The notes beneath the pieces are model-generated. The model was not told the origin of the DNA, made no database searches, and worked only from the letters and a program-made list of their open reading frames with translations. From an uncultured Pelagibacteraceae bacterium (GTDB lineage Bacteria > Pseudomonadota > Alphaproteobacteria > Pelagibacterales > Pelagibacteraceae), in assembly GCA_902554745.1 (NCBI GenBank), contig CACDQA010000004.1, positions 1-53,818 on the forward strand: a DNA stretch of 53,818 bases. The letters are read 5' to 3'. Shown piece by piece: positions 1 to 53,818 of this stretch; the stretch's first letter is position 1; every line of letters begins with the position of its first letter. A program made the position numbers and the translations under genes.

Positions 1-664
1 ATTTTTGTTTAACAAAACAAAAGAATTTTTATTAAAAAATAATAAAATTTCAGATGAATGGAACTCTTTAAATATTTTATCAACCGATGCCGCAACAGTA
101 GGAAATATTGATCTTGGAATAATTAATAATGAAAATAATTTAATAAGTGATTTAAAAGAACATAAATTTGATATTGTTTATCTTGTAGGTCAAGACAATT
201 TAGAATTTGATAAAAAAGATGAATTCATAATTTATCAAGGTAGTCATGGTGACAAAGGTGCAGAGTCTGCTGATATTATTTTACCAGGTGCTGCTTACAC
301 TGAACAAGACGGATACTTTACTAATTTAGAAGGAAAAATTCAAAAAGCCTTCAAAGCATCTTACCCACCCGGAGAAGCAAAAGAAGATTGGCAAATAATT
401 AATGAACTAGCTGAATTTATGAATAATAGAAAATTATTTAATGATAGAGATGAATTAGAAAGCAGCATGTTTAATTATTTAAATTTACAAAAAGAAAAAC
501 AAGTGGATGACCAAAATAATTCTTCTAAAGAATTTCAAACTGAAAATTTAATAATTAAAGTAAAAGATTATTATTTTTCGAATGTTATTGCTAGATCATC
601 AAAAACGATGGTTGAATGTAATAACTCTAAATTAAATTTAAAATTAACAGGTACAGAAGGTTAA
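1..664 (+). CDS. nuoG: NADH-quinone oxidoreductase subunit G, C-terminal fragment (CDS starts upstream of window)
   Basis: Molybdopterin-oxidoreductase-like motifs ([35 protein letters not shown]) directly upstream of nuoH; the ORF-track start is an internal TTG and the frame is open to the window edge. Confidence 0.9.
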
Positions 665-665
665 T

Positions 666-1664
666 ATGGAATACTTGAGCATAGTTTTTCAAGAAGTTTA
701 TAAGATTTTATTCTTATTAGTTCCTGTTCTTGTTTCTGTAGCAATGATAGTTTGGCTTGATAGAAGGGTTTGGGCTTTTGTTCAAAAAAGACAAGGACCT
801 AATGTTGTTGGTCCGTTCGGTTTATTACAATCTTTAGCTGATGCTTTAAAATATATATTTAAAGAAATTATTATTCCATCTAGTTCAAATAAAGTAATTT
901 TCATACTAGCTCCTATAGTCACAATGACTTTAGCTTTGATCGCATGGGCTGTAATTCCATTTAGCGCAACTCAGGTATTGGCAGATATCAATGTTGGAAT
1001 TCTTTACTTATTTGCTGTTTCTTCATTAGGTGTTTACGGAATAATAATGGGTGGATGGGCATCTAATTCTAAATATCCTTTTCTAGGAGCAATTCGTTCA
1101 GCTGCTCAAATGGTATCTTATGAGGTTTCAATTGGGGTAATAATTATCAATGTTTTACTTTGTGTTGGTTCACTGAATTTAAACGACATAGTTATTGCTC
1201 AACAAAATATGTGGTTTGTAATTCCATTATTTCCAATGTTTGTAATATTTTTTATTTCCGCTTTAGCTGAAACTAACAGACCTCCGTTTGATTTACCTGA
1301 AGCAGAAGCAGAGTTGGTTGCTGGTTATCAAACAGAATATTCAGGAATGATGTATGCAATGTTTTGGTTGGGTGAGTATGCAAACATTTTATTGATGTGT
1401 GCGATGGGAGCAATATTATTTTTAGGTGGCTGGATGTCCCCAATTGATGTTTATCCATTTACGTTAGTGCCAGGTGCATTATGGTTAATATTAAAAATTC
1501 TTCTTTTATTCATTCTTTTTGCTTTAGTTAAGGCGATAGTACCTAGATATAGATATGACCAATTAATGAGACTTGGTTGGAAAGTTTTTCTTCCTCTTTC
1601 TTTAATTTGGGTGGTATTAACAGCTAGCTATTTGTTTTATTTTAACCTTTTACCTGTGAATTAA
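666..1664 (+). CDS. nuoH: NADH-quinone oxidoreductase subunit H
   Basis: Conserved [30 protein letters not shown] and [26 protein letters not shown]; nuo operon position. Confidence 0.98.
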
Positions 1665-1666
1665 TA

Positions 1667-2152
1667 ATGAAGATATCAAGATTTTTTAAAACTATATTGA
1701 TGACAGACTTCATTGGTGGTTTGTTAATTGCTATAAAAGAATTATTTAAATCAAAAAAAACAATTAATTACCCATTCGAAAAAGGTAAAATTAGTCCCCG
1801 TTTTAGAGGTGAGCATGCTTTGAGAAGGTATCCAAATGGAGAAGAAAGATGTATTGCTTGTAAATTATGCGAAGCAGTTTGCCCAGCACAGGCAATAACA
1901 ATCGAGTCAGCTGAAAGAGAAGACGGAAGCAGAAAAACAACACGTTACGATATTGATATGATGAAGTGTATTTATTGCGGTCTATGTGAAGAATCTTGCC
2001 CGGTAGATGCAATAGTACAAGGTCCAAATTTTGAATTTTCAACGGAAACAAGAGAAGAACTTTATTATACAAAGGAAAAATTATTAGATAATGGAGATAG
2101 ATGGGAGAATGTTTTGGAGGCAAATATTAAAGCTGACAATATCCATCGATAA
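1667..2152 (+). CDS. nuoI: NADH-quinone oxidoreductase subunit I (2x[4Fe-4S])
   Basis: Two ferredoxin motifs [12 protein letters not shown] and [12 protein letters not shown]. Confidence 0.98.
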
Positions 2153-2154
2153 AA

Positions 2155-2787
2155 ATGATTGCACACGCTATTTTCTTTTACACATTTTCTATAATTGCTG
2201 TTGTTTCAGCTATAATGGTAACCGCTTCTAAAAATACTGTTCATTCAGTATTTTTCTTAATTCTTGATTTCATAAGTATATCTTGTCTTTTCATAATGAT
2301 TGGCGCTGAATTTTTGGGAATGATAATGCTAATTGTTTATGTTGGTGCTGTAGCAGTTTTATTTTTGTTTGTTGTTATGATGTTAAACGTAGCTCAACAA
2401 AAAAATCAATGGTTTGCAGGTCAATCAACCTCTAAACACATTCCAGTTGGTTTAATTATAAGCACATTAATTTTCTTTGAAATTATAATTGTGATAGGTG
2501 GCTGGAAATATAAACCTGAAATTTTTGATATTAACAATTCACTTGCTAACACAAGTGTAAGCAACACTCATTCATTGGGCCAAATTTTATACACTGATTA
2601 TATTCATGTTTTTCAAATAAGTGGAATGATCCTTCTCGTAGCTATGATTGGAGCCATAGTATTAACTTTTAGACAAAGATCTGGAGTTAAAAGACAAAGT
2701 TATATCAAACAAATATCTAGAGAAAGAGTAGAAGGTGTTGAGGTGTTAGAAGTTCAGAGTAACAAGGGAGTTAAAATAGATGATTGA
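2155..2787 (+). CDS. nuoJ: NADH-quinone oxidoreductase subunit J
   Basis: Membrane protein with [29 protein letters not shown] motif. Confidence 0.97.
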
Positions 2788-3091
2788 TATAGGTTTAGGA
2801 CATTATTTGACTTTAGGTGCTGTTATTTTCTCAATTGGAGTAATTGGTATTTTTCTTAATAGAAAGAACATCATTGTTATTTTAATGAGTATTGAACTAA
2901 TATTACTTGCAGTAAATATCAACTTAGTTGCTTTTTCTATTTATTTGGGAGATTTGGCAGGACAAGTCTTTACTTTATTTATTCTCACTGTTGCAGCAGC
3001 TGAAGCGGCCATAGGATTAGCAATCATTGTTGTATATTTCAGAAACTCAGGAACAATACGAGTTGAAGAAATAGATAAGTTAAAAGGATAA
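2780..3091 (+). CDS. nuoK: NADH-quinone oxidoreductase subunit K
   Basis: Short hydrophobic protein with [18 protein letters not shown] and [13 protein letters not shown]; operon position. Confidence 0.97.
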
Positions 3092-3093
3092 CT

Positions 3094-5004
3094 ATGGAAC
3101 TATCAATTATATTCCTTCCACTTATTGCTTCAATTATATCAGGTTTTTTTGGCAGATATATCGGTGATAGAAATTCTGAAATAGTAACAAGTGTTCTAGT
3201 TTCAATTTCTGCACTCTTGTCAATTTATGTTCTTTATCAAGTAATCGTAAACCAATACGAAGAAAATATTGTTATAGCCACCTGGATAAGCTCAGGTTCA
3301 CTTGATGTAAATTGGTCGATGTTAATTGATCCTTTATCAGCAGTGATGTTAGTAGTTGTAACATCCGTATCTGCCTTAGTACACATCTATTCAATTGGTT
3401 ACATGTCTCATGATCCTCATAAACCAAGATTTATGGCTTATTTATCATTATTCACATTTGCAATGTTGATGCTTGTAACATCAGATAATTTTATTCAACT
3501 ATTTTTTGGCTGGGAAGGTGTTGGTCTTTGTTCATATTTCCTAATTGGTTTTTGGTTTAAAAAAGAAAGTGCAAATGCTGCAGCCATAAAAGCATTTGTT
3601 GTAAATAGAGTAGGTGATTTTGGTTTTGCTTTAGGAATTTTCTTAATATTTTATTTATTTGGAACAGTAAATTATTCAGAAGTTTTTCAACAAATTCCAA
3701 CAGTTGTAGATAAAAGTTTATCCTTTTTAGGTTTTGAAGTTAATGCAATAGATTTAGTTTGTTTGCTTTTATTTATAGGAGCAATGGGTAAATCTGCACA
3801 GATATTACTACATACTTGGCTACCTGATGCTATGGAAGGTCCAACTCCAGTTTCAGCGTTGATTCACGCAGCAACGATGGTAACAGCTGGTGTTTTTTTA
3901 GTAGTAAGATGCTCTCCAATTTACGAATATTCACCATTAATACTAAATTTTATAACTATCGTTGGAATGACTACAGCATTCTTTGCAGCAACGGTTGCTC
4001 TGGTTCAAACAGATATAAAAAAAATTATTGCTTACTCGACGTGTAGCCAACTTGGCTATATGTTTTTTGCAGCTGGAGTAGGTGCATACAATGTTGCTAT
4101 GTTTCACTTATTTACTCATGCATTTTTCAAAGCTTTATTATTTTTAGGATCTGGTTCAGTAATCCATGCATTTAAAGATGAGCAAAATATAAATAATATG
4201 GGAGGTGTATGGAAAAAATTACCATATACTTATGCTTTAATGATAATAGGAACGCTTGCTTTGACAGGTTTTCCATTTTTATCAGGATTTTATTCTAAAG
4301 ACGCAATTATAGAATTTGCGTATTTAAAAGGTAATACTACTGGTTATTATGCAGCTGGCATTGGAATAATTACAGCATTTTTAACATCTATTTATTCATG
4401 GAGATTGATATTTAAAACTTTCCATGGTGAGTACAATAACAAAGAGGTCAAGATAGAGGAAACACACGAGTCTCCATTAGTTATGCTTGTTCCATTATTT
4501 ATTCTTTCAATAGGAGCTGTTTTTGCTGGTATTCTATTTAAAGGACTATTTATCGGTCATGGTGAGAATTTATTCTGGGCAGAGTCTATTAAGTTTTTAG
4601 AGCCTTTGAGTACTGAGCACCCACCTTTATGGTTTTTACTTTTAACACCGTGTTTGGTTTTATTATCTATTCCAATTGCTTATTACTTATTTGTTAAGAA
4701 CAAAGAATTACCTTACTCAATAGCTTCAATGAACAAACCTTTGTATAATTTTTTAGTAAATAAATGGTACTTTGATGAGTTATATGATGTGTTGTTTGTT
4801 AAATCTTCAAAAAAACTAGGTTTATTTTTATGGAAATTTTTTGATGGAACCATAATTGATGGTTTTGGTCCTGATGGAATTTCTTCTTTTATAAAAAAAT
4901 GTTCAATTAAAGCAACCAAATTTCAAAGTGGTTTTATCTATCAATATGCATTTGTAATGTTGTTAGGTTTCTCTGCTTTACTAACCTTTTTAATAGTTAA
5001 ATAA
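3094..5004 (+). CDS. nuoL: NADH-quinone oxidoreductase subunit L
   Basis: Antiporter-like subunit; FFGWEGVGLCSYFLIGFW, HTWLPDAMEGPTPVSALIHAATMVTAGVFL. Confidence 0.98.
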   Translation: MELSIIFLPLIASIISGFFGRYIGDRNSEIVTSVLVSISALLSIYVLYQVIVNQYEENIVIATWISSGSLDVNWSMLIDPLSAVMLVVVTSVSALVHIYSIGYMSHDPHKPRFMAYLSLFTFAMLMLVTSDNFIQLFFGWEGVGLCSYFLIGFWFKKESANAAAIKAFVVNRVGDFGFALGIFLIFYLFGTVNYSEVFQQIPTVVDKSLSFLGFEVNAIDLVCLLLFIGAMGKSAQILLHTWLPDAMEGPTPVSALIHAATMVTAGVFLVVRCSPIYEYSPLILNFITIVGMTTAFFAATVALVQTDIKKIIAYSTCSQLGYMFFAAGVGAYNVAMFHLFTHAFFKALLFLGSGSVIHAFKDEQNINNMGGVWKKLPYTYALMIIGTLALTGFPFLSGFYSKDAIIEFAYLKGNTTGYYAAGIGIITAFLTSIYSWRLIFKTFHGEYNNKEVKIEETHESPLVMLVPLFILSIGAVFAGILFKGLFIGHGENLFWAESIKFLEPLSTEHPPLWFLLLTPCLVLLSIPIAYYLFVKNKELPYSIASMNKPLYNFLVNKWYFDELYDVLFVKSSKKLGLFLWKFFDGTIIDGFGPDGISSFIKKCSIKATKFQSGFIYQYAFVMLLGFSALLTFLIVK

Positions 5005-6485
5005 TGAATTTTCCTATTCTTTCATCTTTAATATTATTGCCAATAGTTGGTGCTTTATTTTTATTTTTTACTAAAGATAAAGAAGGAAATAATTTAACTG
5101 CTAAATATGTTGCTTTATTTACAACTGTAGTAAATTTTTTAATTTCGATTTATCTGTGGATTTCTTTTGACCAATCAACATCTAGTTTTCAATTTGTAGA
5201 AGATAGAGTATGGATTGAAGGATTTATTAATTATAAAGTTGGAGTAGATGGTATTTCAATTTTATTTATTATTTTAACTACATTTATAACTCCCATTTGT
5301 ATTATATCTGTAAATAATTCAGTCAAAAATAGATTAAGAGATTTTTTAATTGCAATTCTAATCATGGAAAGTTTCATGATAGGTGTTTTCTGTGCACTTG
5401 ATTTAGTTGTATTCTATTTATTTTTTGAAGCTGGCTTAATACCAATGTTTTTAATTATTGGTATTTGGGGAGGTGAAAGAAGAGTTTATTCAGCATTCAA
5501 ATTCTTTTTATACACACTGTTAGGATCTGTTTTGATGTTGGTTGCAATAATTTCAATTTATTGGATTACGGGAACAACTGACGTAGTTCAACTTTATGAA
5601 ATTGGTATTGATGTTAAATATCAAAATCTTTTGTGGTTAGCATTTTTTAGCTCATTTGCCGTAAAAACACCTATGTGGCCAGTTCATACTTGGTTACCCG
5701 ACGCACACGTTGAGGCTCCTACTGCTGGATCTGTTTTGTTAGCTGCTATATTATTAAAGATGGCTGGATATGGCTTTATAAGATTTTCTTTAGGCCTTTT
5801 CCCAGTTGCATCAGAGGTATTTACTCCATTAATTTACACCTTGAGTGTTATAGCAATCATATTTACCTCACTGATAGCTTTAATGCAGGAGGATATGAAA
5901 AAATTAATTGCTTATTCATCTGTTGCGCATATGGGTTTTGTAACTTTGGGTATATTCACTTTGCAACAGCAGGGAATTGAAGGAAGTATAATTCAAATGA
6001 TTAGCCACGGATTAGTTTCAGCAGCATTATTTTTAACTGTTGGTGTAGTTTATGACAGAATGCATTCTAGATTAATAAGTACATATGGAGGACTAGTTTC
6101 TGTAATTCCAAAATATTCAATATTATTTATGTTATTTGCTTTGGCATCCCTAGGTTTACCTGGAACCAGTGGTTTTATCGGTGAGTTTTTAATATTAATG
6201 GGAGCTTTTAAAGATAATTTTTTAGTGGCAGTTATAGCAAGTATTGGGGTGATTTTAGGAGCTGCATACATGTTGTGGCTTTATAAAAGAGTAATATTTG
6301 GAAAATTAATAAACAAAGATCTTAAAACAATTTTAGATTTAAACAGATCTGAATACTTCATATTAAGTTGTTTAGCTGCACCAATATTATTTTTTGGTTT
6401 TTATCCTGATCCATTAATAAACACTATTGAAGTTTCTGTGACCGACTTAATTAATATGCATAACACAAATATAGCTAGTAAATAA
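5004..6485 (+). CDS. nuoM: NADH-quinone oxidoreductase subunit M
   Basis: HTWLPDAHVEAPTAGSVLLAAILLKMAGYGFIRF and SHGLVSAALFL. Confidence 0.98.
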   Translation: MNFPILSSLILLPIVGALFLFFTKDKEGNNLTAKYVALFTTVVNFLISIYLWISFDQSTSSFQFVEDRVWIEGFINYKVGVDGISILFIILTTFITPICIISVNNSVKNRLRDFLIAILIMESFMIGVFCALDLVVFYLFFEAGLIPMFLIIGIWGGERRVYSAFKFFLYTLLGSVLMLVAIISIYWITGTTDVVQLYEIGIDVKYQNLLWLAFFSSFAVKTPMWPVHTWLPDAHVEAPTAGSVLLAAILLKMAGYGFIRFSLGLFPVASEVFTPLIYTLSVIAIIFTSLIALMQEDMKKLIAYSSVAHMGFVTLGIFTLQQQGIEGSIIQMISHGLVSAALFLTVGVVYDRMHSRLISTYGGLVSVIPKYSILFMLFALASLGLPGTSGFIGEFLILMGAFKDNFLVAVIASIGVILGAAYMLWLYKRVIFGKLINKDLKTILDLNRSEYFILSCLAAPILFFGFYPDPLINTIEVSVTDLINMHNTNIASK

Positions 6486-6486
6486 T

Positions 6487-7905
6487 ATGGAAAATTTAAA
6501 TTTAGTATTACCTGAAATATTTATTTCACTTTCAATAATGTTTTTACTTATTTTGGGTGTTTTTAAAAAAAATAGTTCAAAAATCACTTTCAATCTATCT
6601 TTGTTTACAATTTTAATTACAGCAATAATAACAATAAACGAAACGTTTTCGGTTAGTAGGGAAACATTGTTTAATGAAAGTGTTGTGATTGACAGTATGT
6701 CTTCATTAATGAAAATTATAACTTTAATTGGAGGTTTTTTAGTTTTAGTTATTTCATCAAGCTATTTAAAAACTTTTAAAATATATAATATCGAATACCC
6801 AGTTCTTATTTTGAGCTCTATACTTGGTATGATGGTGATGATTAGTTCAAATGATTTAATTGTTTTTTATATGGGGTTAGAATTACAATCATTAGCTCTT
6901 TACGTATTAGCAACATATAATAGAGATCAACTAAAATCATCCGAAGCTGGTTTGAAATATTTTGTTTTAAGTGCACTATCTTCAGGATTGTTATTATATG
7001 GATGTTCTTTAGTTTATGGTTTTTCAGGCTCAACTAATTTTGATATAATATCAAATCAATTAAATTCTAATGAATATGTTTTAACATTTGGAATTGTATT
7101 TATCTTAGTTGGTTTAGCATTTAAAATTTCTGCAGTTCCATTTCATATGTGGGCACCTGATGTTTACGAGGGGTCACCAACAACTGTAACTTTATTTTTT
7201 ACAATAGTACCAAAGATCGCTGCTTTAACTGTATTTATAAGATTTTTATATGTTCCTTTCCTAAATTTAATTGATCAATGGCAAATGATAATAATTTTCT
7301 TATCAATTGCTTCCATGGTTTTTGGAGCTGTTGCTGCAATAGGGCAAACTAATATTAAAAGACTAATTGCTTATAGCTCTATTGGACATATTGGTTATAC
7401 ATTAGCAGGACTAGCCACAGCTTCGAATGAAGGAATTCAAAGTTCAATAATCTATATTTCAATATACGTAGTTATGAATTTAGCTCTTTTCTCATGTCTA
7501 TTGATGCTAAGAAGAAAGGATCAATATTACGAGAATATTGAGGATCTCTCAGGATTATCAAAAAACCATCCACTACTATCACTATGTTTGCTTGTGATAC
7601 TGTTTTCTTTAGCTGGAATACCACCTCTAGCTGGTTTCTTTGCTAAGTTTTATGTTTTTAAAGCAGTATTAGAACAATCAATGTTTTTCTTAGCTATAGT
7701 AGGATTGTTATCAACAGTAGTTGCAGCTTTTTATTATTTAAGAATTATAAAAATAATTTACTTTGATAAAGAAAAAGACAAATACGATACTGACCATAGC
7801 TTATGGTTAAAATTTTCACTTACAGTTTCAACGATATTAATTCTTTTATACTTCATATTCCCAAGTCAGTTAATAGAAGTTGTTTCAAGAATTAATATTA
7901 TTTGA
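6487..7905 (+). CDS. nuoN: NADH-quinone oxidoreductase subunit N
   Basis: FHMWAPDVYEGSPTTVT and RLIAYSSIGHIGY; end of nuo operon. Confidence 0.97.
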   Translation: MENLNLVLPEIFISLSIMFLLILGVFKKNSSKITFNLSLFTILITAIITINETFSVSRETLFNESVVIDSMSSLMKIITLIGGFLVLVISSSYLKTFKIYNIEYPVLILSSILGMMVMISSNDLIVFYMGLELQSLALYVLATYNRDQLKSSEAGLKYFVLSALSSGLLLYGCSLVYGFSGSTNFDIISNQLNSNEYVLTFGIVFILVGLAFKISAVPFHMWAPDVYEGSPTTVTLFFTIVPKIAALTVFIRFLYVPFLNLIDQWQMIIIFLSIASMVFGAVAAIGQTNIKRLIAYSSIGHIGYTLAGLATASNEGIQSSIIYISIYVVMNLALFSCLLMLRRKDQYYENIEDLSGLSKNHPLLSLCLLVILFSLAGIPPLAGFFAKFYVFKAVLEQSMFFLAIVGLLSTVVAAFYYLRIIKIIYFDKEKDKYDTDHSLWLKFSLTVSTILILLYFIFPSQLIEVVSRINII

Positions 7906-8441
7906 TGAAATTAAAAAAATTTAAATTTAAAAAAGTTAAAAGCACTAATAATACTGCAATAAGAATTATCAAAGAAACTAAATACAACTTTGGTATGGTT
8001 GTTGCTGAGACTCAAGTAAGTGGTAGAGGACAGTATGGAAGAAAATGGATATCACCAAAAGGAAATTTATTTATCTCTTTTTTCAATGAACTAAATAAAA
8101 CAAAACTATCGATTAATGCTATAACAAAAATCAATTGTCTTTTAGTCAAAAAATTACTCTCGTCATTTACAAGTAAAAAAATTTTATTTAAAAAACCGAA
8201 CGACTTATTAATTGATAAAAAAAAAATTAGTGGCATTTTACAAGAAGTCATATTTGTAAGAGACAAAAAATTTTTAATTACTGGCATAGGTATAAATATT
8301 AAAAAAAATCCAATTATAAGGAATTATCCTGCCACAAACTTGCAAGAGGTAACTAAAAAAAGTATTAGTAAATTAATTGTAGAAAATAAACTAAAACAAC
8401 TTTTTGAAAAAAATTTATCTAAATTGTATAAAATTAAATAA
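7902..8441 (+). CDS. birA: Biotin--[acetyl-CoA-carboxylase] ligase, short monofunctional form
   Basis: AETQVSGRGQYGRKWISPKGNLFISF matches the GRGRxGRxW ligase motif; KPNDLLIDKKKISGILQE; downstream of nuoN as in other alphaproteobacteria. Confidence 0.88.
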   Translation: MMKLKKFKFKKVKSTNNTAIRIIKETKYNFGMVVAETQVSGRGQYGRKWISPKGNLFISFFNELNKTKLSINAITKINCLLVKKLLSSFTSKKILFKKPNDLLIDKKKISGILQEVIFVRDKKFLITGIGINIKKNPIIRNYPATNLQEVTKKSISKLIVENKLKQLFEKNLSKLYKIK

Positions 8442-9187
8442 TGTATATTCTAGGCGATATTGGTAATACTGAAACAAAATTGTGTATTGTTTCTAAAAAT
8501 AATAAAATTTCAAAAAAAATTACTTTTTTATCAAAATCTGTAAACAACAGGCAGCTTAATATTTTATTTAAAAGAAATAAAATTCAATTAAATAAAATTG
8601 AAAAAATATTATTTTGCAGTGTTGTTCCAAAAACATATTCTATAATTAATAAATTTTTATCGAAAAAAGTTAAACTAAAATGCTATGAGGTTAAAAAATT
8701 AAACTTAAAATCACTTATAAAAATCAAAGTAAATTATAAACAGGTAGGCTCAGATAGAATTACTAATGCTATAAGTTTAATGAATAACAAAAATAATTTT
8801 ATAATTTTAGATTTTGGTACAGCAACAACTTTCGATGTACTAATTAGAAACACTTATTTTGGAGGTATTATTGCCCCGGGTGTGAGATTATCTCTTAATA
8901 CCTTGTCTGATAAAGCAACCTTGATTCCAAAAATAGATTTAAAAAAGATTAATAAAGTCATTGGCAAAAATACAATCTCTGCTGTTAGATCAGGCTTTTT
9001 TTGGGGTTATTCAGGTTTAATTGACAATATTATTAATTTAATTAAGAAGGAGACCGGAAAATCTTTTAAAGTAATTATTACTGGTGGATTTTCAGATTTA
9101 TTTAAAAACTCAATTAAAACGAAAGTAAGTCACAACCAAGATATTACAATTAAAGGCTTAATAAAGATTTCAAAATTAATTAAATAA
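8441..9187 (+). CDS. coaX: Type III pantothenate kinase
   Basis: DIGNTETKL, GSDRITNAI, ILDFGTATTFDV, GGIIAPGVRLSL, ITGGFSD. Confidence 0.93.
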   Translation: MYILGDIGNTETKLCIVSKNNKISKKITFLSKSVNNRQLNILFKRNKIQLNKIEKILFCSVVPKTYSIINKFLSKKVKLKCYEVKKLNLKSLIKIKVNYKQVGSDRITNAISLMNNKNNFIILDFGTATTFDVLIRNTYFGGIIAPGVRLSLNTLSDKATLIPKIDLKKINKVIGKNTISAVRSGFFWGYSGLIDNIINLIKKETGKSFKVIITGGFSDLFKNSIKTKVSHNQDITIKGLIKISKLIK

Positions 9188-9188
9188 T

Positions 9189-10847
9189 ATGAAAGATGAA
9201 TTATTATTTTGTCCATTAGGTGGATCAGGTGAAATAGGCATGAACATGAATTTGTTCGGCTATGGACAGCCTAGTGATCATAAATGGATTATGGTTGATA
9301 TAGGGGTAACATTTGCAGATGATACTATTCCAGGTGTTGATTTAATATATCCAGATCCTGGGTTTATAGTAGAAAGAAAAGATAATTTATTAGGAATAGT
9401 TTTAACACACGCACACGAGGATCACATTGGTGCAATTGCTCATCTATGGCCAAAATTACAATGTAAAATTTTTGCAACTCCTTTCACAGCTGTATTAATT
9501 CGAGAAAAATTTAGAGAAAAACAAATCGATATAACTAATGATTTACAGATTGTTGAGTTAAATGGAAAGGTTTCTCTGGATCCATTTGAAATTGAATACA
9601 TTACTTTAACGCACTCTATATTAGAACCAAACGGACTTAGAATAAAAACTCCTGCGGGAGTTATTTTGCATACTGGAGATTGGAAGGTAGATCCAAATCC
9701 TTTGATTGGAGATAATATAAACGAAAAAAGATTAAAGGAAATAGGTGAAGAAGGTGTGCTAGCAATGATTTGCGACTCAACAAATGTTTTTAGCGCTGGT
9801 AGATCAGGTTCTGAATTAGACGTAAGAAAAAATATGCTAAACGTTATGTCTCGATTAAAAAAAAGAATTATCATAACATCTTTTGCTTCGAACGTAGCTC
9901 GAATGGAGACAGCTTTTTATTGTGCAGAACAAACTGGAAGACAAATCTCTTTAGTTGGAAGATCAATGCATCGTATTTATAAAGCTGCACGTCAATGTGG
10001 ATATTTAAAAAATACTATTGAACCAATTGATCCAAGAGAAGCTAAAAATTTTTCAAGAGAAAAAATTGTGTATTTATGTACTGGAAGTCAAGGTGAACCA
10101 ATGGGTGCAATGATGAGAATTTCTAGCTATGTTCATCCAGATGTTTTTATAGAAAAAGGCGATGCTGTCATTTTTTCTTCAAAAATCATACCTGGTAATG
10201 AAAAAAAACTTTATAAACTTCACAACCAACTTGTTAAGGATGGAATAGAAGTAATATCTGAAGAAACCGAATTTGTTCATGTTTCGGGGCATCCAAATAG
10301 AGAAGACCTTAAAGAGATGTATCAATGGGTAAAACCTAGATGTGTAATACCTGTACACGGTGAACATAGGCACATGATAGAACACATTAATTTTGCAAAA
10401 GAAATGCAAGTGCAACATCCAGTTCAAGTCGAAAATGGTGATATTGTTAAGTTATATCCAGGTGAAAAACCTGAAGTATATGACAAGGCCCCGAGTGGCA
10501 GACTTTATTTAGATGGTAGTGTAAGCGTTGATCCAGATTCACAATCGATAAAAGATAGGAAAAATTTAAGTGCTAATGGATATCTTGAGGTAACAATAAT
10601 GATTACACCTAAAGGAAATATACATAATAACCCTATACTTTCATTTCGTGGTTTACCTATCGATGATCGAGATGATTTTGTTTATGGATTAGAAGAGGAA
10701 ATAGAGAAAACTTCTAGAACTTTTAAAATTGGAAGCAAACAACAAGAGCATAACCTAATTGATGCATTAAAAATCGCTTGTAGAAAATTTTCTAAAGAGA
10801 GAACAGGAAAAAAACCTTTTACCAATATTAATTTAGTAAGAATTTAA
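9189..10847 (+). CDS. rnj: Ribonuclease J
   Basis: Metallo-beta-lactamase/beta-CASP motifs: LTHAHEDHIGA, HTGDWKVDP, CTGSQGEPMGAMMRIS, HVSGHPNREDL. Confidence 0.95.
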   Translation: MKDELLFCPLGGSGEIGMNMNLFGYGQPSDHKWIMVDIGVTFADDTIPGVDLIYPDPGFIVERKDNLLGIVLTHAHEDHIGAIAHLWPKLQCKIFATPFTAVLIREKFREKQIDITNDLQIVELNGKVSLDPFEIEYITLTHSILEPNGLRIKTPAGVILHTGDWKVDPNPLIGDNINEKRLKEIGEEGVLAMICDSTNVFSAGRSGSELDVRKNMLNVMSRLKKRIIITSFASNVARMETAFYCAEQTGRQISLVGRSMHRIYKAARQCGYLKNTIEPIDPREAKNFSREKIVYLCTGSQGEPMGAMMRISSYVHPDVFIEKGDAVIFSSKIIPGNEKKLYKLHNQLVKDGIEVISEETEFVHVSGHPNREDLKEMYQWVKPRCVIPVHGEHRHMIEHINFAKEMQVQHPVQVENGDIVKLYPGEKPEVYDKAPSGRLYLDGSVSVDPDSQSIKDRKNLSANGYLEVTIMITPKGNIHNNPILSFRGLPIDDRDDFVYGLEEEIEKTSRTFKIGSKQQEHNLIDALKIACRKFSKERTGKKPFTNINLVRI

Positions 10848-11092
10848 TGAGCGCAACAGGCTTAGCTATTATCTATATAATTATATGGTGGATAGTTTTT
10901 TTTGCTATTTTACCTATCGATGTGAATCGAACAAAGACTGTAAAAATTGACGGTGAGGATCCTGGATCACCTGAAAATCCAAAAATGTTGAAAAAATTCC
11001 TTTATTGTACAGGAATTACTACTGTCATTTTCATCATAATTTACTTATTAATTAAATTTGAATATTTAAATTTAAGAAATATGATTAATTGA
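10847..11092 (+). CDS. DUF1467-like small membrane protein
   Basis: Two predicted TM segments; IIWWIVFFAILPIDV; lies between rnj and proS as in other alphaproteobacteria. Confidence 0.75.
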   Translation: MSATGLAIIYIIIWWIVFFAILPIDVNRTKTVKIDGEDPGSPENPKMLKKFLYCTGITTVIFIIIYLLIKFEYLNLRNMIN

Positions 11093-11093
11093 G

Positions 11094-12428
11094 ATGCTTT
11101 TATCAAATTCATTTATACCAATATTAAAAAATAATCCTTCAGAAGCAAAAATTAAATCTCATCAATTGATGTTGAGAGTAGGTATGATTAAGCAAGCCTC
11201 AGCAGGAATTTATTCATGGTTACCTTTAGGTTTTAAAGTAATGAAAAAAATAGAGGACATTGTCAGACAAGAACAAAACAAAATTGGAGCTCAAGAAATA
11301 TTAATGCCAACAATTCAATCCAGCGAAATTTGGAAAGAAAGTGGTCGTTATGACGATTATGGTGAAGAGATGTTAAGAATTACCGACCGTCAAAATAGAG
11401 AAATGTTATATGGACCAACCAATGAAGAGCAAGTTACTGAAATTTTTAGATCTTCAATAAAATCTTATAAATCACTCCCACAACTTATGTATCATATACA
11501 ATGGAAGTTCAGAGATGAAATTAGACCTAGATTTGGAATTATGCGTGGTAGAGAGTTTTATATGAAAGATGCTTATTCATTTGATGTATCAGATGAAGCA
11601 GCTTTTTATTCTTATAATAAATTCTTTCTTTCTTATTTAAGAACATTTAAAAGATTATCTTTGACAGCAATACCCATGGCTGCTGATACAGGACCTATAG
11701 GTGGAAACTTATCTCATGAATTTATTATTCTTGCTGATACTGGAGAAAGTAAAATTTTCACAGATAAAAGAATATTTGATCTTGATAGTGATGATACTGA
11801 AATAGAAAAAGCGTCATTGGAAAGTATGAGAAAAAAATATGAACAGTTTTATGCTGTAACTGATGAAAAGTTTAATAAAGAAGAGTTTGAAAAAATTGTT
11901 TCTAAGGAAAATCAATTGATTACAAAAGGTATCGAAGTGGGTCATATATTTTATTTTGGTGACAAATACTCAAAACCAATGGGGGCATCTGTTGATTTAC
12001 CAGGAGGAAAAAAAGATTTTGTTAAAATGGGTTCTTATGGAATTGGTGTATCCAGGTTAGTAGGGGCTATAATTGAGGCAAAATATGATGACAAAAATGA
12101 AATCATGAAATGGCCATTGTCTGTTGCTCCTTATGATATTGCTATAATGCCTATGATAAATAAAAACGATACATCAGCTTTAGATAAAGCAAATAATATT
12201 AATAAAGAATTATTAAAAAATAAAATTGATGCAATCATTGATGATACAGATGAGAATTTCTCATCAAAAATTAAAAAAATGAATTTAATTGGTGCCCCAT
12301 ATCAAATTATTATTGGTAAGAAAAGTGAAGGTGATTTATTAGAGTTCAAGGAAACTGGTGGTGAAACTAAAAATTTGCCGTTAAATAAAATTATAGAAAT
12401 TATAACTAAACAAAAAAATTCAATTTGA
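11094..12428 (+). CDS. proS: Prolyl-tRNA synthetase (short form)
   Basis: Class II aaRS motifs: ASAGIYSWLPLGFKVMKKIE, WKFRDEIRPRFGIMRGREFYMKDAYSFD, GSYGIGVSRLVGAIIE. Confidence 0.96.
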   Translation: MLLSNSFIPILKNNPSEAKIKSHQLMLRVGMIKQASAGIYSWLPLGFKVMKKIEDIVRQEQNKIGAQEILMPTIQSSEIWKESGRYDDYGEEMLRITDRQNREMLYGPTNEEQVTEIFRSSIKSYKSLPQLMYHIQWKFRDEIRPRFGIMRGREFYMKDAYSFDVSDEAAFYSYNKFFLSYLRTFKRLSLTAIPMAADTGPIGGNLSHEFIILADTGESKIFTDKRIFDLDSDDTEIEKASLESMRKKYEQFYAVTDEKFNKEEFEKIVSKENQLITKGIEVGHIFYFGDKYSKPMGASVDLPGGKKDFVKMGSYGIGVSRLVGAIIEAKYDDKNEIMKWPLSVAPYDIAIMPMINKNDTSALDKANNINKELLKNKIDAIIDDTDENFSSKIKKMNLIGAPYQIIIGKKSEGDLLEFKETGGETKNLPLNKIIEIITKQKNSI

Positions 12429-13636
12429 TTTCTACTTTAGAAAAAGAAATTACTTTTAGATTTTTAAAAGCCAGAAAAAAAGATGGCTTTTTGAATATTA
12501 TATCTATTTTTTCTTTTATTGGGATAAGTCTTGGTGTTGCTGTTCTAATTATAGTGATGTCTGTTATGAATGGTTTTAGATCTGAATTAATTGATAAGAT
12601 AGTTGGCTTTAATGCTCATGCAGTTGTCAAACATTACGATAAACCGCTAGCTTCCTTGTCAGATAAAGATTTTGCTAAAGGCATTTTATCAAATGAAGGG
12701 GAAGCAGTTATTTTCCATAAAAATGGTACTAAAGGAGTTTTGCTTAAAGGTTATTTGGAAAAAGATTTTACAGATCTAGATATTTCAAATAATGATAGTT
12801 TTTTTGGTTCTAAAAGTTTAAATGAAAATACAATTTCTATTGGTCGAGATTTAAGTAATATTTTAGGATTAGATATTGGGGATGAAGTTTCAATTACATC
12901 ACCCTCTGGTGTTCAAACATTAGTTGGGTCTTTACCAAAGCAAAAATTATTTATTATAATTTCAGTATTTGAAAGTGGATTATCAGAATATGATGAAAAT
13001 ATTGCTTATATAAATTTAAATACTTTAGAAGATTTTTTTGACAAAAATAGAGATGATAGATTTACCGAGTATTATTTCAAAAATCCAAAAAATATAGAAA
13101 ATCATAAGGAAAAACTTATGAAACTATACCCTGATGCGTTTGTATATACATGGGCCGATATGAATAGTTCATTATTTTCAGCACTTAAAGTTGAGAGAAA
13201 TGTGATGTTTATTATTTTATCTTTAATAATTATTGTGGCTGCTTTTAATATAATTTCAGGTTTAACAATTTTAGTTAAAAATAAAACTCGAGATATTGCA
13301 ATTTTAAAATCTATTGGAGTTTTGAATAAATCTATAATTAAAATTTTTTTCCTTGTTGGTGTTTCAATTGGAACTTCAGCAACAATTTTTGGAATATTTT
13401 TAGGTGTAACATTCTCAATTTATGTAGAAAATATTAGACAATTTTTAAGCTCTACTTTTAATATTAGTTTATTTCCAGAGGAAATATATTTTTTAAGCAA
13501 AATGCCATCAGAAATAGATATTAATTCTATAGTAATTATAACAATCTGTTCAATATTAATAACAATAATAGTTTCTATATTTCCAGCGCTTAAAGCTGCA
13601 AAGATGGATCCTATAAAATCACTGAAGTATGAATAA
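12425..13636 (+). CDS. lolC: Lipoprotein-releasing ABC transporter permease, LolC/LolE family
   Basis: N-terminal FRFLKARKKDGFLNIISIFSFIGISLGVAVLIIVMSVMNGF and C-terminal FtsX-like TM segments; start codon TTG overlaps the proS stop. Confidence 0.9.
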   Translation: MISTLEKEITFRFLKARKKDGFLNIISIFSFIGISLGVAVLIIVMSVMNGFRSELIDKIVGFNAHAVVKHYDKPLASLSDKDFAKGILSNEGEAVIFHKNGTKGVLLKGYLEKDFTDLDISNNDSFFGSKSLNENTISIGRDLSNILGLDIGDEVSITSPSGVQTLVGSLPKQKLFIIISVFESGLSEYDENIAYINLNTLEDFFDKNRDDRFTEYYFKNPKNIENHKEKLMKLYPDAFVYTWADMNSSLFSALKVERNVMFIILSLIIIVAAFNIISGLTILVKNKTRDIAILKSIGVLNKSIIKIFFLVGVSIGTSATIFGIFLGVTFSIYVENIRQFLSSTFNISLFPEEIYFLSKMPSEIDINSIVIITICSILITIIVSIFPALKAAKMDPIKSLKYE

Positions 13637-14306
13637 TTTTTTAGAATTAATTAATATAAGAAAAAGTTTTATTACGGAAAAAAAAATAAATGTATTAAGA
13701 GGTATATCTAGAAAATTTAGGTTAGGTAAAACTTACGCAATAATGGGACCCTCTGGCTCTGGAAAATCAACTTTACTTAATTTAATATCATTAATAGATA
13801 AACCAACGTCTGGTTCAATTAAGTTTGATAATCTTGAGATTAATTTCAATCAAAATGAAAAAAATGATTTAATTAGAGCTAAAAAACTAGGTATCGTTTA
13901 CCAAGAAAATAATCTTCTTTCTGATTTTACAGCATTGGAAAATGTTTATTTTGCTTCTTTATCTCTTAATAACGATAAAAAATTAGCATTATCTAAAGCC
14001 GAAAAATTATTAAAAAAAATTGGACTTTCAAACAGATTAAATCATTTTCCGTCTCAACTTTCTGGAGGCGAATCTCAAAGAGTTGCAATAGCAAGAGCAA
14101 TTATTAATAATCCTCAAATTATTTTAGCCGATGAACCAACTGGTAGTTTAGATATGAATACGGCTAAAGATATTTTTAAACTTTTAAATAATCAAAAAAG
14201 ATCAGACAGAATAATTATATTTGCAACTCATAATAGATTTTTTGCAAAAAAAGCAGATTATCTATTGGAGATGAGAGATGGTAGTATAAAATCAACAAAT
14301 GTCTGA
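13629..14306 (+). CDS. lolD: Lipoprotein-releasing ABC transporter ATP-binding protein
   Basis: Walker A GPSGSGKSTLL, signature LSGGESQRVAIARAI, Walker B ILADEPTGSLD. Confidence 0.93.
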   Translation: MNNFLELINIRKSFITEKKINVLRGISRKFRLGKTYAIMGPSGSGKSTLLNLISLIDKPTSGSIKFDNLEINFNQNEKNDLIRAKKLGIVYQENNLLSDFTALENVYFASLSLNNDKKLALSKAEKLLKKIGLSNRLNHFPSQLSGGESQRVAIARAIINNPQIILADEPTGSLDMNTAKDIFKLLNNQKRSDRIIIFATHNRFFAKKADYLLEMRDGSIKSTNV

Positions 14307-17300
14307 AACTGTTTCACAAAATTATAATCATTTAAAAATTCATACTCAATATTCAATTTGCGAAGGAGCTGTTACAATTGATGATTTGCAAGAATATTCT
14401 AAAAAAAATAAAATAAAATCCTTGGGTTTATGTGACACCTCAAATTTATGTGGTGCACTAGAATTTGCTGAAAAGATCTCAAAGTCTGGTACTCAACCAA
14501 TAATCGGAACACAAATTAATTTTAAAATCGGAGAGACAACAGGTTTACTCCCTCTGTTTGCTCTAAATGAAGTTGGATATAAAAATATAATAGAACTTTC
14601 ATCTTTATCGTATTTGGAAAACGATGAATTGTCAGATCCGCATGTAGATTTTGGATTATTATTAAATAAATCCAAAGGTGTTGCCGTATTTTCAGGAACT
14701 GTTTTTGGTTTATTTGGTAAATTATTTGATAAAGGAAAGTTTAGTGAAATTGAAGAGCTTTATAATAAAATTCAAAATGTTTTTGATGACAGATTTTACT
14801 TAGAGATTCAAAGACATAATGATCAAAATGAAATCGGATTTGAAAAATTTAATTTAAAAAAATCTTTAGATTTGGAGATACCTATTATTGCAACTAATGA
14901 AGTTTTTTACTTAGATAAAGAAATGCATGAAGCTCATGATGCTTTAATTTGTATTGGTAACAAGACATATGTAAATGAAAAAAACAGATTACGATTTACT
15001 GACCAACATTATTTAAAAACTAACTCAGAGATGTCCGAATTATTTGCTGACTTACCTGAAGCTTTAGAAAACAATTATAATTTTCCATTAAGATGTACTT
15101 ATAGACCAATATTTTCTAATCCAATATTGCCTAATATTAGCAGTGATAAAGATGGAAATGCAGATGAAATTTTAAAAAAAGATTCCATAGAGGGATTAAA
15201 AGTTAAATTCAATAAGATTTTTAATTTAAGTGATGAAGATTTAGAAAATAACGATTCTTATAGAGAATATAAGAACAGACTTAATCATGAACTTTCTATT
15301 ATTGTAGAAATGAAATATTCTAGTTATTTTCTTATAGTTGCAGACTATATTAAATGGGCTAAAAATAATGATATCCCTGTAGGTCCTGGAAGAGGTTCAG
15401 GTGCCGGCTCATTAGTAGCCTGGTGTTTATCTATTACTGATGTTGACCCAATTAAATTTAATTTAATTTTTGAAAGATTTTTAAATCCAGATAGAATTTC
15501 TATGCCTGATTTTGATATAGATTTTTGCGAGGAAAAAAGAGATCAAGTATTTGAATATCTAACAACAAAATATAAAGACAGCGTAGCTCATATTATTACT
15601 TTTGGTAAATTAAAGGCTCGAATGGTAATTAGAGACGTTGGTCGAGTTTTGGGACTAGCTTATGGATTTGTTGACAGTATATCTAAGATGATACCTTTTG
15701 ATCCATCTAGACCACAAAATTTAACTCAGTGCATTGCGGGAGAGCCACGATTACAAAAACTCATAAATGATGATCCAAGAGTAAAGAAACTTACTGATCT
15801 CTCACTAAAATTAGAAGGTTTAAATAGAAATGTTGCCACACATGCAGCTGGAGTAGTAATAGCAGATAAAAAACTCACTGAAGTTGTTCCTTTATACAAA
15901 GATATTTCTTCAGATTTATTATTACCATCTACTCAATTCGATATGTACTCAGCAGAAAATGCAGGTTTAGTAAAATTTGATTTTTTGGGATTAAAAACAC
16001 TTACAGTAATTAACAATACACAAAAACTTGTAAGAAAAAAAATTAAAGATTTTGATATAGAAAAAATAAGTTACGAAGATCAAAAAGTTTTTGATCTAAT
16101 GTCAACAGGTAAAACAGTTGGCTTATTTCAAATTGAAAGTGCAGGTATGAGAGAAGCCTTAATTCAAATGAAACCAAATCATATTGAAGATATTATTGCC
16201 TTAGTTGCTCTATACAGACCGGGACCAATGAGCAATATTCCAACATACAATGACTGTAAACATGGAAAACAAAAACCAGATTACTTACACCCACTTCTAG
16301 AAGATATTTTAAAACCAACTTATGGTGTAATTATTTATCAAGAACAGGTAATGCAGATTGCACAAAAATTATCAGGATTTACAGCAGGACAAGCAGATCT
16401 TTTGAGAAGAGCAATGGGTAAAAAGAAAAGAGCAGAACTTGAAAAACAGAAACAAGGTTTTATTGCTGGGGCTGTTAAAAATGGAATAGCAAAAGATGTA
16501 GCTGCTGGAATTTTTTTAAAAATTGAACCATTTGCAGAATACGGCTTCAATAAAAGTCACGCTGCTGCGTACGCAATTATTTCTTACCAAACTGCGTTTT
16601 TAAAAACATATTATCCAAAAGAGTTTATTGCTGCATCAATGACTATGGATATATCGAATCAAAATAAGTTAAGTGAGTTTTACGAAGAATTAAAAAGATT
16701 AAATGTTGAAGTTGTTCGTCCCGATATAAATGAATGTTTTGAAGATTTTAGAACTATCGATAACAAATTTTATTATGCCTTAGGAGGTATTAAAGCTGTA
16801 GGTTTTGAGGCAATATCAAACATAGTTAAAGAAAGAACTTTAAATGGAAAATTCGTATCTATTCATGATTTTATAAATAGGGTAAATCCAAAAGATATCA
16901 ACAAACTTCAATTAGAAGGTTTAGTTAAAGCGGGTGCTTTTGATAAAATAAATAGAAATAGACAAGCTTTGTTTGATTCAATTCCAACTTTGATAGCTAA
17001 AAGTAAAAATATATTTGATAACAAATCTGCTAATCAAATTGATTTATTCTCAGATGACGAAAATTACCAGGATGATATTTTGACTAAATCTGAAGATTGG
17101 AAATTTGAAGAAAGATTATCAAAAGAATTTGAATCAGTAGGTTTCTTTATTTCTGACCATCCGTTAAATCAATTTACAGAAATTTTTAGTGATTATAAAA
17201 TAATAGATTATCTAAGTTTTATTTCAAAAGAAGATTTAAAAGCTTCTAACATTGCAGCTACATTGTTAAAAGTTCAAGAAAGAAAAACCGCAAAAGGAAA

Positions 17301-17715
17301 TTCTTATGCTGTTTTAAAATTAACTGATTTATCAAGTGTGTTTGAACTTTTTATTTTCTCTGATGTTTTAGAATTAAATAGGGAAATCTTAAAAGAGGGT
17401 AGTTCTCTTATATTAACATTATTTAAAAATACTTCTAATGATGAAAATCGACTAACTAGGATAAATGTCCAAAAGGTAGCTTCTCTAAAAGATTTATTTA
17501 ACAGTCCTATAAACGAGGTTTCTTTCAAGTTAAATTCAGAAGAGCAGATTGAAAAAATTTCTAAAATTTTGAATGATAAAGGTAAAACCATCGTAAATAT
17601 TAATTTAGTCTCTAAAGATAACATTCTTAAATTTAAATTAAAAAATGCACGTAAATTAGACAGAAAAACATTAAATCTTATAAGAAATCAACAAATACAG
17701 GCAATAATTAACTAA
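14299..17715 (+). CDS. dnaE: DNA polymerase III subunit alpha
   Basis: PHP domain start (HLKIHTQYSICEGA), VGPGRGSGAGSLVAWCLSITDVDP, MPDFDIDFCEEKRD, GYGFNKSHAAAYA-like (EYGFNKSHAAAYAIISYQTAFLK). Confidence 0.98.
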   Translation: MSETVSQNYNHLKIHTQYSICEGAVTIDDLQEYSKKNKIKSLGLCDTSNLCGALEFAEKISKSGTQPIIGTQINFKIGETTGLLPLFALNEVGYKNIIELSSLSYLENDELSDPHVDFGLLLNKSKGVAVFSGTVFGLFGKLFDKGKFSEIEELYNKIQNVFDDRFYLEIQRHNDQNEIGFEKFNLKKSLDLEIPIIATNEVFYLDKEMHEAHDALICIGNKTYVNEKNRLRFTDQHYLKTNSEMSELFADLPEALENNYNFPLRCTYRPIFSNPILPNISSDKDGNADEILKKDSIEGLKVKFNKIFNLSDEDLENNDSYREYKNRLNHELSIIVEMKYSSYFLIVADYIKWAKNNDIPVGPGRGSGAGSLVAWCLSITDVDPIKFNLIFERFLNPDRISMPDFDIDFCEEKRDQVFEYLTTKYKDSVAHIITFGKLKARMVIRDVGRVLGLAYGFVDSISKMIPFDPSRPQNLTQCIAGEPRLQKLINDDPRVKKLTDLSLKLEGLNRNVATHAAGVVIADKKLTEVVPLYKDISSDLLLPSTQFDMYSAENAGLVKFDFLGLKTLTVINNTQKLVRKKIKDFDIEKISYEDQKVFDLMSTGKTVGLFQIESAGMREALIQMKPNHIEDIIALVALYRPGPMSNIPTYNDCKHGKQKPDYLHPLLEDILKPTYGVIIYQEQVMQIAQKLSGFTAGQADLLRRAMGKKKRAELEKQKQGFIAGAVKNGIAKDVAAGIFLKIEPFAEYGFNKSHAAAYAIISYQTAFLKTYYPKEFIAASMTMDISNQNKLSEFYEELKRLNVEVVRPDINECFEDFRTIDNKFYYALGGIKAVGFEAISNIVKERTLNGKFVSIHDFINRVNPKDINKLQLEGLVKAGAFDKINRNRQALFDSIPTLIAKSKNIFDNKSANQIDLFSDDENYQDDILTKSEDWKFEERLSKEFESVGFFISDHPLNQFTEIFSDYKIIDYLSFISKEDLKASNIAATLLKVQERKTAKGNSYAVLKLTDLSSVFELFIFSDVLELNREILKEGSSLILTLFKNTSNDENRLTRINVQKVASLKDLFNSPINEVSFKLNSEEQIEKISKILNDKGKTIVNINLVSKDNILKFKLKNARKLDRKTLNLIRNQQIQAIIN

Positions 17716-17769
17716 ATAATCACTTGTTAAATATAATAAATATTTGTAAATAAACCCTAAATTAAATTA

Positions 17770-17845
17770 ACACGCACACAGTTGTTGGTTTTATACCTCC
17801 GGTCCTTAATTGGAAATTACTGTGGTGGCTTAACCGGGAATAAAT
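17770..17845 (+). ncRNA. Candidate cis-regulatory leader RNA of rpsB (ribosomal protein S2 leader)
   Basis: Relatively GC-rich stretch in a 130-nt intergenic region; by-eye pairings CACAGT(17777-17782)/ACTGTG(17819-17824) and CCGGT(17799-17803)/ACCGG(17833-17837) interleave as a pseudoknot next to the rpsB start. An S2-leader motif was reported in Cand. Pelagibacter ubique. Confidence 0.7.
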
Positions 17846-18664
17846 ATGAAAATACCTAACGTTACAATACAACAATTATTAGAAGCAGGCGTTCATCTTG
17901 GACATAAAACTTTAAGATGGAATCCAAAAATGAAAAAATATATTTTTGGAAAAAGAGATTCTATTCACATTATAGACTTAACTCAAACACTAGAACTAAC
18001 TAAAGTAGCTCTAGAAAAAGTTTATGAAACAATTGCAAATAATGGAAAAATTTTATTTGTATCTACAAAGAAACAAGCATCAGAGGCAATAGCAGAAGTT
18101 GCTAAAGAAACAGATCAATATTTTGTAAATTACAGATGGTTAGGAGGCATGTTAACTAATTGGGGAACAATTTCAAATTCAATAAAGAAATTAAAAAAAC
18201 TGGAAACTGATTTAGCATCTGAAAACAGAGGTTTCACAAAAAAAGAACTTTTAAAAATGAGCGTTAAGAAAGATAAGCTCCAAAGATCCCTTGGTGGAAT
18301 AGCTGAGATGAAAAAGGTTCCAGATTTAGTATTTGTTATTGATACAAATTATGAGTCTCTTGCTATTGCCGAGTCTTCAAAATTAGGAATACCAATAATT
18401 GCCATTTTAGATAGCAATTCAAATCCAGATAATATTGATTATCCAATACCGGGCAACGATGATGCAAGAAGAGCTATTGATCTTTATTGTAATTTAATCA
18501 AAGAAACTATTAATAGTGCCAAAAGTTCTTCACCAGCTGTAGAGACAAAAAAGGATAAAACCGATGATTCTAAAAGCGAAGATAAAACAAAAACTATTCA
18601 AGAATTAGATAGAGAAAAATTAGAAAAAAAATTTTCTAAAGAAGATAAGGAGAAATTAAATTAA
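17846..18664 (+). CDS. rpsB: 30S ribosomal protein S2
   Basis: [41 protein letters not shown]; Lys-rich C-terminal tail. Confidence 0.98.
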
Positions 18665-19515
18665 TGAGTGATATAGAAAAAGTTAAAAAACTTAGAGAAG
18701 CTACTGGAGCAGGTTTTAAAGATTGTAATTTAGCTATTAAAGAATCAAATGGAGATTTAGACAAGGCGATTGAAATATTAAGAGTGAAAGGAATTTCAAA
18801 AGCATCTAAAAAGATGTCTAGAGATGCAAAAGAGGGTGTTGTTGTAGTTAGCGGAGATGAAACGAAAACCTCAGTAATAGAAGTAAATTGTGAAACAGAT
18901 TTTGTTGCTAAAAACGATGATTTTATTAATTTTGTTAAAGAATTAAGTGAATTAAATAACGAAAATAATTCAAACATTGAAGAATTAAAAGTGGCAAAAA
19001 TGAAAAATGGCCAAACTGTTAATGACAATTTAGTTGCTTTGATCGCAAAAATTGGTGAAAAAATTACAATTGGAAAAGCTAAAACTATTCAAAACTCAGA
19101 TGGTTTAAATAATCATTATCTTCATACAGTTGTGAAAGACAATGTAGCAAAATTAGCTGTTATGGTTTCACTTGATACAAAGGATAATTCAGATATAGTC
19201 AAAACATTTAGTAAACAACTATCAATGCACATTGCTGCATCTAATCCATTAGCTCTGGAATCCACCTCTATAGAACAATCAATAATAGATAAGGAGCAAG
19301 AATTAGTTACTGAAGAACTAAAAAATTTAGGAAAACCAGATGAAATTGCAAAAAAAATTAGCTTGGGTAAGATGAATAAATTTAAAGAAGAAAATGCTTT
19401 ATTAACACAAGCTTGGGTAATGGAACCAAAGAAAAAAGTTCAAGAAGTAATAAAGGATCTTTCTATAGCTGATTTAAAAATAAAAGAATTTTATAGAATT
19501 AAAATAGGGGAATAG
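18664..19515 (+). CDS. tsf: Elongation factor Ts
   Basis: [32 protein letters not shown]. Confidence 0.98.
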
Positions 19516-20067
19516 ATGTTTGATGAAAAATCTTACAGTCTCAAAATGGATAAAGCAATTGAAGTATTCTCCAGAGAAATATCTTCGTTGAGAACTGGAA
19601 GAGCTAATGCCTCAATGTTGGACCTAATTAAAGTTGATGTCTATGGACAACAAATGCCAATTAATCAAATAGGAAGTATTACAACACCAGAGCCTAGAAT
19701 GATAAATATTCAGGTATGGGATGCCAACAATGTTTCGCTAGTAGATGCTGCTATTAAAAAATCTGATTTAGGATTAAATCCTCAAATAGATGGTCAGTTA
19801 ATACGCTTACCAATACCAGAACTCAATGAAGAGAGGCGTAATGAATTAAAAAAATTAATTAAATCTATTGGAGAAAAATGCAAAGTATCAATACGAAACA
19901 TAAGACGAGATGCAAATGAAGAATTAAAAAAATTACTAAAATCAAAAGAAATTAGTGAAGATGATGAAAAAATTTTAGAAAAAAATATTCAGTTAATTAC
20001 AGACAATCATATAAAAATTGTTGACGAAAAAATTTCTGCAAAAGAAAAAGAAATAATGACAATATGA
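19516..20067 (+). CDS. frr: Ribosome recycling factor
   Basis: LRTGRANASMLDLIKVDVYGQQMPINQIGSI; RRDANEELKKLLK. Confidence 0.98.
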   Translation: MFDEKSYSLKMDKAIEVFSREISSLRTGRANASMLDLIKVDVYGQQMPINQIGSITTPEPRMINIQVWDANNVSLVDAAIKKSDLGLNPQIDGQLIRLPIPELNEERRNELKKLIKSIGEKCKVSIRNIRRDANEELKKLLKSKEISEDDEKILEKNIQLITDNHIKIVDEKISAKEKEIMTI

Positions 20068-20738
20068 ATTCTCTTAATCATGTAGCCATTATTATGGATG
20101 GTAATGGGAGATGGGGAATAAAACATTATAATTCAAGAAACAAAGGTCATAGAGCAGGATTAGAGGTAGTAGAAAAGATTATTAATGTATCTTTAAAAAA
20201 AAAAATTTCTTATCTAACATTATACGCATTCTCAACAGAAAATTGGAAAAGGCCAAAAAAAGAAATTAATTATTTATTTAAATTATTGGAAACATTTTTA
20301 AAAAATCAAATTTCAGATTTAGAAAAAAAAAATATTAAACTTAAAATTATAGGAAAAAAAAAATTAACACCAAAATTAAACAAATTGATTTTGCTCTCAG
20401 AAAAAAAAACAGAAAATAATTCTTCTCTGCAAATTAATCTTGCTCTGAATTATGGATCAAAAAGTGAAATAATTCATACTATTAAATACTTAAACAAAAA
20501 AAATAAGATAATTAGCGAAAAAAATATTTCAAATAATCTTTACACAAAAAAAATTCCAGATCCAGAAATATTAATAAGAACAGGCAATACTAAAAGATTG
20601 AGTAATTTTTTATTGTGGCAATTAGCTTATACAGAGATTTTTTTTGAAAAAAAATTATGGCCTGATTTTAATGAAAAAGATTTTAATAAAATTATAAATA
20701 AATTTTTAAATTTAAAAAGGAATTTTGGCTCCATATGA
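20064..20738 (+). CDS. uppS: Isoprenyl transferase (undecaprenyl diphosphate synthase family)
   Basis: HVAIIMDGNGRWG, GHRAGLEVVE, LTLYAFSTENWKRP. Confidence 0.96.
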   Translation: MNSLNHVAIIMDGNGRWGIKHYNSRNKGHRAGLEVVEKIINVSLKKKISYLTLYAFSTENWKRPKKEINYLFKLLETFLKNQISDLEKKNIKLKIIGKKKLTPKLNKLILLSEKKTENNSSLQINLALNYGSKSEIIHTIKYLNKKNKIISEKNISNNLYTKKIPDPEILIRTGNTKRLSNFLLWQLAYTEIFFEKKLWPDFNEKDFNKIINKFLNLKRNFGSI

Positions 20739-21391
20739 TAAGCGAACCAATAAAAAGAATAATTAGTTCAATTATTTTGATACCTATAATATTTTATATA
20801 ATAATTAAAGGGTCTTATCTGTTTAATTTATTAATAATATTTGCTCTTATCGTAAGTTTATATGAGTGGTATAAAATGACCAAAAAAAAAAAATATAATC
20901 TGTTTGGTTATTTTTTTATATTAGTTGCTTTCTTTTCTGCATTTCAAATTAGAAATAATAATGATGAAAATGGCTTATCAACTTTTTTCTTTATCATTTT
21001 AATATGCATATCATCCGATATTGGAGGATATATATTTGGAAAATTATTCAAAGGCCCAAAATTAACAAAAATAAGTCCTAATAAAACATATTCTGGCGTT
21101 GTGGGTGCTTATGTTTTATCATTAATAATTATATTTATTTTTTACAATTATTCTAATATTTCTTTTCTAGTTAAAAACAATTTAGGTTCATCACAAATAT
21201 TTTTAATTTTAATAATTTCTACAGTAAGTCAGTTAGGAGATATATTAATTTCATTGTGTAAAAGATTATCTAATTTGAAAAATTCTGGTAATTTAATACC
21301 GGGACATGGTGGCATTTTGGATCGTATTGATGGAATGATTTTTGCTTTTACTTTTTGTTACTTCGTTCAATTTTATATTAAAATAATATGA
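20735..21391 (+). CDS. cdsA: Phosphatidate cytidylyltransferase
   Basis: SPNKTYSGVVGAYV, SQLGDILISLCKRLSNLKNSGNLIPGHGGILDRIDGMIFA signature. Confidence 0.95.
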   Translation: MISEPIKRIISSIILIPIIFYIIIKGSYLFNLLIIFALIVSLYEWYKMTKKKKYNLFGYFFILVAFFSAFQIRNNNDENGLSTFFFIILICISSDIGGYIFGKLFKGPKLTKISPNKTYSGVVGAYVLSLIIIFIFYNYSNISFLVKNNLGSSQIFLILIISTVSQLGDILISLCKRLSNLKNSGNLIPGHGGILDRIDGMIFAFTFCYFVQFYIKII

Positions 21392-22551
21392 AAAAACAAA
21401 TTGCAATATTAGGTTCTACAGGATCAATTGGAAAAACTTTAATTAAAATTATCAATAGTGATAAAAAAAATTTTGAAATTAAACTTTTATCAGCAAAAAA
21501 AAATTATAAAGAATTATTAAAGCAGGCAAAACTTTTGAAAGTAAAAAATTTGATTATTTCAGATATTCAAAGCTATAATAAATTAAAAAAAAAATTAAAT
21601 AAAAGTGATGTTAAAATTTTTAATAATTACGATAATTTAAAAAAAATATTTCCATCAAAGATAGATTATACAATGTCAGCTATTTCTGGATTGGAAGGTT
21701 TGTATCCAACCAAACAAATAATTAAACATACAAAATTAATAGCTATAGCAAATAAAGAGTCAATAATTTGTGCTTGGGATATACTTAAAAAAATTTTACA
21801 AAAAAATAAAACAAAATTTATTCCAGTGGACTCAGAGCATTTTTCATTATGGTTTGCTTTAAAAGGGATTAGTCCATCAAATGTCAGAAAAATTTATATA
21901 ACAGCTTCAGGAGGCCCATTTGCAAATTATCCAATAAATAAATTGAAGAAAGTAAAAATTTCTGAGGCTCTTAATCATCCAAATTGGAAAATGGGTAAAA
22001 AAATATCAATAGACTCAGCAACAATGATGAATAAGGTTTTTGAAATTATTGAAGCTAAAAATCTTTTCAATATAAACTATAAAAAATTATCAATTTTAAT
22101 TCATCCAAAATCTTATATTCATGCAATTGTTCAGTTCAATAGTGGTTTAACAAAAATAATTGCTCACGATACTGATATGAAATTTCCGATTTTTAATACA
22201 ATTTACCCAGATCTAAATAAAACTATTAAATTTAAAGACCTGGACATAGCAAAATTGAATTCATTAAATTTAAAAAAAGTTAATGATGACAGATTTCCCT
22301 CTGTTAAAATTATAAAACTTTTATCAAACAACTTAACTTTATTTAATACGGTTATAGTTTCTGCTAATGATAGCTTAGTAAACCTTTATTTAAAAAAGAA
22401 AATTAATTTTACTGAGATACAAAATAAATTATTTAAAATAATAAAATCTAGTCAATTTATCAAATATAAAAGAATTAAGCCAAAAAATATTAATGAAATA
22501 CTGAAACTAAATTATTATGTAAGTTCAAAAATTAACTCAATGAGTATATAA
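21388..22551 (+). CDS. dxr: 1-deoxy-D-xylulose 5-phosphate reductoisomerase
   Basis: ILGSTGSIGKTL, IANKESIICAW, PVDSEHFSLWFAL, TASGGPF, HPNWKMGKKISIDSATMMNK. Confidence 0.96.
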   Translation: MKKQIAILGSTGSIGKTLIKIINSDKKNFEIKLLSAKKNYKELLKQAKLLKVKNLIISDIQSYNKLKKKLNKSDVKIFNNYDNLKKIFPSKIDYTMSAISGLEGLYPTKQIIKHTKLIAIANKESIICAWDILKKILQKNKTKFIPVDSEHFSLWFALKGISPSNVRKIYITASGGPFANYPINKLKKVKISEALNHPNWKMGKKISIDSATMMNKVFEIIEAKNLFNINYKKLSILIHPKSYIHAIVQFNSGLTKIIAHDTDMKFPIFNTIYPDLNKTIKFKDLDIAKLNSLNLKKVNDDRFPSVKIIKLLSNNLTLFNTVIVSANDSLVNLYLKKKINFTEIQNKLFKIIKSSQFIKYKRIKPKNINEILKLNYYVSSKINSMSI

Positions 22552-22559
22552 AAGCACAA

Positions 22560-24806
22560 ATGAATAAAAAAATTTATACTATTATTTCCTATCTAATATT
22601 TTTGTGTTTAATCACTACTAATGTGTTCGCAACTACTCTTAAAAAAATTATTATAAATGGGAATGACAGAATATCAGACGAGACGATCAAAATGTTTTCA
22701 ACTGTTAAAAAAGGTCAAAATATATCTGATTTAAATTTAAATATAATTTTAAAAGATCTTTATGAAACTAACTTTTTTAAAAATGTGTCAGTTGAAATAA
22801 ATGAAAATCAATTAATTATAAATGTAGTCGAATTACCAATTATTCAAAATGTTTCATACGAGGGAATAAAGTCAAATAAATTAAAAAAAAAAATTCTAAG
22901 TAACCTAAATTTAAAATCTAAATCATCTTACAACGAGCTATTATTAAAAAACGATAAAGAAAAAATTTTATCCTCATTAAGAAATGAAGGTTATTATTTC
23001 TCTGAAATTCAGGTATTGGTTGAAGAATTGTCTGAAAATAAAGTCGATATAAAATATGAAATAATTTTAGGAAATAAATCAAAAATAAAAAAAATAAAAT
23101 TTATAGGCAATAAAGTATTTAAGGATGGTAAATTAAAGAGTTTAATTGTAAGTGAGGAATATAAATTTTGGAAATTTATTTCAGGTAAAAAATTTCTTAA
23201 CGAAAATATCATCGATCTAGACAAAAGATTACTCAGAAACTATTATTTAAATAAAGGTTATTATAATGTAATAATCAATGCTTCTTACGCAAGATTTATT
23301 AATGAAGATGAATTTGAATTAATTTTTAATATTGATGCTAAAAATAAAGTTTATTTTAATAAAATAGATTTAAATTTACCAAACGATTTTGAAACATCAA
23401 ACTTTGAAAATTTATTTGAATTTTTTTCAACTTTGCAGGGAGAGCCTTATTCTTTAAATATAATTGATGATATATTAGACGAAGTCGATGCTATTGTACT
23501 TAATGATGAATTTAGAAGTGTAGACATTGATGTTAATGAAAATATAGATTCAGATAAGATTAATATTACTTTTTCAATAAATGAATCACCAAGTTATGTT
23601 GTAGAGAAAATCAACATTTTTGGTAATAATGTTACAAGAGAAAATGTAATAAGAAATCAATTGGAAATCGATGAAGGCGATTACTTCAATAAAATTCTAC
23701 ATAAAAAAAGTATTAATAACATTAAAAGTTTAAATTTTTTTAAATCTGTTAATTCAGATGTTGTAGATGGCAAGGATCAAAATAGTAAAATCATAAATTT
23801 TTCAGTTGAGGAAAAACCTACAGGTGAAATTTCAGCAGGTGCTGGTGCAGGAACTAATGGTGGTACAATAATGTTTGGCTTAAAAGAAAACAATTATCTA
23901 GGAAAAGGTTTATCTTTAAACACAAATATAGTTGTAAACTCAGAGACAGTGAAAGGTCTCTTTAGTGTCTATAATCCAAATTATAGAAACTCAGATAAAT
24001 CAGTTTATACAAGCTTAGAAGCGACAGAAACAGATAGACTTGCAGCTTTCGGATACAAAACAAATAAAACTGGAATTAAATTGGGGACTAATTTTGAATA
24101 TTTAAGAGACTTCAAAATTGGTTTATCAACAAATACTCTATATGAGAAGATTGAAACCGACTCAACTGCTTCTAAACTTCAAAAAAAACAAGAAGGAAAT
24201 TACTTTGATACGTTTTTAGGTTTTGATATTGATTATGATAAAAGAAATCAAAAATATCAAACATCTGATGGATTTCGCTCAATGTACTCAGTTGAATTAC
24301 CGATTGTTAGCAAAACAAATACTTTAACAAATACTTATAATTACAAATATTTTACCGAATTATATGAAAATAATTTGACTAATTTTTCTTTGTATTTGCA
24401 ATCAGCAACATCTTTAAGTTCGGATGATATTAAACTTACTGAAAGATTATTTGTACCATCAAGAAAATTAAGAGGTTTTGAAAGAGGTAAAATTGGACCA
24501 AAAGATGGTGATGATTTTGTTGGAGGAAATTATTTATCTGCAATTAATTTTTCTACAACAGTTCCACAATTATTAGAGAATGCTCAAGATATGGATTTAT
24601 TGTTATTTTTTGATGCTGCCAATATCTGGGGCATTGATTATGATGATTCTCTCGATGATGGAAGTAAAATTAGAAGTTCTATAGGTATAGGTCTTGACTG
24701 GAATACAGCAATAGGGCCCATGACTTTTACATTATCAGAAGCACTAACAAAATCTTCAACAGATGTAACAGAATCTTTTAGATTTAATATAGGTACAACA
24801 TTTTAA
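22560..24806 (+). CDS. bamA: Outer membrane protein assembly factor BamA
   Basis: Signal peptide, successive POTRA-like repeats, C-terminal beta-barrel (KLRGFERGKIGP; terminal aromatic F). Confidence 0.94.
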   Translation: MNKKIYTIISYLIFLCLITTNVFATTLKKIIINGNDRISDETIKMFSTVKKGQNISDLNLNIILKDLYETNFFKNVSVEINENQLIINVVELPIIQNVSYEGIKSNKLKKKILSNLNLKSKSSYNELLLKNDKEKILSSLRNEGYYFSEIQVLVEELSENKVDIKYEIILGNKSKIKKIKFIGNKVFKDGKLKSLIVSEEYKFWKFISGKKFLNENIIDLDKRLLRNYYLNKGYYNVIINASYARFINEDEFELIFNIDAKNKVYFNKIDLNLPNDFETSNFENLFEFFSTLQGEPYSLNIIDDILDEVDAIVLNDEFRSVDIDVNENIDSDKINITFSINESPSYVVEKINIFGNNVTRENVIRNQLEIDEGDYFNKILHKKSINNIKSLNFFKSVNSDVVDGKDQNSKIINFSVEEKPTGEISAGAGAGTNGGTIMFGLKENNYLGKGLSLNTNIVVNSETVKGLFSVYNPNYRNSDKSVYTSLEATETDRLAAFGYKTNKTGIKLGTNFEYLRDFKIGLSTNTLYEKIETDSTASKLQKKQEGNYFDTFLGFDIDYDKRNQKYQTSDGFRSMYSVELPIVSKTNTLTNTYNYKYFTELYENNLTNFSLYLQSATSLSSDDIKLTERLFVPSRKLRGFERGKIGPKDGDDFVGGNYLSAINFSTTVPQLLENAQDMDLLLFFDAANIWGIDYDDSLDDGSKIRSSIGIGLDWNTAIGPMTFTLSEALTKSSTDVTESFRFNIGTTF

Positions 24807-25316
24807 ATGTATAAAAAATTTCTTATAATTTTTTTTTTATTATTTTCACACATAAATTTTTCATATTCTGATGATAAAGTTTTTTATATTGATTTAGATG
24901 AGATTATTGCAAAAAGTGCTTTAGGCATGTCAGTTGTTTCTGAACTAAATAAAATAAACGAAAATAATATTAAATCGCTTAAATTAAAAGAAGACGAAAT
25001 AAAAAAAATCGAAAATGAACTTAAAACAAAAAAAAATATATTAAACAAAGAAGAGTTTAGTAAAGAAGTGAATATTTTTAATAAAAAAATAAGTAATTTT
25101 AAATCAGAAAAAGATAATTTGTTGAATAACTTTAAAAAAATACAAAATGAAAAAATTAAAAATTTTTTTATCGAAATAAATCCAATAATTCAACAATACA
25201 TGGAAGAAAATAAAATAAATATTCTTTTAGATAGAAAATATGTTTTTATTGGTAAAGAAAGTAGTGATATTACAAGTGAAATAATTAAATTAATTGATAA
25301 AAATACAAAACAATAA
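24807..25316 (+). CDS. OmpH/Skp-family periplasmic chaperone
   Basis: Signal peptide, Lys/Glu-rich coiled coil, C-terminal NILLDRKYVFIG; located between bamA and fabZ/lpxD. Confidence 0.78.
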   Translation: MYKKFLIIFFLLFSHINFSYSDDKVFYIDLDEIIAKSALGMSVVSELNKINENNIKSLKLKEDEIKKIENELKTKKNILNKEEFSKEVNIFNKKISNFKSEKDNLLNNFKKIQNEKIKNFFIEINPIIQQYMEENKINILLDRKYVFIGKESSDITSEIIKLIDKNTKQ

Positions 25317-25318
25317 AA

Positions 25319-25762
25319 ATGAAGCTTACAAAAAAAGAAATAATTGATTTACTTCCTCATAGAGAACCAATGTTGTTAATTGATGAGCTTTATGATATTC
25401 AAAAACTTCATTCAGCCACAGCATTAGTAAATGTTAAAAAAGATAGTTTTTTTGTTCAGGGACATTTTCCTGACCAACCAGTAATGCCAGGTGTTTTAAT
25501 TGTAGAGTCTTTCGGCCAAGCAGCGGCAGCTCTTACAGCTCATGGTTTAGATAAATCTACATATGAAAATAAATTAGTTTTCTTAATGGGTGTAGAAAAA
25601 GCTCGTTTTAGAAATCCTGTTATTCCAGATTGTAAACTAATTCTTAAAATTGAAGCTATAAGATCACATGGAAAGGTTTGGAAGTATAAAGGTGAAGCTT
25701 TTGTTGAAGAAAAAAAAATGGCTGATGCTATCTGGTCAGCTACTATTGTAGATAAGAAATAA
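25319..25762 (+). CDS. fabZ: 3-hydroxyacyl-[acyl-carrier-protein] dehydratase
   Basis: LLPHREPMLLIDEL, GHFPDQPVMPGVLIVESFGQAAA. Confidence 0.97.
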   Translation: MKLTKKEIIDLLPHREPMLLIDELYDIQKLHSATALVNVKKDSFFVQGHFPDQPVMPGVLIVESFGQAAAALTAHGLDKSTYENKLVFLMGVEKARFRNPVIPDCKLILKIEAIRSHGKVWKYKGEAFVEEKKMADAIWSATIVDKK

Positions 25763-25813
25763 ATAGCAATAATTATTGATAACTTATTTTAAATTGCTTT
25801 GATAAAAGCAATT

Positions 25814-26794
25814 ATGTCCCATCCTTTTTTTAAAAATCATGGTCCTTTTAAATTATCTGAAATAACCAATTCATTAGATATAAATATTGATAATTCATTC
25901 AATGAAAAAGAAATTTATGATATTAAAGATCTTGTTTCATCTACTAAAAATGACATAACTTTTTTTCATTCAAAAAAATATAAAGATGTTGCAAATAAAA
26001 CTAAAGCTTCATTTTGTTTAACAACAGATGTTTTAAAAACTGAATTACCAGATAATTGTTTAGCTTTAGTCGTTGAAAATGTTTTAGTTTCTACTTCAAA
26101 AATTACATCTATTTTTTATCCAGATTCCATAAATGATAATTTTGATGAGTCTGCAATATCAATTAATGATACTCATTTTAAAGATAAAGTTAGTTTTGGT
26201 AAAAATGTTTTAATTGGAAGCAATGTTTCAATTGGAAATAATTGTAAAATAGGTCATAACACAATTATAGAAAAAAACGTTGTTATAGGTGATAATTGTT
26301 GCATTGGATCGAATAATGTTATTAGAAATACTATCATTAAAAATAATGTAAAAATATTAGATAATTGCATAATTGGTAAACATGGTTTTGGTTTTTTTCC
26401 TGTTAAATACAAAAATATAAGATACCCACATATTGGAACAGTTTTAATTGAGGATAACTGTGAGATTGGATGTGGCGCGACTATAGATAGAGGGTCGATG
26501 TCAAACACTATAATTGGTAAAAATACATATCTAGATAATCAAATACATATAGCTCACAATGTTAAGATTGGTGAAAATTCTATTATAGCAGGTCAAGTGG
26601 GTATAGCTGGGAGTTCCATAATTGGCAATAATGTTAAAATTGGTGGACAAGCTGGAATATCAGGTCATCTTAAAATTGGAGATAATGTAGAAATTGGTGG
26701 AGGTTCTGGAGTAATTAAGGATATTCCAAATAATACAAAAGTAATGGGATATCCAGCAAAAAATATTAGAGAATATTTAAGAGATAATAAATGA
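25814..26794 (+). CDS. lpxD: UDP-3-O-acylglucosamine N-acyltransferase
   Basis: Left-handed beta-helix hexapeptide repeats, FGFFPVKYKNIRYPHIGTVLIEDNCEIGCGATIDRGSMSNTIIG. Track start is TTG at 25799; in-frame ATG at 25814 preferred. Confidence 0.93.
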   Translation: MSHPFFKNHGPFKLSEITNSLDINIDNSFNEKEIYDIKDLVSSTKNDITFFHSKKYKDVANKTKASFCLTTDVLKTELPDNCLALVVENVLVSTSKITSIFYPDSINDNFDESAISINDTHFKDKVSFGKNVLIGSNVSIGNNCKIGHNTIIEKNVVIGDNCCIGSNNVIRNTIIKNNVKILDNCIIGKHGFGFFPVKYKNIRYPHIGTVLIEDNCEIGCGATIDRGSMSNTIIGKNTYLDNQIHIAHNVKIGENSIIAGQVGIAGSSIIGNNVKIGGQAGISGHLKIGDNVEIGGGSGVIKDIPNNTKVMGYPAKNIREYLRDNK

Positions 26795-27573
26795 TACATA
26801 AAACTGCTATTATTGACTCAAATGCTAAAATTTCAAAAAATGTAAAAATTGGACCTTATACTGTTATTGGTCCAAATGTTGAAATTGACGTAGAAACAGA
26901 AATTCAATCTCATGTTAATATTACAGGGAATACCAAAATTGGGAAAAATAATAAAATATATCCATTTGCCTCAATTGGAAATGATCCACAAGATCTAAAA
27001 TTTAAAGGTGAAGAAACAAAACTAGAAATTGGACATAATAATAAAATTAGAGAATATGTTACAATTAATCCAGGAACAAACGGTGGCGGTGGATTAACAA
27101 AGATTGGAAATAACTGTTTATTCATGGTCTCTGCTCATATTGCACATGATTGTTTTGTTGGAAATAATGTAATTCTAGCTAACAATGTGCCGCTAGGAGG
27201 GCATGCCCACATAGATGATGATGCTATAATTGGGGGTAATTCAGCTGTTCAACAATTTACTAGAGTTGGTAAGTCGGCAATGATAGGCGGGATGTGTGGT
27301 GTAGTAAGAGATATAATTCCATATGGTATAGCACATGGTAATAGGAGCATTTTACAAGGACTGAATTTAATTGGCTTAAGAAGAAAAAATATTCCAAATA
27401 AAGAAATAATGACTTTAAGTGATGCTTACAAAGAAATTTTCAAAAATGATAATTTGACAGAAAATTTAAGCAATTTATCAAATGAATTTAAGGATAATGA
27501 ACTAGTTTCAGAGGTTGTTGGATTTATAGAAAAAGATAAAAAAAGACCGATTTGTACTCCGTTTTCAAAATAA
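26791..27573 (+). CDS. lpxA: UDP-N-acetylglucosamine acyltransferase
   Basis: IHKTAIIDSNAKISKNVKIGPYTVIGPNVEI, NPGTNGGGGLTKIGNNC, AHIAHDCFVGNNVILANN. Confidence 0.96.
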   Translation: MIHKTAIIDSNAKISKNVKIGPYTVIGPNVEIDVETEIQSHVNITGNTKIGKNNKIYPFASIGNDPQDLKFKGEETKLEIGHNNKIREYVTINPGTNGGGGLTKIGNNCLFMVSAHIAHDCFVGNNVILANNVPLGGHAHIDDDAIIGGNSAVQQFTRVGKSAMIGGMCGVVRDIIPYGIAHGNRSILQGLNLIGLRRKNIPNKEIMTLSDAYKEIFKNDNLTENLSNLSNEFKDNELVSEVVGFIEKDKKRPICTPFSK

Positions 27574-27574
27574 G

Positions 27575-28360
27575 ATGATAGGTTTATTTTTAGGTGATAC
27601 TGATTTTTCAGATATAGTTCTTAGTAAAATTAAAAAATTAAAAAAAAAATATTTTATAATTGATTTTTCAAAAAATAATAAATTTCAAAAAGATAAAAAT
27701 TCTTTCAGAATAAGTATTGGAAAATTTGGATCAATTATTAATTTAATTAAACAAAAAAAATGTAAAAAAGTTTTGTTTGCAGGCAAGATTGCTAAACCAA
27801 ATTTTTCTTCTTTAAGATTAGATTTAAAAGGAATTTATTATATGCCTAGTGTAATCAGAGCAGCTAAAATTGGTGATGCTGCTATTATCAAATCAATAAT
27901 AAAAATCTTAAAAAACGAAGAAATTAAAGTGATTAGCTCAATACTCTTTAATCCAGAGCTTTCATTAAAGAAGGGAAATTACAGTAAATTAAAACCCAAC
28001 AAACAAGACATTATTTCTATAAAAAAAGGAAAAGCTTATTTTAACAAAACAAAAAGTTTAGATCATGTCCAAGCTCTAGTGGTTAAAGAAGGTAAAATTT
28101 TAGCTAAAGAAGGAAAAGAAGGGACAAAAAATATGCTTTCAAAATTAAAGAAAAATTCAGATGGAATTTTAATAAAACTTCCAAAAAAGAAACAAGATTT
28201 AAGAATGGATTTACCAACAATTGGTCTACAAACTTTTATAGACATAAAAAAATATGGATTAAGAGGTGTTGTTTTACAATCTAAAAAAAATATTTTTTTA
28301 GATAAAGTTGAATGCATTAAATTTGCTAATAAAAATAAGATTTTTATTAATATTATATGA
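27575..28360 (+). CDS. lpxI: UDP-2,3-diacylglucosamine pyrophosphatase, LpxI type
   Basis: GKFGSIINLIKQKKCKKVLFAGKI, MDLPTIGLQTF; position between lpxA and lpxB. Confidence 0.88.
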   Translation: MIGLFLGDTDFSDIVLSKIKKLKKKYFIIDFSKNNKFQKDKNSFRISIGKFGSIINLIKQKKCKKVLFAGKIAKPNFSSLRLDLKGIYYMPSVIRAAKIGDAAIIKSIIKILKNEEIKVISSILFNPELSLKKGNYSKLKPNKQDIISIKKGKAYFNKTKSLDHVQALVVKEGKILAKEGKEGTKNMLSKLKKNSDGILIKLPKKKQDLRMDLPTIGLQTFIDIKKYGLRGVVLQSKKNIFLDKVECIKFANKNKIFINII

Positions 28361-29490
28361 AAAAAATATTCATACTAACTGGTGAACCTTCTGGAGATAA
28401 ATTAGCCTCAACAGTTATTTCAAAGCTAAAATCACAAAATCCTGATATAGAATATTTATCTGTTGGAGGAAATCATCTAAATAAATTAGGAATTAATTCT
28501 ATTTTTAATTTAAGTGAAATTACTTATCTTGGTTTTACTAGTATTTTACTCAACATATTTAAAATCAGAAATAAAATTAATCAAACAGTTAATGAAATAA
28601 TTAAATTTAATCCCGATATACTATTTTCTGTTGATAGTCCTGATTTTACTATGCGTGTAGCTGAAAGAGTTAAAAAAATTAACAATAATATCAAAACAAT
28701 ACACTATGTAGCTCCTCAAGTTTGGATATGGAGAAAAAATAGAGTTAAAAAAATTAAAAAGTTTATTGATCATATCCTTTTATTATTTGATTTTGAAAAA
28801 AAATATTTTGATGAGGAAAATATAACAAATACTTTTGTTGGACATCCATTAATTGAGAATAATGAAGATAATAAAAAATTTATTGAAAATATATTTCCTA
28901 AAGATAAAAAAATTATATCAATTTTTCCTGGAAGTAGAAAATCTGAAATAGATGCTTTATTAAATATTTTAATTGATTTTATAAAACTAATGAACAAAAG
29001 ACATAATGAATTTTATTTTTACTTTCATGCGACTGACGAAAATAAAAATTTAATTTTATCAGAAATAAAAAAATTTAATTTTGAAAATGTTGATGTAGTT
29101 TCAGACGAAAGTATTAAATCTAAAATTTTATCTAATTCTGCTTTTGCTGTATCTAAATCTGGTACAGTTTCATTGCAAATTTCTAGCTCAAATGTACCCT
29201 CTATAATTATTTATAAACTAGGTTTTATAAATTTTATGATATTTAAGATGTTAGTTAATGTTAAATTTGCAAATATAATTAATATAATTAATAATCGTGA
29301 AGTTATTCCAGAATTGTTACAAAATGAATGTAATGCTAATGAAATTTATAAGTCTGTAATTTATCTTTTAAAAAATCCTGAACTTATTAAAAAACAATTG
29401 TTTGATTGTACAAAAACATTAGAAGGAATTAGATCTAAAACTTCTTCTTCTGAAGAGGCTTGTTTAGTTCTAAGAAATTATCTTAGTTAG
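28357..29490 (+). CDS. lpxB: Lipid-A-disaccharide synthase
   Basis: LTGEPSGDKLAS, VDSPDFTMRVAERVKK, HYVAPQVWIWRKNRVKKIKKFID, FPGSRKSEI. Confidence 0.95.
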   Translation: MKKIFILTGEPSGDKLASTVISKLKSQNPDIEYLSVGGNHLNKLGINSIFNLSEITYLGFTSILLNIFKIRNKINQTVNEIIKFNPDILFSVDSPDFTMRVAERVKKINNNIKTIHYVAPQVWIWRKNRVKKIKKFIDHILLLFDFEKKYFDEENITNTFVGHPLIENNEDNKKFIENIFPKDKKIISIFPGSRKSEIDALLNILIDFIKLMNKRHNEFYFYFHATDENKNLILSEIKKFNFENVDVVSDESIKSKILSNSAFAVSKSGTVSLQISSSNVPSIIIYKLGFINFMIFKMLVNVKFANIINIINNREVIPELLQNECNANEIYKSVIYLLKNPELIKKQLFDCTKTLEGIRSKTSSSEEACLVLRNYLS

Positions 29491-30870
29491 CCTATTTAAT
29501 ACTTCTTCTTTGCCAAGAGCTATAACTATATCATATAAACCAGGACCAAATTTTGATCCTATTAAAGCAATCCGTATAGGCTGTCCAACTCCTTTAAAAT
29601 TTGTATCATTTGTTTTAATCAAATTATTTACTACAGGCTCTAAACTCTCCTTATTTATATTTGATACAAGTGATAATTCTTTAATAAATTCTGAAATAAT
29701 TTTTTTTGCTTTATCATCAATTAATTTTAAATCATCCTGATTGAAGTTAACTTCATCATTGATGATGAATTTTGAATTATTGTAAATGTCTTCTAAGGTT
29801 TTAGCCTTATTTTTTAAAAATGATAATGAGGATTTAACTTTTGCTTCTTTGTCATTATTAATTTCTTCTTTATAAATTTTGCAATATTCAAATAGATTTT
29901 GATAAAGATCTTTCTCATCGATTGTTTTTATATAGTGCTCATTCATTGATAATATTCTGTTCATATCTAGCTTTGATGGTGATTTGCCAATACCTTCTAA
30001 ATTAAAGAATTCAATGCTCTCATCCAGAGTAAATATTTCTTTGTCTTTATATGACCATCCAAGTCTAAGTAGATAATTTCTTAAAGCATCAGGCATTATG
30101 CCTATTTTTGAGTAATCATCTAACGTTGAGGCATTATCTCTTTTTGAAAGTTTTTTACCTTCAATAGTATGAATTAATGGAATATGTGCAAATTCTGGAA
30201 CATCCCAACCCATTGCTTGATATATTTGTATTTGTTTAAAAGTATTTATCTTATGATCATCTCCTCTAATTATATGTGTCATTCCCATTTGATGATCGTC
30301 AACGGTTGCAGAAAGGTTGTAAGTCGGCGTTCCATCGTTTCTTAAAATTATAAAATCTTCTATTGTATTATTTTCAATTTCAACATCTCCTTGAACTAAA
30401 TCTTTTAGTTTAGAATTTCCCTCTATTTTACTTTTAAATCTAATCACGGGTTTAATATCTTTAGGAGCGTCTTTTTCATCAGAATCTCTCCATTTTCTAT
30501 TATAAATATATGGCATCTTTTTTTGTCTAGCTCTTTTTTTCTGTTCCTCTATCTCTTCAGCAGAGCAGTAGCATTTATATGCATTACCTTTTTTTAATAA
30601 TTCATTAGCAATTTTAATGTGATCTTCTATTTTTTGTGACTGAATATATTCTTCACCATCATGCTCAATCCCTATCCACTTTAATGATTTAATAATTTGT
30701 ATTTTGTGTTCCTCTTTGGATCTTTCTTTATCAGTATCTTCAATTCTTAGATGAAAAGTTCCTTTTTGATTTTTAGAGAACAACCAATTAAATAAGGCAG
30801 TTCTAACCCCTCCAATATGAAGAGCTCCAGTAGGGGATGGAGCAAAACGTGTTGCTACTTTAGACATCAA
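29470..30870 (-). CDS. gltX: Glutamyl-tRNA synthetase
   Basis: RFAPSPTGALHIGGVRTALFNWLF, EDTDKERS, GKKLSKRDNAST. Confidence 0.97.
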   Translation of the reverse strand: MMSKVATRFAPSPTGALHIGGVRTALFNWLFSKNQKGTFHLRIEDTDKERSKEEHKIQIIKSLKWIGIEHDGEEYIQSQKIEDHIKIANELLKKGNAYKCYCSAEEIEEQKKRARQKKMPYIYNRKWRDSDEKDAPKDIKPVIRFKSKIEGNSKLKDLVQGDVEIENNTIEDFIILRNDGTPTYNLSATVDDHQMGMTHIIRGDDHKINTFKQIQIYQAMGWDVPEFAHIPLIHTIEGKKLSKRDNASTLDDYSKIGIMPDALRNYLLRLGWSYKDKEIFTLDESIEFFNLEGIGKSPSKLDMNRILSMNEHYIKTIDEKDLYQNLFEYCKIYKEEINNDKEAKVKSSLSFLKNKAKTLEDIYNNSKFIINDEVNFNQDDLKLIDDKAKKIISEFIKELSLVSNINKESLEPVVNNLIKTNDTNFKGVGQPIRIALIGSKFGPGLYDIVIALGKEEVLNRLTKIIS

Positions 30871-30889
30871 TGTTGTTTAGACTATTTTT

Positions 30890-31567
30890 TTAGAAGTTTC
30901 TATATAAAGATACTAAAACTCCTTGAACTTTTACTCTATCAGGTCCAAAAATCTTAGTTTCATAGTTTCTATTAGCACTTTCAAGGGCTACAACTTTACC
31001 TTTTTTTCGAATTCTTTTTAACATTGCTTCATGTTCATCTATTAATGCAACGACAATTTTACCATTGTCAGCAGTATCTGTCCTTTTAATAATAACAGTA
31101 TCTCCTTCATGAATACCCGCATCTATCATTGAGTCACCTTGAACTTTTAACCCAAAGTAATCTCCATTTTTTTCTAAATTATTAGGTAGCGGAATTCTAG
31201 AAACCTCATTTTGTATTGCTTCAACAGGTGTTCCTGCAGCAATTTTTCCAAGAACCGGTACTTCCACTTCATCAGAATTAGTTTGTTCTCCATCTAATCC
31301 ACCTTTAATCACACTAGGTGAAAAGCTATTATAAATATCATTGGCAGAAGCTGTTTCTGGTAATTTAATTACCTCTAAAGCTCTTGCTTTGTGAGCTAAT
31401 CTTTTTATAAAACCTCTTTCTTCTAAAGCACTAATTAATCTGTGAATTCCTGATTTAGATTTTAAATTAAGAGATTGTTTCATCTCCTCATAAGAAGGAG
31501 ATACACCTGAACTTCTCAACTTCTTGTTGATAAATAAAAGTAAGTTTTTTTGTTTTTTTGTTAGCAT
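30890..31567 (-). CDS. lexA: LexA repressor
   Basis: N-terminal HTH (SPSYEEMKQSLNLKSKSGIHRLISALEERGFIKRL), AAGTP cleavage site, GDSMIDAGIHEGD Ser motif. Confidence 0.96.
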   Translation of the reverse strand: MLTKKQKNLLLFINKKLRSSGVSPSYEEMKQSLNLKSKSGIHRLISALEERGFIKRLAHKARALEVIKLPETASANDIYNSFSPSVIKGGLDGEQTNSDEVEVPVLGKIAAGTPVEAIQNEVSRIPLPNNLEKNGDYFGLKVQGDSMIDAGIHEGDTVIIKRTDTADNGKIVVALIDEHEAMLKRIRKKGKVVALESANRNYETKIFGPDRVKVQGVLVSLYRNF

Positions 31568-31591
31568 AAGAACAAATATCGTACAAACAAT

Positions 31592-31606
31592 GTTCTATAA
31601 AAGTTC
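31592..31606 (-). promoter_or_regulatory. LexA/SOS box, GTTC-N7-GTTC
   Basis: Plus-strand GTTCTATAAAAGTTC, an exact match to the alphaproteobacterial GTTCN7GTTC consensus, 25 bp upstream of the lexA start. Confidence 0.8.
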
Positions 31607-31656
31607 TTTTAAATTAACAATACTAAAAAAAACTAGCAAAATAGAGCTTTATTTGA

Positions 31657-32448
31657 CTATAAAACTGAAAATATAGAATTTTTATCTAAGTTTTTCAAAA
31701 GTGATTCACCAATTAAAAAAGTGTTAATTGATGTCTTGTTATTAAGCTCCAATAGCTCATCTTTATTCTTAATTCCACTTTCAGATATTAAAGGACCTTT
31801 GTGACTTTTTACAACATCATAAATATCATAAGTTGTATTTATATCAGTTTTAAGTGTTTTTAAATTTCTATTATTTATTCCAATTAATGCATCTTTAAAA
31901 TTTAATGCTTTTTTAGCCTCTTCTGCTGTATGAACTTCAACTATAACCGACATATTGTATTTAATAGCTTCATCATATAATTCAGAAGCAAGATCATCTG
32001 AAACCCCAGCCAAAATAATTAAAATAGCATCAGCGCCATAACTTTTTGCCAAAGGTATTTGAAATTTATCGATAAAAAAATCCTTACACAATACAGGTAA
32101 ATTTATTTTATCTTTTATTTTGCTTATATGAATTAAATTTCCTAAAAAATAATCTTCTTCTGTTAAAACTGAAAGGCAAGTTGCTTTATTATTTAAATAA
32201 ATCTGAGCAATATCCACAGGATTGTAATTTTCAATTATTATACCTGCTGAAGGACTTGCTTTTTTAATTTCAGCAATAATTGAAGTTTTATTATTTTTTA
32301 TATTATTTTCTATTTTCTCTTTAAAATTTATATAGTTGTTGTTTTTATTAATTAATTTATCCAAAGTTTTAAGATCTAAGGATTTTTTTAATTTATCAAC
32401 TTTTTCAATTTTCTTTTGAATGATATTTTGAAGTATATTTTCAGACAT
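31657..32448 (-). CDS. trpC: Indole-3-glycerol phosphate synthase
   Basis: IAEIKKASPSAGII, VLTEEDYFLGN, LIGINNRNLKTLKTD, ISESGI. Confidence 0.96.
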   Translation of the reverse strand: MSENILQNIIQKKIEKVDKLKKSLDLKTLDKLINKNNNYINFKEKIENNIKNNKTSIIAEIKKASPSAGIIIENYNPVDIAQIYLNNKATCLSVLTEEDYFLGNLIHISKIKDKINLPVLCKDFFIDKFQIPLAKSYGADAILIILAGVSDDLASELYDEAIKYNMSVIVEVHTAEEAKKALNFKDALIGINNRNLKTLKTDINTTYDIYDVVKSHKGPLISESGIKNKDELLELNNKTSINTFLIGESLLKNLDKNSIFSVL

Positions 32449-33433
32449 TTTGAATTTTTTCTAAATGTAAAAAGGTTTTCCCAGAAAGTATAAATTCTCT
32501 TGTGTAATTATATGCTTCAGAAAAGTCAGAAAATTTTTCTCCAACAATTAAACCTGCTGCAGCATTTAAACTTACTGCTTTTGAAAAATCATTATCTTTA
32601 CCTTGAAATATTTCAATCATCTTATCAGCATTAAATTTTGCATCATCACCCACTAAATTTTTAAAATTATCTGCATTAATCCCTAAAGCATTTGGGTCTA
32701 TTTTAATTTCAGATATTTGACCATCTTTTAATTGAATAACATTAGTTTTTGCATATGGAGATATTTCGTCCAACCCATCTTCACTATTAACTATCCAGGC
32801 AAATTTTAAATTCAAATTTTTAAGTCCTTCTGCAAAAATTTTTAATAATTTTTTATTAAAAACACCTACAACTTGTCTCTCTACAAGAGCTGGATTACTT
32901 AACGGACCAATCATATTAAAAATAGTTCTTTTTCCAATTTTCTTTCTTACAGGTCCTACAAATCTCATTGCACTATGATAATTAGGTGCAAACATAAAAC
33001 CAAAATTATTGGTATTAATTTCTTTTTCAATATCCTCAGGCTCTAAATCAATTTTAATTTTAAGAGCTTCCAAAACATCACCAGAACCACATTTTGAAGA
33101 AACAGCTTTATTGCCATGTTTAGCAACTTTTGTACCCATGCTAGCTAAAAGTAGGGCAGAAGCAGTTGAAATGTTAAGGGTGTTCATGCCATCACCGCCA
33201 GTACCACAAGTGTCAATACAATCTCTTACATTTACTCTTTTTGACTTTTCTCTAAGAACAAAAACTCCACCAGCTATTTCATCTGAAACTTCACCTTTTT
33301 CAGATAGCAACGTTAAAAAGTTAAAAATTTCATTATCACTGGCTTTTCCAGTCATTAATATTTCAAAAGCAGTTTTGCTTTCCTCAAAAGTTAAATCTTG
33401 TTTATTTTTAAGCTTTTCTAAAATTTGTTTCAT
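32441..33433 (-). CDS. trpD: Anthranilate phosphoribosyltransferase
   Basis: DTCGTGGDGMNTLNIST, KHGNKAVSSKCGSGDVLEAL. Confidence 0.97.
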   Translation of the reverse strand: MKQILEKLKNKQDLTFEESKTAFEILMTGKASDNEIFNFLTLLSEKGEVSDEIAGGVFVLREKSKRVNVRDCIDTCGTGGDGMNTLNISTASALLLASMGTKVAKHGNKAVSSKCGSGDVLEALKIKIDLEPEDIEKEINTNNFGFMFAPNYHSAMRFVGPVRKKIGKRTIFNMIGPLSNPALVERQVVGVFNKKLLKIFAEGLKNLNLKFAWIVNSEDGLDEISPYAKTNVIQLKDGQISEIKIDPNALGINADNFKNLVGDDAKFNADKMIEIFQGKDNDFSKAVSLNAAAGLIVGEKFSDFSEAYNYTREFILSGKTFLHLEKIQNV

Positions 33434-33437
33434 AAAT

Positions 33438-34004
33438 TTAATTGTTAATAAAGTTTTTGAGAATTTTCATTCCAAACTTAGTTTTAATACTTTCAGGATG
33501 GAATTGTACACCATGAATATTAAATTTTTTATGTTGAACACCCATTATAATCCCATCTTCAGTCTCAGCTGTAATCTCTAGCTCTTTTGATAACGTTTTT
33601 TTATCAATTACCAAACTATGGTATCTGGTAGCTTCAAATGTATTTGGAAGGTTTTTTAAAATACCGATTTTTTTAGATTTAATTTTACTTGTTTTACCGT
33701 GCATTAACTTTCTTGCTTGAACAATTTTTGATCCAAAAACTTGTCCGATTATCTGATGACCTAAACATACTCCTAAAAAAGGCAATTCTTTATATAATGA
33801 TTTCAATATTTTAATACAATTGCCAGATTGATTTGGGTTGCCTGGTCCTGGTGAAATAACAATTTTATCATATTTTTTTTTAATGATTTCTTTAGAATTA
33901 ATTTTATCATTTCTAACTACATCAACGTTAACATTTAATGAGGAGATATAGTGATACAAATTAAAAGTAAAACTATCGTAATTATCTATTAACAATACTT
34001 TCAT
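33438..34004 (-). CDS. trpG: Anthranilate synthase glutamine amidotransferase component
   Basis: IDNYDSFTFNLYHY, SPGPGNP, GVCLGHQIIGQVFG, GVQFHPES. Confidence 0.96.
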   Translation of the reverse strand: MKVLLIDNYDSFTFNLYHYISSLNVNVDVVRNDKINSKEIIKKKYDKIVISPGPGNPNQSGNCIKILKSLYKELPFLGVCLGHQIIGQVFGSKIVQARKLMHGKTSKIKSKKIGILKNLPNTFEATRYHSLVIDKKTLSKELEITAETEDGIIMGVQHKKFNIHGVQFHPESIKTKFGMKILKNFINN

Positions 34005-35464
34005 TATCTTAAAGCATTAATTAAAGCTTTCGCTTTATTAATTGTTTCCTCATATTCATTATTAGGTTTACTATCTGCAACTATACCTGCGCCTGCTTGC
34101 ACATAAAATTTTTTATTTTTAGCAACTGCTGTTCTTAAGGCTATACACGTATCAAATTCTCCATTTGCAGAAAAATATCCAATTCCGCCTGCGTAAACTT
34201 TTCTTTTTGATGTTTCTAATTCATCTATAATTTCCATAGCTCTAATTTTTGGAGCTCCAGAAACAGTACCTGCTGGAAAACCAGCTAAGAGCGATTTAAA
34301 TTTTGAAAATTTTTTATTATATTCCCCAATTACATTTGAAACTATATGCATTACATGAGAATATCTCTCAATAATGAAGCTTTCCGTAACTTTTACCGAA
34401 TTTATCTTTGAGACTTTACCAGCATCATTTCTACCTAAATCAAGTAACATCAAATGCTCTGAAAGTTCTTTTTTATCTTTAAGTAGGTCTCTTTCATAAA
34501 AAAGATCTTCTTTTTTAGTTTTACCCCTTGGTCTAGTTCCTGCGATTGGTCTTACAGTAATTTTATTATCCCTAAGTCTCACAAGTATCTCAGGACTTGC
34601 ACCAATTATTTGAAAATCCTCAAAATTGAAGAAAAACATAAAAGGAGAAGGGTTTGTTACTCTTAGCTTTTTATAAATATCTAATGGTTTCTTTATTAAT
34701 TTTGCTTCAAATCTTTGGCTTAAAACAACCTGAAAAATATCTCCTAATTTAATATATTTTTTTGCCTTATTAACCATTGATAAAAATTTATTTTTTGAAG
34801 TGTTAGATTTCACTTTTATATTTTTTGATTTTTGAATTATTTTTTTATCAATATTCTTCATTGATGACTGAATGAGTAATTTAAACAAATCAGATTTAAC
34901 TTCTTCATATTTATTTTTATAGTTTTTAATTTTTTCATCTTTAAAAATATTAGATATGTAAAATATTTCTTTTTTTAAATTGTCATGAATGACTAAAGTT
35001 CTTGGACGAAGAAGTCTAACATCGGGTAAATTCAGATCATTTTTACAATTATTCGGAATTTTTTCTATGTATCTAATTGAATCATAAGAAAAATATCCAG
35101 AGATTAATGAGCAAATGTTAGGTAAATTTTTGGGAGTTTCAAACTTGAAATCTTCAATTATTTTTTCAATTAATTTATCTGGTGAGTCATTTAATTTTCT
35201 CTTTTTATTTGATTGAATTAGATAAGAATTATTATTATTAAATTCCCAAATTTTATCAGGATTTTTACCAAATATTGTATATCTACCTTTGATTTTACCT
35301 TTTTCTACAGACTCAAATATAAAACTATTTTTTTCCTCTAGAAAATTATCAATTAAATTTAATACTTCCTCATCATTTTTTACTTTCTTTTTAGTAAAGA
35401 TGATTTGATTTTTTTTGCTTCTGTGTCGAAACTTAAAATCTTTGAAGCTTCGATTAATAATCAT
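34004..35464 (-). CDS. trpE: Anthranilate synthase component I
   Basis: GDIFQVVLSQRFE, NPSPFMFFFNFEDFQIIGASPEILV, PIAGTRPRG, AGFPAGTVSGAPKIRAMEIIDELE. Confidence 0.96.
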   Translation of the reverse strand: MIINRSFKDFKFRHRSKKNQIIFTKKKVKNDEEVLNLIDNFLEEKNSFIFESVEKGKIKGRYTIFGKNPDKIWEFNNNNSYLIQSNKKRKLNDSPDKLIEKIIEDFKFETPKNLPNICSLISGYFSYDSIRYIEKIPNNCKNDLNLPDVRLLRPRTLVIHDNLKKEIFYISNIFKDEKIKNYKNKYEEVKSDLFKLLIQSSMKNIDKKIIQKSKNIKVKSNTSKNKFLSMVNKAKKYIKLGDIFQVVLSQRFEAKLIKKPLDIYKKLRVTNPSPFMFFFNFEDFQIIGASPEILVRLRDNKITVRPIAGTRPRGKTKKEDLFYERDLLKDKKELSEHLMLLDLGRNDAGKVSKINSVKVTESFIIERYSHVMHIVSNVIGEYNKKFSKFKSLLAGFPAGTVSGAPKIRAMEIIDELETSKRKVYAGGIGYFSANGEFDTCIALRTAVAKNKKFYVQAGAGIVADSKPNNEYEETINKAKALINALR

Positions 35465-36879
35465 TTGAAATAATTTTTAACTCTATCAATAGTTTTTTGA
35501 TTTAATTGAACTTGATATTTATCATTAAGTAATTGATCATAAGATTGTAATATGCTTTTTCTATTATTTGTATTTTCGCTATTTACAAATTTAAGATATT
35601 TTTCATCAGTTTTGTTAAATGAATTTTTATTTGTTCCAGTAATTTTTACTAAATAAATTTTATCTTCTTTATTTACTAGAGCAAAAGAGTTTACAGGTAA
35701 CGCATAAAGCATTTTTACTGAATTAATATCAATGAGCTTATCATCTTCTATAGAATTAATAGAGGAATATTCCTTATTTGATCCTGCCAGTTCTTCAAAT
35801 TTTGAATTATCAAATTTCTTTTTTTGAATTTCTTCTATAATTTCTCGATTATAATCAAATTTACTTTTTTGATATATTAACTCAACTATTTCTCCTTTAA
35901 TGATTTCATCATTTAAATCTGGAGCTCTATCATATTGATTATCAATATTGTAAAGTAAAAAGTTATCACCGTTTTCTATCAAATCTATTTTAGATGCTTT
36001 CTTAGAATAAATTAGATCTTCATTAATCTGTTTATTAGAGCTAGGTGCAAACTCATTTACCTCAATAATGTCAACATTAATATCTGCTAATATAGTGTCA
36101 AATGTACTTCCTTGAGAAATTTTGTTTTCAATTGAGTCAATTTCATCAAAAAACTCTTGATTAAATTCTTCTATGCCAATTAAATTTTTTGGATTTAAAA
36201 TTACATACTTAAAATCTATATATTCTCTTTTTAATTGATCTTTGTTTTCATCAATAAATACTTCAATTTCATTTGCTGTGTAATCATCTTTTGTTTTATA
36301 CAGATTTTCCATATCGAAATACTCGATATTTAAGGATTTATTATTTTCTTCAAACTTTTTTTCTATCAAAAAATTTGGTGTTATTGTTCCAGCACCAATA
36401 AAATCAAATAAGTGTTTCTGTAATTCTCTATTTTTTAATTGCAATTCAAACATTGGAGCTGACAAGTTGTTGGAGAGTAAAAATTTTTCATATTTAATTC
36501 TTTGAAAAGTACCATTTTCATCTTGGAAATTTTTATTTTCTTTAATGTTTTTAAGTACGGTTCTTTCGTTAATTGAAATATCAAAGTCTTTAATTTCTAA
36601 ATCAATCAATGTAGTTGAAATTAATCCTGATAATAATTCTTCAATAATATTGTTGTCTAAATTATCTCGAATAGCTTCTTGTGAAATTCCACTTTGGTTC
36701 ACATAGTCAATAAAATCTTGGGTTGTTACATTTGTTTTATTTATTTTTGCAATATTGTTTTGATTATTTGTACTAAACCCTCCACCAAAACCACCAAAGC
36801 CAAAAGCGATGATGATTATGACAATTAACACCAATCCACCAAGTTGCTTCCAGCCTAAGTTTTTTAATTTTTCAATCAT
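35461..36879 (-). CDS. PpiD/SurA-N-like membrane-anchored periplasmic protein
   Basis: Single N-terminal TM (GLVLIVIIIIAFGFGGFGGGF), then SurA_N-like region; lies upstream of trpE and divergent from tpiA as ppiD does in alphaproteobacteria. Confidence 0.75.
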   Translation of the reverse strand: MIEKLKNLGWKQLGGLVLIVIIIIAFGFGGFGGGFSTNNQNNIAKINKTNVTTQDFIDYVNQSGISQEAIRDNLDNNIIEELLSGLISTTLIDLEIKDFDISINERTVLKNIKENKNFQDENGTFQRIKYEKFLLSNNLSAPMFELQLKNRELQKHLFDFIGAGTITPNFLIEKKFEENNKSLNIEYFDMENLYKTKDDYTANEIEVFIDENKDQLKREYIDFKYVILNPKNLIGIEEFNQEFFDEIDSIENKISQGSTFDTILADINVDIIEVNEFAPSSNKQINEDLIYSKKASKIDLIENGDNFLLYNIDNQYDRAPDLNDEIIKGEIVELIYQKSKFDYNREIIEEIQKKKFDNSKFEELAGSNKEYSSINSIEDDKLIDINSVKMLYALPVNSFALVNKEDKIYLVKITGTNKNSFNKTDEKYLKFVNSENTNNRKSILQSYDQLLNDKYQVQLNQKTIDRVKNYFK

Positions 36880-36935
36880 AGCGTTATAAATTTATTGATC
36901 TGTAAAAAACAAATCTATAGATTAAAAAGTCAACT

Positions 36936-37676
36936 ATGACAAATAAATATATGTATTTCGTAGCTAATTGGAAAATGTTTGGTGATTTAAGAACTCTAAT
37001 TTCGCTTGATAAAGTAATAAAGTTTTCAAAAAATAACAAAAAAAATAAGTTAAAAATAGTTTATTGCCCACCAAATACATTAATTCGGCCACTATCAAGA
37101 AGACTTAAAAAAACAAAAATAGAGGTTGGTGCCCAAAACTGTCATCATAGCTATGACTACGGTGCATTTACAGGTCAAGTAAACTCAACTATGCTTAAGA
37201 ACGTTGGAGCAAAGTATGTTATTTTGGGACACTCAGAAAATAGACAACTAGGTGAGACAGATAATTTAATTAACTTAAAAATAAAAAGTGCAATTAAATC
37301 AGGTCTCAAAATAATATTTTGTATTGGCGAAACTTTGAAAGAAAGAAGACAAAAAAAAACTAATCAAATTTTAAAAAGACAAATTGAAAAAGGATTAAAA
37401 TCGATATCGAATAAATCTAAAATTATTATAGCCTATGAGCCGGTATGGTCTATTGGTACTGGTATAATTCCAAAAGAAGCAGTTTTAAATGAAACTATTT
37501 CATTTATTAAAAGTAAATTTGTAAAAAAATATCCTAAAATTTTATATGGCGGATCTGTTAACACTAATAACGCAGATAAATTAAAAAAAATTCCTAACAT
37601 TGACGGGTTTTTGATTGGAGGTGCATCGCAAAACCCAAAAAAATTTATTGATATAATCAAAAAAACCATTAATTAG
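36936..37676 (+). CDS. tpiA: Triosephosphate isomerase
   Basis: VANWKMFG, GHSENRQLGETD, AYEPVWSIGTG, LYGGSVN, DGFLIGGAS. Confidence 0.97.
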   Translation: MTNKYMYFVANWKMFGDLRTLISLDKVIKFSKNNKKNKLKIVYCPPNTLIRPLSRRLKKTKIEVGAQNCHHSYDYGAFTGQVNSTMLKNVGAKYVILGHSENRQLGETDNLINLKIKSAIKSGLKIIFCIGETLKERRQKKTNQILKRQIEKGLKSISNKSKIIIAYEPVWSIGTGIIPKEAVLNETISFIKSKFVKKYPKILYGGSVNTNNADKLKKIPNIDGFLIGGASQNPKKFIDIIKKTIN

Positions 37677-37682
37677 ACCCTC

Positions 37683-37982
37683 ATGGAAACTTTATTATTA
37701 GTAATCAACATCATACTTGCAGTTATTTTAGTTCTTTTGGTTTTATTGCAAAAATCAGAAGGAGGTGCTCTTGGTATTGGAGTTTCACAAGAAAATTTTA
37801 TGCTCTCTAGATCAGCAGGCAGCTTTATGACAAAAGCCACTGCAATCATAGCAACACTTTTTATTATTTGCAGTCTAGCTCTAACAATAATTTCTAGAGC
37901 AGAACTTACTCCTACAGGCTCAGTATTGGATACAGTTGAGGAAAAAACTGAAGACACGCCATCAATTCCAGAAAATAATTAA
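37683..37982 (+). CDS. secG: Preprotein translocase subunit SecG
   Basis: VLLVLLQKSEGGALGIGVSQ, two TM segments. Confidence 0.92.
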   Translation: METLLLVINIILAVILVLLVLLQKSEGGALGIGVSQENFMLSRSAGSFMTKATAIIATLFIICSLALTIISRAELTPTGSVLDTVEEKTEDTPSIPENN

Positions 37983-38026
37983 TTAATCCTTTTCAATTCA
38001 TTTTTTATTCGCTATAAGATACTTCC

Positions 38027-39643
38027 ATGGCGCGATATATATTTGTCACTGGCGGCGTGGTTTCTTCCCTTGGTAAAGGCCTTTCTTCTGCATCCCTTGC
38101 TTATTTATTACAATCAAGAGGTTACAAAGTTCGTTTAAGAAAATTAGATCCTTATCTTAATGTTGATCCAGGAACAATGAGTCCGTTTCAACATGGAGAA
38201 GTTTTTGTAACTGATGATGGTGCTGAAACAGATTTAGATTTAGGTCACTATGAAAGATTTTCAGGCGTAACTGCAAAGAAAACAGACAACATAACAACTG
38301 GAAAAATTTATAGCGATGTTCTTAAAAAAGAAAGAAAAGGTCAGTATTTAGGTAAAACTGTTCAAGTAATTCCTCATATCACAGATAGAATTAAAGAATT
38401 TATAAAACACGATACATCTAAAGAAGATTTTGTAATTTGTGAAATAGGAGGAATAGTTGGTGATATAGAAAGTTTACCATTTGTAGAAGCGATAAGACAA
38501 TTTTCCAATGATATTGATAAAAAAAATGCATTATTTATTCATTTAACTTTAGTTCCTTATTTAAAAGCATCGGACGAAATAAAGACTAAACCAACACAAC
38601 ATTCTGTAAAAGAATTAAGAAGTATTGGTATTCAACCTGATATTATAATTTGTAGATCAGAAAGACCTATTCCTTTAGAGCATAGAAAAAAAATATCTTT
38701 GTTTTGTAATGTTGATATTAAAAATGTAATTGAAACTGTTGATGTTAAAACTATTTACGAGGCACCGATTAGTTTTGCTAAAGAAAAATTAGATGTTCAA
38801 GTTTTAAATTATTTTAAAATAAAATATAAAAAATCAAATAATTTAACACCATGGAAGAAAATAACTAAAATCACTCTTAATACCAAAAGACATGTTAACA
38901 TTGCAATTATTGGTAAATACGTTGAATTAAAAGATGCGTATAAATCATTAGATGAAGCACTTACTCATGGGGGAATATCTAATAATCTTAAAGTAAATTT
39001 GATTAGAATAGATTCTGAGAAATTAAAAGTTTCAGAAATAAAAAATAAACTTAAAAATGTATCAGGAATTTTAATTCCAGGTGGATTTGGTAAAAGAGGA
39101 ACTGAGGGTAAAATTGAAGCGATAAGGTATGCAAGAGTAAATAAAATTCCATTCCTTGGAATTTGTTATGGAATGCAAATGGCAATAATCGAATTTGCTA
39201 GAAATCAATTAAAAATAAAAAAAGCAACCTCTTCTGAATTTGATAAAGGTGGAGTTCATATTATTGGCTTAATGCATGAATGGGAGAAAAGCGGCAGAAA
39301 AGTTAAAGGAACAGATAAAGATTTAGGAGGCACCATGAGACTTGGTTCTTATGATGCAATCTTGAAAGATAAATCTAAAATTAGAGATATTTATAAATCT
39401 AGATTAATTAAAGAGAGACATAGACATAGATATGAAGTGGATATTGCATATAAAGAAAAATTTGAGAAAAAAGGATTAATATTTTCAGGTTTATCTCCAG
39501 ATCATAAGCTTCCAGAGATAATTGAACTTAAAAATCACCCTTGGTTTATAGGAGTTCAGTTTCATCCTGAATTTAAATCTAGACCTTTGAACCCACATCC
39601 TTTATTCTCTTCTTTTATCAGAGCAGCAAAAAATCATAGATGA
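38027..39643 (+). CDS. pyrG: CTP synthase
   Basis: [74 protein letters not shown]. Confidence 0.98.
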
Positions 39644-40464
39644 GTGCGATTAAAGTAAATTGTGAAAATATAGAAATTTCAAACAACAATAAGATTTGTA
39701 TTATTGCAGGTCCATGTCAGTTAGAGACTGAGCAACATGCAATGGATATGGCAGGAAAAATTAAGGAAATTACCTCAAAATTTGGCCTTAAATTTATTTA
39801 CAAAACTTCATTTGATAAAGCGAACAGAACCAGTTTAAAAGGTAAAAGGGGAGCAGGATTAGATGTATCACTTCCCGTATTTGATAAAATTAAAAAGGAA
39901 TTAAATGTTCCTATTTTAACAGACATTCATAATGCTGAACAATGTGAAATTGTCTCAAAACATGTTGATGTTTTACAAATTCCAGCTTTTCTATGTAGAC
40001 AAACAGACTTGTTAATTGCTGCAGCCAAAACAAATAAAATTATTAATGTAAAAAAAGGTCAGTTCTTAGCACCGTGGGATATGGTTAATGTAACTAAAAA
40101 AATTTCAGACTCAGGAAATAAAAACATACTAGTCACAGAAAGAGGAGCAAGCTTTGGTTACAACACTTTAGTCTCTGACATGAGATCTTTACCTATAATG
40201 GCAAAGAATGGTTATCCAGTAATTTTCGATGCAACTCATTCTGTTCAACAACCGGGTGGTCAAGGAGAATCCTCTGGTGGTCAAAGAGAATTTGTTGAAT
40301 ATTTAGCAAGAGCAGCTGTTGCGGTTGGAGTTGCAGGTGTATTTATTGAAACGCATCAAGATCCTGATAATGCACCATCAGATGGACCAAACATGGTACC
40401 ATTGAATAAATTAGAGAATCTATTAAAACAATTACACGATATAGATAATCTAATTAAAAAATAG
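39640..40464 (+). CDS. kdsA: 2-dehydro-3-deoxyphosphooctonate aldolase
   Basis: [39 protein letters not shown]. Confidence 0.97.
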
Positions 40465-41720
40465 TGAGTAAAATTTTAAAAGTAAAAGCACGTCAAGTTT
40501 TTGACAGTAGAGGAAATCCAACAGTAGAGGCAGAGGTTTATATTAAAAATAATAGCGCATCCGCTATTTGTCCTTCTGGCGCTTCCACAGGAACTTTTGA
40601 AGCTTTTGAAAAAAGAGATAAAAATAATAAACGGTATTTAGGAAAAAGTGTTTTAAGTGCAGTTAACTTAGTCAACACAAAGATTTCAAAAAAACTAAAA
40701 GGACAAAATATTCATAACCAAGAAAGAATTGATGCTTTGTTAATTAATTTGGATGGTACAAGACAAAAAACTAACTTAGGAGCTAATGCGATGTTAGCTG
40801 TCTCTATGGCTGTTAAAAAACTGTCTGCAAAAGCAAAAAAATTACCTTTGTATAAAACTTTTTTTCAAAAAAATAACTTTCAATTACCTTATCCATTAAT
40901 GAACATTATTAATGGTGGAGCGCATGCAAATAATGGTCTTAGAATTCAAGAGTTTATGATCAGACCTGATCGTGCAAAAAGTTTTTCTGAGGCAATGCGA
41001 ATTTGTTTCGTTGTTATTAAAAATTTAAGTAAATTAATTAAAGATAAAGGTTTATCAACCTCAGTAGGTGATGAAGGTGGTTTTGCACCTATGATCAGTA
41101 GTAATAATCAAGCTTTAGATTTAATTGTCAGCGCAATTAAAAAATCTGGATTTATTAATGGTAAAGATGTTTCTATTTGTTTAGATGTGGCTGCTAATGA
41201 ATTATATAAAAATAACAAATACTCTATTCATTCTAAAAGTTATATTTCAGTAGATAAGTCCATTAAAGAATATCAAAAAATTATTAAAAAATATAAAATT
41301 AAGTCTATTGAAGATCCGTTTGCTGAAAATGATTGGTTGGCATGGAATAAATTAATGAAATCAATAAAAAAAGTTCAGATCGTTGGAGATGATTTGTATG
41401 TAACAAATCTTGAAAGATTAAAGAAAGGTTTCTTAAATATTTCCTCAAATTCAATATTAATAAAGCTAAATCAAATTGGTACTGTTTCAGAAACTTTAGA
41501 TGTAATTAAATTTGGTCAAACCATTGGATATAAAACAATTATATCTCATCGATCAGGTGATAGTGAAGATACTTTTATTGCTGATTTAGCAGTAGGCACT
41601 AATTCAAATCAAATTAAAACTGGATCTTTAGCTAGATCTGAAAGGGTTGCAAAATATAATCAATTAATCCGTATAGAAGAAGAACTTGGAAAAAAAGCGA
41701 GGATGAATAAGATCAATTAA
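40464..41720 (+). CDS. eno: Enolase
   Basis: ARQVFDSRGNPTVEAEV, MNIINGGAHANNGLRIQEFMI, VGDEGGFAP, GDDLYVTN, ISHRSGDSEDTFIADLAVG; GTG start overlaps the kdsA stop. Confidence 0.97.
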   Translation: MSKILKVKARQVFDSRGNPTVEAEVYIKNNSASAICPSGASTGTFEAFEKRDKNNKRYLGKSVLSAVNLVNTKISKKLKGQNIHNQERIDALLINLDGTRQKTNLGANAMLAVSMAVKKLSAKAKKLPLYKTFFQKNNFQLPYPLMNIINGGAHANNGLRIQEFMIRPDRAKSFSEAMRICFVVIKNLSKLIKDKGLSTSVGDEGGFAPMISSNNQALDLIVSAIKKSGFINGKDVSICLDVAANELYKNNKYSIHSKSYISVDKSIKEYQKIIKKYKIKSIEDPFAENDWLAWNKLMKSIKKVQIVGDDLYVTNLERLKKGFLNISSNSILIKLNQIGTVSETLDVIKFGQTIGYKTIISHRSGDSEDTFIADLAVGTNSNQIKTGSLARSERVAKYNQLIRIEEELGKKARMNKIN

Positions 41721-42022
41721 TGCTTCGATTAATAAAAAGAAATTATTTTTTATTAATATCAGTTTTTCTTATTTTTTATTTTGGTTTTAACTTAGTATCT
41801 GGAGAAAGAGGTCTTTTTTCGTATATAGAAAAAAAGGAACTTTTGTCTAACTTGAAAAAAGAAGAATTAACCCTAACTGGTAAAATAGAAGATATGGATC
41901 ATAAAAATTCACTTTTAAGCACTAATTTAGATCTTGATTATATTGAGACTTTAATTAGAGAACGATTTTTGTTTGGTAAAAAAGATGAGACAATTTATAT
42001 AATTAAAAAAGATGAAAAGTAG
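41720..42022 (+). CDS. FtsB/DivIC-family septum formation protein
   Basis: N-terminal TM then coiled coil, [21 protein letters not shown]; immediately follows eno. Confidence 0.78.
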
Positions 42023-42932
42023 ACATCCAGAAAAAGAAAACAAACCGGTTAATCCGATTAAAAAAAAACCTCAATGGATTAGATCAAAACTTACAAATAG
42101 TAAGGAGTTTTTTTTAACTAAAACAATAGTTAATAATAATAATCTTGTAACCGTCTGTCAGGAAGCAAACTGCCCAAATATAACAGAGTGTTGGAGTAAG
42201 CGACATGCAACTTTTATGATTATGGGAGATACCTGTACAAGAGCTTGTGCTTTTTGTGATGTTAAAACTGGTGTACCTGGAAAATTAGATCAACTTGAAC
42301 CTGTTAAGATTGCAGAAGCGGTAAAAAAATTAAATTTAAAACATGTTGTGATTACTTCAGTGGATAGAGATGATTTAGATGATGGTGGATCAGAACATTT
42401 TTTTGAAGTAATTAATCAAACTAGAAAATCAAATCCAAATACTACTATTGAAGTTCTTACACCTGATTTTTTAAGAAAAGGAGATGCTTATAAAAAAGTT
42501 TTAGATGCTAAACCAGATGTTTTTAATCATAATATTGAAACTGTCCCTAGTCTTTATTTAAAAGTTAGACCAGGTTCTAGATACTTTGCATCTTTAGAAC
42601 TTTTGAAAAATGCAAAAAAAGTTAACAAAAATATTTTTACTAAATCAGGAATAATGGTTGGCTTAGGGGAGACAAGAGATGAAATTTTACAAGTGATGGA
42701 TGACTTAAGAGCTGCAGATGTTGATTTCATAACAATTGGTCAATATTTGCAACCATCTACTAAACATTATCCATTAGATCGATATTACACACCAAAAGAA
42801 TTTGAGGATTTAGGAACAATAGCAAAAGCTAAAGGATTTTTGTTAGTGTCTTCATCCCCTTTAACTAGATCTTCATATCATGCAGATGAAGATTTTGCGA
42901 AACTTCAACAAAACAGATTAAAAAATAATTAA
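42012..42932 (+). CDS. lipA: Lipoyl synthase
   Basis: [13 protein letters not shown] and radical [16 protein letters not shown]. Confidence 0.98.
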
Positions 42933-43387
42933 TGCCAAAAGCGTCAGTTACGAGATTAATTGATCAAAGAAAAGATAAACTTATAGATTTTGTTTTAGAT
43001 ATTGAAAAATATCCTGAGTTTATTCCTTTCTGTGATAGTTCAAAAGTATACGAGAGAAATGAAAACGGGGAAATTATAAATATAATTGCAGATTTAACAA
43101 TTGGAAAAGGACCTTTTAGAGACACTTTTAAAAGTGATGTAAAGTATATAAAAAAAGATGATTTAATTCATGTTGTAAATATAGGTGGTCCATTGAAGTT
43201 TTTAGAGAATAATTGGAAATTTAAAGATAAAGGAAACCAACTTAACGGACTTAAAACAGAAGTTATTTTTGATATCGATTTTGAAATTGAAAATAAATTT
43301 TTAAATATCCTGATGACAAAATCTTTTCAATTTGGGTTAGAAAAAATTGCTGATGCCTTCCAAAAAAGAGCAGAAAATATAATTTAA
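42932..43387 (+). CDS. COQ10/RatA-type START-domain protein
   Basis: FVLDIEKYPEFIPFCDSSKVYER, LENNWKFKDKGNQLNGLKTEVIFDIDFEIENKFL; located after lipA. Confidence 0.85.
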   Translation: MPKASVTRLIDQRKDKLIDFVLDIEKYPEFIPFCDSSKVYERNENGEIINIIADLTIGKGPFRDTFKSDVKYIKKDDLIHVVNIGGPLKFLENNWKFKDKGNQLNGLKTEVIFDIDFEIENKFLNILMTKSFQFGLEKIADAFQKRAENII

Positions 43388-43452
43388 TTTTTAAATTAAT
43401 CTTTTTTTTGGTAATTTGATTTAGTGAGATAAAAATTGTAGATTTATAATGG

Positions 43453-44814
43453 ATGAAATCATTTTTTAAATATATTCTATTTTTATTTTTATTTAACACC
43501 TTTTTAATTTTAGATACTAATTCAAATGAGGAATTAAAAAAAATAGACAAACAACTTAAGCAGGTAGAAGATTTATACAAGTCCGGTGTTTTTGATGATC
43601 AAAGCTATCAAAATGCCAAAGATGAACTGATTACTAGAAGATTAGAAGTAAAAAAAAAAATTAATACAAAAAAAAATACCAATCCCGATTCTAAGACTTT
43701 AGAAAAACAGTTAGAAGTAATTGAAAAGCTATTAAATGAAGGTGTTTTAAGCGAGGAAGAGTATTTAAAAACAAAAACATACTTAGAAAAAAAACAACAA
43801 GAAGGTACAAATATTGATCTTAAAGATATATCAAGTGATGATGCTTTAGAAATTGCTACATATGATCTTAATGTTAAAAAAAGTCCTGGAAGAAAGAATT
43901 GGGAAAAAGCTGAATTAATTTATAAAAATTATAAAATTATAACTTTTAGACCTGGAGGTATAAAAGTAGTTAGAATTTCAGACAATAAAAAATTAGTTCA
44001 CATAGTTGATAACTACAAAGTTAAATTTTTTAATGGTGGAGAAAAGCATATTAGAATTGATAAAACAGTTTTTAAGAGAGAAAAAAATTTAGATCCATCA
44101 AAAGCTATAGCCAAAACGTTGAGTGATATAAAAAAACTTTTACAAAATACAGATGAATTTTTAGATCCAAAAAAAGAAAAAGAAATATTCGATACAGATC
44201 AACACAAATTGATTATGTATATTGATGATGTTAAAATTCTTAAATATGAGGGAAGATATGTTAAAAAACATAAAGCGTTTTTTTATCAAGTTTTAACATC
44301 AAGAAACCAACCGTTTCATTTTTATATTAAAATAGACGCGAAAAAACCAATTGCATTAAACATGGAATTCTTTAACGCTAAAATCGATAGAGCAATACGA
44401 AAGGTTAAATCTCAGTTAGCACTTGAATATGATGTATCAGAAGCTGAAATACAAAAAATTATTGATAAGCAAATAGGGGAGGCAACTGAGAGAAGCGTTG
44501 AAGATGCAATGGAAAAAGCAATAAATGATAGCGTAATAGAAGCTATTGAACAATCTGTTGGTGAAGTTTTATCTGCAAATCTTGTTAATGCTATAGAACA
44601 AGCCACTGGTGAAGCTATAGATGCTTCTATTGAAGCGGAATTAGCTGATGCAATAAATGCTGAAATAGCATACGCTGTATCTATAGGAATTGACGAAGCA
44701 GCAGTCACGGCAGGCTGGGAAGCATACTTTGAGGTGTTAGCCCAAGGAGGAACTATGGAAGAGGCATCAGCAGCTGCTTATGAAGCCTGTGGTTCTGCAT
44801 GTGATAACTATTAA
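43453..44814 (+). CDS. Exported protein with two SHOCT-like helical motifs and an Ala-rich repetitive C-terminus
   Basis: N-terminal signal-like segment; motifs LKQVEDLYKSGVFDDQSYQNAKDELI and LEVIEKLLNEGVLSEEEYLKTKTYLEKK; Ala/Glu/Ile-rich tail. Confidence 0.7.
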   Translation: MKSFFKYILFLFLFNTFLILDTNSNEELKKIDKQLKQVEDLYKSGVFDDQSYQNAKDELITRRLEVKKKINTKKNTNPDSKTLEKQLEVIEKLLNEGVLSEEEYLKTKTYLEKKQQEGTNIDLKDISSDDALEIATYDLNVKKSPGRKNWEKAELIYKNYKIITFRPGGIKVVRISDNKKLVHIVDNYKVKFFNGGEKHIRIDKTVFKREKNLDPSKAIAKTLSDIKKLLQNTDEFLDPKKEKEIFDTDQHKLIMYIDDVKILKYEGRYVKKHKAFFYQVLTSRNQPFHFYIKIDAKKPIALNMEFFNAKIDRAIRKVKSQLALEYDVSEAEIQKIIDKQIGEATERSVEDAMEKAINDSVIEAIEQSVGEVLSANLVNAIEQATGEAIDASIEAELADAINAEIAYAVSIGIDEAAVTAGWEAYFEVLAQGGTMEEASAAAYEACGSACDNY

Positions 44815-44822
44815 AATAAATT

Positions 44823-46901
44823 ATGAAAAAATATTTGTTTTTTTTAATTTTTATTTTTTTAACTACAGAAAATTCATTTGCAAAAATCTCTATAAGTGAC
44901 CAAAAAAAATTAATTAATAATAATACAATTAAAATTAATTTAAATTGTAATAATTTAGTAAATAAACTTGGTGGTCTTAGTAGCATTGATTTACTTTGGC
45001 TTGGAAACCTAAATGAGAAAGAACATCAACATGCATTAATCTCAATAGATTCCCTTGAAAATAATAAAATTTTTTATGTATGTGAAAATGTTAATAAAAC
45101 AAAAATTACTAGCAATAATAGTATTGATGTATTGAATGAAAGAAATTTAACAAAAATATTTTATGATTCAAAAGATATGTTCACATATGTATTTTCTATT
45201 TCGTCAAAAAAAAGTAGATCGTACATTATGTCCACACTTAATTTAAATAGATACAACATTGATTATAACACTTTAAACCAAGCTTATGTTGAAGGGTTGA
45301 TGGCAATTAGTAATAATTTAGAGATAAAAAAAATTGTAAAGAAAAAAATTAAAAAAAAAGAAGCCAAAAATAATGATGCTGAAAAGAAAAATACTATTAA
45401 GGAAATAAAAAGTTTATCTGAAGGTGATTATTATTTATTTGGTCACTCTACTACAGGAGAAAAATTTTGGGGCTCCACAATGTCCATTTCCAATATTGTA
45501 CAGGTTGGAAGGGCTTTTTCTTCAGAAGGTAAAACTTGTTATATAAGATCTGAGCAAACTACTAAAAATGCTCCATTTAAAGGAATATTTTATTTAAAAT
45601 GTCCTAACCAAAGAATTGATGGATCTTGGACACAAAAAAGTGCAACTAGCCCAGGTTTAGGTCAAGGATTTGCTGATGATGGAGAAGTTATTACAGCATT
45701 TTTTTCAGTCAATAAAAATACAATAATTAAATTTGCAAATAATTATTTTGATAAAGGATCATCAAAAATTGAGATTGCAGCAGTTAAAGAAAAAGAACAA
45801 AAAGAAATTAAACAAAGTGTAAGCAAGGATAAAAGTCCTCCAAAAATTATAATTGATGAAAATTTAACTTTTAAAAATTCAAATTATATACTCGAAGGTA
45901 AGGTTGTAGACAAAGGCTCTAAGACTATTTATGTAGAAATTGATGGTGATATTCAAAAAGCTACTGATGGTAAATTTTCTTTTAATAGATTTAGTCCCTT
46001 TAACGAAAAAGTTAAAATTGTAGCTACAGACCAATGGGGAAATAGATCTAAAGAAAAAATAGTTAACATTAAAATAGATACTCAGTCTACTGTAGTAGCT
46101 AAAAAATTAGAAAAACTAAATCCTAGTAAAATTCAATTTAACCAACTATCAAAAGATAAAGTTGCAATAGTAATTGGAATTGAGGGTTATGACAGAACAC
46201 CTAAAGCAACATATGCTAATTTAGATGCTAAATATTTTTATGAATATGCTCGATTAACCTTTGGTATTGATAAATCAAACATTAAATTATTAATTGACCA
46301 AGATGCAAATTTAATTCAATCTTTAGGTGTTTTAAAAAAATGGCTGCCTGGAAAAATTAACCAAAACAGAACTGAGCTAGTTATATTTTTTGCAGGTCAT
46401 GGTTTAGCATCTAACGACGGTAAGGAGCTCTATTTGTTACCTCAGGATAGTGATCCAGATCTATTATCTCGAACAGCTTTGTCTAGAAGTGAATTGTTTA
46501 AAACAATTTTAGATTTAAGCCCAAAAAAAGTTATTATGTTTTTTGATACCTGTTATAGTGGTATTTCTAGAGATGAAAAAACTTTATTAGCTTCGGCTCG
46601 ACCTGTTAGATTAGCATCAAGCGAACAAGGAATTATTCCAGATAATTTTACAATATTTTCTGCCTCGCAATTAGATCAGATTTCTTCAGGTCTCAAAGAG
46701 GCTAACCATGGGATTTTTTCTTATTTTCTTATGAAAGGTTTAGAGGGTAATGCTGACTTAAACAAAGATAAAAAAATAACTAACGGAGAATTGTTAACTT
46801 ATATGGATCAAAATGTTTCTCAAAAAGCTGCTGAGTTAGGAAGAAAGCAAAATCCCTCATTGTCAGGCAACAAGGACGATGTTTTAGTTAGTTATCGATA
46901 A
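44823..46901 (+). CDS. Exported caspase-like (peptidase C14) protein, paralog 1
   Basis: Signal peptide; p20-like core VAIVIGIEGYDRTPKATYANLDA, FFAGHGLAS (His) and MFFDTCYSGISRDE (Cys); preceding Ig-like segment. Confidence 0.88.
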   Translation: MKKYLFFLIFIFLTTENSFAKISISDQKKLINNNTIKINLNCNNLVNKLGGLSSIDLLWLGNLNEKEHQHALISIDSLENNKIFYVCENVNKTKITSNNSIDVLNERNLTKIFYDSKDMFTYVFSISSKKSRSYIMSTLNLNRYNIDYNTLNQAYVEGLMAISNNLEIKKIVKKKIKKKEAKNNDAEKKNTIKEIKSLSEGDYYLFGHSTTGEKFWGSTMSISNIVQVGRAFSSEGKTCYIRSEQTTKNAPFKGIFYLKCPNQRIDGSWTQKSATSPGLGQGFADDGEVITAFFSVNKNTIIKFANNYFDKGSSKIEIAAVKEKEQKEIKQSVSKDKSPPKIIIDENLTFKNSNYILEGKVVDKGSKTIYVEIDGDIQKATDGKFSFNRFSPFNEKVKIVATDQWGNRSKEKIVNIKIDTQSTVVAKKLEKLNPSKIQFNQLSKDKVAIVIGIEGYDRTPKATYANLDAKYFYEYARLTFGIDKSNIKLLIDQDANLIQSLGVLKKWLPGKINQNRTELVIFFAGHGLASNDGKELYLLPQDSDPDLLSRTALSRSELFKTILDLSPKKVIMFFDTCYSGISRDEKTLLASARPVRLASSEQGIIPDNFTIFSASQLDQISSGLKEANHGIFSYFLMKGLEGNADLNKDKKITNGELLTYMDQNVSQKAAELGRKQNPSLSGNKDDVLVSYR

Positions 46902-49402
46902 TGAAAAGATTAATTTTAAGATTATTTATCATATTTAATTTTATTTTTTTTGGAATTTTTAATGTTAATGCAGAAAATCTTTTTATTGATTCACCAGAAC
47001 TTTCACATTTAAAAAAAGTAAAAAATATAAAAAATAAAAAAAGTAAACGTAATAAAGATGGTATGACTTATGTTGGTCAAAAAGGATTACTAATATGGAA
47101 TGGTTTTGGGATATTACGATTTAAAAATGGAGATATATTTGCTGGAAAATTTGTAAAAGGTGATATGAGAGATGGTGCTTGGAGTATTAATGGAGACATT
47201 TCATATGAAACTTACGAATATGACAGTGAGGGAAAATTTAAAACTAATGCTGCTGGAGATCCTATTATTAATAAAACTACATTCAGACCAGCAAAAGAAT
47301 ATGAAATTGATTATATTAAAGAAAATGTATTTTTGAAAAATAAAATAACCTATGAAGAATATTTGAAATTAACCGGAAAGGACAAACTTTTAGTTAAAAA
47401 TGAGAAAAAAATAGAAAAAAAAGATAACAAAAAAGAAAACGAATATTCTGAAATTAAAAGCACAGGGTTTAATATTTTCAGTGGAGTATTCGAAGATAAA
47501 ACACCTTATGTTATTGAAGCATATTATAAAGACGATTGTATTCAACACGGATTAGTTAGGTATTTAACTGACGATAAAAAAAAATCAAAACAAGATGTGT
47601 ATGGAAAGTTCGAGAATTGTTCAGTATGGGACCCAGACTCAAAATTTGCGAATGTATTTTTTGATTCAAAAGGTGTAATAGAAATTGCGTTTCATAAAAA
47701 GGATGTATCTCATATTTATGGTATAAATCAAATGGTTGGTATTCAAGTTAAGGATCTACCAAATAGTAAAGGAGTTCAAATTGTAAGTTTTTTAAAAGAT
47801 CTTCCAGCTATTGAAACAAACTTAAGTGTTAACGATATAATTATAAAAGTTAACGGAAACGAAGTAGAAAATACAACTAAATTTATTCAATTAATAAAAG
47901 AAAACAAACCTAATGAAAGAATTATTATTCATTATGTGCCCAACAACGAAATAAGCAATGATTTTAATTTTGATAGATCAAATGTTAAAAATTTAGAAAT
48001 TATTCCAAAATTAGTAAAATCAAAAGTAGAATTAAAATTATCTTATCTTGTTGAAAAAAAAGAATATGTAGAATTTTTATATAATCACAGAACAGGCGAG
48101 TCTTATAATTTGCCAGATCAAGTAATATTAAAAAAAGATACACAAGAATGGAAGGATAGACAAAAAGTTTTAAAGACGGACTTTAAAGCGCTCGAAAATT
48201 ATTATAATTTAATTAAAAAATCTAGATCAAATCAAATTCCACTTTTTGATTTTAGTCAGCTTTATGTTGTTAGCAATAAATCAATTTCAAATAAATCTGA
48301 CAACATTGCTAAAGAGGAATTTAAACCAGATGGTCTTGACGATAAAGATCCACCAATTATCAAAGTCGCAAATAATTTTACTTTTGAAAGTAGTAGTTAT
48401 TCAATTAAGGGAGAGGTTAAAGATGATAAATCTGATATAATTTATTTAGAAGTTGATGGAATTCTATCTGAAGCAAAAAATGGAACATTTGAAATTGATA
48501 GATTTAGCCCAGTTGATGAACAAATTAAATTAGTAGCAATAGATAAATGGGGTAACAGATCAGAACCAACGATAATTAGTGTCAAAATAGAAAAGAAAAA
48601 AATGATTGCTAAACAACTAGATAAACTTAATCCATTAGTAAATAAAGTACAAATAGCAGAAGATAAAGTTGCTTTAATAATTGGCATAGAAAACTATCAG
48701 AAAACACCAAAAGCAAGTTTTGCTAATCTTGATGCTGAATTTTTCTATGAATATTCGAAAAATATCTTTGGTATTAAAGATGAAAATATAAAATTACTTG
48801 TAAATGATCAGGCAAGTTTAATAGATACATTGGGTGCATTGAACAAATGGTTGCCTGGAAAAATAAAAAAAAATAAAACAGAGTTATTAATTTATTTTGC
48901 TGGTCACGGGCTAGCATCTTCAGATGGAAAAGAACTGTATATTCTTCCTCAAGATGGTGATAGCGATTTATTAGCAAGAACTGGAATATCTAGAACAGAA
49001 CTCCATGACACTATTGCTAAATATTCTCCAAAAAATGTGACTATATTTTTGGACACTTGTTATAGTGGTGTTTCAAGAGACGAACAAACTTTACTAGCAT
49101 CAGCTAGACCAGTAAGGATAATTGCTAACGATCAGAGTGCTCCAAAAAATTTCACAATATTTTCAGCTTCTCAACTCGATCAAATTTCATCAGGTTTGAA
49201 AGAGGTTAAACACGGCATCTTTTCATACTTTTTAATGAAAGGCTTAGAAGGTAAAGCAGATTTAAACAATGATAATAAAATTACTAATGGTGAACTTCTT
49301 GTTTATTTGGATGAGAATGTCTCTCAAAAAGCAGCTGAACTTGGTAGACAGCAAAATCCTTCATTTGCAGGTGATCCAGAAAGAGTATTAGTTAGTTATT
49401 AA
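46901..49402 (+). CDS. Exported caspase-like (peptidase C14) protein, paralog 2, with MORN-like and PDZ-like N-terminal regions
   Basis: Signal peptide; same catalytic core (YFAGHGLAS, FLDTCYSGVSRDE); PDZ-like GIQVKDLPNSKGVQIVSFLKDLPAIETNLSVNDIIIKVNGNEV; MORN-like GLLIWNGFGILRFKNGDIFAGKF. Confidence 0.87.
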   Translation: MKRLILRLFIIFNFIFFGIFNVNAENLFIDSPELSHLKKVKNIKNKKSKRNKDGMTYVGQKGLLIWNGFGILRFKNGDIFAGKFVKGDMRDGAWSINGDISYETYEYDSEGKFKTNAAGDPIINKTTFRPAKEYEIDYIKENVFLKNKITYEEYLKLTGKDKLLVKNEKKIEKKDNKKENEYSEIKSTGFNIFSGVFEDKTPYVIEAYYKDDCIQHGLVRYLTDDKKKSKQDVYGKFENCSVWDPDSKFANVFFDSKGVIEIAFHKKDVSHIYGINQMVGIQVKDLPNSKGVQIVSFLKDLPAIETNLSVNDIIIKVNGNEVENTTKFIQLIKENKPNERIIIHYVPNNEISNDFNFDRSNVKNLEIIPKLVKSKVELKLSYLVEKKEYVEFLYNHRTGESYNLPDQVILKKDTQEWKDRQKVLKTDFKALENYYNLIKKSRSNQIPLFDFSQLYVVSNKSISNKSDNIAKEEFKPDGLDDKDPPIIKVANNFTFESSSYSIKGEVKDDKSDIIYLEVDGILSEAKNGTFEIDRFSPVDEQIKLVAIDKWGNRSEPTIISVKIEKKKMIAKQLDKLNPLVNKVQIAEDKVALIIGIENYQKTPKASFANLDAEFFYEYSKNIFGIKDENIKLLVNDQASLIDTLGALNKWLPGKIKKNKTELLIYFAGHGLASSDGKELYILPQDGDSDLLARTGISRTELHDTIAKYSPKNVTIFLDTCYSGVSRDEQTLLASARPVRIIANDQSAPKNFTIFSASQLDQISSGLKEVKHGIFSYFLMKGLEGKADLNNDNKITNGELLVYLDENVSQKAAELGRQQNPSFAGDPERVLVSY

Positions 49403-49417
49403 AAGAATTTTTATTTT

Positions 49418-50680
49418 TTAAGCACCAGTAAATTCGGCCACGTACTGTTCAAGTTCTTTAAAAGCTTCAGTATTTTTTAATTTATTTACCTCTGCTTTAA
49501 CACTTAAGCTGCTATCAATTTCGGCAATAAAGTTTTTATAGGCAAGACTTACTGGGAATTCTATTACAACAAAAGTTCTATATTTTCCGTCAGCTATTGC
49601 AGCCATTTTTGTTTTGAATATTTTATATCCTGTGATTGTTGCATTTTTTACAACAACATTTGAAATTCTTTGCATTTCTGTTTTAAGAGTTAGATCTGCA
49701 TCTACACCTGCTTCTTTGATAACTAAATTAGTTTTGCTACTAATTCTGTTTTGCATTTGCGTTGATAATTTAATCAACGCATTTTCAACCGCTCTTTGTT
49801 CTGAATTATCTAGATCAGCAGAGATTGCACTTCCTCTAGCATACATAATTGTTTCCGAGCTTTGTGGCATTTCAACATACCAATCAGGAATTTCTGCGTT
49901 AATTTTTAATTCTTCTTCTTGTTTAAGTTTTTTGACTTCTTCAAATTGTTTTCTTAAAGCAGCTATATAATCATCTTCAGTATTAAACTCATATTCAGAC
50001 ATTGGGGTTTCACCCATAAATAAAATTTCTTTTTTTACTCCTTCAATAGCTTCTAATCTAGTTTGCTTTTTTTCTTCAGCTTTTCTCTCTTCTTCTGCTT
50101 TTTTTTCAGCCTCAGCTTTTTCAATTTTTCTTTTCTCTTTAATATCCTCAATTTGTTTTTTTAAAGCTTTTATTTGTTCATCAGAGTCTATATCACTTGT
50201 ATCTATTATGGGCTCTTCTCCTAAAGCTGCTAATTCATCTTTAAGCATTTCAACTGCAACAGCGATTTTTGCATCTCGTTTCTTTTTATCTTCTTCAGCT
50301 TTCTTTTTAGCTTTAACTTCTTCAATTTGCTTTCTTAATGCTATAATTTCTTCATCTGCTTCTAGTTCTTTAGTATCATCAGACTCAGGTTTTTCTCCTA
50401 AATCTTCTAATTCTTTTTTGAGTTCAGCTTTTAATGCTTCTATTTTTTTTAATTTTTCTAATTGAGCTTCTAATGCTTCAATCCATTTTTCATCTTTTGT
50501 AAATATATTCTTTTTTTTAACTGGCTTCACACCTAAATCTGATATCTCTTTTTTGAGTTTATTAATTAATTGTCTTTTAGGAGTGTGGTCATTTGCAATC
50601 GAGTAATCAAAATTCGAAAAAGATAGTAAAATTGCAAATAAACTAATGGTTATAAATTTTGTTATTTTTTCAATGATCAT
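49418..50680 (-). CDS. Exported coiled-coil repeat protein with C-terminal LPP20-like domain
   Basis: Signal peptide; four degenerate LKKExxxLGxxP...IxALxxQxExxK repeats; IPDWYVEMPQSSETIMYARGSAISADLDNSEQRAVENALIKLSTQM resembles the LPP20 family. Confidence 0.7.
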   Translation of the reverse strand: MIIEKITKFITISLFAILLSFSNFDYSIANDHTPKRQLINKLKKEISDLGVKPVKKKNIFTKDEKWIEALEAQLEKLKKIEALKAELKKELEDLGEKPESDDTKELEADEEIIALRKQIEEVKAKKKAEEDKKKRDAKIAVAVEMLKDELAALGEEPIIDTSDIDSDEQIKALKKQIEDIKEKRKIEKAEAEKKAEEERKAEEKKQTRLEAIEGVKKEILFMGETPMSEYEFNTEDDYIAALRKQFEEVKKLKQEEELKINAEIPDWYVEMPQSSETIMYARGSAISADLDNSEQRAVENALIKLSTQMQNRISSKTNLVIKEAGVDADLTLKTEMQRISNVVVKNATITGYKIFKTKMAAIADGKYRTFVVIEFPVSLAYKNFIAEIDSSLSVKAEVNKLKNTEAFKELEQYVAEFTGA

Positions 50681-51480
50681 TTAATTAACATATAACCAGA
50701 ATAATGTTTTTCCATCAAGATATTTGTTTTTGAAAACTGCTTTCTTAATCCCTCTATTTCAGCATATTCATCGAGCCAATTAATTTTTTTTTCAGATGCA
50801 ACAAATATAAAGTATTCATCTACTTTATTTTTTTTAATTTCTTCTGGAAAGTAAGCTTCGTATTTCAATACTAATTTTCCATCCACTAAGTCGTTAGTGT
50901 TTTTATTGAATTCTTTGTTGGGAAAAATTTTTGTTATTACATTATATTTTTTTCCTCCATAAGGTAGCCACTGAAAAATAGTCATATACATTTTTTTTGA
51001 AGTATCTATTTCGATTTCAACATTTTCACCAGATCTAAAGATTTCCTGATTTAATTTTACATTAAATTGAAATGTTGGATCCAAATTTTTTTTAATTGGT
51101 TCAACATTTGCTTTAATCGTGACTTCACAAAAAAGTATTTCTGTACCAAGCTCTTTGTCGTATACTTTATTGGTTATTTTTGAGCTAGTTATCTCCCCAT
51201 TTAATTCAAATAAAGATAATTGATTTCTTTCACAATCAAATTCACCATCTACTTCTGAGCAATTAGACACAACTTCAGAAGAAATAGTTTGTCCTAAAGA
51301 TTTTATTATTGCCTTTTTTTTAGCTTTTTCTTCTGCTATTTTACATGATTGAAATTTGGTATAATTTTTACCTAAATGTTTATGTTTTCCAGTTTCAACA
51401 ACTATCTCAGCAATTGATGGAGACATGAATATTAAGAATAAATAACCTAATATAATTATAAATTTTTTAATAAAATTCAT
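50677..51480 (-). CDS. Exported DUF4384-like protein with FlgT/LPP20-like N-terminal region
   Basis: Signal peptide; FQFNVKLNQEIFRSGENVEIEIDTSKKMYMTIFQWLPYG...ITKIFPNKEF resembles DUF4384; overlaps the neighbouring start by 4 nt. Confidence 0.7.
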   Translation of the reverse strand: MNFIKKFIIILGYLFLIFMSPSIAEIVVETGKHKHLGKNYTKFQSCKIAEEKAKKKAIIKSLGQTISSEVVSNCSEVDGEFDCERNQLSLFELNGEITSSKITNKVYDKELGTEILFCEVTIKANVEPIKKNLDPTFQFNVKLNQEIFRSGENVEIEIDTSKKMYMTIFQWLPYGGKKYNVITKIFPNKEFNKNTNDLVDGKLVLKYEAYFPEEIKKNKVDEYFIFVASEKKINWLDEYAEIEGLRKQFSKTNILMEKHYSGYMLIK

Positions 51481-51502
51481 TAAATCTCAAATTTAAATTT
51501 AA

Positions 51503-53029
51503 TTATTTATTTTCATTAATTAATGTAGCTACATTAACAACATTTGGTAACATTTTTTCATATAACAATGATTTGTTAAAATTTGTTTTATTAACAGGAA
51601 CACTTTTTTTAAAATTAAAGATTTCATTTATTTTATTACTTGATACACCAAATCCCATAGCTGTTTCTATAACACCTGTCGCTTTCGCAACTTCAGAAAT
51701 ATTTGTTGCTGCAAAAATTACTCCTACTAAATCACCATTTAAATTAATTACAGGACCACCGCTATTACCAGGATTAACAGTTGCTGATGTTAAGAATATA
51801 CCGTCACCATCTCCAACAAAAACCTTGCTAACTATCCCTTCGGTAATTGTTGGATAATCAAAAGTTACACCTGCAGCAGGATAACCTAAAATTATAACTT
51901 CTTCACCAGGCAAAGGATCAACAAATTTATCCTCATCAAAAGAAAATTTCTTTTTGAAAGGTTTTTCCAATTCAAGTATTGCTAGATCATAGTTCTTAGA
52001 AACTCTTAAAACTTTAGCATTTCTTGCATTGCCAATACCATTTCTTACAGCAATTTTTTTGGCATTTTCAATTACATGAATATTTGTAATTACATATTTA
52101 CCATCACCTATAATAAATCCACTACCACCAGAATTAGGTACAAACGCAAACTCTTCAAATTGAGGAACATTTTTATTTTCATCATAATTAGTTATCTCTT
52201 CCTCTTCATATTTTTTTTGATTTTTTTTATTATCTTTTTTAATTTTTATAGGCTTGTCAAAGAATTTTGGATTAACCGATAATATCCAAGCTTTTGCTTT
52301 CCTCTGTTTTTTTTTATTACGATTAAATTCATAATATTTGTAAACAATTAATTTATACTCAATTGCTTTGTCTTTGTTGCCATCGAATAAATGTAAGCTA
52401 GCCAATTGATTTAAAACTTTTATATTGTTTGGATCTCTCTTTATAAATTCTTCTAAAATTTCAATTGCTTTTTTAGTTTCATCAAATGAACTAAAAAAAT
52501 TTGATATAGCTAAAGCAACTTCAGCATCTTTTCTGTTCTCATATAAAGTATTTAATATATTAAACCCTTCTTCACTTTCGCCTAGTCTAGTTTTTGCAAT
52601 AGCCAAAATAATTTTAGGACGAATTTTATTTGAGTTTAACTTAATTGCTTTTTCTGAATACTTAATCGCCCCATCCAATTTACCCTGGGCAAGTCTCACT
52701 TCTGCTAAACCAATGAAGGTTAAAGCTTCTGTTTCTTCATTAGATGTAAAAAAATTCTTTTGATAAAATTCTTCAGCTTTATCAATTTGATTAATTTTTA
52801 AATAAATGTCTCCAAATAAAAGATCTATCTTTTCTTGTTGATTTTCATTAGAAATTTTTATTTTTTTAAGTTTATTTATAGCCTCTTCTAAGTTGTCTCG
52901 ATTAATTTCAGCCCTAATTTCGCGTAAATCATTATTGAACTGATTTGCATATAAAATATTTGAATTGAAAAATAAAGTTGCAAATACAATTATAAAGAGA
53001 AGTCCTATTTTAGATTTATTAATCTTCAT
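51503..53029 (-). CDS. Exported TPR-repeat protein fused to a trypsin-like (HtrA-type S1C) serine protease domain
   Basis: Signal peptide; TPR-like helices (AEEFYQKNFFTSNEETEALTFIGLAEVRLAQGKLDGAIKYSEKAIKLN); triad motifs TNIHVIENAK, NYDLAILELEKP, NPGNSGGPVINLNGDLVG. Confidence 0.88.
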   Translation of the reverse strand: MKINKSKIGLLFIIVFATLFFNSNILYANQFNNDLREIRAEINRDNLEEAINKLKKIKISNENQQEKIDLLFGDIYLKINQIDKAEEFYQKNFFTSNEETEALTFIGLAEVRLAQGKLDGAIKYSEKAIKLNSNKIRPKIILAIAKTRLGESEEGFNILNTLYENRKDAEVALAISNFFSSFDETKKAIEILEEFIKRDPNNIKVLNQLASLHLFDGNKDKAIEYKLIVYKYYEFNRNKKKQRKAKAWILSVNPKFFDKPIKIKKDNKKNQKKYEEEEITNYDENKNVPQFEEFAFVPNSGGSGFIIGDGKYVITNIHVIENAKKIAVRNGIGNARNAKVLRVSKNYDLAILELEKPFKKKFSFDEDKFVDPLPGEEVIILGYPAAGVTFDYPTITEGIVSKVFVGDGDGIFLTSATVNPGNSGGPVINLNGDLVGVIFAATNISEVAKATGVIETAMGFGVSSNKINEIFNFKKSVPVNKTNFNKSLLYEKMLPNVVNVATLINENK

Positions 53030-53110
53030 TTGTAGATACTAATTCAACAGACAATTATATCAATCAAGAATTTATATGAGTTTAAATATATTAATGTTAT
53101 TAATACATTA

Positions 53111-53818
53111 ATGTTTTTATTTAAAAAAAATTTTTTATTTTATTTAATTTTTTCATTATTATTTTCTTTTAATTTACATGCAGGTATGTGGGGTAAAGGT
53201 GAGCTTAAACTTTCAAAAGAAAGCATGGAACATTTAATGATGTACATGTATGGAGCAGGGAGCCCTGAATACTCATGGACTTCTAAGAAAAAAAACAAAC
53301 CAGACGTATTTGCTATTTCTAAAGATGGTAGTAGCTCGTTTTATATGTATTGTCCTTATTCACAATGCATGGAACCAAACCTGCCTCAAATCATAAAAAG
53401 CTGTGAAAAAAATTCTAACGGCTCACCCTGTAAGATTTTTGCTTTAAAAAGAAGAATAGTTTGGAAAAATGAAGGATCAAAAATTAAAATCAAAACATCA
53501 ATGCTAAAAGATCCAATTTCAATAGCTAGGGCAATACAAAATGGAGGTTTTTATGATGGTGACATTAATAAATTAGCAGGCATAGATTATAAAACAGGTT
53601 TCACAACAGATAAAACAATTACTGGAGAAATAGATAGTTATGATTATCCACTTTTAATATCAGCTCTACCTTCAGGCACAAAAGACTCATGGAGAGATTA
53701 TGTAGAAGGAGGTAGTGAAAAATATAAAGCTTGGGTAATGGCAAAAAGAAAAGATGGTGGTATGACATATGGATGGGAGGCAAATGATATATCATGGAAA
53801 GATGTAACTAAAAAAGCT
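53111..53818 (+). CDS. Exported hypothetical protein, 3'-truncated by window end
   Basis: Open frame from ATG at 53111 to window end (236 codons, no stop): MFLFKKNFLFYLIFSLLFSFNLHAGMWGKGELKLSKESMEHLMMYMYG...; absent from the ORF track because no stop codon is reached. Confidence 0.75.
   Translation, partial: MFLFKKNFLFYLIFSLLFSFNLHAGMWGKGELKLSKESMEHLMMYMYGAGSPEYSWTSKKKNKPDVFAISKDGSSSFYMYCPYSQCMEPNLPQIIKSCEKNSNGSPCKIFALKRRIVWKNEGSKIKIKTSMLKDPISIARAIQNGGFYDGDINKLAGIDYKTGFTTDKTITGEIDSYDYPLLISALPSGTKDSWRDYVEGGSEKYKAWVMAKRKDGGMTYGWEANDISWKDVTKKA

Follow-up and report, generated by a model that had tools for sequence, protein, structure and literature searches.

The window analysed here is a whole contig of 53,818 nucleotides from a SAR11-type genome, whose assembly comprises 799,725 bases in 55 contigs and is 59% complete. 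Preceded by ratA (42932–43387), six consecutive genes lie at 43453–53029 in the two convergent blocks described by the first-pass annotation, with 15 bp between the blocks. On the forward strand, a SHOCT-like protein of 453 amino acids with a signal-like start (43453–44814) is followed by two caspase-like proteins: CASP1 (44823–46901), made up of a signal peptide, an N-terminal domain of unknown fold, an Ig-like segment and a C-terminal caspase domain, and CASP2 (46901–49402), with a signal peptide, a MORN-like N-terminus, a PDZ domain, an Ig-like segment and a caspase domain. On the reverse strand are a TPR-trypsin protease with a signal peptide, TPRs and a trypsin-like domain (51503–53029), a DUF4384 protein with a signal peptide, an α/β N-terminal domain and a C-terminal Ig/macroglobulin-like DUF4384 domain (50677–51480), and an LPP20 protein with a signal peptide, coiled coils and a C-terminal SHS2-type LPP20 domain at residues 265–371 (49418–50680). 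Two details amended the earlier description, namely the MORN-like plus PDZ composition of the CASP2 N-terminus and a seventh forward-strand gene (53111–53818), which starts with a signal peptide and is cut by the contig end. Since this gene is predicted to be exported by the rule given below and its relatives adjoin caspases elsewhere (loci L027, L031, L033, L037 and L039), the module probably extends beyond the contig end.

The caspase, trypsin and LPP20 profile matches anticipated by the first-pass annotation were found, with the window copies of DUF4384 and SHOCT falling short of the Pfam cut-offs; for the SHOCT-like gene the matches, to SHOCT (2.8e-4) and GvpG, were all sub-threshold. Judged by a crude simple rule rather than by SignalP, six of the seven genes between 43453 and the end of the contig start with a signal peptide, compared with two of the 42 other ORFs in the window (Fisher p about 1e-5), and the module products are predicted to be exported, with a periplasmic location. 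The exception is the SHOCT-like gene, which satisfies only a weaker version of the rule.

Both caspase-like proteins have a caspase p20 fold with the His-Cys dyad of an orthocaspase (Peptidase C14), recognised through C14 or NCBIfam caspase models. CASP2 matched Peptidase_C14 (1.1e-12) and PDZ (9.7e-9, residues 280–348); CASP1 had no Pfam match and was identified by an NCBIfam caspase model (2.5e-16), and a PDB sequence search with it found nothing. The two proteins are 61% identical across the C-terminal half of CASP1. The caspase domain spans residues 421–692 in CASP1, with His526 (codon 46398) and Cys577 (codon 46551), and residues 561–833 in CASP2, with His669 (codon 48905) and Cys720 (codon 49058). 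His and Cys are kept in all 33 caspases compared, 31 of which also have an EF-hand-like DxNxDxxI...E loop (NADLNKDKKITNGEL in CASP1).

Complete caspases share a layout of a signal-like start, a variable N-terminus often followed by a coiled coil, an Ig-like segment (Glucodextran_B-like) and the C-terminal caspase domain. The caspase domain is under strong purifying selection and the N-termini are fast-diverging and mosaic: caspase domains were alignable in 351 of 351 compared pairs, with a median identity of 54%, and N-termini in only 47 pairs, while dN/dS in orthologous pairs was 0.01–0.07 for the caspase domain as against 0.16–0.41 for the N-terminal part. N-terminal dS was also raised in several pairs (1.05 compared with 0.35 for the caspase domain in L032/L035, for example), which points to recombination or old alleles and is no proof of positive selection. 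Caspases of one locus resemble each other more closely (median identity 64%) than those of different loci (53%). Strong relatives of CASP2 were found, the window aside, in only three of 197 family genomes (G114, G188 and G128), all of them module carriers.

Domains were identified in the N-termini of some caspases, namely MORN and PDZ (the CASP2 kind, L027 and L028), SBP_bac_8 (L029) and TPR (L073); the other N-termini gave no profile matches. The L029 caspase (2203–5949), fused to the solute-binding domain SBP_bac_8 (2.4e-25), is a single open frame of 1249 amino acids. Such a fusion would suit proteases whose N-termini are binding domains and which break down external peptides or trim proteins at the surface. 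However, SBP_bac_8 was seen in one caspase only, the module includes no recognised transporter genes, and caspases are normally specific, not digestive; nutrient acquisition or surface remodelling thus appears very improbable.

Caspases at the C-terminus of toxins have been described in polymorphic toxins (PMC3482391), and beside several islands, as we call the module loci, are arrays of up to 11 divergent paralogues of a small exported family. Both observations are compatible with secreted antagonism, in which a polymorphic toxin or contact-dependent system would deploy the caspases as toxin-like effectors and the arrays would supply immunity proteins or substrates. The family was found in nine of 14 island carriers compared with three of 34 non-carriers, and the five carriers in which it was not found (incomplete genomes) count against such a role. 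In addition, polymorphic toxins have a conserved N-terminus and a variable C-terminal toxin, whereas the module caspases show the reverse, a conserved C-terminus behind a variable N-terminus, and we rejected a polymorphic toxin on this basis. With no dedicated secretion gene recognised in the loci either, secreted antagonism seems improbable. The small paralogues, of approximately 195 amino acids and with the motif DDIRDFQIEGMSIGDSLLDYF, form tandem arrays at L031:4820–11531, L033:1–5040, L039:1744–15440 and L030:11049–14388; their similarity is higher in upstream and signal-peptide DNA (63–73%) than in the mature part (52–53%). At L028:5955–7010, a protein of 352 amino acids consists of two tandem copies of the small-family domain.

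The TPR-trypsin protease matched Trypsin_2 (2.8e-24) plus TPRs and, as a trypsin-like serine protease should, has an intact triad of His318, Asp348 and Ser423 (codons starting at 52078, 51988 and 51763), which is invariant in 14 of 14 orthologues; its trypsin domain is nearest to Do/HtrA models. The LPP20 protein scored above the profile cut-off (2.1e-6; 28.5 bits compared with 25.9). Its AlphaFold model, with long coiled coils and an SHS2-type domain, matched Helicobacter pylori Lpp20 (5OK8) with a TM score of 0.65 on the target, in agreement with an SHS2 fold. The window copy has no lipobox for a lipoprotein anchor, a lipobox being present in the L037 and L039 copies only. A FlgP-type ring former was considered and rejected, as the β-hairpin insertion is absent and the insertion between the helix and the second strand is helical in the LPP20 model; because the ring-forming hairpin was not seen in the model, we do not claim a ring. 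For the DUF4384 protein, the window copy scored below the gathering cut-off of PF14326 (6.5e-4; 20.2 bits compared with 27), and an orthologue from another alphaproteobacterium (L073) scored above it (31.8 bits). The α/β N-terminal domain in its model (pLDDT 76) is FlgT_N/LPP20-like by inspection and has two invariant cysteine residues, C74 and C83; a fold search returned only generic Ig/macroglobulin-like matches, and a PDB sequence search found nothing.

The same genes are found together elsewhere in SAR11. In a set of 19 loci (the window and 18 further neighbourhoods), biased in that most were found via DUF4384 or trypsin, all 19 had DUF4384–LPP20 with one to four caspase genes and 17 had the trypsin, which was missing in L058 and L062. 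A clear SHOCT orthologue, beside caspases, was present in six (the window, L027, L029, L037, L052 and L067). Thus, of the six-part membership first proposed, the core of DUF4384, LPP20 and at least one caspase stands as an invariant set, but the trypsin is only nearly invariant and SHOCT is optional. Across a genus sample of 399 genomes, trypsin orthologues (E below 1e-70) occurred in 11 and LPP20 in 12, with all 11 inside the 12 (hypergeometric about 1e-20). The 19/19 co-localisation and this genus-wide co-occurrence rule out a chance neighbourhood and bear out the expectation of a co-inherited module rather than scattered homologues. The module is found in a few percent of SAR11 genomes, and its carriers are mostly single-cell genomes of Pelagibacteraceae.

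One locus, L035, is rearranged. Compared with L032, L034 and L038, approximately 4.3 kb holding the C-terminal half of LPP20 and two caspases have the opposite orientation, and the two edges (86–128 and 4390–4430) form an imperfect inverted repeat of 43 bp. As a result, DUF4384 is separated from the C-terminal half of LPP20, and the LPP20 N-terminus is joined to a caspase in the same reading frame; the inversion may act as a switch, or may be a chimera from amplification of the single-cell genome.

Judged by its flanking genes, which were named by inspection except for those tested by Pfam, the island lies at about six places. The commonest is from rarD to tRNA-Ser/sdhE/recG; the others are left of nhaA, from rlmB/tuf to a gamma-glutamylcyclotransferase-like gene, from etfA to ETF-QO, beside rseP-like and amt genes and, in the window, after ratA. 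Complete genomes that lack the island show empty sites: rarD, tRNA-Ser, sdhE and recG adjoin one another, and the gene next after ratA is cinA-like. From these arrangements, the module is best read as mobile. Its G+C content is the same as that of the remaining contig, so recent acquisition from a distant donor is not indicated by composition. It is carried by few genomes and at several sites, as an accessory element in a streamlined genome, where the first-pass annotation had called such a module surprising.

The same pattern argues against envelope quality control, in which an HtrA-like trypsin and the caspases would have a regulated house-keeping role under stress, the removal or processing of damaged envelope proteins, and would be anchored at the outer membrane by LPP20 and DUF4384. 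Although the Do/HtrA-like trypsin domain, the PDZ domain of CASP2 and the match of the LPP20 fold to H. pylori Lpp20 would all agree with such a function, patchy carriage at several sites and multiple mosaic caspases are unlike house-keeping, and we consider it unlikely. Exported, island-borne proteases with a conserved effector and fast-changing sensor ends fit a conflict system in the envelope better.

Beyond SAR11, a class-wide search detected DUF4384 relatives in three of 289 genomes, the window included, and in a search across the phylum (399 genomes) the window was the sole match. Two further lineages of alphaproteobacteria also have the gene set: G633 (L073) has a caspase, a trypsin, DUF4384, a GNA1162-like TPR lipoprotein and LPP20 together, and G1242 (L113) has DUF4384, LPP20 and a caspase. 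L111, L112 and L114 carry trypsin–DUF4384–LPP20 with no caspase nearby which, together with the trypsin missing from two of the 19 SAR11 loci, shows that the parts are separable. DUF4384–LPP20 was also found on a Comamonadaceae contig. A contig filed under a Crocinitomicaceae MAG (L056) has the gene order and lengths of SAR11 L036 and L057; its match to L036 in both respects suggests that it is probably a binning error.

Three viral contigs (L100:5007–6480, L101:414–1791 and L102:4974–6448) carry a DUF4384-like gene next to an LPP20-like gene, both with signal-like starts, among phage genes and without the proteases; no named-phage relatives of these pairs were found. Searches of viral contigs with the caspase, LPP20 and small-family proteins gave no relatives, and those with the trypsin gave generic matches only (27–28%). 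The LPP20 scan did not return the LPP20-like genes of the three contigs, so such scans miss distant relatives. Plasmids gave no DUF4384 matches. A phage- or plasmid-borne module was rejected, as the viral and plasmid searches yielded only the DUF4384–LPP20 pairs on the three viral contigs. The occurrences beyond SAR11 indicate that the DUF4384–LPP20 pair is the most portable unit, to which the proteases seem to have been recruited.

Taken together, our results suggest an extracytoplasmic sensor–caspase proteolytic module, mobile and diversifying, with conflict or defence as its most likely use, a reading to which we assign a probability of roughly 0.5. The DUF4384 and LPP20 proteins would form an envelope-associated scaffold or regulatory unit, and the exported caspases would be sensor-effectors, in which the variable N-terminal domain and coiled coil detect a signal in the periplasm or at the outer membrane and the Ig-like linker relays it to the conserved C-terminal caspase domain, perhaps Ca2+-dependent via the EF-hand-like loop. 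The TPR-trypsin may be a partner protease, either activating the caspases or activated by them, and the active caspase would cleave proteins of an invader or of the cell's own envelope. Conflict with, or defence against, phages or other envelope attackers would be the likeliest use. The regulated protease cascade and the stress, cell-death-like or anti-phage functions suggested by the first-pass annotation are hypothetical. SAR11 bacteria are among the most abundant ocean cells, streamlined and with few obvious defences. In its most specific form, the proposal is an extracytoplasmic immune system in which diversifying exported caspases sense phage adsorption, DNA entry or another envelope attack and respond by periplasmic proteolysis, with the LPP20/DUF4384 scaffold and the partner trypsin. 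This anti-phage role is plausible and our leading guess, but a tentative one. Mobility, patchiness, sensor diversity and the phage-borne DUF4384–LPP20 pair, which could interfere with the module, lend it indirect support; it is weakened by the exported location, unlike that of known caspase defence systems, and by the neighbourhood, as no established defence genes were recognised beside the module and PADLOC gave no system match, only generic caspase- and protease-domain matches.

Our literature searches found no description of this module, which is no proof that none exists, and several known systems share parts of it. The pseudo-orthocaspases, also of alphaproteobacteria, combine the same three domain types, an active trypsin, a p20 caspase fold and DUF4384, in one polypeptide (PMC6426788). 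However, their caspase dyad is changed to QC, whereas the module caspases have an intact His-Cys dyad, are encoded by separate genes with signal peptides and are accompanied by LPP20. Canu and protease-activated nuclease systems (PMC12799240) resemble the module in that their caspases bear Ig-like or TPR domains and that they include trypsin-like proteases, which are activators there. Canu as described defends on DNA via a nuclease, a linked gated MBL-fold enzyme, whereas the module proteins carry signal peptides and Pfam, NCBIfam and PADLOC scans of the module genes in the window recognised no nuclease. Variable partner domains are likewise a feature of EACC1 and related caspase/trypsin conflict systems (PMC8195603), and the module caspase domains are nearest to the NCBIfam EACC1-associated caspase model NF047832; at 59.8 and 63 bits, compared with a cut-off of 140, they are not of EACC1 type, and no EAD/EACC1 or NTPase partner was recognised at the module. 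The LPP20 SHS2 fold is shared with H. pylori Lpp20, Campylobacter FlgP and Vibrio FlgT, of which FlgT and FlgP assemble into rings at the outer membrane (PMC12222027); in the module loci, we recognised no flagellar genes. The compared caspase/trypsin defence systems act inside the cell on intracellular targets (PMC12799240, PMC8195603), from which the predicted exported location of the module differs. For the uncharacterised domains DUF4384 and LPP20, the module provides a common context that can be tested and, if our reading is true, it would place a caspase-type response in the bacterial envelope, in contrast with these caspase/trypsin defences inside the cell.
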